Source: Clostridia bacterium
GTDB taxonomy: Bacteria; Bacillota; Clostridia; Monoglobales; Monoglobaceae
NCBI GenBank assembly: GCA_017622215.1
Contig: JAGARO010000002.1
Location: 1 to 64,000, forward strand
Length of the DNA stretch: 64,000 nt
Direction of reading: 5' to 3'
A program made the position numbers and the translations under genes. The notes under the pieces were generated by a model, which had not been told where the DNA came from, ran no database searches, and saw only the letters and a program-made list of their open reading frames with translations. Numbering within the stretch: position 1 is the first letter of the stretch; each line of letters starts with the position of its first letter. Shown piece by piece: positions 1 through 64,000 of the stretch.

Positions 1-1
1 A

Positions 2-688
2 TACAATGCATTAATCAGAGAAATAACTATATACGCAAACAGATTCAGGACGGTTTTTTGTTCGACAGGAAAGAGAATAAACATACACAGATATAAAAGT
101 TTAACAATAACACGATATTTTAATTACCGCATCAATATACATGAGACACTAGACCATGGAATAATTGCGGGATATATGTTTTATGATAGAATTATAAAAA
201 ATTATGTTCTGTCATATCTTGCAAACAGCGATATGTATAAAAGTGATAACCTTTCTCACTTTATCTATAAAGATAGAGTATTTAGACAAGAACAATTACC
301 TGTATTTGCATATATTGCAGATTGTATAATGGCTCATAATATATGGATGGAAACTGAAAAGTATTCAAATGAGTATAGAGAATATATGCTTGATGAATTA
401 ATGAAAGATACTTTTAGAAAAATAACATATGAAGAAAATCCAATTTTGTATATCTTATGTATTGCTGATACATTAGAACCATTAAAAGCTTATACAGAGA
501 TTCCTAAAGAAAAAATTTTAAATTCATTAGACATCGATTATACTCCTAAATTGAAACAAATCAAATTTTCGACCTTATCAACAGATATTGATATAAATGT
601 TTTGTATAAAAAAGCAAAGGATTTAGAAGAATGGACTTCTGTGAAATGCAATCGAGTTAGTGATACTAGTTTTTCAATAGAAATATAA
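2..688 (+). CDS. HD-domain protein, 5'-truncated by window edge
   Basis: The reading frame is open from base 2, so the true start lies upstream of the window and about 228 residues are visible. The visible part begins inside what looks like an HD metal-dependent phosphohydrolase fold: a DHGIIAGYMFYDR segment (the His/Asp pair plus helix), an IAHNIWM helix, and a late ADTLEPLK segment that matches the final metal-ligand Asp of such domains. Substrate is unknown; relatives act on nucleotides or phosphorylated small molecules. The first ATG at 176 is internal to the conserved region and is not the start. The gene is visibly more A+T-rich than the metal genes that follow. A strong hairpin terminator follows the stop. 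Family assignment is moderate, function unknown. Confidence 0.6.
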   Translation, partial: YNALIREITIYANRFRTVFCSTGKRINIHRYKSLTITRYFNYRINIHETLDHGIIAGYMFYDRIIKNYVLSYLANSDMYKSDNLSHFIYKDRVFRQEQLPVFAYIADCIMAHNIWMETEKYSNEYREYMLDELMKDTFRKITYEENPILYILCIADTLEPLKAYTEIPKEKILNSLDIDYTPKLKQIKFSTLSTDIDINVLYKKAKDLEEWTSVKCNRVSDTSFSIEI

Positions 689-702
689 AGTAATAGTATT
701 TG

Positions 703-741
703 AAAAACAGAGCGTTGGTGTAACATCAACGCTCTGTTTTT
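703..741. terminator. bidirectional intrinsic terminator
   Basis: A 15-bp perfect stem (703-717 with 727-741) begins with five A and ends with five T, so it can terminate the HD-domain gene on the plus strand and the tRNA-Leu transcript on the minus strand. Confidence 0.85.
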
Positions 742-744
742 CGG

Positions 745-831
745 TGGTGCACCCGGGGAGACTTGAACTCCCATGCCCTTGCGAGCACATGGACCTGAAC
801 CATGCGCGTCTGCCAATTCCGCCACGGGTGC
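745..831 (-). tRNA. tRNA-Leu (anticodon CAG)
   Basis: The minus strand folds as a class II tRNA. The 7-bp acceptor stem is GCACCCG with CGGGTGC, followed by discriminator A and an encoded CCA. The D-arm is leucine-like (GCGGAATTGGCAGACGC), the anticodon loop is TTCAGGT (anticodon CAG, reading CUG), the variable arm is long, and the T-arm is a perfect GGGAG-TTCAAGT-CTCCC. All arms are intact. It sits directly upstream of a bidirectional terminator. Confidence 0.95.
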
Positions 832-901
832 GAATATTAAATTTTAAGATGTTAGCATTTACACAAGCCGTTTTTTGTTTACTCCATTAAAAAGGGTTCA
901 C

Positions 902-974
902 GGATTTGAACCTGCACCGAGGAACCCCGACTGGCACCTGAAGCCAGCGCGTCTGCCAATTCCGCCATATCCGC
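902..974 (-). pseudogene. 3'-truncated tRNA-Leu (CAG) pseudogene
   Basis: The minus strand reads as a normal tRNA-Leu from the 5' acceptor strand (GCGGATA) through the D-arm, an anticodon arm with loop TTCAGGT (CAG), a long variable arm and the first half of the T-arm (GCAGG-TTCAAAT-CC). After base 902 the match stops: the expected TGC of the T-stem, the 3' acceptor strand TATCCGC and CCA are absent and replaced by GTGAACCC and a T-rich run. Without the 3' acceptor strand it should not be processed or charged. The arms that remain differ from the intact tRNA-Leu nearby, so it is not a recent copy of that gene. The break lies where tRNA-targeting integrases usually cross over. Confidence 0.75.
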
Positions 975-984
975 ATATTAAACG

Positions 985-1020
985 AAATATCGTTGACCAC
1001 ATCTGCAATCAACGATATTT
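985..1020. repeat. 12-bp perfect inverted repeat
   Basis: AAATATCGTTGA (985-996) and its exact complement (1009-1020) flank a 12-base loop. There is no T-run on either side, so it is not a standard terminator. It lies between the pspC-like stop and the broken tRNA-Leu and could be a weak pspC terminator, a protein site or an element remnant. Confidence 0.55.
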
Positions 1021-1056
1021 ACTATACTATAAATTTTTAATTTATGCAAGTGTTTT

Positions 1057-1245
1057 TTAGAATTCAGGGTACTTTGGCAGAACAAGGGCCGCAATAAGAT
1101 ATGCAAGAAGGCCTGTGCCTGCAACAAATATTAAAAGTGCCCAGATAAGACGGATTATTGTAGAATCTATATTAAAATATTCTGCAATTCCTCCGCATAC
1201 TCCAAAAATTTTCTTGTCGGTCTGGGACCTGTATAATTTCTTCAT
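1057..1245 (-). CDS. PspC-domain small membrane protein
   Basis: A 62-residue protein made almost entirely of a PspC domain. It has a basic N-terminus ([20 protein letters not shown]), the conserved [21 protein letters not shown] stretch in its middle, and one long hydrophobic segment that could form a tight helical pair. PspC proteins take part in envelope-stress responses in Gram-negatives; in Firmicutes, stand-alone copies are common and poorly characterised. The ATG at 1245 is preferred over the in-frame upstream codon at 1263 because the AGGAGTG ribosome site sits just before it. A TTGATA/TAATAT promoter lies upstream. It is transcribed divergently from zur. Confidence 0.85.
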
Positions 1246-1264
1246 ATTCACCACTCCTACCATT

Positions 1265-1293
1265 ATATTACACTATTTCTTTAAAAATATCAA
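1265..1293 (-). promoter_or_regulatory. sigma-A type promoter of the PspC gene
   Basis: On the minus strand TTGATA (1288-1293) and TAATAT (1265-1270) are separated by 17 bases, just upstream of the PspC-gene ribosome site. Confidence 0.6.
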
Positions 1294-1311
1294 CTGTTTT
1301 TTGGTAAAATA

Positions 1312-1340
1312 TTGACTTTTTTACATTTTTCATTTATAAT
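1312..1340 (+). promoter_or_regulatory. sigma-A type promoter of the zur-znu-cop operon
   Basis: TTGACT (1312-1317) and a consensus TATAAT (1335-1340) are separated by exactly 17 bases. The predicted start of transcription falls inside the palindrome that follows. Confidence 0.85.
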
Positions 1341-1342
1341 CC

Positions 1343-1365
1343 AATTTGAAATTCAGTTTCAAATT
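1343..1365. promoter_or_regulatory. candidate Zur/Fur-family operator
   Basis: A perfect inverted repeat, AATTTGAAA and its complement with a 5-base centre, lies directly downstream of the -10 box and would cover the transcription start. Fur-family repressors bind palindromes of about this size. The adjacent regulator gene makes autoregulation the simplest reading. The sequence is not the Bacillus Zur consensus, so the match to family is by position and symmetry only. Confidence 0.7.
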
Positions 1366-1392
1366 CATTTTTTGATTAATTGAGAGGATATT

Positions 1393-1791
1393 ATGCGAAA
1401 AAGTTATAATACAAAGCAAAAAAGCATAATTGAAGAATATTTTACCCGTAACTCCCAGAGGTACATCAGTGTTGATGAGATTTATAAAAATCTTACCGAA
1501 ACAGGAACTAAAATCGGAAAGGTTACAATCTACCGATACATCGACAAGCTTTTATCCGAGGGGAAGCTTCACAAAAGCTATTCTGAAAATAACGAAAAAT
1601 CCTTATACCGCTTGGGCAGTACATCGGAGTGTAAAAATCACTTCCACTTAAAATGTCTTGGCTGTGAAAAGATCTTTCACTTAAACTGCAGTGCTGTAAA
1701 TCAGATTACACAGCACCTTGAGGCTGACCACTCCTTTTCCCTTGAACCATCTAAAACCGTACTTTACGGATATTGTGAGGACTGTAAATAA
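1393..1791 (+). CDS. zur: Fur-family regulator, probably zinc-responsive Zur
   Basis: A 132-residue Fur-family protein. Residues 1-75 form the winged helix, including KVTIYRYIDKLLSEG. Residues 80-132 form the metal and dimer domain with HFHLKC around residues 83-88 and two structural-zinc CxxC pairs (C88/C91 and C128/C131). Family knowledge: zinc-loaded Zur represses zinc uptake. Zinc specificity is inferred from context, because znuACB follows only 2 bases later in the same operon. Start ATG has GAGAGG upstream. The palindrome at 1343-1365 is the likely binding site, so the gene probably controls itself and the operon. Fur or Mur specificity cannot be excluded from sequence alone. Confidence 0.85.
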   Translation: MRKSYNTKQKSIIEEYFTRNSQRYISVDEIYKNLTETGTKIGKVTIYRYIDKLLSEGKLHKSYSENNEKSLYRLGSTSECKNHFHLKCLGCEKIFHLNCSAVNQITQHLEADHSFSLEPSKTVLYGYCEDCK

Positions 1792-1793
1792 CT

Positions 1794-2714
1794 ATGAAAA
1801 AAATTATTTCAATTATATTAACCCTTTGTCTTGCATTTTCCTTTGCAGGATGCAGGGACACTAAAACCGAAAACGAAAAACTTACAATTATTGCATCTGT
1901 ATTTCCCGCTTACGATTTTGCCCGTGAGATTGTGGGGGACTTAGGAGAAGTTTCCCTTCTTCTTCCGCCGGGGGCAGAAAGCCACTCCTTTGAGCCTACT
2001 CCAAAGGACATAATTGCTATACAGAACTGTGATTTATTCATATACACGGGGGGAGAGTCTGACAGCTGGATTGAGGATATTCTCTCATCAATGGAAAATC
2101 CGCCTGCTGTATTTCGTATGGTTGATGCTGTGGAGGTTATTCACTCTGTTCACGAACACGAAGAAGTCAGCCTTTCTTCTCACGTTGAATTTGACGAGCA
2201 TGTGTGGACTTCGCCTGTTAACGCTATGGAAATTGTGAATGCTTTGTCTGTTACTATTACCACTCTTGACAGCGAAAACAGTCGGGCTTACAGAAAAAAT
2301 ACAAGTGAATATTTGGGACAGCTTGAGGAGTTACACGAAAGCTTTATTGAAGTTACTGAAAAAGCTGAAAACAAAACAATTATTATGGGAGACAGGTTCC
2401 CGTTCAGGTATCTTGCCCACGAATATAACCTTGAATATATGGCTGCTTTCCCTGGTTGCAGCGCTGACTCAGAGCCGGGGGCAAAAACTGTTTCACAGCT
2501 TATTGAAAAGATTAAAACCGACAACATTCCTGTTGTTTTTCACATTGAATTCTCCAACAAAAAGACAGCTGAGGCTCTTTCGGAGGCTACGGGGGCTGAA
2601 ATCAGGCTCCTCCATTCCTGTCATAATGTGACTGACAAACAGTTAAAAGAAAATGTTTCATATATCGACCTTATGAAACAAAACCTCGCCAATCTTAAGG
2701 AGGCACTTAACTGA
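1794..2714 (+). CDS. znuA: Zinc ABC transporter substrate-binding lipoprotein
   Basis: A 306-residue cluster A-I metal-binding protein (ZnuA/TroA family). It has a lipoprotein signal peptide ending FAGC, with Cys20 as the lipidated residue. Likely zinc ligands are the His in AESHSFEP and the His of DEHVW. A short His-rich loop (HSVHEHEEVSLSSH) lies between them, as in zinc-specific members, and an FHIEFSNKK stretch lies in the C-terminal lobe. It captures zinc outside the membrane and hands it to ZnuB. It starts 2 bases after zur and its stop overlaps the znuC start by one base (TGATG), so it is clearly in the same operon. Zinc is favoured over manganese by the His-rich loop. Confidence 0.9.
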   Translation: MKKIISIILTLCLAFSFAGCRDTKTENEKLTIIASVFPAYDFAREIVGDLGEVSLLLPPGAESHSFEPTPKDIIAIQNCDLFIYTGGESDSWIEDILSSMENPPAVFRMVDAVEVIHSVHEHEEVSLSSHVEFDEHVWTSPVNAMEIVNALSVTITTLDSENSRAYRKNTSEYLGQLEELHESFIEVTEKAENKTIIMGDRFPFRYLAHEYNLEYMAAFPGCSADSEPGAKTVSQLIEKIKTDNIPVVFHIEFSNKKTAEALSEATGAEIRLLHSCHNVTDKQLKENVSYIDLMKQNLANLKEALN

Positions 2715-3421
2715 TGGAAATTTTAAGAGCAAATAATATTTCTGCATCCTACGATAAAAATATTGTCCTTAAAAATGTTTCCTTTTCTCTTTCCCCAGGT
2801 GAGCTTTTGTCTGTAATCGGTGAAAACGGTTCAGGAAAATCTACCTTGATTAAGTGCATCTTAGGACTTAAGGATACTGTTTCAGGGGACATACTCTATG
2901 CCGACGACTTAAAGACTTCGGAAATCGGCTATCTTCCGCAGAATCCTGAAATTGACAGCTCTTTCCCTGCATCTGTATGGGAGGTTGTTTTATCAGGTAC
3001 AATTGCAGGTTCAAAATCACTTTTTTACACAAAGACACAGAAAGAAACTGCTAAAAAGACAATGAGCTTTTTTGATATTGAAAACCTTAAAAAGTCCTGT
3101 TTCGGTGAGCTTTCAGGGGGTCAGCAACAGCGTGTTCTTCTTGCAAGAGCTATATGCTCCGCTGAAAAGCTTCTTATTTTGGACGAGCCTGTGGCAAGTC
3201 TTGACCCTATTGCTACCGCAGAATTTTACACCTGCATAAAAAAACTTATTAAAAAGAAAAAAATTGCAGTTATAATGGTATCACACAATATTTCTGATAC
3301 TGTTTCTGTTTCCGATAAAGTTTTTCATCTGGGGGAAAAATCAAACTTTTTCGGCACAACTGAAGAATACAGAAACAGCACTTTGGGCAAAAGATTTTTA
3401 GGGGGTGAAAATAATGCTTAA
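2714..3421 (+). CDS. znuC: Zinc ABC transporter ATP-binding protein
   Basis: A 235-residue ABC ATPase with Walker A GENGSGKST (36-44), signature LSGGQ (133-137), Walker B LLILDEP (DEP at 157-159) and an H-loop SHNISD. Length and order match the ZnuC/MntB-type subunits that power metal-cation importers. It overlaps znuA by one base and znuB by eight, so translation of the three is likely coupled. Confidence 0.93.
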   Translation: MEILRANNISASYDKNIVLKNVSFSLSPGELLSVIGENGSGKSTLIKCILGLKDTVSGDILYADDLKTSEIGYLPQNPEIDSSFPASVWEVVLSGTIAGSKSLFYTKTQKETAKKTMSFFDIENLKKSCFGELSGGQQQRVLLARAICSAEKLLILDEPVASLDPIATAEFYTCIKKLIKKKKIAVIMVSHNISDTVSVSDKVFHLGEKSNFFGTTEEYRNSTLGKRFLGGENNA

Positions 3422-4226
3422 CAGTATTTTCGCAATGTTCTCCTATTCATTTTTAATCCGTGCTGTTATTGTTGGAATTTTAGTTTCACTTTGCGCATCA
3501 CTTCTCGGAGTTTCTCTTGTTCTCAAGCGTTTTTCAATGATTGGGGACGGTTTATCTCATGTGGGTTTTGGCGCATTGGCTATTGCAGGAGCACTTAACC
3601 TTGCACCCCTTGCAGTTGCAATTCCCGTTGTAATTATTGCAACATTCTTTCTCCTTAAATTAAAGGAAACAAACAAAGACGGAGATTCTATGGTTGCAAT
3701 CATTTCAACCTCCTCTTTGGCTATCGGTATTACTGTTGTTTCATTTTCAACAGGAATGACCACTGACATTAACAACTATATGTTCGGAAGTATTTTAAGT
3801 CTTTCCAAAGGGGACGTTATTTTAAGTATTCCTCTCACTATTGCTGTTATCGTATTATTTATTCTTTTCTATAACAGAATTTTCTCAATTACCTTTGACG
3901 AAAGATTTGCAAAGGCTACGGGACAGAACGTTGAAATCCTTAACACATTGATTGCTGTACTTACAGCTGTTACAATCGTTCTCGGCATGAGGCTTATGGG
4001 AGCACTTTTGATTTCAGCACTTATAATTTTCCCTGCGCTGACATCAATGAAGCTTTTTAAGAGCTTTTTATCTGTAACTATTTCCTCTGCTGTTGTGTCG
4101 GTACTTTCCGTTCTTATAGGAATGGTATTATCCTACAATTTCAATACTCCAACAGGGGCAGGGATTGTTCTTGTAAATCTTGCAATCTACATAATATTTG
4201 GAATCATAAGATTTTTTAAAGCTTAA
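3414..4226 (+). CDS. znuB: Zinc ABC transporter permease
   Basis: A 270-residue ABC-3 family permease with about eight hydrophobic segments and the early conserved region [13 protein letters not shown]. It forms the membrane channel with ZnuC. The GTG at 3405 is part of the ribosome site (AGGGGGTG), so the ATG at 3414 is the better start; it overlaps the znuC end in ATGCTTAA. Followed after 26 bases by copA with no terminator. Confidence 0.92.
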
Positions 4227-4252
4227 AAAGATATAATAAAAACGGTGATAAA

Positions 4253-6427
4253 ATGAAAACATTAAAGCTAAACATTTCAGGTATGACCTGTGCTGCCTGC
4301 AGCGGACGAATTGAAAAAGTTTTAGGCAAGACTGCGGGTGTCATATCCTGCGTTGTTAATCTTACAACCAGAACTGCTGAAATCAAATATGAAAACATTA
4401 CTCCCGAAGAAATAATCGCTAAAATCGAAAGCCTTGGATTCGGGGCTGAAATTAAAACGAAAAAATCCGACGAAGATGCAATTTCAAGGCTTAGAAAAGA
4501 AGAGAAAATTCTTAAAATTAAATTTATTATTTCTGCGATTTTAACCTTTCCTCTGATTTTTGGTATGGTTACAAACTTTTTAGGACTGCACTTCTTCCAT
4601 TTTCTACACAACCCATTCTATCAGCTTATAGTGGCTACACCTGTGCAGTTTATAATCGGTTTTTCCTTTTACAAAAAGGGCTATATGGCGTTAAAATCAA
4701 AAAGTCCCAATATGGACGTTCTTATCGCTATGGGCACATCTGTGGCGTATTTTTACAGCATCTATAATATGATTGCAGGCAAAATAAATCCTATGACTAT
4801 GGAGGGGCTGTATTTCGAGTCTTCAATGACTGTTATTACCCTCATTATCCTTGGCAAATTTCTTGAAATGAAAGCTAAAAACAAGACCTCTGACGCAATC
4901 CGCAGTCTTATGAAGCTTCAGCCTGAAACTGTTACTGTGCTTGTGGGGGATGAAGAAAAAACTATTCCAATCGGACATCTTGAAGAGGGGGACATAATTT
5001 TAATTCGTCCCGGAGAAAGAATTTCTGCTGACGGAATTATTATTTCGGGAGGCTCCTCTGTTGACGAGTCAATGCTTACAGGAGAGGCTATGCCTGTTGA
5101 AAAGGCTATTGATGATACTGTATTTTCAGGGACAATCAACTTAAACGGAGCACTTAAAATTAAGGCTACAAAAATCGGCAAGGACACTATGCTTTCAGGC
5201 ATTATCCGCATGGTTGAGGACGCACAGTCCGTTAAAGCTCCTATACAGAGGGTTGCGGACAAGGTATCTGCCATTTTTGTTCCCGCTGTGCTTTTAATAG
5301 CACTTTTAACCTTTATTTTATGGTTCATTTTCGGAGGCAATATAGAAACTGCACTTATTAACACTGTTTCAGTTTTAGTTATCGCCTGTCCTTGTTCTTT
5401 AGGCCTTGCAACACCTACCGCAATTATGGTAGGAACAGGTCTTGGAGCTAAAAACGGAATTTTAATAAAGGGCGGAGACGCACTTGAAACTGCTCACAAA
5501 ATTACTGCGGTTGCCTTTGACAAAACAGGCACAATTACCGAGGGAACTCCGTCGGTGAGCCTGTTTAAAAATTTAGGGGAATATAGCGACGAAGTTTTGC
5601 TCTCTGTAGCATCAGCAATGGAAAGCTTTTCAGAGCATCCAATCGGAAAGGCAATCACAACATTTCACGAAAATAAAGCTATAATTTCAGACTTTAATTC
5701 CCACACAGGACGGGGAATTTCAGGTATATGGGACAACTGTCCCGTTGTAATGGGTTCCGTTAAATTTACAGAGGAAAATGGCATTGATATTTCAGAAATT
5801 TTACCTGAAATAAGAGAGTGCGAACTCAAGGGAAACACTGTTATCATTATTTCAATAAACAATGTCCCACAGGGATATTTTGCATTGTCAGATAAAATAA
5901 GAGAAAGTGCTTCTTCTACTGTTTCAAGGCTTAAGAAGATGGGCATTGAAGTATTTATGATTACAGGGGACAATGAGGCTACAGCAAAGGCTATCGGCGC
6001 TCAGGCAGGGATTGAAAACATCTATTCTCAGGTCCTTCCAAAGGAAAAGTCTGAAATTATAAACGAGCTTAAAAAACGCTATACTGTGGCTATGGTAGGG
6101 GACGGAATTAACGACGCCCCTGCTCTTGCGAAAGCTGACATCGGACTTGCGATGAATTCAGGCACAGACATTGCTATGGAGTCTGCAGGAATTACTCTTA
6201 TGCACAACGATTTATCTCTTGTCCCATCAGCCATAAATTTGTCCCGTTTAACTATTAAAAAAGTTAAGCAAAACTTATTCTGGGCATTTATTTACAACTC
6301 CATCGGCATTCCTTTTGCTGCTCTTGGATTTTTAAGTCCCATTATTTCAGGGACAGCCATGGCGTTCAGTTCAGTTTCTGTTGTAACCAATTCATTATTA
6401 TTAAAAAATAAGGAGATTAAAAAATGA
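4253..6427 (+). CDS. copA: P1B-type copper-exporting ATPase
   Basis: A 724-residue CPx-type pump. It has one N-terminal HMA metal-binding domain with GMTCAAC (residues 10-16), a TGEAMP actuator loop, the transmembrane CPC motif (379-381), the phosphorylated aspartate in DKTGT (D423) and an [12 protein letters not shown] hinge. The late membrane helices carry YN and [11 protein letters not shown], the P1B-1 signature for Cu(+)/Ag(+) rather than zinc. It exports cytosolic copper. It lies in the zur-znu operon with no promoter visible before it and overlaps copZ, its likely chaperone, in ATGA. Its placement under a presumed zinc regulator is unusual. Confidence 0.92.
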
Positions 6428-6624
6428 TTAAAGAAATTAAAATTGAAGGTATGAAATGTATGCACTGTGCTTCCGCTGTTAAGTCTGCAATAGAAAAAAT
6501 CAGCGGGGTAAATTCCGCTGATATAAATCTTGAAAACAAGTCTGCTACCGTAGATTTTCAGGAAACTGTTTCTCTTGATGAAATTGTTTCAGCAATTGAA
6601 AATCAGGGCTTTGACGTTATTTAA
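6424..6624 (+). CDS. copZ: CopZ-type copper chaperone
   Basis: A 66-residue single HMA domain with the metal site GMKCMHC near the N-terminus, the size of known copper chaperones. It would deliver Cu(+) to CopA. The start overlaps the copA stop (ATGA), which implies translational coupling. Its last codons overlap the end of the convergent rqcH gene by eight bases, and no terminator separates them. Confidence 0.9.
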
Positions 6625-8359
6625 TTTTTAGTTTTTCTGTCAGTTCTTCACTTGGCTCAACATAAACTGTGTTATAATTATCATAGATTACAAAGCCTGG
6701 CTTTGCACCATTTGGTTTCTTCACATTTTTAACTATTGTGTAGTCAACAGGGACCTGTGAGGAATTTTTAGCCTTACTGAAATATGCACAGAGCTGTGCT
6801 GCCTGAAGAATTGTATTATCAGGAATATCCATTTCTCCCCGTGTTCTTATGATTGTATGAGAACCGGGGATATTTTTTGTGTGTAGCCAGATATCCGTAG
6901 AATATGCCATTTTTATAGTGAGTTCGTCGTTCTGTCTGTTGTTTCTGCCGATTAAAATTTCATAGCCCTCATCTGACACAAACTTCATTGGAGGAGATTT
7001 TTTCTCCTTTTTCTTTTTACCCTGTTTTGGAAGATAGCCCTGTTCGGAAAGCTCTTCCCTTATCTCCACAAGGTCGCTGTATTCTCTTGCCTTTTCGATT
7101 GATTCCATAACTGTTTCAAGATAATTTCTCTCTTTTTCAGCGTCCTCAATCTGCTGACACGCATACTTTTCAGTTACCTTTGCTTTATTATAAAGCTTAT
7201 AGTATCTCTGGGCGTTCTGTGGCGGGTACATATCCTCTTTAAGGGGAATTTCAACTTCTCCGCCCTCATAATAATTCTCAACAACGATACTCTTCATTCC
7301 ATATTCAAGTCTGTAAATATTAGCTGTGAGCAGGTCGCCGAAAATCTTATATTTATCCTTTTTCTCTGCCTTTTGCAGTTCGCTTTTATGGATTGCAATT
7401 TTCTTTTCGCATCTTGCAATATTATTTGCAACTAATTTTACAAGATTTGCACTTCTTTGGGTAATTCTCTCGTGCATACTGCGGGAGGCGTAGTAAACAT
7501 CAACTGCCTCGCTCATTGACTCATAATTTTCCTTTTTTGAATTGCCGAAGTGAGTTAAATCTATACAGGAGAATGCAACCGGCTTACCTTTCTGGTCGAA
7601 AATTACTGTTGGAGTAAATTTATTTTCGCAGATTTCCTTTAAAAACTTTGCAGTTTCAAAGGCAAATTCCATTTTATCTGTTTCTCCAACCAGAGACTGT
7701 TCGTTGCCAGTTATTCTATACACGATTTCCCTTGCAACTATGGGGCTTAATCCCATAATTCTGTCCATTAAAAATCTTTCACAAGGGGTATCCTCCGCTA
7801 CCATTTTCAGTTCGTCGTGGATATATTCTGTATTTACATCAAAGGGGTTTTTCTTCTCCTGTTTCGGAGGTAAATCGTAAATAAGTCCAGGAAGAACCTG
7901 TCTTACAGAACTTACAGTAAAGTCGATATGCTTTACTGCATCAATGATTTTACCTGTATTTTCAGTAAAAATTATATTTGAGTGTCTGCCCATAATCTCA
8001 ATATAGATTGATTTTTCAGTTAAATCTCCGAGTTCTGTGTAGCACTCAATATCAATTTTAATAACTCTGTCAAAGTCAAGCTGTGAAATTCCCTTTATTT
8101 TTCCGCCAGTTAAATGCTTTCGCATTATCATACACATAAGGGGAGCGACTGCGGGATTTTCCTTTTGCTGATTCGTGAAATGGCATCTTGAATTTGAGGC
8201 ACTTGCAGAGAGAAGAAGCTTAAAATTACCCTCAAAAGTCCTTATATTCATAACAATTTCGTCGTGCTCGGGCTGGTATATTTTATCTACTTTTCCCTTT
8301 AAAATTTTCTCGTTAAGTTCCCACACAATATTATGTGTTACGAAGCCGTCAAAAGCCAT
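6617..8359 (-). CDS. rqcH: RqcH, ribosome-associated quality control protein (NFACT family)
   Basis: A 580-residue NFACT protein. It has an N-terminal NFACT-N domain beginning MAFDGFVTHNIVWEL, a central helical coiled-coil section (about 270-430) and a C-terminal NFACT-R (DUF814) domain with TDIWLHTKNIPGSH. The DR pair (DFDRVIKID) and the EIM motif in IYIEIMGRHSNII, needed for tRNA-Ala use in Rqc2/RqcH, are present. It binds obstructed 50S subunits and adds C-terminal alanine tails to stalled peptides. The start is the ATG at 8359: the in-frame GTG at 8368 is part of the AGGAGGTGG ribosome site. It stands alone, divergent from yicC. Confidence 0.92.
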   Translation of the reverse strand: MAFDGFVTHNIVWELNEKILKGKVDKIYQPEHDEIVMNIRTFEGNFKLLLSASASNSRCHFTNQQKENPAVAPLMCMIMRKHLTGGKIKGISQLDFDRVIKIDIECYTELGDLTEKSIYIEIMGRHSNIIFTENTGKIIDAVKHIDFTVSSVRQVLPGLIYDLPPKQEKKNPFDVNTEYIHDELKMVAEDTPCERFLMDRIMGLSPIVAREIVYRITGNEQSLVGETDKMEFAFETAKFLKEICENKFTPTVIFDQKGKPVAFSCIDLTHFGNSKKENYESMSEAVDVYYASRSMHERITQRSANLVKLVANNIARCEKKIAIHKSELQKAEKKDKYKIFGDLLTANIYRLEYGMKSIVVENYYEGGEVEIPLKEDMYPPQNAQRYYKLYNKAKVTEKYACQQIEDAEKERNYLETVMESIEKAREYSDLVEIREELSEQGYLPKQGKKKKEKKSPPMKFVSDEGYEILIGRNNRQNDELTIKMAYSTDIWLHTKNIPGSHTIIRTRGEMDIPDNTILQAAQLCAYFSKAKNSSQVPVDYTIVKNVKKPNGAKPGFVIYDNYNTVYVEPSEELTEKLKIK

Positions 8360-8425
8360 CTGCTCCACCTCCTTTTCGTCAGTAAAATTATTATATAATA
8401 TTTTTTAAAAAATTTCAAATATTAT

Positions 8426-8454
8426 TTGCATTTTATGTGAATTTATGGTAGAAT
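8426..8454 (+). promoter_or_regulatory. promoter of the yicC-remA-rpoZ operon
   Basis: TTGCAT (8426-8431) and TAGAAT (8449-8454) with a 17-base spacer, 40 bases before the yicC start. Confidence 0.75.
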
Positions 8455-8493
8455 GATTACATAATTTCTACTTATATATTTAGGAGTGAAAAT

Positions 8494-9369
8494 ATGCTTA
8501 AGAGTATGACAGGTTTCGGAAGGGCTGAAAAGCTTATTGAAACCTTTGATATCAAGGCGCAGATTAAGTCTGTTAACCACAGATACAGCGATTTTAACAT
8601 TAGAATGCCGAAGTGTTACAGCTTTCTTGAAGATAAAATTCGTCTAAGAGCCTCCGAGTACATCTCAAGAGGTAAAATTGAAATTAACATCAACATTGAC
8701 CAGAAAGAGTCTGACGACAGGGAAATTACCCTTAATATGCCTGTGGCAGAAAGCTATTTAAAGGCACTCAGACAGCTTTCCGAGCTTGGTATTCAGGACG
8801 ATGTCAGGGTTTCAACCCTTTCAAAATACAGCGACATCTTCAACATCGAATACAAGGAAGTTGACGAAGACGAAATCTGGAAGATGATTGACTCTGTTCT
8901 TACAGAGGCCTTAGAAGAATTTGTCAAGATGCGTCAGGAAGAGGGATTAAGGCTTGAGGCAGACATCGACTTCCACTTAACTGAAATTGAGAAGTATCTT
9001 GAAAAGGTTGAGGAGCTTGCTCCGCAGAGCGTTGAAAACAGACGCCAGAGATTGCTTACAAAAATTCAGGAATATTTAGACGATGCACAGATTGACCACA
9101 GCAGAATTGTTCAGGAAACTGCAATTTTTGCCGACAAGGTTGCAATTGACGAAGAAACTACAAGACTTCACAGCCACATCAACGAATTCCGCAAGGCAAT
9201 CAAGTCCGACAAGCCTATCGGCAAAAAGCTTGACTTTGTTATTCAGGAAATGAACCGTGAAACCAACACAATCGGTTCAAAATGCAATGAGCTTGAAATC
9301 ACAAGAAATGTTGTTGAAATCAAGTCCGAAATCGAAAAAATCCGTGAACAGATTCAGAATATCGAATAA
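8494..9369 (+). CDS. yicC: YicC/YloC family endoribonuclease
   Basis: A 291-residue protein with the family start [12 protein letters not shown], an N-terminal YicC-like domain and a C-terminal DUF1732 region containing [29 protein letters not shown]. Members are endoribonucleases linked in E. coli to degradation of the RyhB small RNA. In Firmicutes yloC opens the remA-gmk-rpoZ cluster, as it opens this one. TAGGAGTG precedes the ATG. Confidence 0.9.
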
Positions 9370-9383
9370 AGAGAGGTACTGTT

Positions 9384-9665
9384 ATGAAGCTTATTAACAT
9401 TGGTTTTGGTAATATTGTTTCAGGGGACAGAGTTATTTCTATCGTTAGCCCTGAATCTGCTCCTATTAAAAGAATTGTGCAGGAAGCTCGTGACCGTGGC
9501 GTTTTAATCGACGCAACCTGCGGACGACGCACCAGAGCTGTTATTATTACAGACTCCGACCACGTTATTTTGTCTGCTATTCAGACTGAAACTATCGCAG
9601 GCCGTGCATCAGCTAAAGATGATACACCTGTTGATACACGTGATGAAGAAAATATCTTAGACTAA
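9384..9665 (+). CDS. remA: RemA family regulator (DUF370)
   Basis: A 93-residue DUF370 protein that begins [20 protein letters not shown] and includes the [15 protein letters not shown] core. In Bacillus, RemA is a DNA-binding activator of extracellular-matrix and osmoprotection genes; its role in clostridia is less clear. It lies between yicC and rpoZ with a 22-base gap to rpoZ. The guanylate kinase gene (gmk) usually found between the two is missing. Confidence 0.9.
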
Positions 9666-9687
9666 ATTTGAAAGGAATTGATATATT

Positions 9688-9903
9688 ATGATGATTTATC
9701 CACCAATTACAGAATTAGTAGAAAAGACAGGAAGCCGTTATACCCTTGTTATTGAAACTGCAAAGCGTGCAAGACAGCTCGCTCAGGGGGCTGAGCCTCT
9801 TGTTTCTGTTGACTCAAACAAGGAAGTTACACAGGCTGTTAACGAAATCTACAACGATAAGCTTATCCTTATCGGTAATGCTGACGATAACTCAAACCAG
9901 TAA
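9688..9903 (+). CDS. rpoZ: RNA polymerase omega subunit
   Basis: A 71-residue omega subunit. The N-terminal MMIYPPITELVEKTGSRYTL segment and the KRARQLA helix match the small, stabilising RNA polymerase subunit in Firmicutes. GAAAGGA lies upstream of two adjacent ATG codons; the first is taken as start. A hairpin terminator follows eight bases after the stop and separates it from priA. The usual downstream coaBC gene is absent. Confidence 0.88.
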   Translation: MMIYPPITELVEKTGSRYTLVIETAKRARQLAQGAEPLVSVDSNKEVTQAVNEIYNDKLILIGNADDNSNQ

Positions 9904-9910
9904 ACAATAC

Positions 9911-9935
9911 GACTGTCTTTTCAGGCAGTCTTTTT
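9911..9935 (+). terminator. intrinsic terminator between rpoZ and priA
   Basis: GACTGTC (9911-9917) pairs with GGCAGTC (9924-9930), with one U-G pair, around a 6-base loop, followed by five T. priA begins 18 bases later and no other promoter is evident, so partial read-through is likely. Confidence 0.75.
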
Positions 9936-9952
9936 GCTATTAGGGAGAAACT

Positions 9953-12133
9953 ATGATTGCAAAGGTTATAATCAACAACAAAGATGCGAATATTGACCAG
10001 TGCTTTGACTACCTGATTCCCGAAGAATTTTCAGGGGTTTCTGTTGGTATGCGCGTCAGCGTTCCCCTTGGCAACCGCCACGCCACAGGCGTTATTATCG
10101 GTTTCTCCGAAAGCAGTCCTTTTACTTTAAAGCCTATCAACAAGGTTTTAGACAAAGAGCCTGTCTGTTCCGAAAGCAAAATTAACTTTTGTCTTTGGAT
10201 GAAGGAAAAGTATTTCTGCTCCTTCTACCAGACCTTCAGACTTTTTACTCCACCTCAGTCAAGGGAGAAAAATGTACGCTATGCAAGGCTTATTGTACCT
10301 TACGAAGAGGCTTTGGGTTCAATCAGAAAAGGCTCGTATCTGCAGACTGAAACTATCGAAAAGTTAAAGGACGGGGCAAAAGAGACTCCGCTCTTAAACA
10401 GTGCCGTACTTCGCACACTTGAAAAGAAAGGCATAATTGAATTCCTTACAAAAAGGGAATACAGAGAAGCCTACGACCAGAGCAAGTATAAAAAAAGCGA
10501 AAAGTATGTGCCTACCTGTGAACAAAAGGCCGTTATCGACTATTTAGACGAAAAGATTATAAAGGGCGAGAGCGACACAGTTCTCCTCCACGGAGTTACT
10601 GGTTCAGGTAAAACCGAGGTCTTTCTTCAGGCCATTGAAACCTGTATAAACAACGGTAAAACTGCTATTATGCTTGTGCCTGAAATTTCCCTCACCCCAC
10701 AGATGGTACAGAGATTTGTAAGCCGTTTCGGCTCTGATGTTGCTGTTATTCACAGCAAATTATCTCCGGGGGAGAGACTTGACCAGTGGCAGAAAATCCA
10801 CGACGGTGATATTTCCGTTGTTGTGGGAGCAAGGTCAGCTATCTTTGCACCCCTTGAAAATATCGGCATAATTATTCTCGATGAGGAGCACGAAAACAGC
10901 TATAAATCCGACACTACACCGAAATATCTCACTCACGATGTGGCAAAAAAGCGTTGCGAGGACGAAAATGCTGTGCTTCTTCTGGCATCTGCTACTCCCT
11001 CCCTTTCTACCTATTACAAGGCTCAAAGCGGGGAGTATAAGCTTTTTGAGATGCTTAATCGCTACAACGATATAAAAATGCCTGAAGTTAACATTGTTGA
11101 TATGAGAGGAGAAATTTTTACATTCCGCAATATGTCCCCTATCAGCCTTGCACTTCAAAGCGAAATACGAAAAAATCTTGACAACAAAGAAAAAACAATT
11201 CTCTTCTTAAACAGACGAGGTTATTCAACCTTTGTTTCCTGTCGCAAATGCGGATATGTTGTCAACTGTCCTAACTGTGATATTTCAATGACTTACCACA
11301 AGAAAACTGACAGGCTTGTATGTCATTACTGCGGACATACCCAGGGCAATTACACAGCCTGCCCTGAATGTTCATCCCCTCACATCCGTTATTTCGGCAC
11401 AGGTACACAGAAAATTGAGGAAGAGCTTAATACTCTTTTCCCTGATGCCCGCGTTTTAAGAATGGATACTGACACTACTTCAAAAAAGGGTGGCCACGAG
11501 GAAATTTTAGAAAAATTTTCAAAAGGTGAGGCTGACATTTTACTTGGCACGCAGATGGTTACAAAGGGGCTTGATTTCCCTGACGTTACATTAGTTGGCG
11601 TTTTAGCCGCTGACACATCTTTATCCCTTGACGATTTCAGAGCAGGAGAGAGAAGTTTTTCACTTCTTACACAGGTTTGCGGACGTGCAGGTCGAGGAGA
11701 AATTCCGGGAAGAGCTGTTATACAGACATATCAGCCTGACAATCAGGTTATAAAACACGCAAAAGAACACGATTACAAAAGCTTTTACGAAAACGAAATC
11801 AGAGGACGTTACAGAATGAATTACCCACCATTTTGTGATATTGTTTCAATTATCATTTCCTCTGACAATAAAGAAATTCCCGAGGCTCACATTAAGGAAG
11901 TCAGCAAGTTTATTAAGGAATACAGCAAACACGAAACGGGAAAGATATACATGCTTGGGCCTATGGAGGCACCTGTTGCGAAAATCAACAACAACTACCG
12001 CTTCAGAATCCTCTTAAAGTGCAAGAAAAGTCTTGACACCCACAGCCTGCTTTCAGGCATCTATGAATTCCACAAAAAGCTTAAAGGGAAATCATACATA
12101 AGCATTGATATTAACCCAACCAATATGATATAA
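9953..12133 (+). CDS. priA: Primosomal replication restart helicase PriA
   Basis: A 726-residue superfamily 2 DNA helicase. It has an N-terminal 3'-end-binding domain, Walker A GVTGSGKTEVF, a DEEH box (ILDEEHENSYKSD), and a zinc region with paired CxxC motifs (CRKCGYVVNCPNC, CHYCG, CPEC). Helicase lobe two contains GTQMVTKGLDFPDV and the arginine-finger region CGRAGRGEIPG. It reloads the replisome at collapsed forks. It follows rpoZ after a terminator and is followed by def after 11 bases. Confidence 0.95.
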   Translation: MIAKVIINNKDANIDQCFDYLIPEEFSGVSVGMRVSVPLGNRHATGVIIGFSESSPFTLKPINKVLDKEPVCSESKINFCLWMKEKYFCSFYQTFRLFTPPQSREKNVRYARLIVPYEEALGSIRKGSYLQTETIEKLKDGAKETPLLNSAVLRTLEKKGIIEFLTKREYREAYDQSKYKKSEKYVPTCEQKAVIDYLDEKIIKGESDTVLLHGVTGSGKTEVFLQAIETCINNGKTAIMLVPEISLTPQMVQRFVSRFGSDVAVIHSKLSPGERLDQWQKIHDGDISVVVGARSAIFAPLENIGIIILDEEHENSYKSDTTPKYLTHDVAKKRCEDENAVLLLASATPSLSTYYKAQSGEYKLFEMLNRYNDIKMPEVNIVDMRGEIFTFRNMSPISLALQSEIRKNLDNKEKTILFLNRRGYSTFVSCRKCGYVVNCPNCDISMTYHKKTDRLVCHYCGHTQGNYTACPECSSPHIRYFGTGTQKIEEELNTLFPDARVLRMDTDTTSKKGGHEEILEKFSKGEADILLGTQMVTKGLDFPDVTLVGVLAADTSLSLDDFRAGERSFSLLTQVCGRAGRGEIPGRAVIQTYQPDNQVIKHAKEHDYKSFYENEIRGRYRMNYPPFCDIVSIIISSDNKEIPEAHIKEVSKFIKEYSKHETGKIYMLGPMEAPVAKINNNYRFRILLKCKKSLDTHSLLSGIYEFHKKLKGKSYISIDINPTNMI

Positions 12134-12144
12134 GGAGTAAAAAA

Positions 12145-12600
12145 ATGGCTATTAGAAATATTGTTAAATTCGGAGATGATGTTCTCCAGAAAAAATGCAG
12201 ACCTATTGAAAACATTGATGATAAAATTCTAACTCTCATTCAGGATATGAAAGAAACTCTTGCATTATCTCAGGGTGTGGGACTTGCTGCACCTCAGGTT
12301 GGAATGCTTAAAAGACTTTGCATAATTGACGTAGGCAATGGCCCTATGGTTTTAATCAATCCTGAAATTATTAAAACCGAAGGAGAACAGACCGACACCG
12401 AAGGATGCCTTAGTTACCCTGGAAAATGGGGACTTGTAACCCGTCCGTACAGAGTTATTGCAAAAGCCCAGGACGAAAAGGGTCAGTGGCGTAAAATCAA
12501 GGGTGAGGGACTTTTAGCAAGAGCTCTTTGCCACGAAATTGACCACCTTGACGGTCATATGTTTATGGAAAAGGTCAGCGAATGGATAGAGACTGAATAG
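12145..12600 (+). CDS. def: Peptide deformylase
   Basis: A 151-residue type I deformylase with all three motifs: GVGLAAPQ (44-51), EGCLS (86-90; Cys is a metal ligand) and HEIDH (130-134; two His ligands and catalytic Glu). It removes the formyl group from nascent N-formylmethionine. A strong AAGGAG site precedes the start. Next to fmt, the enzyme that adds the formyl group, as in most bacteria. Confidence 0.96.
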   Translation: MAIRNIVKFGDDVLQKKCRPIENIDDKILTLIQDMKETLALSQGVGLAAPQVGMLKRLCIIDVGNGPMVLINPEIIKTEGEQTDTEGCLSYPGKWGLVTRPYRVIAKAQDEKGQWRKIKGEGLLARALCHEIDHLDGHMFMEKVSEWIETE

Positions 12601-12610
12601 GAGAATTTTT

Positions 12611-13540
12611 ATGAGAATATTATTTATGGGGACACCTGATTTTGCTGTTCCCTGTTTGGAAAAGTTATATGATGAGGGTCACGAAATTATTGGGGCAGTA
12701 TCACAGCCTGACAAACCAAAGGGCAGAGGACACAAGCTTGTTCCTACTCCTCTTAAGGCTTGTGCTGAGAATTTAAATATTCCTGTTTTTCAGCCTGAAA
12801 CACTTAAGGACAACGCCTTTTTACCTGTATTAGAGGAGCTTAATCCGGAGATAATAGTTGTTGTGGCTTACGGTAAAATTCTTCCTGAATATATCCTGAA
12901 TTTCCCAAAGTACGGCTGTATAAATGTTCACGGCTCACTTCTTCCCAAGTATCGTGGGGCTGCGCCTATTCAGTGGGCTGTTATAAACGGAGAAAAAGAA
13001 ACAGGGGTTACAACTATGTATATGGGCAAGGGCTTAGACACCGGAGATATGCTTCTTAAGGCTACAACTCCAATCGGGGAATACGAAACCTCGGGGGAGC
13101 TTTTTGACAGACTTTCACTTATTGGGGCTGACCTTATTGCTGAAACCCTTGTTAAACTTGAAAAGGGCGAGGTTTCACGAGAAGTTCAGAACGAAGACGA
13201 GGCAACCTATGCACCGATTATTACAAAGGAAACAGGATTTATTGACTGGAGCAGGTCTGCAAGGGAAATTATTAACCTTATAAGAGGCTGTAACCCTTGG
13301 CCTGTGGCAAGTACAACCTACAAAGGCGAAATTCTTAAGATTTATTCAGCCGAAATGGGGGACCCTACTTCCTCTCCTGCGGGCACTATTCTTGGTATTA
13401 AAAACAAGTGTCTTGAGATTGCATGCGGAGATAAATCCATTCTTATCAAGGAAATTCAGTTCTTTGGCGGTAAGAGAATGACTGTTGAAAGCTACATCAA
13501 CGGACACGAAATTGACTTAAAAGAAATTTTAGGAGGCTAA
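12611..13540 (+). CDS. fmt: Methionyl-tRNA formyltransferase
   Basis: A 309-residue protein with the family start MRILFMGTPDFAVPCLEKL, the formyl-donor and catalytic region NVHGSLLPKYRGAAPIQWA, and a C-terminal OB-like tRNA-binding domain. It formylates initiator Met-tRNA using 10-formyl-tetrahydrofolate. It starts 10 bases after def. Confidence 0.96.
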   Translation: MRILFMGTPDFAVPCLEKLYDEGHEIIGAVSQPDKPKGRGHKLVPTPLKACAENLNIPVFQPETLKDNAFLPVLEELNPEIIVVVAYGKILPEYILNFPKYGCINVHGSLLPKYRGAAPIQWAVINGEKETGVTTMYMGKGLDTGDMLLKATTPIGEYETSGELFDRLSLIGADLIAETLVKLEKGEVSREVQNEDEATYAPIITKETGFIDWSRSAREIINLIRGCNPWPVASTTYKGEILKIYSAEMGDPTSSPAGTILGIKNKCLEIACGDKSILIKEIQFFGGKRMTVESYINGHEIDLKEILGG

Positions 13541-13543
13541 AAA

Positions 13544-14242
13544 ATGGGATATTACTACGGTTTTGATATAACATACATTATTTTTGTTTTGCCTGCAATT
13601 ATTCTTTCTTTGTGGGCATCTGCCAATGTAAACTCAACCTTTAACAAATACAAAAAGTTTGGCAATTCAAGAGGCTTAACCGGGGCTGACGTTGCCCGTA
13701 AAATCCTTGATATGAACGGACTTTACAATGTTAAGGTTGAAAGGATTGCGGGGAATTTAACCGACCATTTTGACCCGAAAGCAAACGTTATAAGGCTTTC
13801 CGACGCTACACATTCCAGCAATTCTGTGGCAGCTATCGGCGTTGCAGCACACGAAGCAGGACACGCTGTTCAGCACGCAACAGGCTACACTCCAATCAAG
13901 TTCAGAAATGCAATTGTGCCTGTTGCACAGATTTCATCTTACGCTGCCTGGCCACTTGTTTTAATCGGACTTGTTCTTAACTCACCATCGCTTGCTGAAT
14001 TTGGCATTATCCTCTTTAGCTGTGTGGTTTTATTCCAGATTGTAACTCTTCCTGTTGAATTTAACGCAAGTCGCCGTGCAATTCAGACACTTAACAACAA
14101 CTATATTTTAGAGGGCGATGAGCTTTTCGGAGCTAAAAAGGTGCTTAAGGCTGCGGCTCTTACCTATGTTGCGGCGGCGGCTGTTGCTATCGGACAGCTT
14201 TTAAGACTCCTTGTATTAACAGGCGGAAGAAACAGAGATTAA
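13544..14242 (+). CDS. YugP-type neutral zinc metallopeptidase
   Basis: A 232-residue membrane protein of the Zn_peptidase_2 (PF04298) family. It has an N-terminal transmembrane helix, the zinc motif HEAGH (103-107), and two or three C-terminal hydrophobic segments. Substrate unknown. This family is regularly found between fmt and rsmB in clostridia, as here, with 3-base gaps on both sides. Confidence 0.88.
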   Translation: MGYYYGFDITYIIFVLPAIILSLWASANVNSTFNKYKKFGNSRGLTGADVARKILDMNGLYNVKVERIAGNLTDHFDPKANVIRLSDATHSSNSVAAIGVAAHEAGHAVQHATGYTPIKFRNAIVPVAQISSYAAWPLVLIGLVLNSPSLAEFGIILFSCVVLFQIVTLPVEFNASRRAIQTLNNNYILEGDELFGAKKVLKAAALTYVAAAAVAIGQLLRLLVLTGGRNRD

Positions 14243-14245
14243 AAA

Positions 14246-15526
14246 ATGAATTCAAGAGAACTTATATTAAAAGCATTAAAAGAAATTGAAGATAACGGAG
14301 CTTATTTCAGTGCCTCATTAAACCACGCATTATCACAGGCTGAGCCTATCGACAGAGGCTTTGTTACAGAAGTAATTTACGGCGTTGTTAAGAATAAGAC
14401 TGCCCTTGACCATATCATTATGCAGTTTTCCAAGGTTAAAATCAAAAAGATGTCCCCCTATGTTCTTAACATTCTCCGCATGGGCGTTTATCAGCTTTAT
14501 TTTATGGATAAAATCCCTGCAAGTGCCTGCTGTAACGAATCGGTTAAGCTTGCAAAAAGGTACGCAAACAAGGGTGCACAAGGCTTTATCAACGGACTTT
14601 TAAGAAATGTATCAAGGAATATTGATACAATTTCTTTCCCTGATAAAACTGATTTTAAAAACTATTTATCCGTGGTTTATTCCTACCCATTATGGCTTGT
14701 GGAGAAACTGCTTTCACAATATGGGGATGAAGTTACAGAAGTTTTTTTAAGGGAAAGTAATCTTTCTCATCCTGTAAATATCAGGATTAACACCTTGAAA
14801 ACCACAAGAGATGAGCTTATTTCTGTTTTAGAAAAAGAGGGCGTTATTGCCGAAATTTATGAGGATTTAGAGTACTGTCTTTCTGTAAAAGGAAAGCTTG
14901 ATATTCATTCTCTTAAGTCATACAAAGACGGCCTATTCTCTCTTCAGAATATAAGCTCAGTTAAAACTGTACTTGAACTTTCCCCTGAAAAAGACGAAGT
15001 TATTATGGATATTTGTTCTGCACCGGGAGGAAAAACCGCCTTTATTTCAGAGCTTATGGGAAATCAGGGAAAGGTTTTTGCCTTTGACCTGCATCCGCAC
15101 AAAATTGACCTTATAAACAGTGCTATGAAGCGTCTTGGAATTGATATAGTAAATGCCGAAGTTCACGACGGGACTGTTTTAATGGAAGAATTTGTGGGGA
15201 AAGCTGACAGAGTTTTAGTTGACGCCCCATGTTCAGGCATCGGGGTTATACATAAAAAGCCTGATATTAAGTGGACAAGAAAGCCTGAAGACATTAAGGC
15301 ACTCTCCGAAATTCAGGAGAAAATTCTTGAAACCTCTTCTTCTTACGTTAAAAACGGCGGTGTTCTTGTTTACAGCACCTGCACAATTTTAAAAGAAGAA
15401 AATCAGGAGCAAACCGAAAAATTTCTTAAAAATCATCCTGAGTTTCACAAGCTATCTGAAACTCAGATATTAACTACCCAAAAGGGAGAAAGCGGATTTT
15501 ATATCTGCAAAATGCAAAGGGATTAA
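14246..15526 (+). CDS. rsmB: 16S rRNA (cytosine-967-C5)-methyltransferase
   Basis: A 426-residue protein with an N-terminal NusB-like RNA-binding domain (about 1-140) and a C-terminal Rossmann methyltransferase with DICSAPGGKTAFI for SAM binding. Two cysteines typical of m5C enzymes are present in DAPCSGIG and YSTCTI. It methylates C967 of 16S rRNA. The gap to rlmN is two bases. Confidence 0.93.
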   Translation: MNSRELILKALKEIEDNGAYFSASLNHALSQAEPIDRGFVTEVIYGVVKNKTALDHIIMQFSKVKIKKMSPYVLNILRMGVYQLYFMDKIPASACCNESVKLAKRYANKGAQGFINGLLRNVSRNIDTISFPDKTDFKNYLSVVYSYPLWLVEKLLSQYGDEVTEVFLRESNLSHPVNIRINTLKTTRDELISVLEKEGVIAEIYEDLEYCLSVKGKLDIHSLKSYKDGLFSLQNISSVKTVLELSPEKDEVIMDICSAPGGKTAFISELMGNQGKVFAFDLHPHKIDLINSAMKRLGIDIVNAEVHDGTVLMEEFVGKADRVLVDAPCSGIGVIHKKPDIKWTRKPEDIKALSEIQEKILETSSSYVKNGGVLVYSTCTILKEENQEQTEKFLKNHPEFHKLSETQILTTQKGESGFYICKMQRD

Positions 15527-15528
15527 AA

Positions 15529-16566
15529 ATGATTAACTTACTTGACATGACCTGCGAAGAGGTTACTAGCTACATAATCAGCCAAAATGAGCCTAAATTT
15601 CGCGGGAAACAGATTTATTCATGGCTTTATAAGGGAATTTCCTCCTTTGAGGATATGCTTAACATTCCAAAAAGCCTTCGGGAAAAGCTAACTGAAAATT
15701 GCACTTTGGGACAGCTTGAAATTGCTGAAAAATTTGTGTCGGATATTGACGAAACCCGTAAATATCTGTTACAATTAAATGATGGGAATTATATTGAAAC
15801 TGTTCTTATGAAATATCACCACGGCTATACTATCTGTGTGTCCTCTCAGGTGGGTTGCAGAATGGGTTGTAAATTCTGTGCCTCAACCTTAAACGGAAAG
15901 GTCCGCGACCTTACTGCCGGAGAAATAATAGGACAGATTCTTGCCGTGCAGAATGACCTTGGAGAACGTATTTCAAACATTGTTATGATGGGAATTGGCG
16001 AACCCCTTGACAACTTCGACAATGTTATGAAATTTCTTAAAATTGTATCTTCTCCTGACGGTCTTAATATCGGTATGCGCCACATCTCTCTTTCAACCTG
16101 TGGACTTGTGCCGAAAATATACGAACTTGCAGATGAGAAATTACAGATTACTCTCTCAATTTCACTTCATGCAACTGACGATAAAATGCGTTCATCAATT
16201 ATGCCTGTTAATAATAAATATAATATTGAGAAGCTTATTGAGGCATGCAGATATTACATAGAAAAAACAAACAGGAGAATATCCTTTGAATATACTTTAA
16301 TTGCAGGAGTAAATGACAACAGGGAGACTGCTGACGCTCTTACAAGCTTACTTACAGGTATGCTTTGCCATGTAAATCTTATTCCTGTTAACGCTGTTTC
16401 CGAAACAGGCTTTAAAAAGTCTGACAGAAAGAAAGTTGAGGCCTTTCAGGCTCAGCTTGAAAAAAACGGAATATCTGCTACCATCAGGCGTGAAATGGGA
16501 AGCGACATAAGCGCTGCCTGTGGTCAGCTGCGAAACAAAAAACTCAATCAGAAAGGATGGACATAA
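15529..16566 (+). CDS. rlmN: Dual-specificity 23S rRNA/tRNA adenine C2-methyltransferase RlmN
   Basis: A 345-residue radical-SAM enzyme with the iron-sulfur motif CRMGCKFC (C110, C114, C117), an ISLHA segment and a late AACGQL region containing the mechanistic Cys. It methylates C2 of A2503 in 23S rRNA and A37 in some tRNAs. A Cfr resistance enzyme is less likely given the housekeeping context (rsmB before, stp after). Confidence 0.94.
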   Translation: MINLLDMTCEEVTSYIISQNEPKFRGKQIYSWLYKGISSFEDMLNIPKSLREKLTENCTLGQLEIAEKFVSDIDETRKYLLQLNDGNYIETVLMKYHHGYTICVSSQVGCRMGCKFCASTLNGKVRDLTAGEIIGQILAVQNDLGERISNIVMMGIGEPLDNFDNVMKFLKIVSSPDGLNIGMRHISLSTCGLVPKIYELADEKLQITLSISLHATDDKMRSSIMPVNNKYNIEKLIEACRYYIEKTNRRISFEYTLIAGVNDNRETADALTSLLTGMLCHVNLIPVNAVSETGFKKSDRKKVEAFQAQLEKNGISATIRREMGSDISAACGQLRNKKLNQKGWT

Positions 16567-17310
16567 ATGATAACTAATGTATCCGGCAAGACTGACATCG
16601 GCCGTTTACGTGAGCTCAACGAAGACAACTTCACCATTTACGGTTTTGAAGAAAACAAGCCACTTGGCTTTTGTGTTCTTTCAGACGGAATGGGCGGACA
16701 CAACGCCGGTGAAGTTGCAAGTACTGAAATTGTCAACCACATTTCCCAGGACCTGGGGAGCTTAATTGACGAAGCTGATGAAGAAAAAATTGTTTTTAAC
16801 CTTACCTCTTCCATTGACTTTGCAAATAACCTTGTTTTCAATATGTCCACATTTAACCCTCAGCACAGAGGTATGGGGGCAACCTGTGTTATTGCATATG
16901 TAAAAGAGGATAAGGTATGGTTTGCCAACGTTGGCGACAGCCGAGCTTACTTAATTGCAGATGGTACTATCGAGAAAATCACTTCTGACCACTCTGTTGT
17001 GGAGGAACTTGTTAAAAAGGGAACTATTACTCCTGAAGAAGCAAGATTTCACCCTGATAAAAACATAATCACAAGGGCTGTGGGCACTGACAAGTTTGTA
17101 AATTCAGATATTTACCAGCTTGATGTAGAGAAAAACGATACTGTTCTTCTCTGTAGCGACGGACTTTACGAAATGATTACTGATGAGGAAATTTTAGAGA
17201 TTATTTCATCAGAAGATAATCTCGATAATATAACACAAAAGCTTATTGATTCAGCAAACGAAAAGGGCGGTCGGGATAACATTACCGTAGTTCTTTTAAG
17301 ATTTGCATAG
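16567..17310 (+). CDS. stp: PP2C-family serine/threonine phosphatase (Stp/PrpC)
   Basis: A 247-residue PP2C phosphatase with metal-binding motifs at RELNEDN (residues 15-21), DGMGGH (40-45), NVGDSRAY in the middle, and GRDNITVVLLRF near the end. It reverses phosphorylation by PrkC, the next gene. The start follows the rlmN stop without a gap. Confidence 0.94.
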   Translation: MITNVSGKTDIGRLRELNEDNFTIYGFEENKPLGFCVLSDGMGGHNAGEVASTEIVNHISQDLGSLIDEADEEKIVFNLTSSIDFANNLVFNMSTFNPQHRGMGATCVIAYVKEDKVWFANVGDSRAYLIADGTIEKITSDHSVVEELVKKGTITPEEARFHPDKNIITRAVGTDKFVNSDIYQLDVEKNDTVLLCSDGLYEMITDEEILEIISSEDNLDNITQKLIDSANEKGGRDNITVVLLRFA

Positions 17311-17320
17311 GGGGATAATT

Positions 17321-19267
17321 ATGGATTTAATTGGAAAAATTTTAGCTAACAGATATGAAATAATTGAAGAAATCGGCTCAGGCGGTATGGCTGTGGTTTT
17401 CAAAGCAAGATGTAAACTTCTAAACCGTTATGTTGCCATCAAAATTCTTCGCCCTGAATTTGAAAAGGACAATGATTTTGTCAGACGCTTTAACGTTGAG
17501 GCACAGGCTGCCGCAAGCCTTTCTCACACAAACATTGTTTCTATTTATGACGTAGGAAACGAAAGCGGACTTCACTATATCGTTATGGAATACATCGAAG
17601 GTGAATCCCTTAAGGAATACATCGACAGAAACCACAAGCTTGAATGGAGAATTGCTGTTGAGTTTGCAATACAGATTTGCAAAGGTATTGAACAGGCTCA
17701 TAAAAACAATATTATTCACAGAGATATTAAGCCTCACAACGTTTTAATGACTGCTGACGGTGTACTTAAAATTACTGACTTCGGTATCGCCAGAGCTACT
17801 GCTCAGAGCACTATGACTGCTGAAGACAAAGCTATCGGCTCTGTGCACTATATTTCCCCTGAACAGGCAAGAGGCGGATATACAGATTTCAGAACTGATA
17901 TTTATTCACTTGGTATCGTTTTATATGAAATGCTTACAGGAGTTGTTCCTTTCGACAACGAAAGTGCGGTTTCAATTGCAATAAAGCATCTTCAGGAAAA
18001 ACCTGTTCCACCAAGAGAATATAATCTCGCCATTCCTATGGCTGTGGAAAATATTGTTCTTAAGGCTATTGCAAAGGAAGTTTCTTTAAGATACCAGACT
18101 GTTACTGAATTACTTGATGAACTTCAGAACATTCTTTCCAATCCTGATTACGAAATTAAACCTGTGGTTGAAGAATGGACTCCTCCTGCTAACATCGACA
18201 AGGGTGCTACAATAAAAATGGAACCAATTAAGAGAAAGTTTACTCCTTCTCACGAAGAAGCACCTGAAAAGGAAATCCCTGAAAAGGAAGCTCCTGTTAA
18301 AGAAGAGAAAAAACAAATCGAAGAAATAGACAACACAGATTATTTACCTGAAACTGATAAGAAAAAGGAGATTGATGAAGTGGCTGTCAAGGTTAACAAG
18401 AAAAAAGAACGCAACGTTATTCTTGCTGCATTCGGTGCAGGGGTAGCTTTAATTGTTGCTATGATAATTTTCATTGTTAATGCACTTGGTCTTGGACCTT
18501 TTGCAGAAAATAATACCTTCAAAATCAAGGCTCAGATTCCTAAAGTTGTAGGACAGCTTTACGACGACGTTGTGGAAATGTACAAAAATCCAAACGAACA
18601 GGGCTATCGTTTTGTCTTCGAAATTGCAGAGACTGTTGAAGACCCATCTGTTCCTGAGGGAACAATTGTTTCACAGACACCTGAAGAGGGCTTAAGAAAG
18701 GTCGAAGTTGTTGAAAACAAAATCAGCGTTTCTGACGAGGACGCACCTACCGACAAGGTTATTACAATCAAGGTTAATGTAAGCAGGTCTGGGGCTGAAG
18801 CAGAAAAGGATTTTGTTTTAGACGACTATTCCAACAGTAAAATTGACTCTGTTAAGAAAATTCTTGACAAGGAAAATGTACAATATGAAATCGAATACGA
18901 ATTCAGTGATGAAACTCCGGAAGGATATGTTATCAGACAGTTCCCTAAAGCTGAAAAAACACTCAGACCAAGCGATGTTCTTACATTATATGTAAGCGAG
19001 GGCCCTGAGAATGCTGAGGATGAAACTACTGTTGAAGACCCCACAGAGAACGGCGGACTTAAAAAGGGTTACCTCCGTGTTCCAGGTCCATCCAACAAAG
19101 AATCTGCTTTAGTTGAAGTAAAAGTTGGCGGTAAAACTGTTTACAGCAGTACAATAACCAACGGAACCTACAACGATATTACAATCAAATCCGAAAACAG
19201 CGGTGTTGTGGCTGACGTTTACTATGACGGCGAATACGCAATGAGCTATGACGTGGTGCTTAACTAA
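17321..19267 (+). CDS. prkC: PASTA-domain serine/threonine protein kinase PrkC
   Basis: A 648-residue membrane kinase. The kinase domain has GSGGMAVVF (19-27), VAIK (K41), HRDIKPHN (133-140) and DFG (153-155). A charged linker rich in Glu/Lys and Pro (about 305-365) leads to one transmembrane helix (about 370-390). Outside are two PASTA-type repeats, each ending in a VPEGTIV or TPEGYVI pattern, followed by a different beta-rich tail of about 75 residues without PASTA features. The family senses muropeptides and controls germination, division and wall synthesis. The ATG at 17321 has AGGGGGAT upstream; the upstream in-frame codon at 17303 lies inside stp. Confidence 0.92.
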   Translation: MDLIGKILANRYEIIEEIGSGGMAVVFKARCKLLNRYVAIKILRPEFEKDNDFVRRFNVEAQAAASLSHTNIVSIYDVGNESGLHYIVMEYIEGESLKEYIDRNHKLEWRIAVEFAIQICKGIEQAHKNNIIHRDIKPHNVLMTADGVLKITDFGIARATAQSTMTAEDKAIGSVHYISPEQARGGYTDFRTDIYSLGIVLYEMLTGVVPFDNESAVSIAIKHLQEKPVPPREYNLAIPMAVENIVLKAIAKEVSLRYQTVTELLDELQNILSNPDYEIKPVVEEWTPPANIDKGATIKMEPIKRKFTPSHEEAPEKEIPEKEAPVKEEKKQIEEIDNTDYLPETDKKKEIDEVAVKVNKKKERNVILAAFGAGVALIVAMIIFIVNALGLGPFAENNTFKIKAQIPKVVGQLYDDVVEMYKNPNEQGYRFVFEIAETVEDPSVPEGTIVSQTPEEGLRKVEVVENKISVSDEDAPTDKVITIKVNVSRSGAEAEKDFVLDDYSNSKIDSVKKILDKENVQYEIEYEFSDETPEGYVIRQFPKAEKTLRPSDVLTLYVSEGPENAEDETTVEDPTENGGLKKGYLRVPGPSNKESALVEVKVGGKTVYSSTITNGTYNDITIKSENSGVVADVYYDGEYAMSYDVVLN

Positions 19268-20148
19268 TGGGTGAATTACAGGGAAAAATATTAAAAGGCA
19301 TTGGCGGATTTTATTACATTGATACTCCTGAGGGCGAAATTGAATGCCGTGCAAGAGGCATTTTCCGCAAGGAAAACATCACTCCTCTTGTGGGGGACAA
19401 TGTAAAAATCAAGCTTAATCAAGACGGAAAAACAGGTGTGATTTCCGAAATTTTACCGAGGAAAAATTCCCTTATCCGTCCGCCTGTTGCAAATATTTCA
19501 CAGATTGCAGCTGTAATCGCAGTTGAAAATCCAAAGCCTAATCTTCAGGTTTTAGACAAGCTTATCTGCTGTGCAGAAAACCTTGGTATTAAGGTCTTAA
19601 TTTGCATAAATAAATCTGACCTAGGGGACTGCAGTTTATACGAAAATATTTATAAAAATGCAGGCTTTGATGTGGTTTCATTCTCTGCAAAACAAGAGGA
19701 TATATCTCCTCTTCTTCCTTATCTCAAGGACGAAACAACTGCATTTGCGGGGAACTCAGGTGTTGGGAAATCGAGCATTATAAACCTTATTTTAGGGGAA
19801 GAAGTTTTTGAAACAGGCGAGGTTTCCGAGAAGGCTGAACGAGGCAAACACACTACCCGTCATTCTGAGCTTCGTAAACTTGAAAACTCAGGATATATCA
19901 TTGATACTCCCGGGTTTACTTCCTTTGAATTACAGGATATAACTGCATCTGAACTTTCTTCAACTTTCCGTGAATTTGAGCAGTATCAGGGAATGTGCAA
20001 ATTTCCCGACTGTACTCACAGGGTTGAAAAAGGGTGTGCTGTTTTAGAGGCACTTACTCTTGGAAAAATTGCGCCAAGCAGACACGAAAGCTATCTTGCT
20101 TTATACGAAACACTTAAAAATATTAAACAATGGGAGACAAAAAAATGA
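19267..20148 (+). CDS. rsgA: Ribosome small-subunit biogenesis GTPase RsgA
   Basis: A 293-residue circularly permuted GTPase. An N-terminal OB-fold is followed by NKSD (G4, 115-118), then GNSGVGKSS (G1, 162-170) and DTPGF (G3), and finally a zinc finger with CKFPDCTHRVEKGC. It checks late 30S assembly. It overlaps prkC by one base and rpe by four, within a tightly coupled run. Confidence 0.95.
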   Translation: MGELQGKILKGIGGFYYIDTPEGEIECRARGIFRKENITPLVGDNVKIKLNQDGKTGVISEILPRKNSLIRPPVANISQIAAVIAVENPKPNLQVLDKLICCAENLGIKVLICINKSDLGDCSLYENIYKNAGFDVVSFSAKQEDISPLLPYLKDETTAFAGNSGVGKSSIINLILGEEVFETGEVSEKAERGKHTTRHSELRKLENSGYIIDTPGFTSFELQDITASELSSTFREFEQYQGMCKFPDCTHRVEKGCAVLEALTLGKIAPSRHESYLALYETLKNIKQWETKK

Positions 20149-20801
20149 GAGAAATAAAAGTTGCACCATCAATGCTTTCAGCAGATATTCTGCATCTTGA
20201 AGAAGATATTAAAAAGGTTGAGGCGGCAGGTGCAGACTACCTGCATTTAGACATTATGGACGGACACTTCGTTCCGAATTTAAGCTTTTCTGCTGACATT
20301 GTAAAGGCTATAAGACCAATTTCAAATATGGTTTTTGACGTACATCTTATGATTTCTGACCCTGAATTTTACCTTGAATACTTTGTAAAGGCCGGGGCAG
20401 ACATTGTAACATTCCACTATGAAGCCGTAGAAAATCCTATAGCATTGGCTGAAAAAATTCACAGCTACGGCATTAAAGCAGGCATTTCAATCAAGCCTAA
20501 AACTCCTGCCTCCGTTCTTTCAGACATTATCGAAAACTTCGATTTAATCCTTGTTATGACTGTTGAACCAGGCTTTGGCGGACAGTCCTACATAATGGAA
20601 ATGAACGAAAAAATAGCTGAAGTTCGGGAAATGATTGACAAAACAGGAAAAGATATTGACCTTCAGGTTGATGGCGGTGTTTCTCCTAAAAACGCTCATC
20701 TTCCTGTATCTCACGGTGCAAATGTTTTAGTTGCAGGCTCGGCTGTGTTTAAGTCTGAGGACTACAAAACTACAATTTCTCAAATAAGGAGCGCAGAATA
20801 A
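20145..20801 (+). CDS. rpe: Ribulose-phosphate 3-epimerase
   Basis: A 218-residue TIM-barrel epimerase with LHLDIMDGHFVPN, the metal/catalytic region DVHLMI, and MTVEPGFGGQ and VDGGV near the C-terminus. It interconverts ribulose-5-P and xylulose-5-P in the pentose phosphate pathway. The ATG at 20145 overlaps the rsgA stop (ATGA) with GGGAG eight bases before it. The in-frame ATG at 20130 has no ribosome site. Confidence 0.95.
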   Translation: MREIKVAPSMLSADILHLEEDIKKVEAAGADYLHLDIMDGHFVPNLSFSADIVKAIRPISNMVFDVHLMISDPEFYLEYFVKAGADIVTFHYEAVENPIALAEKIHSYGIKAGISIKPKTPASVLSDIIENFDLILVMTVEPGFGGQSYIMEMNEKIAEVREMIDKTGKDIDLQVDGGVSPKNAHLPVSHGANVLVAGSAVFKSEDYKTTISQIRSAE

Positions 20802-21427
20802 TGCGTGTTTTTATAATCGGCTCTGCTCCGCAAAAGGATTTGGGCTATCTTAAGAAAATTGATTTTTCTTCTTCTATGATTATTGCTGCAGACGGCGGTT
20901 TAAGAGTGTGCGAGGCTCTGGGACTCACGCCTGATGCGTGGATTGGGGACAACGATTCATTAAAAAGAGAAGAAATCAATGCAAAAGATACTGTTTTTTT
21001 AGACACACATAAGGATAAAACTGACGTTAACGTATGTGTTGACTATGCCACCCAAAAAGGGGCAACCCACATAACACTCCTCTGTGTTACAGGGGGCAGA
21101 CTTGACCACGAATACGGAAATTTTGCTATGCTTAAATACATTTCACAGCATAACATTTACGGTGAAATTATTGATGAGCAAAATACTGTTTTATACACAG
21201 ATAAAGCTATTACTATTCCGAAAAATGACCGTGAATTTCTTTCAATTTTTCCTTATGGAAATCAGGTTAAAGGGCTTACTGTTACAGGAACGGAGTATGA
21301 AGCTTTTCAGGTTGACATCAACAACTATTCAACGCTTACTGTTTCAAACAGAATTATAAACGAGGCACATATTTCCTTTGATTCGGGCGAGCTTTTAATA
21401 TTTTTATCAGGTGACAAGAGTGCATAA
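20801..21427 (+). CDS. thiN: Thiamine pyrophosphokinase
   Basis: A 208-residue protein with the thiamine pyrophosphokinase catalytic domain (IIAADGGLRVC, the GDNDS motif, and THITLLCVTGGRLDHEYGN) and a C-terminal beta-rich binding domain. It converts thiamine to TPP. The start overlaps the rpe stop by one base. Its final codons (Lys-Ser-Ala-stop) form the 5' strand of the long stem described at 21,416-21,685. Confidence 0.92.
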   Translation: MRVFIIGSAPQKDLGYLKKIDFSSSMIIAADGGLRVCEALGLTPDAWIGDNDSLKREEINAKDTVFLDTHKDKTDVNVCVDYATQKGATHITLLCVTGGRLDHEYGNFAMLKYISQHNIYGEIIDEQNTVLYTDKAITIPKNDREFLSIFPYGNQVKGLTVTGTEYEAFQVDINNYSTLTVSNRIINEAHISFDSGELLIFLSGDKSA

Positions 21428-21685
21428 AGGCATCTTTCTTTAGGAAGAAGTCAATTTGGATTTCAATATTATAAAAGCCTTACAACACGATGTGTAGTAA
21501 GGCTTATTTTATTATCCAAACAATTTATTGCTTGAAACACAGCATTTCGGATGGCGGACAAGGTAAAAAAAGAAGTTAATCCTTTGTGGATTAACGAGGC
21601 TTTTTCCGCAGTACGACGCCGAAATGCATAGTTTCAAGTTGGCTTATCCCTAAAGACAGATGCCTTTCCTTATGCACTCTTTTTT
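21416..21685 (+). ncRNA. large structured RNA element ending in a terminator-like U-tract
   Basis: This segment folds into a three-way junction. The closing stem pairs AAGAGTGCATAA (21416-21427) with 21670-21681, then AGGCATCT (21428-21435) with 21658-21665, then CTTTAGG (21438-21444) with 21649-21655. Arm A pairs AAGCCTTAC (21475-21483) with 21497-21505, has an inner ACAC/GTGT pair, and may be extended by TTTGGAT/ATCCAAA (21455-21461 with 21514-21520). Arm B pairs CTTGAAAC (21531-21538) with 21631-21638, GCATTTCGG (21542-21550) with 21619-21627 and GCGGA (21554-21558) with 21605-21609, and is capped by GTTAATCC/GGATTAAC (21575-21582 with 21588-21595). Six T follow the closing stem, so the whole may terminate the long operon. 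I recognise no known RNA family. A MITE-like element is the main alternative. Confidence 0.6.
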
Positions 21686-21718
21686 CATTTCTGAATATAT
21701 TATTTCAGGGGTGATTTT

Positions 21719-21883
21719 ATGAGATGCAGACCTAATTGTAGTAGAAATAAGCCTTTGGGCTGGTTTTTTGTTGCCCTGGGACTTGGGATACTCCTGGCTC
21801 ACGTCATCCCATACTACTTACTTCTCGCATTCTTCGGAATTGCTTTGATTTGTGTGGGTATAAACTTTATAACAAGAAAATAG
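21719..21883 (+). CDS. small membrane protein next to spoVM
   Basis: A 54-residue protein not assigned to any family. It has a short basic N-terminus with two Cys (MRCRPNCSRNK), then two hydrophobic segments (about 13-30 and 32-51) separated by the polar HVIPYY turn, and a basic end (TRK). AGGGGTGA lies six bases before the ATG. It follows the structured element and precedes spoVM by 14 bases, so it may be co-transcribed with that sporulation gene. A role in sporulation is only inferred from position. Confidence 0.7.
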   Translation: MRCRPNCSRNKPLGWFFVALGLGILLAHVIPYYLLLAFFGIALICVGINFITRK

Positions 21884-21897
21884 AAAGGATGATTTCT

Positions 21898-21969
21898 TTG
21901 CAAATTGTTGTAGTTAAAGCTCCAAAATACCTAAGAGGACTCCTTAAAAGGTTATTTAGAATTAAATAA
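21898..21969 (+). CDS. spoVM: Stage V sporulation protein SpoVM
   Basis: A 23-residue amphipathic peptide read from a TTG start, which is preceded by AAAGGA at an 8-base spacing. The nearby in-frame ATG at 21889 overlaps that ribosome site and is less likely. The pattern QIVVVKAPKYLRGLLKRLF fits SpoVM: hydrophobic first residues, then KxPKxLxG, then an amphipathic basic helix. Bacillus SpoVM (26 residues) binds the convex forespore membrane and anchors SpoIVA for coat and cortex assembly. Position gives independent support: in Bacillus the order is prpC-prkC-rsgA-rpe-thiN-spoVM-rpmB, and the same genes surround it here, though rpmB is inverted. Confidence 0.85.
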   Translation: MQIVVVKAPKYLRGLLKRLFRIK

Positions 21970-21981
21970 TTACATAGAAAA

Positions 21982-22007
21982 AACAGACATAGAAAACTAT
22001 GTCTGTT
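21982..22007. terminator. bidirectional terminator between spoVM and rpmB
   Basis: AACAGACATAG (21982-21992) and its exact complement (21997-22007) surround a 4-base loop. Runs of A and T on the two sides let it stop both convergent transcripts. Confidence 0.9.
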
Positions 22008-22028
22008 AATTTTTTATTTTCAGATAAA

Positions 22029-22217
22029 TTAGATAGCTCGATCAACTTTTCCCGATCTTAAGCATCTTGAGCATACATATACTCTCTTTGGTGTTCCGTC
22101 AACAACAGCCTTTACTCTTCTTACGTTTGGTTTCCAAGCCTTGTTTGAACGACGATGTGAATGAGAAACTTTAATTCCGAAAACAACGCCTTTTCCACAT
22201 ACTTCACACTTTGCCAT
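22029..22217 (-). CDS. rpmB: 50S ribosomal protein L28
   Basis: A 62-residue L28 protein starting MAKCEVCGKGVVFG, with the RRSNKAWKPNVRRV core and a second Cys pair (CSRC), so this is the zinc-binding (C+) form. The ATG at 22217 has an AGGAGGTG site; the upstream in-frame start lacks one. A consensus promoter lies just upstream. Confidence 0.97.
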   Translation of the reverse strand: MAKCEVCGKGVVFGIKVSHSHRRSNKAWKPNVRRVKAVVDGTPKRVYVCSRCLRSGKVDRAI

Positions 22218-22259
22218 ATATAACACCTCCTAAAAGATTTTTTCCATATCAACTTTTGT

Positions 22260-22288
22260 ATTATAACAGACTTTTTTCCATAATGCAA
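22260..22288 (-). promoter_or_regulatory. promoter of rpmB
   Basis: On the minus strand TTGCAT (22283-22288) and TATAAT (22260-22265) have a 17-base spacer, about 40 bases before the start codon. Confidence 0.85.
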
Positions 22289-22316
22289 GTATTTTTTTAT
22301 TTTTTTTCAAAATTTA

Positions 22317-22345
22317 TTTACAAATGTTTTATATTCTAGTATAAT
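22317..22345 (+). promoter_or_regulatory. promoter of the hprK operon
   Basis: TTTACA (22317-22322) and TATAAT (22340-22345) are 17 bases apart, 40 bases before hprK. It diverges from the rpmB promoter. Confidence 0.8.
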
Positions 22346-22385
22346 TAATGTAGGTAATTATATCTAACGAAAGGTAGTTTGTACT

Positions 22386-23312
22386 ATGCAGGAAAAATAT
22401 ACCGTAAAACTTACAAAAATAATGAATGAATTTAATCTTGAAACACTGTATCTTCCTGAGGAGGAAGTGCTTATTGAGTCTGCTGACGTTAACCGTCCGG
22501 GGCTTCCTATTTCAGGATTTTTCGAATATTATGACCCGAAACGTATTCAGATTATCGGTAAAGCTGAATACACCTATCTAAAAAACCTTTCCATTGAGGA
22601 AAGAAACAAAAAAATGACTTCACTTTTTGAGCATAAAGTTCCTGCTCTTATTTTTACAAGGGACATCCCTGTGCATCCTGAAATTCTTACACTTGCTGAA
22701 AAATACAAGGTTCCTGTACTTCGCACATCACTTATGACTTCCGAGTTTATGAGTGCTCTTATCGCATATCTTAACAACGAACTTGCACCAAGAATTACAA
22801 GACATGGTGTACTTGTAGAAGTTTACGGCGAAGGTATTTTAATTCTCGGCGAATCTGGAATCGGTAAGTCCGAGGCTGCTGTTGAGCTTATGAAACGAGG
22901 CCACAGACTTATTGCCGATGATGCTGTTGAAATCAAAAAGGTTTCAGCTAAAGCCTTAGTTGGTTCTTCCCCTGAAATTATCAGACACTTTATCGAAATC
23001 CGAGGCATCGGTGTAATTGACGTCCAGAAAATTTTTGGTATGGGTGCTGTTAAAAACACAGAGAAAATTGACCTTGTTATTCTTCTTGAAGCATGGCAGA
23101 AAGGAAAACAGTACGACAGGCTCGGGCTTGTTGACGAATACACAAACATTTTAGGTCTTGACATTCCTTCCCTTACTATTCCTGTTCGTCCGGGCAGAAA
23201 CCTTGCAATTATCTTTGAGGTTGCTGCTATGAACAACAGACAGAGAAAAATGGGATATAATGCCGCTGAAGAACTTAACAAAAGACTTATGGAACAGATT
23301 CACCGCAACTAA
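22386..23312 (+). CDS. hprK: HPr kinase/phosphorylase
   Basis: A 308-residue protein with an N-terminal domain (1-130) and a C-terminal kinase domain with His140 (TRHGVLVEVYG), Walker A GESGIGKS (155-162), the ADDA acidic pair near 178, IEIRGIGVIDV, and a C-terminal MGYNAAEELNKRLM helix. It phosphorylates Ser46 of HPr in response to glycolytic state and removes the same phosphate, so it drives CcpA-type catabolite control. First gene of the hprK-php-murB-rapZ-whiA-dnaE run. Confidence 0.95.
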   Translation: MQEKYTVKLTKIMNEFNLETLYLPEEEVLIESADVNRPGLPISGFFEYYDPKRIQIIGKAEYTYLKNLSIEERNKKMTSLFEHKVPALIFTRDIPVHPEILTLAEKYKVPVLRTSLMTSEFMSALIAYLNNELAPRITRHGVLVEVYGEGILILGESGIGKSEAAVELMKRGHRLIADDAVEIKKVSAKALVGSSPEIIRHFIEIRGIGVIDVQKIFGMGAVKNTEKIDLVILLEAWQKGKQYDRLGLVDEYTNILGLDIPSLTIPVRPGRNLAIIFEVAAMNNRQRKMGYNAAEELNKRLMEQIHRN

Positions 23313-23329
23313 CGGGAGGCAGGGCTACA

Positions 23330-24055
23330 ATGAAAATTTTAACTGATTTACACACACATACAATGGTTAGCCACCACGTTTTCAGTACACTTATGGAAAA
23401 TATTGAGTTCGGCAAGACTCAGGGTATTGAGCTTATCGCTATGACTGACCACGCGCCTGCTATTCCTGACGGCGCTCACGAATGGCATTTCTTAAACTCA
23501 AGAAATCTTCCCTCAGTTGTAAATGGCGTAAAGCTTCTTAAGGGGGCTGAGGTCAACATTATAGGAAAGAGCGGAGAGATTGACCTTAAGGGGTTTGCAC
23601 TTGAGTGTCTTGATTTAATTATTGCATCAATTCACAACCCTACTTACGCTGACAGGGACGCTGAGGACCACACAGAAACATGGCTTAACGTTATGGAAAA
23701 CCCGTATGTTGACATTCTCGGACATCCAGGCAGGGACAACTATTATTTTGATGTTGAGGCTGTTACAAAAAAGGCAAAGGAAAAGAATATCTGCATAGAA
23801 CTTAACGAGCATACCCTTGTAAAAAGCCAAAAATCTGACGATTTCTGCAGGGAAATTGCTTTAGCTTGTAAACGCAACGGCACAAAGGTTGTAATAAACT
23901 CCGATGCACATTTTTGTACCGAAGTTGGTGTTTATGAAAAAGTTCCTAAAATGCTTGAGGAAATTGATTTTCCTGAGGAGCTTATTATGAATACAAATGC
24001 TTCCAGATTCATAAAATATCTGGAAGAAAAACGAAATAAAAAATATAACTTCTAA
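23330..24055 (+). CDS. PHP-domain phosphoesterase (YcdX-like)
   Basis: A 241-residue PHP domain with the opening metal motif DLHTHTMVSHH, a TDHAPAI segment, a late NSDAHF motif and other conserved His residues. The trinuclear metal site suggests a phosphatase; relatives are annotated as histidinol-phosphatase-like or YcdX. The context (between hprK and murB) gives no clear substrate. AGGAGG-type site GGGAGG precedes the ATG. Confidence 0.82.
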   Translation: MKILTDLHTHTMVSHHVFSTLMENIEFGKTQGIELIAMTDHAPAIPDGAHEWHFLNSRNLPSVVNGVKLLKGAEVNIIGKSGEIDLKGFALECLDLIIASIHNPTYADRDAEDHTETWLNVMENPYVDILGHPGRDNYYFDVEAVTKKAKEKNICIELNEHTLVKSQKSDDFCREIALACKRNGTKVVINSDAHFCTEVGVYEKVPKMLEEIDFPEELIMNTNASRFIKYLEEKRNKKYNF

Positions 24056-24064
24056 GGAGTTAAC

Positions 24065-24970
24065 ATGGATATTTTTAATGAACTTTCAAAGTTTACAAAT
24101 CCTGAAAATATATTAAAAGACGAGCCTATGAAGAATCACACAACCTTCAAAATCGGTGGAAATGCTGACTTTCTTGTGTCCCCTTCTTCTACCCAGGAAA
24201 TTTCAGACATCATCTCCTTTCTTAAGGAAAATGATATAAATTTTGCTGTAATAGGCAACGGCTCAAATCTTCTTGTATCCGACAAGGGTTTCAGAGGGGT
24301 AATTATCCGACTTCACAAGAATTTCTGCGGATTTTCTGTGGAGGGGGACTGTATTGTTGCAGAGGGCGGAATTCTTTTGTCCCGTCTTGCAAATATTGCC
24401 CTTGAAAACTCTCTTACAGGCTTTGAGTTTGCTTCTGGTATTCCAGGCTCGCTTGCAGGGGCTACTTTTATGAATGCAGGTGCTTACGGCCCTGAAATGA
24501 AAGATGTTATTTTAGAAGTTACATTTATAGATAACAACTGTGAAGTGAAAACTATTGGCGTAGATGAATGCGACTTTGGTTACAGAACTTCATATTTTTC
24601 AAAGAATAACGCTGTTGTTTTATCAGTAAAGCTTAAATTATCAAAAGGTGATAAAGCTGAAATTAAAAAGACTATGGATGACTTAAATAAGCGTCGTTCA
24701 GACAAACAGCCTCTTACTTTTCCAAGTGCAGGAAGCGTTTTCAAGCGTCCTGTGGGGCACTTTGCAGGGGCACTTGTTGAACAGGCAGGGCTTAAAAACT
24801 ACTCCATAGGCGGAGCTATGGTTTCGGAAAAACACGCAGGTTTTATCATCAACACAGGTAACGCTACCTGTGAGGATGTATTAAACCTTATTGAATATAT
24901 AAAGAAAACTGTGTACGACAAATTCGGGGTTACTTTAGAGCCTGAAGTTCGTATACTCGGAGAATTTTAG
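24065..24970 (+). CDS. murB: UDP-N-acetylenolpyruvoylglucosamine reductase
   Basis: A 301-residue FAD enzyme with the FAD-binding IGNGSNLLVSDKGFRG, the ASGIPGSLAG and MNAGAYG motifs, the FPSAGSVFKRP region carrying the catalytic Ser, and LEPEVRILGEF at the C-terminus. It reduces the enolpyruvyl group in UDP-MurNAc synthesis. It is a type II MurB judging by length and the shortened loop, which is inference. Confidence 0.95.
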   Translation: MDIFNELSKFTNPENILKDEPMKNHTTFKIGGNADFLVSPSSTQEISDIISFLKENDINFAVIGNGSNLLVSDKGFRGVIIRLHKNFCGFSVEGDCIVAEGGILLSRLANIALENSLTGFEFASGIPGSLAGATFMNAGAYGPEMKDVILEVTFIDNNCEVKTIGVDECDFGYRTSYFSKNNAVVLSVKLKLSKGDKAEIKKTMDDLNKRRSDKQPLTFPSAGSVFKRPVGHFAGALVEQAGLKNYSIGGAMVSEKHAGFIINTGNATCEDVLNLIEYIKKTVYDKFGVTLEPEVRILGEF

Positions 24971-24981
24971 GGGGTAAGGAA

Positions 24982-25839
24982 ATGAAGTTTATTATAGTTA
25001 CAGGTATGAGCGGTGCAGGTAAATCACAGGCCGTTCACTGTCTTGAGGATATAGGATTTTTCTGCATTGATAATATGCCTCCTCAGCTTATCGGTAAATT
25101 TGCAGAGCTTTATAACAACGCTGAAAAAATTAAGGGGATTGCTGTAGTTTGCGACATCCGTTCAGGCGAACTTTTTGAGTCCTTCTCCTCTACTCTTGAC
25201 GAGCTTACTGAGTCAGGCTATGATTATGAAATACTTTTCCTTGATGCTGACAACGAAACTCTTATTAAAAGATACAAGGAAACAAGGCGTAATCATCCTA
25301 TGTCAGGCAGCGACAGAATTATTGACGGTATTACAAGGGAAAGAGAAATCCTTGAAAAAATCAAAAACCGTTCCACACATATCATTGATACAACATATCT
25401 TAAAACTTCAAAGCTTAAGGAACAGATAAATGCTATTTATAATACTGATGACAAGTCAAACGGACTTTTGGTAAACATCCTCTCCTTTGGCTTTAAGTAC
25501 GGTATTCCTCTGGATTCCGACCTTGTGTTTGACGTAAGATTTCTTCCAAACCCTTACTATGACCTCACTCTTCGTGAGCATACAGGACTTGAAAGCTGTA
25601 TTTCAGACTATGTAATGGGCTTTAAACAGAGTAAAGAATTTTTAGAAAAACTTAAGGATATGATAACCTATCTCATTCCTCACTACATTGAAGAGGGCAA
25701 GAGTCAGCTTGTTATTTCCATCGGCTGTACAGGCGGACACCACAGAAGTGTTACTATTGCTGAAGAGCTTCACAAAACACTTAAAGACATGGGACAGAAT
25801 GTAAATATTACACACAGAGATATTCACAAAAACGTATAA
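24982..25839 (+). CDS. rapZ: RNase adapter / nucleotide-binding protein RapZ
   Basis: A 285-residue protein with Walker A GMSGAGKS (8-15), a D-rich Walker B region, DVRFLPNPYY and a C-terminal domain with GCTGGHHRSV. In E. coli RapZ targets GlmZ small RNA to RNase E and controls amino-sugar synthesis; Firmicute YvcJ has nucleotide hydrolase activity and affects competence. It lies directly before whiA. The yvcK gene that usually separates the two is absent. Confidence 0.93.
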   Translation: MKFIIVTGMSGAGKSQAVHCLEDIGFFCIDNMPPQLIGKFAELYNNAEKIKGIAVVCDIRSGELFESFSSTLDELTESGYDYEILFLDADNETLIKRYKETRRNHPMSGSDRIIDGITREREILEKIKNRSTHIIDTTYLKTSKLKEQINAIYNTDDKSNGLLVNILSFGFKYGIPLDSDLVFDVRFLPNPYYDLTLREHTGLESCISDYVMGFKQSKEFLEKLKDMITYLIPHYIEEGKSQLVISIGCTGGHHRSVTIAEELHKTLKDMGQNVNITHRDIHKNV

Positions 25840-25850
25840 AGGTGATTTAT

Positions 25851-26735
25851 ATGAAATCATTTTCAAGAACCACTAAAGAAGAGCTTGCATTCCTTGAAAA
25901 AGACAAGGATTGCTGTGCTTTATCCGAGCTTTTGGGACTTATGGTCTTTGCAGGTTCTTTCAGTAACAACTCAATAAAAATTCAAACCGAAAATGACTGT
26001 ATTGCCATTCGTTTTCAGGGTTTATTTAACGAGCTTTTTGACTATTATATTCCAATTTCCATTGAGAATAACAGCTACATTTTAATTATAGACAAGCTTG
26101 ATATTATCCTGAAAATATATTCACTTTTGAGAATTATCGGGGACACTCCTTCTATTCCCTACGAATACTTAAAAAAGGATTGCTGTAAGTCCTCCTTTTT
26201 AAGAGGCACATTCCTTGCATCAGGAATAATTATGGACCCAAGGAAAAACTACAATTTAGAGTTTGTACTTAAAAACGAGGCGTTAGCACTTAACCTCAAA
26301 GGATTTTTAGAAAGCCTTGGCTTTTTACCCAAAATAACAAAGAGAAAAAAATATACTGTTATTTATATAAAATCAAACGGTATGATTTCTGATTTTCTTG
26401 GCTACATCAAGGCAATTAACGCACTCAATACTTTTTCCGACGTAGTTATTCAAAAGGAATTTACTAACAATTTCAACCGTTCATCAAACCTTGATATTGC
26501 TAACACAGATAAAATATATGTAGCTTCATCGGAGCACATCAAAGCTATTATGGAGCTTGATGAAACTGTGGGACTTGATACTCTCCCCGAAGAACTCAGG
26601 GAGATAGCATTCCTGCGAATTGAAAACCCTGAACTTTCACTTACTGAGCTTGGGAAACTGTGTATTCCGCCGATTACTAAATCAGGGGTAAATCACAGAC
26701 TTAAAAAGATTATTAAACTTGCCGAAAGGGGGTAA
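25851..26735 (+). CDS. whiA: DNA-binding protein WhiA
   Basis: A 294-residue WhiA. The N-terminal part resembles a LAGLIDADG homing-endonuclease fold that has lost catalysis (FLRGTFLASGIIMDPRKNY), and the C-terminus is a helix-turn-helix (SLTELGKLCIPPITKSGVNHRLKKI). It controls sporulation in actinobacteria and affects division and chromosome segregation in Bacillus. The ATG at 25851 is used; the in-frame GTG at 25842 belongs to the AAAGGTGA ribosome site. Confidence 0.94.
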   Translation: MKSFSRTTKEELAFLEKDKDCCALSELLGLMVFAGSFSNNSIKIQTENDCIAIRFQGLFNELFDYYIPISIENNSYILIIDKLDIILKIYSLLRIIGDTPSIPYEYLKKDCCKSSFLRGTFLASGIIMDPRKNYNLEFVLKNEALALNLKGFLESLGFLPKITKRKKYTVIYIKSNGMISDFLGYIKAINALNTFSDVVIQKEFTNNFNRSSNLDIANTDKIYVASSEHIKAIMELDETVGLDTLPEELREIAFLRIENPELSLTELGKLCIPPITKSGVNHRLKKIIKLAERG

Positions 26736-26740
26736 CATAA

Positions 26741-29700
26741 ATGGCATTTGCACATCTTCATACTCACTCTGCATACTCACTTCTTGACGGAGAGGGGACT
26801 GTTCAGAAAATTTTAGACCGCGCAAAAGAGCTTGGACAGACTTCCATGGCACTTACTGACCACGGAAATATGTACGGTGTTATAGATTTTTATGAATATG
26901 CAAAAAAAATAGGCGTGAAGCCTGTTTTGGGCTGTGAAGTTTATGTTGCCCAGAGAACCCGTTTTGACAAGGTTCACGAATATGATTCCTCAAACTACCA
27001 CCTCATTCTTCTCGCAAAGGATAATGAGGGCTACAAGAATTTAATTAAAATTGTTTCCTCAGGCTTTGTGGAGGGATTTTACTACAAACCGCGAGTTGAC
27101 AAGGACATTCTCCGCCAGTATCACGAGGGAATAATTGCTTTAAGCGGATGTATGTTTGGCGTTGTGTCAAGACATTTCTTAAATAGCGACCCTGAGGGTG
27201 CAAGGACTTCTGCCCTTGAATATATGGATATATTCGGTAAAGACAACTTCTATATTGAAATTCAGGATCACGGTCTTATGGAGCAAAAACAGTTAAACCC
27301 TAAGCTTATTGCACTTTCCAAAGAACTTGGGCTTAATCTTGTTGCAACAAACGATATTCACTATGTACGCCGTGAGGACGCTAAATATCAGGACATTTTA
27401 ATGTGCATCCAGATGGGCAAAAGCGTAAATGACGAGGACAGAATGAAAATGTCCTGTGAGGAGCTTTATGTTAAGTCCGAAGATGAAATGTTATCACTCT
27501 TTCAGGCTTGCCCTGAAGCCGTAGAAAACACACAGAAAATTGCTGATATGTGTAACGTTGATATCGAATTCGGGCATCTTCATCTTCCTGAATTTAAGTT
27601 ACCTGATGGATATACTGCATTTGACTACCTTAAAGAACTTTGCTACAAAGGCTTTGAGGAGCGTTATCCAAATGACGACGGCACAGCTAAAAAACAGCTT
27701 GATTATGAGCTTGAAACAATCAAGTCCATGGGGTATGTGGAATACTTCCTTATTGTATGGGACTTTATTAACTATGCAAAATCCAACGGAATTATGGTAG
27801 GACCTGGCCGAGGCAGTGCCGCAGGCTCCGTTGTTTCATACTCACTTAAAATTACAGACATCGACCCAATCAAATATGACCTGTTCTTCGAGCGTTTTTT
27901 AAACCCTGAACGAGTTACTATGCCTGATATCGATATTGACTTCTGCTACGAAAGACGAGGAGAAGTTATTGACTATGTAAACGAAAAGTACGGCTCCGAC
28001 CATGTGGCGCAGATTATAACCTTTGGTACAATGGCTGCTCGCCTTGCTATCCGCGATGTCGCCCGAGCTCTTGATATATCATACTCCACCGCGGATGCTG
28101 TTGCAAAGCAAATTCCGACTGTTATCGGTATGACAATCGAAAAGGCGCTGGAGAGCAACCCTGAACTTAAAACCATGTATGAGTCAAGCCCTGAAATCAA
28201 GGAGCTTATTGACACAGCCCGTGAACTTGAGGGTCTTCCAAGACACACCTCTACCCACGCTGCAGGGGTGGTTATTACCCGAGACCCTGTTGACAACTAT
28301 GTTCCTGTGCAGACAAACGAAGATGTTATAACTACACAGTTTACAAAGGACACTGTTGAGCATCTTGGTCTTCTTAAAATGGACTTTTTGGGACTCCGTA
28401 CTCTCACTGTTATCCGTGATGCAATCAGAAATATTAAAGAAAACTACAATATTGATATAGATATTAGCAAAATTGACTTTGAGGATGAGGCTGTTTATAA
28501 AATGATTTCGGAGGGGAATACTGACGGCGTTTTCCAGCTTGAAAGCGGCGGTATGCAGTCCTTTATGAAAGAGCTTCGCCCTACTTCTATTGAAGATATT
28601 ATTGCGGGAATTTCACTTTACAGACCTGGTCCTATGGACTCAATTCCTCGATATATCAACAACAAAAACAATCCGTCGCAGATTACCTACAAGCATCCGC
28701 TTCTTGAAAACATTCTCGACGTAACCTATGGCTGTATCGTTTATCAGGAACAGGTTATGCAGATTGTGCAGACCTTAGGCGGTTACTCTTTGGGAAGAGC
28801 TGACCTTGTGCGCCGTGCTATGTCCAAGAAAAAAGAGGACGTTATGATTCAGGAAAAGCACAATTTCGTTTACGGTATTCAGGACGAAAGGGGCAACTAC
28901 ACAGTTGAGGGAGCTATCCGCAAGGGCCTTGACGAGAAAACTGCAACTGAAATCTTTGACGAAATGATGGACTTTGCAAAATATGCCTTTAACAAGTCCC
29001 ATGCTGCTGCCTACGCTTTTGTATCTTACCAGACAGCATGGCTTAAGTGTCATTACCCTGCAGAATTTTATGCTGCACTTATGACAAGCTTTTTAGGTTC
29101 TACTGACAAAATTACTAAATATATTAACTCGGCAAAATCTCTGGGAATTAAAATTCTTCCCCCTGATATCAATATGAGTACAGCCTCTTTCGTAGCTCAC
29201 GACAACTCAATTCGTTTCAGCATGGCTGCTGTTAAAAATATCGGGGTGGCTGTTATCGACCAGATTGTCCGTGAAAGAGAAAGAAATGGAAAATTCACTT
29301 CCTTTACAGATTTTTGCAACAGAATTGTTGGGGAGAAAATTAACAAGCGAAATGTTGAAGGGCTTATAAAAAGCGGGGCTTTTGACTCCCTCGGACTTAA
29401 ACGCTCTGTGCTTATGCAGAATTATGAAACTGTTATAGACGGTATTTCAAGGGACAAACACAGCAACATTGAGGGACAGTTGGACTTATTCGGCGGTCTT
29501 GAAGAGGAAAGCTCAGGAGACAACTTTAAGGACTGCCCTGAATTTGAGAAAAATGACATTCTTAAAATGGAAAAGGATTATATGGGAATTTATGTATCAG
29601 GACACCCTCTTGACGAATACAGTCATATAATTTCAAAGAATTTCAAGACTACTGTGGCTGACATCTGCGATGATGAGGACAACCGCTTTATGTCAGGGGA

Positions 29701-30184
29701 CAAAGTCAAGCTCGGTGGCATTATTACAGGCATAAGAAAGCAATATACAAAGAAAAATGAACTTATGATGTATGTGAACTTCGAAGATTTAACAGGTACA
29801 ATTGAAGCTATCGCTTTCCCTGCTGTTGTAAGGAAAAATCCTTCTCTTCTCAACGAAGACTCCATTGTGGTTTTAGAGGGCAACCTTGACATTGTAGAAG
29901 ACAAGGCTCCTAAAATCAGGATTGAAAACATTATGCCTTTAACTAACGCTGAGGAAAAAACAAAGAAGCTTTATCTTAAAACAGTTTCTACCGATACAGA
30001 AACTCTGGGAAAGATAAAATATATTTTAGAAAACAAATTTGGGGACATCCCTGTTTGCATCTATTATGCAGACACAAAACAGACTCTTCTTGCTCCAAAA
30101 TCAATGTGGGTCAAGGAAACTTCTGAGGCTGTTGATGAACTTAAAATTATTCTCGGTGAAGAAAACGTGAAATTTACAAACTAA
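26741..30184 (+). CDS. dnaE: DNA polymerase III subunit alpha (DnaE)
   Basis: A 1147-residue C-family polymerase. It has an N-terminal PHP domain beginning FAHLHTHSAYSLLDG, the palm with GPGRGSAAGS and the catalytic PDIDIDF, a fingers domain with SKKKEDV, a helix-hairpin-helix region and an OB-fold near residues 985-1060. This is the DnaE1-type layout without the PolC exonuclease insert. It starts five bases after whiA and ends at a strong terminator, so it is the last gene of the hprK operon. Confidence 0.95.
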   Translation: MAFAHLHTHSAYSLLDGEGTVQKILDRAKELGQTSMALTDHGNMYGVIDFYEYAKKIGVKPVLGCEVYVAQRTRFDKVHEYDSSNYHLILLAKDNEGYKNLIKIVSSGFVEGFYYKPRVDKDILRQYHEGIIALSGCMFGVVSRHFLNSDPEGARTSALEYMDIFGKDNFYIEIQDHGLMEQKQLNPKLIALSKELGLNLVATNDIHYVRREDAKYQDILMCIQMGKSVNDEDRMKMSCEELYVKSEDEMLSLFQACPEAVENTQKIADMCNVDIEFGHLHLPEFKLPDGYTAFDYLKELCYKGFEERYPNDDGTAKKQLDYELETIKSMGYVEYFLIVWDFINYAKSNGIMVGPGRGSAAGSVVSYSLKITDIDPIKYDLFFERFLNPERVTMPDIDIDFCYERRGEVIDYVNEKYGSDHVAQIITFGTMAARLAIRDVARALDISYSTADAVAKQIPTVIGMTIEKALESNPELKTMYESSPEIKELIDTARELEGLPRHTSTHAAGVVITRDPVDNYVPVQTNEDVITTQFTKDTVEHLGLLKMDFLGLRTLTVIRDAIRNIKENYNIDIDISKIDFEDEAVYKMISEGNTDGVFQLESGGMQSFMKELRPTSIEDIIAGISLYRPGPMDSIPRYINNKNNPSQITYKHPLLENILDVTYGCIVYQEQVMQIVQTLGGYSLGRADLVRRAMSKKKEDVMIQEKHNFVYGIQDERGNYTVEGAIRKGLDEKTATEIFDEMMDFAKYAFNKSHAAAYAFVSYQTAWLKCHYPAEFYAALMTSFLGSTDKITKYINSAKSLGIKILPPDINMSTASFVAHDNSIRFSMAAVKNIGVAVIDQIVRERERNGKFTSFTDFCNRIVGEKINKRNVEGLIKSGAFDSLGLKRSVLMQNYETVIDGISRDKHSNIEGQLDLFGGLEEESSGDNFKDCPEFEKNDILKMEKDYMGIYVSGHPLDEYSHIISKNFKTTVADICDDEDNRFMSGDKVKLGGIITGIRKQYTKKNELMMYVNFEDLTGTIEAIAFPAVVRKNPSLLNEDSIVVLEGNLDIVEDKAPKIRIENIMPLTNAEEKTKKLYLKTVSTDTETLGKIKYILENKFGDIPVCIYYADTKQTLLAPKSMWVKETSEAVDELKIILGEENVKFTN

Positions 30185-30185
30185 A

Positions 30186-30209
30186 AAAAGGAGGCTCAAG
30201 CCTCCTTTT
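30186..30209. terminator. bidirectional terminator after dnaE
   Basis: A 10-bp stem (30186-30195 with 30200-30209) with loop TCAA; the A-run and T-run on the two sides serve both dnaE and the convergent repressor gene, whose stop codon overlaps it. Confidence 0.9.
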
Positions 30210-30402
30210 ATTTTTCCTTTGAAATTCCAAGAATATAGTCAGTGGAAACTTTATAAAAATCAGCAAGTTTAATCAGTATATCAACAGGAAGTTGCCTCTG
30301 ACCATTCTCATATTGCGAATAAGTATTTTGTTTTATATGCAGATACTCTGCTATTTCCTTTTGCTTAATATCCAAATCTTCTCTCAAATCTTTTAATCTC
30401 AT
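30208..30402 (-). CDS. small XRE-family transcriptional regulator
   Basis: A 64-residue helix-turn-helix protein with only the DNA-binding domain: KQKEIAEYLHIKQNTYSQYENG covers the recognition helices, and the tail YKVSTDYILGIS is typical of Xre/SinR-like proteins. With no effector domain it probably acts as a simple dimeric repressor. AAGGTGAT precedes the ATG. The palindrome 40 bases upstream is the likely operator, which implies self-regulation. Confidence 0.88.
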   Translation of the reverse strand: MRLKDLREDLDIKQKEIAEYLHIKQNTYSQYENGQRQLPVDILIKLADFYKVSTDYILGISKEK

Positions 30403-30441
30403 ATAACATCACCTTATGTAATATTATATAAAATCTCGAGG

Positions 30442-30463
30442 TGAGATATTGACATTTATCTCA
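30442..30463. promoter_or_regulatory. palindromic operator upstream of the XRE regulator
   Basis: TGAGATA (30442-30448) and its complement (30457-30463) flank an 8-base spacer; a third half-site-like TGTGATA lies at 30467-30473. The palindrome contains the -35 box of a plus-strand promoter (TTGACA 30449-30454, TATTGT 30472-30477, spacer 17) and overlaps where a -35 for the minus-strand TATAAT (30423-30428) would be. It therefore could control both directions. Confidence 0.6.
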
Positions 30464-30506
30464 TTTTGTGATATTGTATAAAGGCAGGAAAGATTTTTAA
30501 AAAGAT

Positions 30507-30536
30507 AAAGACTGAATAATAACTCATTCAGCCTTT
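30507..30536 (-). terminator. putative terminator of the 59-residue protein gene
   Basis: CTGAAT/ATTCAG with flanking AAAG/CTTT pairs forms a hairpin with an 8-base loop; on the minus strand it is followed by a T-rich but interrupted run. Confidence 0.5.
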
Positions 30537-30545
30537 AATCTTTAA

Positions 30546-30725
30546 TTACATACATTTTTCCAGAAAGTAATCACGGACTACATATTTCACTTCTTCCTCC
30601 AAAACTTCATTTTCTTCCAACCACTTTACAAGTGCCAGGGCCTCTTCCTCGGTAAAAAACAAACTCTTTATCTCCACGCTACCGATTCTTACTCCGAACC
30701 TTTCGGTTTTAATTACATTGTACAT
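30546..30725 (-). CDS. small protein of unknown function
   Basis: A 59-residue protein I cannot assign. It begins MYNVIKTERFGVRIGSVEIK, a short beta-strand-rich part, and ends in an acidic helical part with EEEALALVKWLEEN. There is no signal peptide or membrane segment. The start at 30725 has AAAGGAGG nine bases before it, and a possible TTGATT promoter lies further upstream. It is flanked by terminators on both sides, so it appears to be a single-gene unit. Confidence 0.7.
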   Translation of the reverse strand: MYNVIKTERFGVRIGSVEIKSLFFTEEEALALVKWLEENEVLEEEVKYVVRDYFLEKCM

Positions 30726-30861
30726 GTTGTCAGCCCTCCTTTGCATCTATTATTACACAATTTTCAAATTAAATCAATACCCTGTTTACGCAAATTGAAA
30801 ACATTATAATATCAGGCATTTTCAATCTTTTAAAAATGTTATGTAAACTTTATATTTGCAT

Positions 30862-30896
30862 AAAAAAGAAGGATTTTCCAAAAATCCTTCTTTTTT
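30862..30896. terminator. terminator of the mtaD-xthA-trx operon
   Basis: GAAGGATTTT (30868-30877) pairs with its complement (30881-30890) and is extended by an A6/T6 pairing; it lies directly after the thioredoxin stop on the minus strand. Confidence 0.9.
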
Positions 30897-30900
30897 TTTG

Positions 30901-31203
30901 CTAATTTTCGACAAAATCTTTGATTTCAGCCTCGGAAAGTGCTCCCACTGTTACGCTTTTAGTTTCTCCGTCCTCAATCAAAACTAAAGTTGGAATTGAA
31001 GATACGCCGTAGAGGGCTGCAATTTCTCCATCCTCGTCAACATTTACCTTACCAACAACTACATCCAGTCTTTCGTGACAATCTTCTAAAACTGCACCCA
31101 TCATTCTGCATGGTGCACACCAGTCTGCGTAAAAGTCAATTAAAATCTTTTTATTTCCCTTTAAAGCATCCTTAAAGTTATCCTTTGTTAAATGAATTAT
31201 CAT
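30901..31203 (-). CDS. trxA: Thioredoxin
   Basis: A 100-residue thioredoxin with active site WCAPC (C29 and C32) in place of the commoner WCGPC, and the cis-proline loop SSIPTLVL. No signal peptide, so cytosolic. It reduces protein disulfides with thioredoxin reductase, which is not in the window. An AAGGAGGAAG site precedes the ATG, 27 bases after xthA, in the same operon. Confidence 0.93.
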   Translation of the reverse strand: MIIHLTKDNFKDALKGNKKILIDFYADWCAPCRMMGAVLEDCHERLDVVVGKVNVDEDGEIAALYGVSSIPTLVLIEDGETKSVTVGALSEAEIKDFVEN

Positions 31204-31230
31204 AGTTCTTCCTCCTTAGTATATTTTATC

Positions 31231-31983
31231 TTATAAATCAATTTCTATACTGACAGGACAATGGTCGGAGCCCACTATATCGTTATGAATTTCCGCTGAC
31301 TTTATCTTATCCTTAATTCTGTCAGACACTATAAAATAGTCAATACGCCAGCCTGCGTTATTTGCCCTGGCATTAAACCTATAACTCCACCAGGAATACT
31401 TTTCCTCCTCAGGGTGCAGAAAACGGAAGCTGTCGGTAAAGCCTGAACTTAAAAGAATCCTCATCTTCTCTCGTTCTTCATCTGTGAAGCCTGCATTCAT
31501 TCTGTTTGTCTTTGGATTTTTAAGGTCAATTTCTTCTTTTGCAACATTCAAGTCTCCGCACAGGACTATAGGTTTCACTTTATCAAGACTTTTTATATAT
31601 TCAAGAAAGTCCTCTTCCCATTTCATTCGATAATCAAGTCTTTTAAGCTCATTCTGGGAATTCGGTGTGTAGCAGGTAACAAAATAAAAATCATCATATT
31701 CAGCTGTAATTACTCTGCCCTCGTGGTCGTGTTCTTCAATGCCAATTCCATAGGTTACATTTATCGGCTTTTCCTTTGTGAAAACCGCTGTACCGCTATA
31801 GCCTTTTTTATCTGCGCTATTAAAATATTCTGTGTAATCTCCAAGGTCAACGATTGCCTGACCAGGTTGCATTTTTGTTTCCTGCAGTCCGTAAATATCG
31901 GCATCAAGGCTTTTCATACTGTCCTCAAAACCTTTGCCGAGGCAAGCACGGAGCCCGTTTACATTCCATGATACAAATCTCAT
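31231..31983 (-). CDS. xthA: Exodeoxyribonuclease III (AP endonuclease)
   Basis: A 250-residue exonuclease III family protein starting MRFVSWNVNGLRACLGKGF. It has the metal-binding QETK segment, CGDLNVA, and the catalytic SDHCPVSIEI at the C-terminus. It cleaves DNA at abasic sites during base-excision repair. Its ATG overlaps the mtaD stop (ATGA). Confidence 0.93.
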   Translation of the reverse strand: MRFVSWNVNGLRACLGKGFEDSMKSLDADIYGLQETKMQPGQAIVDLGDYTEYFNSADKKGYSGTAVFTKEKPINVTYGIGIEEHDHEGRVITAEYDDFYFVTCYTPNSQNELKRLDYRMKWEEDFLEYIKSLDKVKPIVLCGDLNVAKEEIDLKNPKTNRMNAGFTDEEREKMRILLSSGFTDSFRFLHPEEEKYSWWSYRFNARANNAGWRIDYFIVSDRIKDKIKSAEIHNDIVGSDHCPVSIEIDL

Positions 31984-33269
31984 ACAAAAAGCTCCTTACA
32001 TACTCTTTCAATATTTTTCTTAACATCGGCCTCATCAATAAATTTCAGCTTTCTGTCTTCCATTATAACTTTTCCGTTAATAATGCTTGTCAGGACATTT
32101 CCTGCATGGGCGCTGTATGCAATATGGTTATATGGATTATGAATTTTCGGGAGCATATTCTCAGCCTCACCATCAAGTATAATCATATCGGCAATATAGC
32201 CTTCTTTGATTTTACCAAGATTTTCTCTGCCCTGTGTTTTTGCACCTGTTACTGTGCCCATATGGAGCAAATCAAAAGCCTGTACCGCAGATGGATTTTT
32301 CTCGCTGCCACACATTAAAAGTCCGCCGAATTTTAACTCTGAAATCATATTTAAGCTATTATTCGAAGATGCACCGTCTGTACCAAAGGACACATTTATT
32401 CCACTATCAAGATACTTTTTAAGGGGTGCAATTCCCGAGCCAAGCTTCATATTTGAAGTCGGACAGCTTACAATATACCCATTATTTTCCTTGAAAATCT
32501 TCATATCCTCATCATTTAAGTAAACGCAATGTGCACCCTGAAGTCCGTTTTCAAAGTAGCCGAAATCGTAAAAAACTCTTGTAGGCGTTTTGCCCAAAGC
32601 ATTCATTACATTCTTATTTTCGGTTTCAGTTTCGGAAATATGAGTATGAACGTGCATTTTCTTTTCCTTTGCAAATTCGCCTGCGTACTTCAAAAACTTT
32701 TCGTCGGAGGTATATGCACTATGGATACCCAAATCAATCTTAATTCTGTCCTCATCAAAGCCGTTCCACTTTCCGAAAAGACGCTCTGTTTCCTCAAGCT
32801 TTTTAAGAGAATTCTCCCAGTCGTCCTTATTTCCTGATGCTCCACGGCTTATGTTTGCCCTGATTCCCGATGTGTTTACTGCGTCTAAAATTGCATCAAG
32901 TTCATAATACATCTCTGAGAATGAGGTTGTACCGCTTTTAATCATTTCCGCAATTCCCAAAAGTGTTCCCCAATAGATATGGTCAGCATTCAGCCTGTCT
33001 TCCACAGGAAAAATTTTATCAAAAAGCCATGTTTCAAGCTCATATCCGTCTGCATAACTGCGAAGCAGTGTCATTGGAACATGAGTATGAGCATTCACAA
33101 AGCCAGGCATTAAAATCTTGCCCTTACCGTCAATTTCATGCCCCTCAAATTCAGGACGTGTTTCTCCCACGTACTTTATTTTATTTCCCTCTGTTAAAAC
33201 AAATCCTTGCTTTATAACAGGATTTTCCCTGTCCATAGTAAGAATTGTTACATTTTTTATGAGTATCAT
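31980..33269 (-). CDS. mtaD: 5-methylthioadenosine/S-adenosylhomocysteine deaminase
   Basis: A 429-residue amidohydrolase with the metal motif NAHTHVPMTLLRSYADG, two later His ligands (HTHISETETEN and GAHCVYL) and FGTDGASSN. These match the MTA/SAH deaminase branch (TrzA/AtzF-like amidohydrolases), which recycles methylation by-products. The start is the ATG at 33269 with AAAGG upstream; the TTG at 33284 is not used. A terminator hairpin lies only 18 bases before this start. Confidence 0.87.
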   Translation of the reverse strand: MILIKNVTILTMDRENPVIKQGFVLTEGNKIKYVGETRPEFEGHEIDGKGKILMPGFVNAHTHVPMTLLRSYADGYELETWLFDKIFPVEDRLNADHIYWGTLLGIAEMIKSGTTSFSEMYYELDAILDAVNTSGIRANISRGASGNKDDWENSLKKLEETERLFGKWNGFDEDRIKIDLGIHSAYTSDEKFLKYAGEFAKEKKMHVHTHISETETENKNVMNALGKTPTRVFYDFGYFENGLQGAHCVYLNDEDMKIFKENNGYIVSCPTSNMKLGSGIAPLKKYLDSGINVSFGTDGASSNNSLNMISELKFGGLLMCGSEKNPSAVQAFDLLHMGTVTGAKTQGRENLGKIKEGYIADMIILDGEAENMLPKIHNPYNHIAYSAHAGNVLTSIINGKVIMEDRKLKFIDEADVKKNIERVCKELFV

Positions 33270-33287
33270 AGGTTTTCCTTTCAAAAA

Positions 33288-33310
33288 AAGGCTGTTATAA
33301 AAACAGCCTT
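33288..33310 (-). terminator. intrinsic terminator between citrate synthase and mtaD
   Basis: AAGGCTGTT and its complement pair around a 5-base loop, followed on the minus strand by seven T. It ends the citrate synthase transcript, but its T-run lies next to the mtaD ribosome site. Confidence 0.85.
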
Positions 33311-33314
33311 AAAA

Positions 33315-34667
33315 TTATCTTTCGTCAATAGGAATATAACTCTTCCTCTTTGCCACAGTCTTATAAGCAGGTCTGATAATTTTTCCGCCTGTTAAAAGCT
33401 CTTCTATTCTATGGGCACACCAACCTGCGACTCTTGACATTGCAAAAATTGGTGTAAATAAATCTTCAGGAATACCAAGCATCTGATAAATAAAGCCTGA
33501 ATAAAAGTCAACATTTATAGGCATTGGGGTTTCAATTCCCTTTTCTTCCTTGAACGCTGTCGGAGCAAGCTTTGCGATAAGATTGTAAAGTTCATATTCC
33601 TTCATACAATCCTTTTCCTTTGCAAGTTCCTCTGCACAACCCTTAAGCACCTTTGCACGAGGGTCAGAGAGTGTATAAACTGCGTGGCCGATACCATAGA
33701 TAAGACCGCTGCCGTCCCCTGCCTCTTTTCTTATAATCTTTTTAAGATATTCTAAAACTTCGGCTTCGTCTGTCCAGTCCTTAACATTTGCCTTGATTTC
33801 ATCCATCATACGGATTGTCTTTTCATTTGCACCGCCGTGCTTTGGTCCCTTAAGCGAACCGATAGCAGCGGAAATTGCTGAATATGTATCTGTATTACTT
33901 GAAGATAAAACTCTTACTGTAAATGTAGAGTTATTACCACCGCCGTGTTCAGCGTGGAGAATCATTGCAATATCAAGTATTCTTGCTTCAAGCTCTGTGA
34001 ATGACTTGTTAGGTCTTATCATACGGAGGAAGTTTTCAGCTGTTGAATACTTAGGGTTTGGAAGATGGAGCACAAGGCTCTTCTTATCATAATAATGTCT
34101 TTTTGTAGCATAAGCATGAGCAATCATTGTTGGAATACAGGCAATAAGTTTAAAGCTCTGCCTTAGCTGATTCTCAATATCAAGGCTGTCAGGATTCTCG
34201 TCGTAAGAATACATACTAAGAGTTGAACGGCCGATTTTATTCATAATATTTTTACTTGGTGCTTTAAGAATCATATCCTCTGTAAAGTTTTCAGGAAGTT
34301 CTCTTAAAGAAGCTAAAAATTCCTTGAAGTTTTCAAGCTCCTCCTTTGTAGGAAGATAGCCTAAAATAAGAAGAAAAATTGCTTCTTCATAGCCAAATCT
34401 GTTTTCCTTTTTACAGTTTTCAACAAGGTCTTCAACAGATATACCACGATAGTTAAGTACACCCTCGATAGGAGCTTTATTACCTTCGTCAAGAACATAA
34501 CCGTGTACTTCGCCTACAGCTGTAAGTCCCGCAAGGACGCCTGTACCGTCTGCATTTCTCAAACCTTTTTTAACATTATATTCAGTATAATACTGTCTGT
34601 TATACTTTCCAAAAGATGAAGTCTGTTCATCTATTCTGCTGATATAATCCGAAATATTTCCGTTCAT
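33315..34667 (-). CDS. gltA: Citrate synthase
   Basis: A 450-residue Si-type citrate synthase. The catalytic region has HAEHGGGNNSTF, a GPKHGGANE segment, GIGHAVYTLSDPRA and the catalytic Asp in INVDFYSG. It condenses oxaloacetate and acetyl-CoA. No other TCA-cycle genes are adjacent, so it probably supplies 2-oxoglutarate and glutamate. The ATG at 34667 has GAGGAG before it. It carries its own consensus promoter and terminator. Confidence 0.94.
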   Translation of the reverse strand: MNGNISDYISRIDEQTSSFGKYNRQYYTEYNVKKGLRNADGTGVLAGLTAVGEVHGYVLDEGNKAPIEGVLNYRGISVEDLVENCKKENRFGYEEAIFLLILGYLPTKEELENFKEFLASLRELPENFTEDMILKAPSKNIMNKIGRSTLSMYSYDENPDSLDIENQLRQSFKLIACIPTMIAHAYATKRHYYDKKSLVLHLPNPKYSTAENFLRMIRPNKSFTELEARILDIAMILHAEHGGGNNSTFTVRVLSSSNTDTYSAISAAIGSLKGPKHGGANEKTIRMMDEIKANVKDWTDEAEVLEYLKKIIRKEAGDGSGLIYGIGHAVYTLSDPRAKVLKGCAEELAKEKDCMKEYELYNLIAKLAPTAFKEEKGIETPMPINVDFYSGFIYQMLGIPEDLFTPIFAMSRVAGWCAHRIEELLTGGKIIRPAYKTVAKRKSYIPIDER

Positions 34668-34708
34668 AAATTTCTCCTCTTCGTCAATTTCTAACTCAAT
34701 ATACACAT

Positions 34709-34737
34709 AATATACACCGAAATCCAATTAAAGTCAA
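34709..34737 (-). promoter_or_regulatory. promoter of gltA
   Basis: On the minus strand TTGACT (34732-34737) and TATATT (34709-34714) have a 17-base spacer, 42 bases before the start codon. It diverges from the pot promoter. Confidence 0.8.
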
Positions 34738-34757
34738 GAAAACTTTTGATAAAATAC

Positions 34758-34786
34758 TTGATATTATCGACAAAATCCTGTATAAT
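34758..34786 (+). promoter_or_regulatory. promoter of the pot operon
   Basis: TTGATA (34758-34763) and TATAAT (34781-34786) are 17 bases apart, 38 bases before potA. Confidence 0.85.
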
Positions 34787-34824
34787 AATGTCATTATTTT
34801 TTTATTTTTTAAGGGGGTATTGTT

Positions 34825-35868
34825 ATGGGATGTCTTATTGAACTTAAGAATGTAACAAAAACTTTCGATGACCAGCAGATTTTAAAGGGTATTGACCTTA
34901 AAATTCACGAAAATGAATTTCTTACTCTTCTTGGACCAAGTGGCTGCGGTAAAACTACTACGCTCCGAATTATCGGTGGCTTTGAGGAGCCTGATTCAGG
35001 GGAAATTCTTTTTAACGGAATTGAAATTTCCAAGTTACCTCCTTACAAACGAGAAATTAACACTGTATTCCAGAAGTATGCTCTCTTCCCTCACCTTGAT
35101 GTTTTCGGAAACGTAGCTTTCGGTCTTAACATCAAGAAAATGGAAAAGTCTGTAATCGAGCAGAAGGTTTCAAAAATACTTGAGCTTGTAGGCCTCTCCG
35201 GTTTTGAAAAGAGAGATGTTATGTCCCTCTCCGGCGGTCAGCAACAGCGTGTTGCAATCGCCCGTGCTCTTGTTAATGAACCAAAGGTACTCCTCCTTGA
35301 CGAGCCTTTAGGCGCACTTGACGCAAAGCTCCGTAAGGATATGCAGACTGAACTTAAGAAAATTCAGAAAGAAGTCGGCATTACATTTATTTACGTAACT
35401 CACGACCAAGAAGAGGCTCTTACTATGTCTGACACTGTTGTTGTTATGAATGACGGCGAAATCCAGCAGGTTGGCTCTGCTATCGACATATACAACGAGC
35501 CTGAAAACCGTTTTGTTGCATCATTTATCGGCGACTCAAACATTATCCCTGGACATATGATAAAAGACTGTCTTGTTGAATGGGACGGCTATGAATTTGA
35601 CTGTGTGGACAAGGGCTTTAAGGAAAATGAAGAGGCAGAAATCGTTCTCCGTCCTGAAGACATCGACATTGTTGCACCTGAAGACGCAAAAATCAACGGA
35701 ACTGTTAAGTCAGTTGTATTTAAGGGTGTTCACTATGAAATTATCGTGGAAACACCTGACAGAGATTATATGATTCATACAACAGACTTCCATCAGGTAG
35801 GTCTTTTTGTGGGTCTTACCATTGAGCCTGAAGATATTCACGTTATGTATACTATGGAGTGGATGTAG
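34825..35868 (+). CDS. potA: Spermidine/putrescine ABC transporter ATP-binding protein
   Basis: A 347-residue ABC ATPase with Walker [10 protein letters not shown], signature LSGGQQQRV, Walker B LLLDEP and a C-terminal regulatory TOBE domain (about 260-345). It is similar to sugar-importer ATPases, but the permeases and binding domain that follow are PotB/PotC/PotD types, so polyamines are the likely substrate. Starts the operon; potB begins at the base after its stop. Confidence 0.92.
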
Positions 35869-36687
35869 ATGAAATATTTTAAGAATTTTATTAAACCTTA
35901 TTTAATATGGTCATTCTTAATCATTGTAATCCCTATTGCAATGATATTCCTCTACGCCTTTACTACATCAGGAAACAATCTCCTTACTGTATCATTCACC
36001 TTTGACAATTTCAGGCGTATAGCGGAATCAGTTTATGTGGCTGTATTTTTTAAATCAATAAAGCTTGGACTTATAACTGTTGTGGCATGTCTTTTCCTTG
36101 GCTATACCTTTGCATTCATTATCTCACGCTTCAAGGAAAGTGTGCAGGATATTCTTATCCTTATCGTTACAATCCCTATGTGGATTAACTTACTTTTAAG
36201 AACATACGCGTGGATGAGCATTCTTTCCTACAACGGAATTATGAACTCATTACTTATGAAAATTGGTCTTCCGCCGATTTTTGATATTTACACAGACTAT
36301 GCCGTAATTATAGGTCTTATCTGTAACTTCCTGCCTTTTATGATTATTCCTATCCATACATCATTAAGCAAAATGGATAAATCTCTCATTGAGGCATCCT
36401 ACGATTTAGGGGCTACACCTATTCAGACCTTTTTTAAGGTTACACTTAAATTATCTATGCCAGGCGTTATAAACGGCTCAATTATGGTTTTCCTTTTATC
36501 AATCTCCACCTTCGTTATTCCAAAGCTTTTAGGTGGCGGTCAGTATGTCCTTATCGGAAACCTTATTGAAAACCAGTTTATTTCCGTTGGCGACTGGAAC
36601 TTTGGTAGTGCGATTTCTCTTATTCTTGCAGTTATTATTCTTATCGCTGTAAGACTCACAAAGAAATTCGACAGAAATGAGGTGTGA
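35869..36687 (+). CDS. potB: Spermidine/putrescine ABC transporter permease PotB
   Basis: A 272-residue permease with six hydrophobic segments and the cytoplasmic EAA loop EASYDLGATPIQTFFKVTLK that contacts PotA. Forms the channel with the PotC domain of the next gene, which starts one base after its stop. Confidence 0.92.
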   Translation: MKYFKNFIKPYLIWSFLIIVIPIAMIFLYAFTTSGNNLLTVSFTFDNFRRIAESVYVAVFFKSIKLGLITVVACLFLGYTFAFIISRFKESVQDILILIVTIPMWINLLLRTYAWMSILSYNGIMNSLLMKIGLPPIFDIYTDYAVIIGLICNFLPFMIIPIHTSLSKMDKSLIEASYDLGATPIQTFFKVTLKLSMPGVINGSIMVFLLSISTFVIPKLLGGGQYVLIGNLIENQFISVGDWNFGSAISLILAVIILIAVRLTKKFDRNEV

Positions 36688-36688
36688 T

Positions 36689-38521
36689 ATGCTTAAAAGA
36701 TTAAACAAGTTACCTTCATATCTGTATATTGCACTTTGTTTTGCATTTTTCTATCTGCCTATCATTGTGACAATTATTTTCTCCTTTAACGAGTCTAAAT
36801 CCCTTACACATTTTACAGGATTTTCACTCAGGTGGTACGGAGAGCTTATTAAAAATCAGGACGTTATGAGCGCTGTTTACGTTTCCTTATCAATTGCTAT
36901 TATTGCTACTGCAATATCCACAGTTTTGGGAACACTTACAGCAATCGGTCTTTCGGACTGCAGAAAGATTTTAAGGGAATGGACACTTACTGTAAACGAT
37001 ATTCCGATTATGAATCCTGAAATCGTTACAGCTATCGGTCTTATGCTCCTTTTCTCATCTCTTAAAATGGAAAAGGGTTATCTTACAATGTTACTTGCTC
37101 ACATCTGCTTCTGTACACCTTATGTTATTACCTCGGTTTATCCTAAGGTACGTGAGCTTGACAAAAATATTGCTAACGCTGCTATGGACCTGGGTGCAAC
37201 TCCCTGGCAGGCTCTTACAAAGGTTATTATACCTATCTTAAAGCCAGGTATTTTTGCAGGAATTCTCCTTGCCTTTACAATGTCAATCGACGACTTTGTT
37301 ATTTCCTACTTTGTATCAGGCAACGGCGTTATGAATATTTCAATTATAGTTTATAATATGACAAAGCGTGTTAACCCTACAATTAACGCACTTTCAACAT
37401 TGCTTATTCTTGTAATTGTAATTATTCTTTTGATTGTAAACCTTCTTCCTCTTATCAAGAAGAAAAAATCAAAGGTTTTCAACAGAATTTTAGCTGGTGG
37501 ATTTTGCCTTATATTCTTCTTTACGGCATTTTCCTATTTCAACAGCAGTACAACAAAAGTGCTCAAGGTTTACAACGCAGGTGAATACATTGATACAGAG
37601 CTTATTACAAAGTTTGAGGAAGAGTATAACTGTTCTGTAGTTTACGAAACCTTTGACTCAAACGAATCAATGTACACAAAGCTTTTATCAGGTGAAGAAT
37701 ATGACATTATTATTCCCTCTGACTATATGATTGAGCGTCTTATAAAAGAAGATTTTCTTCAGGAAATTGACTGGAGTCTTATTCCAAACAAAGATAATCT
37801 TATTCCTGAAATTATGGACAAGAGCTTTGACCCGGGTAATAAATATACTGTTCCATACTTCTGGGGTAACGTTGGTATTCTCTATGATACAACTGTTGTT
37901 GAGGAAGCTGACCTTACAGGCTGGGAAATTTTAAGAAATCCTAAGTACAACGGAAAGATTTATATGTATGATTCAGAGCGAGACTCTATGATGGTTGCCT
38001 TAAAGGCTTTAGGCTATTCAATGAATACTACAAACAGAAACGAAATTTATCAGGCTTATGAATGGCTACTTAAACAGAAAGAGCTTGTTGACCCGATTTA
38101 TGTTGGGGACGAAGTTATCGACAATATGATTTCAGGAAATAAGGCTATGGCGGTTGTATATTCGGGAGATGCATCATATATTATTACTGAAAACCCAAAT
38201 CTCGACTATTTTGCTCCTGTTGAGGGAACAAATATGTGGTATGACGCTATGGTGCTTACAAAGTTCTGCGAAGATACTGACCTGGCTCACGAATTTATGA
38301 ACTTTATGCTGGACGAAGAAAACGCATTACTTAACACTGATACAGTTGGCTATGCAGGTTACACTACAAACGCCTTTGAAGAAATGAAAAATACCACCTA
38401 CGAGGGCGTTTCAGCCTACGAGCCGAGAACAGGTAATGAAAAAGATGAAATCTTTGGCTATCAGGACCCTGAAACTAAAAAATATTTCTCTGAATTATGG
38501 ACAAAGGTTAAATCACATTAA
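36689..38521 (+). CDS. potCD: PotC permease fused to PotD polyamine-binding domain
   Basis: A 610-residue fusion. Residues 1-265 form a PotC permease with its own EAA-type loop (AAMDLGATPWQALTKVIIP). After a further hydrophobic segment (about 270-290), residues 295-610 form a PotD-like substrate-binding protein, beginning KVLKVYNAGEYIDTELITKF and containing IIPSDYMIERL and the ligand-pocket FWGNVGILYD. The extra helix tethers the binding domain outside. The start at 36689 has a GAGGTG site. There is no separate potD in the operon, so the transporter is complete with three genes. Such fusions are known in other Firmicutes. Ends in a terminator. Confidence 0.92.
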   Translation: MLKRLNKLPSYLYIALCFAFFYLPIIVTIIFSFNESKSLTHFTGFSLRWYGELIKNQDVMSAVYVSLSIAIIATAISTVLGTLTAIGLSDCRKILREWTLTVNDIPIMNPEIVTAIGLMLLFSSLKMEKGYLTMLLAHICFCTPYVITSVYPKVRELDKNIANAAMDLGATPWQALTKVIIPILKPGIFAGILLAFTMSIDDFVISYFVSGNGVMNISIIVYNMTKRVNPTINALSTLLILVIVIILLIVNLLPLIKKKKSKVFNRILAGGFCLIFFFTAFSYFNSSTTKVLKVYNAGEYIDTELITKFEEEYNCSVVYETFDSNESMYTKLLSGEEYDIIIPSDYMIERLIKEDFLQEIDWSLIPNKDNLIPEIMDKSFDPGNKYTVPYFWGNVGILYDTTVVEEADLTGWEILRNPKYNGKIYMYDSERDSMMVALKALGYSMNTTNRNEIYQAYEWLLKQKELVDPIYVGDEVIDNMISGNKAMAVVYSGDASYIITENPNLDYFAPVEGTNMWYDAMVLTKFCEDTDLAHEFMNFMLDEENALLNTDTVGYAGYTTNAFEEMKNTTYEGVSAYEPRTGNEKDEIFGYQDPETKKYFSELWTKVKSH

Positions 38522-38527
38522 CTATTG

Positions 38528-38553
38528 GGGACGGAATTTTCCGTCCCTTTTTT
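38528..38553 (+). terminator. terminator after potCD
   Basis: GGGACGGAA and its complement form a compact stem followed by six T. The next gene's ribosome site begins four bases later. Confidence 0.85.
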
Positions 38554-38567
38554 ATCAGGAGGATAAA

Positions 38568-40283
38568 ATGAAAAAAATTTCAATTACAAGATGTATTATC
38601 TTAATTCTTGCAACAATTATCGTTTTTCAGTCATCATACTTTCCTTTAAACCGCGTTAACGCTGACTCTGACGAAATCCGCGGTGTATGGGTTGCAACGG
38701 TTTTAGGACTTGACTATCCAAAAGAGGCTACTAAAAATGAGGCCACACTTAAAAGCCGTATTGATGATATAGTAAATAAAACATTTGACTGTGGTCTTAA
38801 CACCATCTATTTTCAGGTCCGACCTTCCTGTGATGCATTATACCCATCAGAGATTTTTCCCTGGTCAGTATATTTAACAGGGGAATACGGCGTTTCACCC
38901 GAAAATAATTTTGACCCTCTTGAATACATAATTGAAAGGGCTCACGCAAAGGGAATTTCCCTTCATGCCTGGATAAATCCATACAGAGTTACTATGTATG
39001 AATCTGACCCTGTGCCTGAATTTGCAAAAGGTATCTCCTTTAAGGGAGGGGACGGAAAAACCTATTTAGACCCAGGCAAAAATGAGTCAAAAGAGCTTGT
39101 AATTAAGGGCATTGAAGAAATTATAAGGAATTATGATGTGGACGGAATTCATTTAGACGACTACTTCTATCCCTCCTGTTCCTATGACGATACAACTACC
39201 TATAACGAAAACCCGAGAGGTTTTTCAGATATTGCTGACTGGCGAAGAGATAATATAACCTCACTCATAAGCGACATAAAAACTACAATTAAAGATTATG
39301 ATTCTTCAATCATTTTCAGCGTCAGCCCTGCAGGAATCTGGGACAACAAAAAGAACAATCCTTTAGGCAGTAATACAAGCGGACACAGCACCTATTCCCA
39401 AAGCTATGCTGACACAAGGTTATGGGTTAAGAAAAATCTTGTTGATGTTATTATTCCGCAGATTTACTGGGAAAACGGCAACAGCGCCGCTGACTTTAAG
39501 ACTGTTCTTGACTGGTGGAGCGATGTTCAGTCAGGCACAAAAACCAAGCTCGTAATCGGACTTGGGGCGTATCGTGCTGACGAAGCAACGTCAGGCTCAG
39601 TTTGGTATGGCACAAATGAACTGTCGAAACAGATTGCACAGCTTCGAGCAAAAAAACAGGTTTCAGGCTACTCCATTTACAGACTTGAGTCAATTAACCC
39701 AGGGCTGAAAGATATGCTTGTATCAAAAAATTCAAGTCAGATTTTTACTGATTTAGACAATCAGCCTTGGGCAAAGCAGTCAATCGAAAACCTTTACAAA
39801 AAAGGGATAATTAACGGCTACGACGACGGCACATTTAAAGGTGCAGGAAAAATCACAAGAGCTGATTTTACAGTTTTACTCACAAGAGTTTCAGGAAAAA
39901 ATGCTGAATTTACAGACAACTTCTCCGACGTACTTCCTACAAAATACTACTACAAGGAAATCGGCATCGCAAAAGCACTTGGTATTGCAGGGGGTGTAGG
40001 GGACAACAACTTTATGCCTGAAAGTAACACCACAAGGCAGGATATGGCTGTTTTAGTTTATCGTTTCTTAAATTCAGAGGGATTGATTGAAGGCTTTAAC
40101 ACTGCAAACTACGAAGAATTTACTGACGGAGAGGAAATAAGGGATTACGCAAGAAATCCTGTTTCAGCCCTTACTGAAATGAAAATTTTAAAAGGTTACG
40201 AGGACGGCAGTTTCCAGCCTTACGGACTTGTTACAAGAGCAGAGACAGCAGTTGTTATAGAAAGACTTTCAGCGCTCCTTTAG
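38568..40283 (+). CDS. Secreted GHL10-type glycoside hydrolase with three SLH domains
   Basis: A 571-residue secreted protein. An N-terminal signal peptide (about 1-30) is followed by a GHL10 (DUF187/PF02638) TIM-barrel domain, about 35-375, with IRGVWVATV, YFQVRPSCDALYPS, HAWINPYR and a DGIHLDDYFYP acidic motif. Residues 390-571 hold three SLH repeats, each with a DDGTFKGAGKITRAD-like core. SLH domains anchor proteins to the cell wall, so it probably trims wall or surface glycans; its substrate is unknown. The ATG at 38568 has AGGAGG before it. Confidence 0.87.
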   Translation: MKKISITRCIILILATIIVFQSSYFPLNRVNADSDEIRGVWVATVLGLDYPKEATKNEATLKSRIDDIVNKTFDCGLNTIYFQVRPSCDALYPSEIFPWSVYLTGEYGVSPENNFDPLEYIIERAHAKGISLHAWINPYRVTMYESDPVPEFAKGISFKGGDGKTYLDPGKNESKELVIKGIEEIIRNYDVDGIHLDDYFYPSCSYDDTTTYNENPRGFSDIADWRRDNITSLISDIKTTIKDYDSSIIFSVSPAGIWDNKKNNPLGSNTSGHSTYSQSYADTRLWVKKNLVDVIIPQIYWENGNSAADFKTVLDWWSDVQSGTKTKLVIGLGAYRADEATSGSVWYGTNELSKQIAQLRAKKQVSGYSIYRLESINPGLKDMLVSKNSSQIFTDLDNQPWAKQSIENLYKKGIINGYDDGTFKGAGKITRADFTVLLTRVSGKNAEFTDNFSDVLPTKYYYKEIGIAKALGIAGGVGDNNFMPESNTTRQDMAVLVYRFLNSEGLIEGFNTANYEEFTDGEEIRDYARNPVSALTEMKILKGYEDGSFQPYGLVTRAETAVVIERLSALL

Positions 40284-40297
40284 TCGCTCTAAAATTG

Positions 40298-40326
40298 TTG
40301 ACTTTTGTCATCTGTAATGGTATACT
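40298..40326 (+). promoter_or_regulatory. promoter of the NhaC-family gene
   Basis: TTGACT (40298-40303) and TATACT (40321-40326) with a 17-base spacer, 32 bases before the start codon. Confidence 0.85.
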
Positions 40327-40358
40327 AAAGATAATTTATGGTACGAAAGGATGTTTTT

Positions 40359-41966
40359 ATGAAAAACACAAAGAAACTTATTTCCTTAATCGGAATAATG
40401 GCTCTTGTAGTTGTTATGGCACTTTCAATGACAGTTTTTGCCGAAGGCGAAGATGTTGCAACAGCTAATATGTTTGCAGGCTCATTCTGGTCATTAGTTC
40501 CTCCGATTATCGCTATCGGTCTTGCACTTATCACAAAGGAAGTTTATTCTTCACTCTTTGTTGGTATTTTAGTTGGTGCATTCTTCTCAACAGGCGGTTT
40601 CCACCCTGTTCTTGCAATGGATAACCTCTTAAACGAAGGTATTGTTGCTGCTGTTTCAGGAACTGCAGGAATTTTCGTATTCCTTGTTGTTCTCGGCGTT
40701 CTCGTTGCTTTAGTTAATAAAGCCGGCGGCAGTGCAGCTTTCGGTGCCTGGGCTGAAAAGAATATTCACAGCCGTGCAGGTGCTATGATTGCTACATTTA
40801 TTTTAGGCGTTCTTATCTTTATTGACGACTATTTCAACTGTCTTACTGTTGGTTCAGTTATGAAGCCTGTTACAGACAGACAGAAGATTTCAAGAGCTAA
40901 GCTTGCATATCTTATTGATGCTACAGCAGCTCCAATCTGTATGATTGCTCCTATTTCTTCATGGGCTGCTGCTGTTGCAAGCTACGCTCCGGAGGGACAG
41001 GGACTTTCACTCTTTATAAAAGCTATCCCATTTAACTTCTATTCACTCCTCACATTCGTGTTCATCATCGGACTTGTTGTATTAAAATTTGACTTTGGTC
41101 CTATGAAGCTCCACGAAATGAACGCTATGCTTAAGGGCGACCTTTATACATCAGGGGACAGAGCTGAATCAGAAGCTGTTGAACCAAACCCAAGAGGTAA
41201 GGTTATTGACCTTATTTTACCTGTTGTTGTACTTATCGTAGTTTGTGTTCTTGCTCTTATCTATGTTGGCGGATATTTTGCTGGCGAAACTTTTGTTAAC
41301 GCTTTCGCTAACACAGATGCAACTGTTGGTCTCCCATGGGGCGGTATTGTTGCTCTTACAATTACAATTATCTACTTAATGGTAAGACGCGTGGTTACTT
41401 TCAAGGAAGCTATGGATTGTATTCCAAAGGGATTTATTGCAATGGTTCCTGCTATTTTAATTCTTACATTTGCTACTGCTCTTAAAAATATGACAGGTCT
41501 TCTTGGTGCTGACGTTTACGTTGCAGGTCTTATGGAAGGTGCTGCTGCTGGTCTTGCAAAGTTCCTCCCTGCTATTATCTTCGTTGTAGCTTGCATCCTT
41601 GCATTCTCAACAGGTACATCATGGGGAACATTCGGAATTCTTATTCCAATCGTAGTTGCAATTTACCCGGCAACTGACCCACTTATGATTATTGGTATGT
41701 CAGCTTGTCTTGCAGGTGCTGTTTGCGGCGACCACTGTTCACCAATTTCAGATACAACAATTATGTCATCTGCTGGTGCTGAATGTAACCACATTAACCA
41801 CGTTTCAACTCAGCTCCCTTATGCTATTACTGTTGCTGCTATTTCATTCGTTACATACATTCTCGCAGGTTTCGTTCCAAATGCATGGATTTGTCTCCCT
41901 GTTGGTATCGTACTTACAATTGCAACACTTTTAGTTATTAAAGCTGTTACAAAGGATAAGCAGTAA
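40359..41966 (+). CDS. NhaC-family sodium/proton or substrate antiporter
   Basis: A 535-residue polytopic membrane protein of the NhaC/Na_H_antiporter family, with SFWSLVPPIIAIGLALITKEVYSS, the IFIDDYFNCLTVG and TGTSWGTFGILIPI motifs, and about 11-12 hydrophobic segments. Some relatives exchange amines or organic acids, so its substrate is open. Its N-terminus looks like a signal peptide with a VFA-EGE cleavage site, unusual for this family. The start at 40359 has GAAAGGA; the ATG at 40338 does not. It has its own promoter and terminator. Confidence 0.85.
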   Translation: MKNTKKLISLIGIMALVVVMALSMTVFAEGEDVATANMFAGSFWSLVPPIIAIGLALITKEVYSSLFVGILVGAFFSTGGFHPVLAMDNLLNEGIVAAVSGTAGIFVFLVVLGVLVALVNKAGGSAAFGAWAEKNIHSRAGAMIATFILGVLIFIDDYFNCLTVGSVMKPVTDRQKISRAKLAYLIDATAAPICMIAPISSWAAAVASYAPEGQGLSLFIKAIPFNFYSLLTFVFIIGLVVLKFDFGPMKLHEMNAMLKGDLYTSGDRAESEAVEPNPRGKVIDLILPVVVLIVVCVLALIYVGGYFAGETFVNAFANTDATVGLPWGGIVALTITIIYLMVRRVVTFKEAMDCIPKGFIAMVPAILILTFATALKNMTGLLGADVYVAGLMEGAAAGLAKFLPAIIFVVACILAFSTGTSWGTFGILIPIVVAIYPATDPLMIIGMSACLAGAVCGDHCSPISDTTIMSSAGAECNHINHVSTQLPYAITVAAISFVTYILAGFVPNAWICLPVGIVLTIATLLVIKAVTKDKQ

Positions 41967-41981
41967 TATACAACTAAAATC

Positions 41982-42012
41982 AAAAGAGGAAAATCAATGA
42001 TTTTCCTCTTTT
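41982..42012 (+). terminator. terminator after the NhaC-family gene
   Basis: A 13-bp stem (41982-41994 with 42000-42012), loop CAATG, followed by further T. The -35 box of the next promoter starts five bases later. Confidence 0.9.
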
Positions 42013-42016
42013 TTTA

Positions 42017-42045
42017 TTGCAATTATTCTTATTTTATGGTATATT
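42017..42045 (+). promoter_or_regulatory. promoter of the SGNH/CBM9-like gene
   Basis: TTGCAA (42017-42022) and TATATT (42040-42045), 17-base spacer. Confidence 0.75.
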
Positions 42046-42079
42046 TTAGTTGATTTATATAAGAAAGCAGGATACATTT

Positions 42080-43654
42080 ATGAATACTGAAAATAATTAT
42101 TTTTATATTGCACAGTTCGGCAAGGATGACTACTCAATGTCTAGCGAGCTTTCAGTTTCAACTTTTGTTGAATACTTAACAAACGAGGAAGCACAGACAG
42201 GGGCAACAGGAACTGCAAAAGTTCTCTGGGACAAAAAAGGTCTTTATATTTATGTAAAGGTTGAGGACAATACTCCTGACACTACCTCTGACAAGGTATG
42301 GGAAAACGATTCAGTTGAAATTTACATTGATGAAGAAAACATAAAATCCTATACACCTGACAGTGGCTGTGCCCAGTACATTATCGGCAGGGACGGCACT
42401 GTTGCCTACGGTTCAATGCCCGGTACAAAGAAAGAAATTGATTTTAAAGTAGAGGATTTTAAGGATTATTACATCGTTAAAGCCTATATTCCTTTCACAA
42501 AAGAAATTACAGGCTACAGGAAATATATTGGTTTTGATGTTAAAATTAACGACCGCAGAGACGGAAAGCATTGCTCTGTATCCGTATGGAGCGACAGAAC
42601 TGGCTTTAGCTTTTCTTCTACCTGCTACTATGGAAATCTCCTTTTATTGAACGATGAAGAATTTAAGAATACAGATAAATTTATTGTAAAATCTTCAGAA
42701 AGGATTTTAGCTCCTGACTCAATTTTCACAGGCAATGACGTTCTTCTTCCTATGAAAAATCTCTTTGAAACCACAGGCCGTATGCACCCCCGTTTCAATG
42801 AAGAAAATAAGATTTATACTGCACTTCTTGATAAAACTGTTCTAACTCTTAAAGAGGGAGACAAGTTTATTAAACTTGGCAAGAAAAAGTTTAAAGGACA
42901 GGACGCTATAAAGGTTATAGATGGGGAGGTTTTTGTCCCTGCAACTCTTCTTGAAAAAACAGGACTTATAACCTTTGAAAAGGATGACATACAGAAAGTC
43001 GGAAAGGTTACAATAAACCTCGATTTACTTATAAGCAAGTATTCACTCCGAGACAAGACCTTCTACTTCTTAGGGGACAGTATTACCTACGGAGCCTGTG
43101 CCTCCGACCTTAAATACAACTACCCAAACACATTCCACCGTCTTAATCCGCAGATTGGCGAGCTTGTAAACTATGCAGTTCCAGGTTGGCTTGTGTCCTG
43201 CAATATGGTGCCTTGTGTTGATACTATGGGAGATGAGGCTGATGCAGTTATCCTTAAGGGCGGAATTAACGACTTTAACACAAATCAGCCTTTAGGGGAA
43301 TTTGGCGATACTACTTGTGACACTTTCTACGGTGCTCTTGACACAATTATGAAAAAGCTCTCAAAAAAGTACCTCGACAAGTATCTCCTTGTTATGACTC
43401 CACTTAAAACAAGTCCAAGCCACGGACACTATCACAACGGCGGAAGCCTTGACGATTTCTGTAATGCAATTATTAAAGTTGCAGGGAAGTATGCTATCCC
43501 TGTTTTAGATTTAAACAAGGTTTCAGGCATAAACTCTGAAGCATTTTCTATGGGTTATTATACAGCCGACGGTCTCCATCCAACAGATAAAGGCTATGAG
43601 AGAATTGCAAATCTTCTCTCGGCTGAAGTGAAAAAACATTTCTGGGTTGACTAA
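42080..43654 (+). CDS. CBM9-like / stalk / SGNH-hydrolase multidomain protein
   Basis: A 524-residue protein. Residues 1-190 resemble a family 9 carbohydrate-binding or DOMON-like domain with VWENDSVEIYIDEENIKS. Residues about 210-315 look like a copper-amine-oxidase-type stalk domain (LLPMKNLFETTGR, GEVFVPATLLEKTG). Residues about 325-524 form an SGNH esterase: GDSITYGA with the nucleophile Ser, a GGINDF block, and ADGLHPTDKGYERI with the catalytic Asp/His. It may deacetylate glycans. No signal peptide is visible, which is odd for this domain set. The start at 42080 is the only ATG with a nearby ribosome site. Confidence 0.75.
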   Translation: MNTENNYFYIAQFGKDDYSMSSELSVSTFVEYLTNEEAQTGATGTAKVLWDKKGLYIYVKVEDNTPDTTSDKVWENDSVEIYIDEENIKSYTPDSGCAQYIIGRDGTVAYGSMPGTKKEIDFKVEDFKDYYIVKAYIPFTKEITGYRKYIGFDVKINDRRDGKHCSVSVWSDRTGFSFSSTCYYGNLLLLNDEEFKNTDKFIVKSSERILAPDSIFTGNDVLLPMKNLFETTGRMHPRFNEENKIYTALLDKTVLTLKEGDKFIKLGKKKFKGQDAIKVIDGEVFVPATLLEKTGLITFEKDDIQKVGKVTINLDLLISKYSLRDKTFYFLGDSITYGACASDLKYNYPNTFHRLNPQIGELVNYAVPGWLVSCNMVPCVDTMGDEADAVILKGGINDFNTNQPLGEFGDTTCDTFYGALDTIMKKLSKKYLDKYLLVMTPLKTSPSHGHYHNGGSLDDFCNAIIKVAGKYAIPVLDLNKVSGINSEAFSMGYYTADGLHPTDKGYERIANLLSAEVKKHFWVD

Positions 43655-43657
43655 CAA

Positions 43658-43686
43658 AAAAGCATCTACAAATTGTAGATGCTTTT
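43658..43686. terminator. bidirectional terminator
   Basis: A 13-bp stem (43658-43670 with 43674-43686) serves both the SGNH gene and the convergent SLH gene. Confidence 0.9.
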
Positions 43687-43689
43687 ATT

Positions 43690-44346
43690 TTATTTACTTT
43701 CAAGTATTGTCCTGAATGTGCGAAGCTCATAGATGTCTGTTCCGTCATAACAGATAAACTTTGTTTTCTGGTCAGCTTCGCTGAAATAACTTTCAAAGTG
43801 TGGAATATCAATACTTCTTAAAAACATTGCGGCCACGTCATTTCTGCTTGCATTTTCATCCATATTCTTAAGGTCGTCCCAGTAAATTCTATACATAAGA
43901 GCATATTCAGTATATCCCTTTGGATAACCAAGCAACTCTTCAGCAGCAGGACCAAGACCTACTGCACAGATAAGGATTTTACAAACTTCATTATGGCTTA
44001 TAAATCTTTCGCCGTTGAAATTTCCCTTTTCATCTCCGTTAAACACGCCTTTGCTCTTTAAGATGTTAGCATATTTATAATACCAGCAGTTCTCAGGAAC
44101 ATCAGGGAAAGTTGTTGTAATTTCCTCATTTTCGTCAATGCCCATTGTTACGCAGAGCATTTTTGCAACTTCTCCACGGGTTATATAATCCTCAAGCCTT
44201 AAGTTGCCGTCTGTATCTCCCTCAAAGATATGATACTTTTTAAGCTCCGACTTATCAATTTCACTTAAAGCTCCCTCGTAGGACATTGCAACTGCAGTTG
44301 TCAACAGCATTGAGGCTATTATTAAAAATGAAATTATCTTTTTCAT
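43690..44346 (-). CDS. Secreted SLH-domain protein
   Basis: A 218-residue protein with an N-terminal signal peptide (MKKIISFLIIASMLLTTAVA) and two clear SLH repeats, the second beginning FPDVPENCWYYKYANILKSK, plus a third, weaker repeat. Nothing else is present, so it may be an S-layer or wall-binding accessory. The ATG at 44346 has AGGAGTT before it. It has its own promoter and a terminator shared with the convergent gene. Confidence 0.85.
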   Translation of the reverse strand: MKKIISFLIIASMLLTTAVAMSYEGALSEIDKSELKKYHIFEGDTDGNLRLEDYITRGEVAKMLCVTMGIDENEEITTTFPDVPENCWYYKYANILKSKGVFNGDEKGNFNGERFISHNEVCKILICAVGLGPAAEELLGYPKGYTEYALMYRIYWDDLKNMDENASRNDVAAMFLRSIDIPHFESYFSEADQKTKFICYDGTDIYELRTFRTILESK

Positions 44347-44365
44347 AAAATCAACTCCTGTTTCT

Positions 44366-44394
44366 ATTTTACAATATCTGATTGGCTGTGTCAA
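44366..44394 (-). promoter_or_regulatory. promoter of the SLH-protein gene
   Basis: On the minus strand TTGACA (44389-44394) and TAAAAT (44366-44371) have a 17-base spacer. The -35 box directly abuts the T-run of the V-ATPase terminator. Confidence 0.85.
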
Positions 44395-44398
44395 CAAA

Positions 44399-44426
44399 AA
44401 AACAACCTGATAAATCAGGTTGTTTT
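44399..44426 (-). terminator. terminator of the V-ATPase operon
   Basis: AAAACAACCTGA (44399-44410) pairs with 44415-44426, followed on the minus strand by a T-run. Confidence 0.88.
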
Positions 44427-44429
44427 ATG

Positions 44430-45089
44430 CTATTCAGCCATTTTCTTCTCGATATTTTCCTTATACAACATTTCCTTGACTTTCATAAGTCTAATCTGGG
44501 TTGACCTTTCGTTTTCGTCAAGCTTCATTGTTATATACTTAATATTCTTCTGGGTTTCAGGGATTACTACGTGTTCAAGAGCGTTAACTCGTCTTCTTGT
44601 TTTTTCAATCTCTGAAGCCATAAGCTGACAGGACTTTTCAATCTCTGCAAGTTTAAGCATATCAGGAAAAATATCGGCAAGGGACTTAACCGCATCATCC
44701 AAATCACAGGATGTATTGGCAAAGCCATAAGAATATATATCGTTTGAGTCAGGAGTTCTTGTTTTATAATCAAAAACAGGAATATTTACACTCATAACAT
44801 TCTTTTCCGAAACTTCGATTGACACAGACTGTTTCGGGGCAAGAAGAGCTGTGTTTATAACCTCATCCTGCATTACAGCCTTTGCAAGTACAAAGTTCTT
44901 ATTCGCATTATGAATTCCCTGCTCAACTTTTTCTCGGAGAGCTTTATTTTCTTTTACAAGGTCTAAAAACTGTCTCATAAGCTCATCTCGTTTGTCTTTT
45001 AAGAGTTTATGGCCTCTTACAGCTGTTACAAGCTTCTTTTTCAGCCTTGTAAGCTCCATTCGTGTAGAAATTATTGTGTTTCCCGCCAA
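44430..45089 (-). CDS. ntpD: V-type ATP synthase subunit D
   Basis: A 219-residue helical central-rotor subunit with long coiled-coil N- and C-terminal halves; STRMELTRLKKKLVTAVRGH near the N-terminus is typical. It turns inside the A3B3 head. The start appears to be TTG at 45089, with AAGGAAGTG upstream and no better ATG. Last gene of the operon. Confidence 0.9.
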   Translation of the reverse strand: MAGNTIISTRMELTRLKKKLVTAVRGHKLLKDKRDELMRQFLDLVKENKALREKVEQGIHNANKNFVLAKAVMQDEVINTALLAPKQSVSIEVSEKNVMSVNIPVFDYKTRTPDSNDIYSYGFANTSCDLDDAVKSLADIFPDMLKLAEIEKSCQLMASEIEKTRRRVNALEHVVIPETQKNIKYITMKLDENERSTQIRLMKVKEMLYKENIEKKMAE

Positions 45090-45119
45090 TTATCTCACTT
45101 CCTTTTAAGTGTGAAATTT

Positions 45120-46490
45120 TTAGCCCTGATAGTATTTATCAAGATATTCGTCCTTAATTCTCTTAAGCTCTGTTCTTGGAAGAATTGATAAAAGCTTCCA
45201 ACCAAGGTCAAGAGTTTCTTCGATTGTTCTGTTTGTATTATAGCCCTGTGAAACATATTCGTTTTCAAAAGCATCTGCAAACTTTGCGTAAATCTTATCC
45301 ATTTCAGTTAAAGCCGCTTCACCAAGAACTACCATAAGCTCTTTCGCATCCTTGCCTCGTGCGTAGGCTGCAAAAAGCTGGTTCATAGTATTTGCATGAT
45401 CTTCTCTTGTTTTACCCTCGCCGATACCCTTATCCTTAAGTCTTGAAAGGGATGGGAGTACATCAATCGGAGGAGTAACATTCTTTCTGTATAAATCACG
45501 GCTTAAGATAATCTGTCCTTCAGTAATATACCCTGTAAGGTCAGGGATTGGATGTGTCTTATCATCTTCAGGCATTGTAAGAATCGGAATCATTGTAATA
45601 CTTCCGTCTTTACCTCTCTGACGGCCTGCTCTTTCATAAAGGTTTGCAAGGTCAGTGTACATATAACCAGGATAGCCACGTCTACCAGGAACTTCCTTAC
45701 GTGCAGCAGAAACTTCACGAAGAGCGTCAGCGTAGTTTGTAATGTCTGTTAAAATAACAAGAACGTGCATACCCTTTTCAAAAGCCAAATATTCGGCAGC
45801 TGTAAGCGCCATTCTTGGTGTAGAAATTCTTTCGATAGCAGGGTCATTAGCAAGGTTTACAAACATTACTGTTCTGTCGATTGCCCCTGTTTCCTTAAAA
45901 CTTTCTACGAAGAAGTTTGATTCTTCAAAAGTAATACCCATCGCAGCAAATACAACGGCAAACTGTTCGTTTGTTCCTCTAACCTTTGCCTGTCTTGCAA
46001 TCTGTGCTGCAAGCTGTGCATGAGGAAGACCTGAAGCTGAGAAAATAGGGAGCTTCTGTCCTCTTACAAGAGTGTTAAGACCGTCAATTGCAGAAACGCC
46101 TGTCTGGATAAATTCCTGTGGGTAGTTTCTTGCAGCAGGGTTCATAGGAAGTCCGTTTATATCCATTCTCTTTTCAGGGAGAATCTCAGGACCGTCGTCA
46201 ATTGGTCTGCCAAGTCCGTCAAAAACTCGGCCAAGCATATCTCCTGATACGCCAAGTTCCATTGAACGACCTAAAAATCTTACTTTACTGTTAGAAAGGT
46301 TAATACCTGTGGAGCTTTCAAAAAGCTGTACCATAGCAGTTGTTCCGTCAATTTCAAGAACTCTGCATCGTCTTTTTTCGCCGCTTGCAAGTTCAATTTC
46401 ACCAAGGTCGTCATAGTTTACATCTTCAACGCCCTTTACCATCATAAGAGGTCCTGCAACTTCTTCAATTGTTCTATATTCCTTTGGCAT
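45120..46490 (-). CDS. ntpB: V-type ATP synthase subunit B
   Basis: A 456-residue non-catalytic nucleotide-binding subunit that begins [21 protein letters not shown]. Its P-loop position reads [12 protein letters not shown], which lacks the Walker A Gly-Lys-Thr, as usual for B subunits. It contributes the arginine finger to the A/B interface. It starts one base after the ntpA stop. Confidence 0.95.
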
Positions 46491-46491
46491 A

Positions 46492-48261
46492 TCAGAATTC
46501 CTCCTTTACCGGTACCATAGCACCTGCTTCGCCTGCAAGTATCTTTGAAATTTCTTCATATTCAGTCTCGATTTTTTCAAGGTCTGTGTACTTATATCTT
46601 CCGATTTTTTCTCTTACAGGAAGATTAACAAGTTTTTCTACATCTGCACCCTTATTAAGAGCTTCTAAAGCTACATCATAGAACTCTAAAATGAGCTTCA
46701 TCATCTTAAACTGCTTCTTAAGTGGTGTGTATGTGTCTGTATCGTGGAATGCGTTCTGGTGGAGGAAGTCCTCACGGATTGAACGGGCTGTTTCAAGCTT
46801 TAATCTATCAGGAGCAGAAAGTGCATCCATACCTACAAGCTTTACAATTTCTTCAAGTTCAGCCTCGTCCTGAAGCATTCTCATAATCTTTGTACGAAGA
46901 TTCATCCAGTCTTCATCTACATTCTTTACAAACCAATCCTGCATTGAGTCAATATAAAGTGAATAACTTGTGAGCCAGTTTATAGCAGGGAAGTGACGCT
47001 TATATGCAAGGTTTGCATCAAGTCCCCAGAATACCTTTACAATACGGAGGGTTGCCTGAGATACAGGTTCGGAAATATCACCGCCAGGAGGGGAAACTGC
47101 ACCGATAACAGAGAGTGCACCCTCAACTTCCTCTTCTCCGTTTACAATAACTCGGCCTGCTCTTTCGTAGAACTGTGCAAGTCTTGAACCAAGGTAAGCA
47201 GGATATCCTTCTTCACCAGGCATTTCTTCAAGTCGGCCTGACATTTCACGAAGAGCCTCTGCCCAACGGGATGTGGAGTCAGCCATAAGAGCAACTGAAT
47301 ATCCCATATCACGGAAGTATTCAGCAATTGTGATACCTGTATAAATTGAAGCTTCACGGGCTGCAACAGGCATATCAGATGTGTTTGCAATTAAAACAGT
47401 TCTTTCCATAAGGGAACGGCCTGTTTTAGGGTCAATAAGTTCAGGGAACTCATTGAGTACGTCTGTCATTTCGTTTCCACGTTCGCCACAACCGATATAA
47501 ACTACGATATCAGCTTCAGCCCACTTTGCAAGCTGGTGCTGTACAACAGTTTTACCTGAACCGAATGGACCAGGAACCGAAGCAACGCCACCCTTTGCAA
47601 TAGGGAAAAGTGTATCGATTACACGCTGACCTGAAATTAAAGGCATATCAGGGGAAAGCTTTTTCTTATATGGTCTGCCTACTCGAACAGGCCACTTCTG
47701 CATAAGTGTAACTTCCTTATCGCCCTTTTCAGTTTCAATTACAGCTACAACCTGGTCAACTGTAAATTCGCCCTTTTCAATGGACTTAATTGTACCGCTT
47801 ACGCCGTTTGGAACCATAATTTTCTGTGTTACAATTTCAGTTTCGGCAACTGTACCTAACACATCACCGGCTGTTACCTTATCTCCAACAGTCTTTGAAG
47901 GCACAAACTTCCACTTTAAGTCTCTCTTAAGAGATGGAACTTCAACACCTCTTTTAAGGTTGTTGCCTGAAATTTTCATAATATCGTCAAGAGGTCTTTG
48001 AATACCGTCATAGATACTTCCTATAAGACCAGGACCAAGTTCAACTGAAAGCGGTTCTCCTGTTGATTCAACAGGTTCGCCAGGTCCAAGGCCTGCAGTT
48101 TCTTCATAAACCTGAATTGACGCCTTATCGCCGTGCATTTCAATAATTTCACCAATAAGTCTCTGGTTACTAACACGGACAACGTCGAACATATTTGCAT
48201 CTCGCATACCCTCAGCAATAACCAATGGGCCTGCTACCTTTTTAATAACACCCTTGCTCAT
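46492..48261 (-). CDS. ntpA: V-type ATP synthase catalytic subunit A
   Basis: A 589-residue catalytic subunit with the extra V-type non-homologous insert (about 115-190), Walker [12 protein letters not shown] and a Walker [17 protein letters not shown] region. It hydrolyses or makes ATP. A GAGGAAGTG site precedes the ATG. Confidence 0.96.
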
Positions 48262-48276
48262 TAAAACACTTCCTCA

Positions 48277-48594
48277 CTAATTATTAAAGATAATATCCGA
48301 GCCAACAGCCTGTTCAACAGACTTTTTGACTGTACGGATACCCTGTCCCGTATTTCCCGAAATTCCCGGAATAAGAATAACAGCCGGGAGAGGTCTCTCT
48401 TTTAGCTTATCAATCTCTTCCTCTAAAATCTTTGCCAGAGCCTCAGTTATATATATAACTGCACAGTTGCCCTCTGCAAGTTTTTTAAGCACCTTTCTAC
48501 CCTCAACTTCGTCACTTACAGGAAAAATATTAAGTCCGAGGGCAGCGTAGCCATAGATACTGTCTCTATCACCCATTACTGCAATATTATACAT
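48277..48594 (-). CDS. ntpF: V-type ATP synthase subunit F
   Basis: A 105-residue rotor-shaft subunit with a Rossmann-like fold: AVMGDRDSIYGYAALGL at the start and VIYITEALAKIL in the middle. It binds subunit D and stimulates ATPase activity. This is the homologue called NtpG in E. hirae. Its start overlaps the end of ntpC by eight bases. Confidence 0.88.
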   Translation of the reverse strand: MYNIAVMGDRDSIYGYAALGLNIFPVSDEVEGRKVLKKLAEGNCAVIYITEALAKILEEEIDKLKERPLPAVILIPGISGNTGQGIRTVKKSVEQAVGSDIIFNN

Positions 48595-49552
48595 ACATAT
48601 CCCTCAATCTTTCCCTGACAGACTCCGAACTTAAGTCGTTTGAAATGCCTGAAAGAATTATTCTTACAGCCTTTATTTCGTTTTCCCTTGCAACAATATA
48701 CGATGCTATCGGGCCTAAAGTAAAGGCATTATATTTCTGCTTTTTAATATGGTCAACAATTAAATTGTCGCACCATTTTTCAAATGCCGAGTAAGACTCG
48801 CTTAAAGCCTCAACGGCTCCTGAATATGCTGTACCCTTAAGGTAGTCATAAAGCTCTTCTGCTCCTTTAAGGCTATTCTTTACAAGTGCATCAACATCAA
48901 GTGTTTCACACTTTGCCAAAGCCATATTAAAGAAGTCAGCGCTCTTACGAAGCTTATTGCCACGGACTGCAATTTTAATATCCGAAAGGGCAACATAGAG
49001 CTCTGCATATTTCTTAATCATTTCGTCCTCTGACTTATCTCCTGCAGTTTTAATTGCCTCAAGACAAGCCTTATCAACGATTATATCACAAAGCTGTCCA
49101 TCTCCTGTTTTAAGAAGAACTGACTGTGCCTTTTCATATGTTTCCCTCATATTTTCAGGAAGACACAAAGCATCTCTGTCCTTAACAGCTTTTTTAATTA
49201 CATCTTTATCAACTGTGCCGTAATCAAGATACAGACTATCCATATCAAGATTCATAAAATCAGCTTTGAGGGCTGCCTTTAAGTTATGATAATCATTCCT
49301 TAAAAGAAACACATCAAAAACGCTTTTATCCTCTACAAGCTCCCAGATAAAGCTCCAGATTTTTTCTGTTTCTTTCTTAAGAAGCTCCTCTGTGTCCTTA
49401 ACTTCACCGTTTCCGTCAAAGCCCTTATCCGAAAGAACCCTTTTGGCCTCCTGGATTGTATCAGAGGATAAAACCTGCTCTAAATCCTGCATAGACAGGA
49501 GAAAAGCTTCACGGGCCTTAATTCTCGACACAGCATAGGCGTACTGTTCCAT
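48587..49552 (-). CDS. ntpC: V-type ATP synthase subunit C
   Basis: A 321-residue, almost all-helical subunit that joins the rotor shaft to the K-ring (d-type subunit of V-ATPases). MEQYAYAVSRIKAREAFLL and FLLRNDYHNLKAALKA are typical. It starts after a GGAGGGG site and ends overlapping ntpF. Confidence 0.9.
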   Translation of the reverse strand: MEQYAYAVSRIKAREAFLLSMQDLEQVLSSDTIQEAKRVLSDKGFDGNGEVKDTEELLKKETEKIWSFIWELVEDKSVFDVFLLRNDYHNLKAALKADFMNLDMDSLYLDYGTVDKDVIKKAVKDRDALCLPENMRETYEKAQSVLLKTGDGQLCDIIVDKACLEAIKTAGDKSEDEMIKKYAELYVALSDIKIAVRGNKLRKSADFFNMALAKCETLDVDALVKNSLKGAEELYDYLKGTAYSGAVEALSESYSAFEKWCDNLIVDHIKKQKYNAFTLGPIASYIVARENEIKAVRIILSGISNDLSSESVRERLRDMYV

Positions 49553-49561
49553 AAGCCCCTC

Positions 49562-50137
49562 CTATCCGAAAATTATTTCGCAAACCTTATCGGAAAGCAC
49601 CTCAATAGAGCCATCAAAGATTGCGTCTATTGTGCAGTTTTCTTCAATATCACCGTAATCTAAGATAAATCCGATTTTTGCGTCAATAATTTCCTCACTA
49701 ACCTTAAGGTTCTTTTCCTTTAATACATCATAAACCTTTGCATTGGCAAAAGCTTTATCGTGGTCTGAAAATTTAACTACTCCCTCTTCTTTATGGGAAT
49801 ATTTTTCAATTGCCTTAATCATAAAGTCGGAATAAGTATCTGCGTCCATTTCGCCGATAAATTCCTTTGCCTTTAAGATAAGGTCATTTATAATTTCCTG
49901 TTTTTTAGAAAGAATAAGGCGACCTGCCTTAATTTCCACAGAAGACTTGGCTCTTTCTCTTATTGTTTCAGCATCGCTTTTTGCCTTTTCAACAATCTCA
50001 GCAGACTGTCTGTTAGCTTCCGCTTCAGCCTCTTCAATAATTCTCTTTTCCTCTGCTCTTGCAGAAGCTAAAACTTCACTAATTCTTCCGTCGGAATCCT
50101 TCTTTATTTCCATTAAAATCTTGTCAAGTCCCGTCAA
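49562..50137 (-). CDS. ntpE: V-type ATP synthase subunit E
   Basis: A 191-residue peripheral-stalk subunit: a long charged N-terminal coiled coil (about 10-100, rich in Ala, Glu, Lys) and a mixed C-terminal domain that binds the head. The start is TTG at 50137, eight bases after AGGAGG; no ATG fits. A TTG start may lower its synthesis relative to neighbours. Confidence 0.88.
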   Translation of the reverse strand: MTGLDKILMEIKKDSDGRISEVLASARAEEKRIIEEAEAEANRQSAEIVEKAKSDAETIRERAKSSVEIKAGRLILSKKQEIINDLILKAKEFIGEMDADTYSDFMIKAIEKYSHKEEGVVKFSDHDKAFANAKVYDVLKEKNLKVSEEIIDAKIGFILDYGDIEENCTIDAIFDGSIEVLSDKVCEIIFG

Positions 50138-50175
50138 GTCAGAACCCTCCTTTTTATAAACTATAAAGGCTATTC

Positions 50176-52661
<2,486 letters not shown>

Positions 52662-52691
52662 AACAATTCCCTCCTTAAAGGATTTTAGTTG

Positions 52692-53000
52692 TTAAACCAA
52701 TTCCTGTATAATAAGCTTAACAGCCTCTTTCTCTTTCTTTTCTTTTATTTCCATAAGCCTTTCAAATTCAGGCTTTGCATTTTCCTCTGCAAGAAAATCA
52801 ATATTCTCATTTTCTTTCTTTGCTTCATCTACCAAAGCTTCAGCCTCAGTTTTAGCATTTCTTACGCTGTCGCGTAAAAGCTCTTCAGCCCTGAGCTTTG
52901 CATTCTTAACAATTTCCTCAGCCTCAACTTTTGCAGACGCCTCATTTTTTTCAGCAAGCTCCTCTGCCATTTTAAGCTTATCAATTGTTTCCTTTGACAT
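52692..53000 (-). CDS. ntpH: V-type ATP synthase subunit H (peripheral stalk)
   Basis: A 102-residue charged coiled-coil protein (heptad-like runs of Ala, Glu and Lys from about residue 10 to 90) that pairs with subunit E in the peripheral stalk. First gene of the operon; ATG at 53000 with AGGTGGTGA. The name G or H is used for the same position in different species. Confidence 0.8.
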   Translation of the reverse strand: MSKETIDKLKMAEELAEKNEASAKVEAEEIVKNAKLRAEELLRDSVRNAKTEAEALVDEAKKENENIDFLAEENAKPEFERLMEIKEKKEKEAVKLIIQELV

Positions 53001-53049
53001 AAAATTCACCACCTGAAACTATATAATCTTCCATTATACAATTGTTAAT

Positions 53050-53078
53050 ATTGTATCAAAGTATGTACAAAAAGTCAA
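53050..53078 (-). promoter_or_regulatory. promoter of the V-ATPase operon
   Basis: On the minus strand TTGACT (53073-53078) and TACAAT (53050-53055) have a 17-base spacer, about 50 bases before ntpH. Confidence 0.88.
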
Positions 53079-53176
53079 TGAAAATGGAAAATTTTTTCAA
53101 AAGCTATTTTATTTTTTTTCACTTTATGTTATACTCTAGATTAGGTTATTATGTAGATTTTAAGGAGGCATTTTAA

Positions 53177-54151
53177 GTGAGTGTAATTGAAATCAAAAAT
53201 CTTACGAAAAAGTACGGCACAAAAACCGTCCTCGACAAGATAAATTTTACTGTTGAAAAAGGAGATATAATGGGACTTTTAGGCCCTAACGGTGCAGGAA
53301 AATCAACCACTATGAACATTTTAACGGGCTACCTCTCTTTAACAGAGGGCTCTGTTTCAGTTTGTGGTTTTGACATACTTGAAAACCCTGACGAAGCCAA
53401 AAAGCACATTGGCTATCTCCCTGAAATCCCTCCTCTTTATATTGATATGACTGTCCTTGAATATCTTTCTTTCGTTTTTGACCTTAAAAAAATCAAGCTT
53501 GATAAGAAAGAACACATCAATTCAATTATGGGTATGGTTAAAATCACACATGTTCAGAACAGGCTTATCAAAAACCTTTCAAAAGGCTACAAACAGAGAG
53601 TCGGTCTTGCACAGGCACTTATCGGCGACCCTGAAATACTTATTCTGGACGAGCCAACAGTTGGCCTTGACCCGAAGCAAATTATTGAAATCAGAAATGT
53701 TATCAGGTCATTAGGCGAAAACCGTACAATTATTTTATCTACACACATTCTTCAGGAGGTTACTGCTGTCTGCAACAAGGTTACAATTATAAATAACGGT
53801 AAAATTGCAGCACAGGATACCCTTGAGAACCTTGCAGGCTCAATCGGAGGCAAGGGCAAGCATCAGATTAAAGTTATGGCAACCCGTGAAAAGGGGGCTG
53901 AAGTCATCAAGAAAATCTACGGACTTTTAAGCTTCAAGTTTGAAGATTTTGACGGAGAAATTTCTACATTCGTTATAGACTGCGGAGAAAAAGACCTTCG
54001 ACCTGATGTGTTTAACGCCTTTGCAAAGGCAGATATTCCAATTCTGGAATTTAAGAGCGCTGAGCCTACTTTAGAAGAAGTATTTATAAAAATTACTGCA
54101 CACGATAAAAAAGTAAAGGAGGAAACCAATAATGAAAGCAATGTTCAATAA
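53177..54151 (+). CDS. ABC transporter ATP-binding protein (GldA-like)
   Basis: A 324-residue ABC ATPase with Walker A GPNGAGKSTT, a signature reading LSKGYKQRVGLA, Walker B ILILDEP, and a C-terminal extension (about 220-324). It powers the ABC-2 permease that follows, overlapping it by 20 bases. The closest named systems are GldA-GldF-GldG of gliding Bacteroidetes, but homologues are widespread and their substrates unknown. The start is GTG at 53177, eight bases after AAGGAGG. Confidence 0.88.
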   Translation: MSVIEIKNLTKKYGTKTVLDKINFTVEKGDIMGLLGPNGAGKSTTMNILTGYLSLTEGSVSVCGFDILENPDEAKKHIGYLPEIPPLYIDMTVLEYLSFVFDLKKIKLDKKEHINSIMGMVKITHVQNRLIKNLSKGYKQRVGLAQALIGDPEILILDEPTVGLDPKQIIEIRNVIRSLGENRTIILSTHILQEVTAVCNKVTIINNGKIAAQDTLENLAGSIGGKGKHQIKVMATREKGAEVIKKIYGLLSFKFEDFDGEISTFVIDCGEKDLRPDVFNAFAKADIPILEFKSAEPTLEEVFIKITAHDKKVKEETNNESNVQ

Positions 54152-54839
54152 AGAATTCAGGGGTTATTTCAATTCCCCTACAGGTTACATCTTTGTTGGG
54201 GTATTCCTCTTCTTCTGCGCTATGTTTTTTGTAAATATGGTTATTGTTAACCAGAGCGCAACCTTAATCCTTATGTTTAACAGTATGAACCTGATTTGCC
54301 TTTTCCTCGTTGCAATCCTTACCATGAAGCTCTGGTCCGAGGAAATGAGCAGGAAAACTGACCAGCTTTTAATCTGTTCACCTGTTTCACCCTGGGGAAT
54401 TGTAATGGGTAAATATCTTGCAGCCTGTGCTGTTTTGGGAGTTGCACTTGTTTTCTCCCTTATATTTCCTGTTATACTTAATATTTTCAGCAACCCTCCC
54501 CTCTCCGAGCTTATAAGCTCATACCTGGGATTTATTCTTCTCTGGTGCTCATTTATCGCCATTGGTTTATACATTTCATCACTTACAGAAAATCAGATGA
54601 TTTCAGCCATCTTAACCTTTGGGGTGTTGTTTGTTGTATTCCTTATAAACTATCTTACATCAACAACCCACACAGCCCTCTGGATAAGAAAAATTGTTGG
54701 AGCCTTTGCACTCCTTGACAGATACTACGACTTCCAGCTTGGTATGGTTAGTATTCCTGATGTAATCTACTACTTCAGTGTAATATTTCTCTTCCTTTAC
54801 CTTACAAAGCAGAACGTTGTAAAGAGAAGATATAAATAG
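54132..54839 (+). CDS. ABC-2 type permease (GldF-like)
   Basis: A 235-residue membrane protein with six hydrophobic segments and the ABC-2 core (KLWSEEMSRKTDQLLICSPVS). It begins with MKAMFNKEFRGYFNSPTGYIFVGVF, a family hallmark. Partner of the ATPase above; gldG-like gene starts 11 bases later. Confidence 0.88.
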   Translation: MKAMFNKEFRGYFNSPTGYIFVGVFLFFCAMFFVNMVIVNQSATLILMFNSMNLICLFLVAILTMKLWSEEMSRKTDQLLICSPVSPWGIVMGKYLAACAVLGVALVFSLIFPVILNIFSNPPLSELISSYLGFILLWCSFIAIGLYISSLTENQMISAILTFGVLFVVFLINYLTSTTHTALWIRKIVGAFALLDRYYDFQLGMVSIPDVIYYFSVIFLFLYLTKQNVVKRRYK

Positions 54840-54850
54840 GAGGTACAGAT

Positions 54851-56248
54851 ATGAAAAATAAATTCAAGTATAAATTCAGTTCAGCTGTGGTTACCTCCTG
54901 TGTTATTGTTGCACTTATTTTAATAAACATTATTGTAAATGTTCTTGCAACAAAGGTTAATCTTAACATCGACTTAACCCGCGACAAGGTTTACACCTTT
55001 TCTGTGCAGACAGAGGAAACTATGAAGAGCCTCGACAAAGATGTTCACTGTTATGTTTTATACACTGTTACAGACGATGACGGAGCAAAATATGTGGACG
55101 AATATCTTGAAAAATACAAGAGGTTAAGCAGTCATTTCTCCTACGAATATATTGACCCATACGAAAATCCTGCCTTTGTCAGAAGCTTTTCACAAAACGG
55201 TGAAAACATTTCTGTGGGCTCAATTATCGTTACCTGTGGGGACAAATATAAAGTTATTGACGCATCAATGCTTTTCAATATTGCAACAGAAACTACTACA
55301 ACTATGGAAATGGAAAAGCATCTTACCTCTGCTATTATGCACACCACAGGGGACACAGAAACAGGCAAAATTTATTTCACAAGAGGACACGGTGAATATG
55401 ATTCCTCGGAGCTTATTTCTTCACTTTCCTCCGAGGGCTATGAAACAGGAGCTGTCAATCTCTCACAGGAGGAAGTTCCAGAAGATGCCCTTGCCCTTAT
55501 TACTCTTGCACCTATGAGAGATTTCTCCCTTCAGGAAATAAACGCTCTTGATATGTATGTATCAGGCGGTGGAAACTATATCCCTGTTTTATCAGCTGAA
55601 ATAAGCGATACAACAATCCTTTTCGACTTCTTAAAGGAATACGGAATAAATGTTTTAAGCTGTTATGTGGTAGAAACAGACTCCTCCCACATCTTAAACC
55701 AGGGCGGTGTTTCTTATCCTGTGCCTGATATGGAGGCTCATCCTATTACTGAAAAGCTTATTGAGGCAGGGCTCGTTTATCTTGCTCCAAACTCATTGGC
55801 TTTTGGGCTTACAGACGACAACATAAACTTTGCATACACCTACCCACTTCTTATGACAACTGAAAAATCCTACGGTAAGACTAATCTTGCATTCACTTCT
55901 CTTGATAAAGATGCAACTGACATTGATGGTCCTCTTTGCGTTGGGGCTTTAGCTGAAGGTCGTAACGGCGCAGGCAAAATTTTAGCCCTAGGCTCAGCCA
56001 ACTCATTGTCTGTTCCGGGGATTTTAAGGGACGGAGCTCTCGCCAACGGGGACTTTATATTAAACGGAATTTCATATATGACTGACAACACAAGAAGTCT
56101 CAGCATCCGTGCAAAGAACGTTTCCTACTCAGTATTTACAATAAGCGAGCTTCACACAGAATTTATCAGAATTATTGCACAGTGGGTTCTTCCTCTTATT
56201 ATAATCTTAGTAGGCATTATCGTTTGGATGAGAAGGAGATACCTGTAA
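54851..56248 (+). CDS. GldG-like ABC-associated extracytoplasmic protein
   Basis: A 465-residue protein with an N-terminal membrane helix (about 10-35), a large extracellular part with the ABC_transp_aux/DUF4350-type domain (YFTRGHGEYDSSELISSL and a YVSGGGNYIPVL segment), and a C-terminal membrane helix (about 440-460). Member of the GldG group. Its stop overlaps the next start by one base. Confidence 0.85.
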   Translation: MKNKFKYKFSSAVVTSCVIVALILINIIVNVLATKVNLNIDLTRDKVYTFSVQTEETMKSLDKDVHCYVLYTVTDDDGAKYVDEYLEKYKRLSSHFSYEYIDPYENPAFVRSFSQNGENISVGSIIVTCGDKYKVIDASMLFNIATETTTTMEMEKHLTSAIMHTTGDTETGKIYFTRGHGEYDSSELISSLSSEGYETGAVNLSQEEVPEDALALITLAPMRDFSLQEINALDMYVSGGGNYIPVLSAEISDTTILFDFLKEYGINVLSCYVVETDSSHILNQGGVSYPVPDMEAHPITEKLIEAGLVYLAPNSLAFGLTDDNINFAYTYPLLMTTEKSYGKTNLAFTSLDKDATDIDGPLCVGALAEGRNGAGKILALGSANSLSVPGILRDGALANGDFILNGISYMTDNTRSLSIRAKNVSYSVFTISELHTEFIRIIAQWVLPLIIILVGIIVWMRRRYL

Positions 56249-57597
56249 TGAAGAAACTATTTCAGAACAAGTCTGTAAGGAGCATTATAATTGCTCTTTT
56301 ATCCCTTGGCATTTTAGGTATTATTTATGCTGTTGTTATAAATCTTGATACTAACACAGACACAGCTAAAAAAAATCCAGTAGATAATTCAATTATAATT
56401 ACAGACCACGCAACAAGCGATATTGTTAAAATTGAAAATACAGCTTCAGACTTCTTTATTTCAAAAACTGATGAGGGTTTCAGCTTAAACGGAACAGCAG
56501 ATGAAAATGTTTCTCCTGTTGCAGTTTACAGCTATGTTTCCTCTCTTTCCAGACTTTACGCTGTAAGGGAAATTAAAAAGTTTGACGATATAAAAGAGTT
56601 CGGGCTTGATAATTCAGACAAAAAAATAATTATCACCTTAAAAGACAATAAAAAAATCACCTGTATTTTAGGTGATATGACTCCTGCAAAGGGCGAATAT
56701 TATTTTATGATTGAGGGCGAAGATAAAATTTACACTGTGGAAGAAACCACAGCCACATTATTCTCAAAAACCACTAACGAGTTTATGGATAAATTTATTG
56801 CAACTCTTGACCCTACGAAGATTACATCAATGGAAATCAAAAAGAATGGTAAAACTGTTCTTTCATTTACAACAAATGAAGCATCTAACAGCTTTGAGGA
56901 TACCCTGTCAGGCTTTAAGATGACCTACCCTTACGACTCCATACTTTATTCAAGCGCTTTTGACACCTTCCTGCCATCCTTTGCAGTTTCGGTACAGGCA
57001 ATTGAATATATTGAAAAAAATGTCTCTGACACAGAAAAATACGGTTTTGGAAGTGGTTACGAACTTACAATCACTCAGGGGGATGAAAAAATCAGGTTGC
57101 TTTACGGCGATAAGGTTGAAAACGCTGTTTACACTATGATCGAGGGAAAGAATGACGTATTTACCACAGACCTTACTTTATACAACCTTATTTCAACTGT
57201 AAAGCCTTTTGACCTTATTTCAAAATATGTTTCCCTTTATAATATCGAAAACATTTCCCTTGTGGAAATTCAGGGTCAGGGCAAAAGCCACAAGCTTCAG
57301 ATTGACAGAAAAAAGGACAAGTATTCAATCAACGGAAAGAGCGTTGTCTGGGACACATTAAGACCGATTTATCAGGTTATAATCGGTGTTACTGCAGTCA
57401 GCGAGGCTGTGCCTGAAAAAATGGGAGAAACTGTCCTTACAGTTACCTTTACAGGTAAAGAGGGCAAAAAAGAAACGGTCACCTATAAAGAATATGATGA
57501 CCGCAATTATTCAGTTATAAAATCTTCCAATGCAATTCCGTTTACTGTACTTCGCAAGAATGTTGATGCTATTCTTTCAGAGCTTTCGAAGTATTAG
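56248..57597 (+). CDS. DUF4340-domain membrane-anchored protein
   Basis: A 449-residue protein with one N-terminal membrane helix (about 12-33) and a long extracellular region of repeated beta-rich DUF4340 units, each with a GD-containing turn (ILGDMTPAKGEYYFM and LLYGDKVENAVYTMIEG). Function unknown; DUF4340 genes often follow GldG-like genes. The ATG at 56248 has AGAAGGAGAT before it. Its last 29 bases overlap the convergent MFS gene, with no terminator. Confidence 0.85.
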   Translation: MKKLFQNKSVRSIIIALLSLGILGIIYAVVINLDTNTDTAKKNPVDNSIIITDHATSDIVKIENTASDFFISKTDEGFSLNGTADENVSPVAVYSYVSSLSRLYAVREIKKFDDIKEFGLDNSDKKIIITLKDNKKITCILGDMTPAKGEYYFMIEGEDKIYTVEETTATLFSKTTNEFMDKFIATLDPTKITSMEIKKNGKTVLSFTTNEASNSFEDTLSGFKMTYPYDSILYSSAFDTFLPSFAVSVQAIEYIEKNVSDTEKYGFGSGYELTITQGDEKIRLLYGDKVENAVYTMIEGKNDVFTTDLTLYNLISTVKPFDLISKYVSLYNIENISLVEIQGQGKSHKLQIDRKKDKYSINGKSVVWDTLRPIYQVIIGVTAVSEAVPEKMGETVLTVTFTGKEGKKETVTYKEYDDRNYSVIKSSNAIPFTVLRKNVDAILSELSKY

Positions 57598-58810
57598 TTT
57601 TCTTTAAGAGAAATACACCAATAAGCATCAGAATTGGATAAATAACAGCTGTTATAATTCCAAGCTTCAAACCGATACTGTCGGCTGACATACCATATAA
57701 AGCGCCAAGTTCACAGAGCTTGGTGCTTTTTTGTGCCATATCAGAAACCACACCTGCAAGGTATGGACCTGATGAACAGCCAAGGTCTCCGAAGAGGGCA
57801 AGAATACTGAAAAGTGCAGTTCCTGCCTTTGGGAAGGTTTCAGCGCCCAAAGAATATGTCCCCGGCCACATAAGGCTAACAGAAAGACCTGTTAAAGCAC
57901 AGCCTAAAAGTGAAATAAAAGGATTTAAGGAAACCGCCGCAACTATGTAACAAACTACGCAGAGAACACTTGTGAAAACAAAACCTGTTTTTATGTTGAT
58001 TTTATCGCCTTTAACGCCGTAAATAACTCTGCCAAGTCCCATAAAGAATGCAAATAAACAAGGTCCTAAAAGGTCGCCCATTACCTTTGAAACTCCAAGT
58101 CCCTTTTCAGCAAACAGCGACGCCCACTGGGACATTGTAAGCTCGGCTGCACCTGCACCAAGCATCATTATACAAAGGATTGCAAAGTTTTTGGATAAAA
58201 ACACCTTTCTGTATGGAGTTTTCTCCTCCTCTGATATCATTTCAGGCAGGGGAACGCGCATAAATGCAAACATATTTACAAATGGAATTATAGCCCACAT
58301 AACAGGGAGTATCTTCCATGTTCCCATTCCGAAAACCTTAAGAAACAGCGTACTTACAAGAACAACTAAAAGCTGTCCCCAGCAATAGAATGAATGAAGA
58401 AGACTCATGGAGGACGCCTTATCATCAGATGGAAGAGCCTCCACAACTGGACTTATAAGCACCTCAATAAGACCGCTTCCCATTGCATAAATAACTATAG
58501 CTATAACCATTCCTGCAAAATGATTTTCAAATAAAAATGGTAAAATTCCAAGTCCCGCAAGTCCAATCCAGGCAAAAAGATGAGCCAGAACTGCACTTAG
58601 CCTGTAACCCATTTTTTCGATTGTGAATGCAGAAATTATATCTGTTGCAATCTGTGCGCCAAAATTTATTAAAACAAGAGAGCCAAGCTGTGAAAAGCTG
58701 AAGCCAAAATCTTTCTGGAAAATTATAAAAAGTATCGGCGCAAGATTATTTATAATTGCCTGTGTTATATACCCTGTGTAACAGGATATTTTTGTTCCTC
58801 TGTAACTCAT
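57569..58810 (-). CDS. MFS transporter
   Basis: A 413-residue major facilitator with about 12 hydrophobic segments and a central GLGRVIYGVKGDKINIKT loop (a motif A-like repeat). Substrate unknown; FucP-like sugar importers and drug exporters both have this look. It lies three bases after rseP and shares its operon. The 3' end overlaps the convergent DUF4340 gene. Confidence 0.85.
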   Translation of the reverse strand: MSYRGTKISCYTGYITQAIINNLAPILFIIFQKDFGFSFSQLGSLVLINFGAQIATDIISAFTIEKMGYRLSAVLAHLFAWIGLAGLGILPFLFENHFAGMVIAIVIYAMGSGLIEVLISPVVEALPSDDKASSMSLLHSFYCWGQLLVVLVSTLFLKVFGMGTWKILPVMWAIIPFVNMFAFMRVPLPEMISEEEKTPYRKVFLSKNFAILCIMMLGAGAAELTMSQWASLFAEKGLGVSKVMGDLLGPCLFAFFMGLGRVIYGVKGDKINIKTGFVFTSVLCVVCYIVAAVSLNPFISLLGCALTGLSVSLMWPGTYSLGAETFPKAGTALFSILALFGDLGCSSGPYLAGVVSDMAQKSTKLCELGALYGMSADSIGLKLGIITAVIYPILMLIGVFLLKKTNTSKALKE

Positions 58811-58813
58811 AAA

Positions 58814-59833
58814 CTACCTCGAAAAAATTCTTACTATATCATTCCATGTTGTAAAAATCATCAATCCTATAAGCAGGAAAAATCCTATCATATGAACATA
58901 TCCCTCTTTTTCAGGGTCAATCTTCTTTCTTCGTATTGCCTCAACAAGAACAAATAAAATTCTGCCTCCGTCTAGAGCAGGAATTGGCAAAAGATTCATA
59001 AGACCGATATTTACGGAAATGAATGCACCAAGGAAAATAAGGCTTAAAAGGCCACCGCTTTGGGCTGTGTCATTCATAACCGAAACTACGCCCACAGGGC
59101 CCGAAAGGTCAGTAAATCTCGCCTCGCCACCAATTAACATCTTAAGTGATAAAAATACCATTTTCCCCATCCAAACAGTCTGGAAAAAGCTCTCATGGAT
59201 AACTGTAAAAACACCAGGCTTTTTCACTTCAGCCATAAAGCCGATTGTTTTAACGCCCTCTGTTTCATAAGCCTTAACGGAAACTGTATTTTCTTCCCCG
59301 TTTCTTAAATATGTTATATCCAAGGTATCGTCTGTATCAAGGGACACGAGATATGAAATATCTTTCTTTATATTAACGCGTCTGTCGTTAATCCCTACAA
59401 TCTTATCTCCGCTCTGAAGATAATTTCCGCAGTCTGCTCCCTCTATGCAATAGCCTACAGTTGAAGATGGGATACCTGTGTTAAAAGTGGAAACTGCAAC
59501 AATTATAAGAGTTATAACAAATCCTAAAAAAAGGTTCATTCCTGCACCTGCAAAGAGAATTACAAATCTTGCATACCAGGGTTTACTGTTTATGGAGGTT
59601 TCAGAGTCATCCTCCTCGTCCTCTCCCTCCACAGCACAAAATCCCCCCATAGGAATTAAACGGACTGAGTATTTGGTTTCATTTTTTGTCCTTGAAAAAA
59701 TTTCAGGACCCATTCCAATTGCAAATTCCTTTACCCCTACACCAAAGGCACGGGCAGCAAGAAAATGCCCCAGCTCGTGAACAAATATTATAAGTGAAAA
59801 AATCAATATTGCAAATACAATAGTGATAATCAT
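58814..59833 (-). CDS. rseP: RIP metalloprotease RseP (site-2 protease)
   Basis: A 339-residue intramembrane zinc protease with HELGHFLAAR at the N-terminus, one PDZ domain (about 120-200) and the C-terminal LDGGRILF ligand motif. It cleaves membrane anti-sigma factors and signal-peptide remnants. Its ATG overlaps the dxr stop (ATGA), the standard dxr-rseP pair. Confidence 0.94.
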   Translation of the reverse strand: MIITIVFAILIFSLIIFVHELGHFLAARAFGVGVKEFAIGMGPEIFSRTKNETKYSVRLIPMGGFCAVEGEDEEDDSETSINSKPWYARFVILFAGAGMNLFLGFVITLIIVAVSTFNTGIPSSTVGYCIEGADCGNYLQSGDKIVGINDRRVNIKKDISYLVSLDTDDTLDITYLRNGEENTVSVKAYETEGVKTIGFMAEVKKPGVFTVIHESFFQTVWMGKMVFLSLKMLIGGEARFTDLSGPVGVVSVMNDTAQSGGLLSLIFLGAFISVNIGLMNLLPIPALDGGRILFVLVEAIRRKKIDPEKEGYVHMIGFFLLIGLMIFTTWNDIVRIFSR

Positions 59834-60972
59834 ATTTTATTTTCCTCTCTGACCATCCTGTCGGTTTCAAATATATCATCTAGTGTTGGATTTTCAATAT
59901 TTCTGTATTTAGCCATAGTTTTTTCAACAAAATCTCCGATTTCATTAAAGGAAATCTTATCCCTCAAAAACGCCTCAACTGCAATTTCGTTGGCAGAATT
60001 CAAAATTGTAGGCATAATTCCGCCCATTTTACCTGCTTTCTTTGCAAGGGCAAGACACTTAAAGGTTTCTTCATCTGCCTCAAAGAAAGTGAGCTTTCCC
60101 AAATCCTTGAAAGATAGTGCCTTATCAGGAGACGGCATTCTTTCAGGATATGTAAAGGCATACTGAATAGGATGCTTCATTGACGGATATGAAAGCTGTG
60201 CAATAACGCTCTTATCCTCATATTCAACCATAGAGTGAATAATACTTTCCCTCTGTACTACAACTTCAATATTATCAATATCAACGCCAAAAAGCCACTT
60301 TGCCTCAATAATTTCAAGGCCTTTATTCATCATTGTAGCACTGTCAATTGTAATCTTTGCGCCCATTGACCAGTTTGGATGCTTTAAAGCATCTTCCTTT
60401 TTAACATTTTTAAGTTCATCTATGGTTTTCCCAAAGAATGGACCGCCTGAAGCAGTTAAAAGTATTCTTCTTATTTTATTATGGGAATTACCCTGAAGAC
60501 TCTGGAAAATCGCAGAGTGTTCGCTATCAACCGGCAAAAGAGATACACCGTATTCCTTAACCTTATCCATAAAGATATTGCCCGCTGTAACTAAAGTTTC
60601 TTTATTTGCAAGGGCAATATTTTTCCCTGACTCAATAGCTTTTACAGTTGGCTTAAGCCCTGCAAAGCCTACGATTGAGGCAAGGACTGTGTCAACGCTG
60701 TCTAAAGTTGCAACCTCAATTAAACCCTCTTCTCCGCTTACAACTTTTATATCAGTATCGGAAAGTCTTTCTTTTAAGGTTTTTGCACCGCAAATATCTG
60801 CAACCGCAACAAGTTCAGGCTTATACTCCCTTGCCTGTTTTTCAAGAAGGTCAATATTGGAATTTCCCGATATCGCCTTGACATTTATATCCTTTATTCC
60901 TTTTAAGTCATTTACAACCTCAAGGGCCTGTGTGCCGATTGAGCCTGTAGAACCAAGAATTGATATATTCAT
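59830..60972 (-). CDS. dxr: 1-deoxy-D-xylulose 5-phosphate reductoisomerase
   Basis: A 380-residue MEP-pathway enzyme with the NADPH site GSTGSIGTQ, VDSEHSAIFQSL, ASGGPFF and MNKGLE. It makes MEP for isoprenoids, including the undecaprenyl carrier used by UppS upstream. AAGGACGG precedes the ATG and its As overlap the T-run of a terminator. Confidence 0.95.
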   Translation of the reverse strand: MNISILGSTGSIGTQALEVVNDLKGIKDINVKAISGNSNIDLLEKQAREYKPELVAVADICGAKTLKERLSDTDIKVVSGEEGLIEVATLDSVDTVLASIVGFAGLKPTVKAIESGKNIALANKETLVTAGNIFMDKVKEYGVSLLPVDSEHSAIFQSLQGNSHNKIRRILLTASGGPFFGKTIDELKNVKKEDALKHPNWSMGAKITIDSATMMNKGLEIIEAKWLFGVDIDNIEVVVQRESIIHSMVEYEDKSVIAQLSYPSMKHPIQYAFTYPERMPSPDKALSFKDLGKLTFFEADEETFKCLALAKKAGKMGGIMPTILNSANEIAVEAFLRDKISFNEIGDFVEKTMAKYRNIENPTLDDIFETDRMVREENKI

Positions 60973-60988
60973 AGTAATCCGTCCTTAA

Positions 60989-61013
60989 AAAAGCAACCCT
61001 TAAGGTTGCTTTT
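60989..61013 (-). terminator. intrinsic terminator between cdsA and dxr
   Basis: AAAAGCAACC (60989-60998) pairs with 61004-61013; on the minus strand six T follow and run into the dxr ribosome site. Confidence 0.85.
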
Positions 61014-61031
61014 TATTATTATAGTAAATTT

Positions 61032-61835
61032 TTATTTTATTATTCCAATGAGAATTATAAAGTAGTATACAACAGGTGCAACCATAATTAAGCTGTCGCA
61101 TCTGTCAAGTATTCCACCATGACCAGGAATTAAATTGCCGTAATCTTTTATACCGAAATGACGCTTGATAATTGATGCAGATAAATCGCCAATCATTGAT
61201 ACAACCGATGCAACCATACCAAGTATGAAAATATTAACGTAGTTTACATCAAGACTAAAGCATTTTTCAAGAATTATTCCGTAAACTATAAAAGAAAGTC
61301 CGCAACCAGCAATTCCGCCAATTGCACCCTCAACAGTTTTCTTCGGGCTGATTTCAGGGCAAAGCTTATGCCTTCCTAAAAATACACCTGTAAAATATGC
61401 AAAAGTGTCTGTCATAAATGCACCTAAAACTACAAGCCAGATATAAAGTCCGCCAAGATAATACATCTTGATTTTTACTGCATACAAAAACAGTCCTGCA
61501 ACGTATAAAACGCCAAAAAGCGCCAGCGCTGCGTGAGTAATATTTATCTTTTTATGTCCTGTAAGAACAAGCAAAAACAAAATTATTACAAAAAGGGGAA
61601 GCTCTGCACCATAAAGTGTGAGCCAGAAATAGTCCCTTACAAACATATAAATTGTTGCAATAATTCCTGTAGCAACAAGGAGCTTTGACTGTGCAACGCC
61701 TGTGCATTTATAAAATTCCAAAAGACCGATTATGCTTATAATTGCAACTGCAACTGTGAAAATTTCAGGATTTGCAAGCAATATAAAAATCAGCACAGGC
61801 AAGGCAACAAGCCCTGCGATAATTCTCGTTTTCAT
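61032..61835 (-). CDS. cdsA: Phosphatidate cytidylyltransferase
   Basis: A 267-residue protein with about eight membrane helices and the family signature near the C-terminus (SIIKRHFGIKDYGNLIPGHG followed by GILDRCDS). It makes CDP-diacylglycerol for all phospholipids. It starts three bases after uppS. Confidence 0.95.
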   Translation of the reverse strand: MKTRIIAGLVALPVLIFILLANPEIFTVAVAIISIIGLLEFYKCTGVAQSKLLVATGIIATIYMFVRDYFWLTLYGAELPLFVIILFLLVLTGHKKINITHAALALFGVLYVAGLFLYAVKIKMYYLGGLYIWLVVLGAFMTDTFAYFTGVFLGRHKLCPEISPKKTVEGAIGGIAGCGLSFIVYGIILEKCFSLDVNYVNIFILGMVASVVSMIGDLSASIIKRHFGIKDYGNLIPGHGGILDRCDSLIMVAPVVYYFIILIGIIK

Positions 61836-61838
61836 AGT

Positions 61839-62579
61839 TTATACCTTTCCGAAACGTCTGTTTCTCTTCTGGTAATCTATAATTGCCCTCTCCATATCCT
61901 TTTCGGAAAAATCAGGCCAGTTTATCTCGCTGTACCAGAATTCAGCGTAAGCCGCCTGCCACAAAAGGAAATTGGAAAGTCTTTCCTCTCCGCTTGGCCT
62001 TATAATCAGGTCAACCTCAGGCACATCCGCCGTGTACATATACTTACCGAGATAGTTTTCGTCAATATCCTCAGGGTTTATTTTGCCATTTTTAACATCC
62101 TCAGATGCCATCCTTGCAGCATTGGCAATTTCAGCCCTGCCACCATAGTTAAGAGCCATATTAAGCACAATACCGTCCCTGTCCTTTGTATAGTCCTCAG
62201 CATGAGCCATAGCCTCTTTCATTTTGTCAGAAAAAGGAGTTCTGTCGCCAATTATACAAAGACGGATATTTTCGTTCTTGAACTTCTCTTCCACCTGCAA
62301 AAGATAGCTATAAAGAAGCTCCATTAAGTTATCAACTTCTTCTTTCGGACGGTTCCAGTTTTCAGTAGAGAAAGCATAAGCTGTTAAGGCTTTAACGCCA
62401 AGCTTTCCGCAGTATCTTGAAATTTTTTCAAGAGTTTCTGCCCCGGCTTTATGACCTGCTTTTCTTGGAAGATGACGAGCCTCAGCCCATCTGCCGTTTC
62501 CGTCCATAATTACTCCGATATGCTTCGGAATATTATTCATATCAAGTTTTTCTTCAATATCTTTCTTTATGAAAGCCAT
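61839..62579 (-). CDS. uppS: Isoprenyl transferase (undecaprenyl diphosphate synthase)
   Basis: A 246-residue cis-prenyltransferase with IMDGNGRWAEAR, AFSTENWNRP, and RPSGEERLSNFLLWQAAY near the C-terminus. It makes the lipid carrier for wall synthesis. AGAGG precedes the ATG at 62579, immediately after frr. Confidence 0.95.
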   Translation of the reverse strand: MAFIKKDIEEKLDMNNIPKHIGVIMDGNGRWAEARHLPRKAGHKAGAETLEKISRYCGKLGVKALTAYAFSTENWNRPKEEVDNLMELLYSYLLQVEEKFKNENIRLCIIGDRTPFSDKMKEAMAHAEDYTKDRDGIVLNMALNYGGRAEIANAARMASEDVKNGKINPEDIDENYLGKYMYTADVPEVDLIIRPSGEERLSNFLLWQAAYAEFWYSEINWPDFSEKDMERAIIDYQKRNRRFGKV

Positions 62580-62580
62580 A

Positions 62581-63123
62581 TTAAACCTCTAAAATTTCCT
62601 TTTCCTTCTTTGCAACAATTTCGTCAACTTCAGCTACAAACTTATCTGTAAGCTTCTGTACCTTTGTTTCAAGATTCTTAAGGTCATCTTCTGTAATTTC
62701 TCCGTCCTTCTTCTGCTTCTTAAAGCCTTCAAGAGAATCACGGCGGATACCTCTTATAGCAACCTTAGCATCTTCTCCTCTTTTCTGGATACCCTTAACA
62801 AGTTCCTTTCTTCTTTCCTCTGAAAGTGGTGGGAAGTTAAGTCTGATGCACTTGCCGTCGTTATTTGGGTTGATTCCTAAATCAGCCTTATTGATTGCCT
62901 TTTCAATTTCACCAAGGAGTGATGCATCCCATGGCTGAATAAGGATTGTTCTTGGTTCAGGAACAGAGATATTACCTACCATCTGAATCTGTGATGGTGA
63001 ACCGTAGTATTCAACTGTAACCTTATCTAAAATAGCAGGGTTAGCTCTACCTGCACGGATTGCAGCTAAATCGTTTGATAAAGCTGTTATTGATTTTTCC
63101 ATTCTTAATTCTGTTTCTTTCAT
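62581..63123 (-). CDS. frr: Ribosome recycling factor
   Basis: A 180-residue two-domain factor with RAGRANPAILDKVTVEYYGS, PWDASLLGEIEKAI and SEERRKELVK. With EF-G it splits post-termination ribosomes. It follows pyrH by 20 bases as in most Firmicutes. Confidence 0.97.
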   Translation of the reverse strand: MKETELRMEKSITALSNDLAAIRAGRANPAILDKVTVEYYGSPSQIQMVGNISVPEPRTILIQPWDASLLGEIEKAINKADLGINPNNDGKCIRLNFPPLSEERRKELVKGIQKRGEDAKVAIRGIRRDSLEGFKKQKKDGEITEDDLKNLETKVQKLTDKFVAEVDEIVAKKEKEILEV

Positions 63124-63143
63124 TTCTATATCTCTCCTTTTAA

Positions 63144-63851
63144 TTAGTCAACTAAAGTTCCGATTGTTTCGCCTTTTAAGGCCCTCTTGATATTTTCAGG
63201 GTCATCAAGTCCAAATACAATAATCGGGATATTATTATCCATGCAAAGAGCTGTTGCAGTAGAATCCATAACCTTAAGGTTCTGTGCAAGTACCTCTGAA
63301 TATTTAATATGGTCATATTTCTTCGCATTTGGATTTACATTAGGGTCGCTGTCGTAAACTGCGTCAACCTTTTTAGCTAAAAGTATGCAGTCTGCATCAA
63401 TTTCAGCCGCCCTGAGCGCTGCACCTGTGTCTGTGGAGAAGAATGGATTTCCTGTACCACAGCCGAAAATTACAACTCTGCCCTTTTCGAGATGACGGGC
63501 AGCTCTGTTTCTTATGTAAGGTTCTGCAATCTGTCTCATTTCAATTGCAGTCTGAACTCTTGCGTTTAATCCCTGCTGTTCAAGGGAGTCAAGAAGTGCA
63601 AGGGAGTTTATAACTGTTGCAAGCATACCCATATGGTCTGCTCTTGTTCTGTCCATATTTCCTCCGCTTCTGCCTCTCCAGAAGTTTCCGCCACCAACTA
63701 CGATAGCAACCTCTGCGCCCATATCAACAACATCCTTGATTTTTTCAGCAATTCTGTCAATTATGTCTGTGTCAAGACCAAAGCCCTTTTCACCGGCTAA
63801 AGCCTCACCGCTGATTTTAAGCAATACTCTTTTGTACTTTAAGCTTTCCAT
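63144..63851 (-). CDS. pyrH: UMP kinase
   Basis: A 235-residue amino-acid-kinase-fold enzyme with [21 protein letters not shown], and [27 protein letters not shown]. It phosphorylates UMP to UDP. The ATG at 63851 is preferred over the one at 63857: the AAGGAG site is nine bases from it and only three from the other, and the N-terminus then aligns with Bacillus PyrH. The usual upstream tsf is replaced by an unidentified gene. Confidence 0.95.
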
Positions 63852-63889
63852 TTCCATTTTCTCCTTTTCAGCGTTTGTATATTTCTCCG

Positions 63890-64000
63890 CTAATTTGCAG
63901 AGTTATAGTCTGAATTTGTTTCTGCATCATCCACTGCCTCAATCACAACATCGTCTCTACTGAATCTGTCGCTGTTTTTAGCAACAAGTGTGAGGTAGAA
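63890..64000 (-). CDS. C-terminus of an unidentified protein, cut by window edge
   Basis: Thirty-six codons end in TAG at 63890. The visible part, with [17 protein letters not shown] and an acidic, Asn-rich tail, is not enough to assign a family. It is not the end of EF-Ts, which usually precedes pyrH. It lies 38 bases upstream of pyrH with no terminator between them, so the two may share a transcript. Confidence 0.5.

Follow-up and report, generated by a model that had tools for sequence, protein, structure and literature searches.

A probable MITE-like mobile element of conserved fold within the thiN terminator loop of a Clostridia genome

Directly downstream of thiN in a member of the Clostridia (family Monoglobaceae), a long stem closes two structured arms and is followed by a run of six T. 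This locus raises the question of whether so large a structure is a new RNA, an unusual terminator, a regulator of the genes that follow or a mobile element. The window analysed here comprises the first 64,000 nucleotides of contig JAGARO010000002.1. The reading that we prefer, with a probability of roughly 0.8, is that positions 21429–21664 are a mobile DNA element of Clostridia, non-autonomous and MITE-like, inserted in the loop of the thiN terminator.

The thiN locus and the element

The identity of thiN (thiamine diphosphokinase) is supported by the equivalog model TIGR01378 (137.7 bits), and both PF04263 and PF04265 also match. The region 21400–21700 folds at −117.3 kcal/mol, compared with −59.5 ± 4.7 kcal/mol for shuffled sequences (z −12.4; none of 100 shuffles as low), into a long closing stem with two arms, and the large organised structure described in an earlier note on this DNA is therefore real. 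The reverse strand also folds strongly (z −11.9), as is expected of a quasi-palindrome. As the note had read it, the closing helix starts in the final codons of thiN, at 21418, and ends just before the T-run at 21680–21685. It consists of two layers, the outer (21418–21427 with 21670–21679) being the stem of the host terminator and the inner belonging to the element (Table 1). A GC-containing outer stem followed by six T at the 3' end of the gene is the hallmark of an intrinsic terminator. Covariance models of Rfam 15, applied at gathering and E-value thresholds, gave no match at the locus, in agreement with the earlier view that no common RNA class is present; near the other copies, one unrelated 6S match lies beside a distant copy.

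Table 1. Features of the thiN locus and of the inserted element (positions in the window)
Feature	Position	Strand	Basis or remarks
thiN, gene with the element-hosting terminator	20801..21427	+	TIGR01378, PF04263, PF04265
Host terminator stem, 5' strand GAGTGCATAA	21418..21427	+	Overlaps final codons and stop of thiN; same-stem short terminator intact at the orthologous site in G001
Mobile element, 236 bp, GGCATC...GATGCC	21429..21664	+	Multicopy alignment with flanks; ends set by comparing copies and empty sites
Left terminal inverted repeat, 5' strand of closing helix	21429..21453	+	Consensus helix 1: 23 pairs, 10 with two-sided changes
Arm 1, 7-bp stem and 13-bp hairpin with terminator-like A and T runs	21455..21520	+	Consensus fold; two-sided changes in 9 of 20 pairs
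Arm 2, bearing the family-wide core	21530..21639	+	Consensus fold
Conserved 94-nt core, AAAAACGNAG-[7-8 bp stem, TTTGT/TGTAT loop]-CGAGGCTTTTT	21540..21633	+	Covariance model 78.5 bits, E 8.9e-18; 36-sequence alignment
Right terminal inverted repeat, 3' strand of closing helix	21640..21664	+	Consensus fold
Host terminator stem, 3' strand TTATGCACTC (21670-21679), then T6 (21680-21685)	21670..21685	+	Sequence; footprint site in G001

The placement between thiN and spoVM stands in part. The structure does follow thiN, but the next gene is a 54-aa ORF (21719–21883) and not spoVM directly. This ORF, a predicted membrane protein, has no match among Pfam or NCBIfam models and lies between the element and a 26-aa SpoVM-like ORF (21892–21969). 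The latter also has no match among Pfam or NCBIfam models, and its name thus reflects resemblance only.

A search of the window's own genome (G000; 14 contigs, 1.18 Mb) with 301 bases returned 13 matches, corresponding to about eight substantial copies in unlinked places. Besides the window copy, seven matches span at least 115 bases, six of them more than 200 bases at 82–86% identity. These copies are roughly 240 bp long, occur on several contigs and show 82–87% identity. Among 60 genomes searched (the window's own and relatives) the element was found in 10, with 17 matches in G001, a member of the same genus, six in G015 and single matches elsewhere; weak matches reach another family of the order. 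The element is thus not unique. The earlier note had looked to near-identical copies with target-site duplications as the mark of a MITE. Copies are indeed present, although at about 85% identity they are not near-identical, and target-site duplications are clear only in other subfamilies.

Alignment of the copies with their flanks delimits an element of 226–242 bp (GGCRTC...GATGCC) with sharp ends and unrelated flanking sequence. Its ends are terminal inverted repeats, joined by a closing helix of 23 pairs. The element contains only short, spurious and overlapping ORFs of at most 50 aa, and hence no transposase gene. Two partial copies lack arm 2. Another partial loss is seen at a pair of sites that are probably orthologous, as judged from their similar right flanks (L034 and L037), where G001 has the whole element and G000 the right end alone.

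Insertion in terminators, empty sites and loss

In most copies the left and right flanks together make up a hairpin, with a T-run behind it. Pairing of at least 8 bp, including three or more G–C pairs, is found between the flanks of 14 of 24 copies, compared with 18 of 552 (3.3%) mismatched flank pairs. Orthologous sites were located by searching with concatenated flanks, and four clean pairs of empty and filled sites were obtained (L040/L216, L039/L218, L047/L219 and L027/L233). The empty sites are plain short terminators (GACGGG-ATAA-CCCGTC, GGTGGTC-AATTAG-GACCACC, GAGAGGC-TTTC-GCCTCTC and CCTCCT-TTTC-AGGAGG), and each filled counterpart keeps the stem, with the element in the place of the loop. 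In these four pairs the loop is altered and not cleanly duplicated; across the window's subfamily, an exact 4-bp duplication is present in only 4 of 24 copies. Six copies (L026, L029, L031, L035, L037 and L043) have no flanking stem. In three of them (L029, L035 and L043) one side of the stem is missing from the filled site while a terminator is visible at the empty site, suggesting either that the stem was lost later or that insertion differed.

The element is absent from the window's locus in G001, which reads GAGTGCATAAAGACAGATGCCTTTATGCACTC. In the middle of this thiN terminator, 16 bases (AAAGACAGATGCCTTT) correspond to the right end of the element in the window; they are joined at TAAAG, a sequence present at both element ends. 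Based on this footprint and the repeated TAAAG, G001 would most simply have carried the element at thiN and lost it through deletion between the two direct repeats.

Most copies lie immediately downstream of stop codons and between convergent genes, and those between neighbours of the same direction occur in both orientations. Within this bacterial family, the lineage to which the window copy belongs inserts into the loops of terminators, which probably go on working. Since the ends of the element pair with each other, the hairpin is only lengthened and still consists of a stem and a U-run, and termination of the thiN operon has probably been kept despite the insertion. Terminator hairpins may be targeted by insertion, not merely tolerated as sites.

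The conserved fold and its class-wide core

The consensus fold of 21 full copies (RNAalifold) contains 80 pairs and has the same three-way junction as the window copy. The junction proposed in the earlier note is therefore upheld, while its arm 1 of 9+4 pairs was an underestimate; the consensus has 7+13 pairs in arm 1 and 9+15+6+7 in arm 2. The closing helix combines the 23 pairs inside the element with about 10 pairs of the flanking terminator. Across the alignment, 97.5% of cells pair. Two-sided changes, which the note had proposed as a check, occur in 29 of the 80 pairs, compared with 14.1 ± 1.9 in shuffles and 4–10 in slid versions, where related copies exceed shuffles easily and the slid controls preserve relatedness. 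The covariation score of the 21 copies is 0.251, against 0.122 in the control. The 94-nt core shows two-sided changes in 9 of 17 pairs and a score of 0.374, against 0.095 when shuffled.

An IUPAC pattern of the tip of arm 2 was found in 81 stretches among 84,980 species genomes, all from uncultured Clostridia or Oscillospiraceae and mostly of gut or termite origin by isolate name; the same pattern has no match in viral contigs. A covariance model built from 36 diverse cores matches 26 genomes out of 51 in the order and, at E ≤ 1e-5, 57 out of 391 in the class Clostridia; single genomes hold as many as 10 copies or more. The ends vary around this shared core. Termite MAGs have GGTTCGGGTGTCAAAAGT, and GGYAAYACCGCACAA is shared by Subdoligranulum variabile (records OY725839 and OY725879, labelled as plasmids) and some herbivore-gut MAGs; G185 and G080 have TAGCCGTCGGAGAG and TAGCCTGACGCTTCC, respectively.

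Target duplications are exact at 6 bp in 4 of 14 copies of the termite-MAG subfamily (control 1.6%) and at 4 bp in 7 of 14 copies of the subfamily that includes S. variabile (control 16.5%). Insertion as DNA with duplicated targets is thus shown in these two subfamilies. Together with unlinked copies, terminal inverted repeats and empty sites, such duplications support the MITE-like element that was among the options of the earlier note. Stem-forming flanks were found in none of the 28 copies of the two subfamilies, and nesting in terminators therefore belongs to the subfamily of the window.

A 172-bp relative occurs in S. variabile and in six scaffolds labelled 'Bacteriophage sp.', and phage, plasmid and viral collections contain no match to the window copy. 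Six such relatives lie very densely in the single 100.7-kb record OY725839 (S. variabile; L293 and L294), with exact 4-bp duplications at four of the six. Short pairs of GGYAAYACC ends of about 50–120 bp are found as well, a length that cannot accommodate the 172-bp element in full.

Several variants of the architecture were seen. In one genus (g74), cores are arranged in tandem as two or three units about 160–200 bp apart (L248, 1501–1913; L253, 1300–1594). In several families of Clostridia the core lies inside a larger element of 300–350 bp (L258, L259, L260, L266 and L278–L282), where a second conserved domain, CTTGTCGTC..GGCGTCAGCC..TCCGCACC, is found upstream of the core; the reverse complement of this domain is also a conserved peptide-like frame. 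Four copies from termite MAGs (L106, L121, L134 and L076) have an additional GC-rich hairpin within the arm, CCCCACGCGACAGGTCGCGCGGGG or a similar sequence, as a repeat inside a repeat.

Rival readings, mobilisation and known elements

Conservation of this kind could also be expected of a functional non-coding RNA family, with a core acting in trans or in cis and kept for the host, for example through protein binding or stabilisation of 3' ends. Compensatory changes are found throughout the element and the core, the core is conserved over many GTDB families while the ends change, and folding of the consensus gives a lower energy for the + strand (−94 kcal/mol) than for the other (−63 kcal/mol). 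However, sister genomes differ in the sites of their copies, copies get lost, and insertions occur in both orientations relative to genes. Among the pairs common to the folds of both strands, the excess of G·U over A·C columns is not significant (12 versus 10, p 0.83), and covariation could be mimicked in a palindrome by mutation that itself restores pairing. An RNA family of this type is possible but, on balance, unlikely. The new structured RNA suggested in the earlier note is half right. It agrees with the lack of an Rfam family and with the compensatory changes; it is not a single new RNA, and the conserved fold may be that of RNA or of DNA.

The conserved core and changing ends are a counterpoint to the MITE reading as well, being unlike what is predicted for a simple deletion-derived MITE. 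Conservation of the core may be due to a need of the element or its host for the folded form. A still more tentative proposal is that the element works through its covarying 94-nt core, either a structured RNA or a folded single strand recognised for mobilisation. Such a role would account for the retention of the core across the class while the terminal repeats change freely, and for the insertion of the window's lineage into hairpin loops; the mobile element would then be defined by its internal fold and not by its ends.

The remaining alternatives fare worse. Spread through an RNA intermediate by reverse transcription, in the manner of group IIC introns at terminators, would fit the terminator targeting, and four copies in the CAJOFW MAG (L064, L114, L123 and L132) seem to be 5'-truncated at one base. 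However, the cut lies about 96 nt from the end of the element and other contigs of that MAG start there, so that the truncation was rejected as a sign of reverse transcription and is likely a k-mer boundary of the assembly. Inverted-repeat ends and the target duplications of related subfamilies fit DNA transposition, and Rfam has no group II intron match at the locus. Group IIC introns prefer intrinsic terminators as targets, insert beside the stem, and have a domain V and often a reverse transcriptase; no domain V, reverse transcriptase or insertion beside the stem was seen here, and we regard this route as very unlikely. A cis-regulator of spoVM or of the next downstream gene, as proposed in the earlier note, has only its position in its favour. 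It can scarcely be correct given that the sister genome has lost the element here, that copies follow many unrelated genes, and that most lie between convergent genes with nothing downstream to regulate. Finally, an ordinary intrinsic terminator of the thiN operon, overgrown in place and immobile, would account for the stem with T6 at its end and for thiN finishing inside the stem. This idea is refuted by the element copies and the empty sites: the inner 236 bp are about 85% identical to copies behind unrelated genes, whose outer stems are unrelated.

Under the preferred reading of a MITE-like DNA element, a sequence with inverted-repeat ends and two structured arms (236 bp here) would land in the loop of the thiN terminator, where pairing of its own ends would produce a longer hairpin that retains the U-run and so preserves termination. 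A transposase encoded elsewhere would act on it in trans, and conservation of the core would reflect a need for its folded form in the element or its host.

The IS1182 transposase model and the DDE_Tnp_1 (IS4/IS5), DUF4096 and ISL3 models have no match in G000 or G001, which are incomplete MAGs or drafts; such absence carries little weight since draft assemblies lose elements of this type. The DDE_Tnp_1, DUF4096 and ISL3 models also have no match in G425, despite its 94 end matches. A search for an autonomous relative by pairing of terminal repeats gave no transposon-sized pair in the termite MAGs G061 and G062, and among the matches listed for G425–G428 there are small element-sized pairs only. 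When viral contigs were scanned for the 15-base element end, mostly lone matches resulted, likely due to chance. An IS1182-family element in G028 was considered as a partner and rejected, its ends being unrelated to those of the present element. This element (L267, G028:C64) lies between two copies of a 27-bp palindrome, GACAGTATGGCATATGGCCGTACTGTC, as if a hairpin target had been duplicated.

The bcr1-type repeats of the Bacillus cereus group are mobile chromosomal repeats with a conserved fold. Mobility and a conserved fold are the likeness to the present family; in sequence and host they are not known to be related to it. The nearest kind of element is found in the small structured MITE-like repeats RUP, BOX and SPRITE of Streptococcus pneumoniae and in the Correia elements, which like the present family are usually shorter than 300 bp, multicopy and intergenic, with folded transcripts whose ends pair, terminal inverted repeats, short target-site duplications and no gene of their own. 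RUP, BOX and SPRITE are found in the pneumococcus and a few related streptococci (PMC3049150), whereas here a 94-nt core extends across a class under differing terminal repeats and target duplications. SPRITE is terminator-like but is not reported as sitting inside a terminator, and the nesting in terminator loops seen in the window's subfamily was not found described for RUP, BOX or SPRITE (PMC3049150). The nearest published mechanism is that of IS1272 (IS1182 family), which replaces target inverted repeats of unrelated sequence and produces no target-site duplication (PMC5678879). Stem-loops of unrelated sequence serve as targets in both, and the four clean pairs of sites here likewise show no clean duplication of the loop. 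However, IS1272 exchanges the target inverted repeat in full, and in the filled sites of the present element the stem is retained and the loop alone changes; IS1272 also encodes its own transposase, and the window's genome has no IS1182 match. A literature search, mainly of freely accessible papers, found no description of such a family.

As a rule, small structured repeats are bound to a genus and have conserved ends, whereas in this family a fold is kept across a class while the ends change. It would offer a clean system in which to study the selection that acts on the inside of non-autonomous elements. The family is carried at high density by gut Clostridia, among them the culturable S. variabile, and can therefore be put to the test. 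Such insertions also account for a class of oversized terminators, which annotation or surveys of RNA motifs could take for new RNAs. The location of one lineage inside terminators bears on how a genome of 1.2 Mb tolerates such elements.
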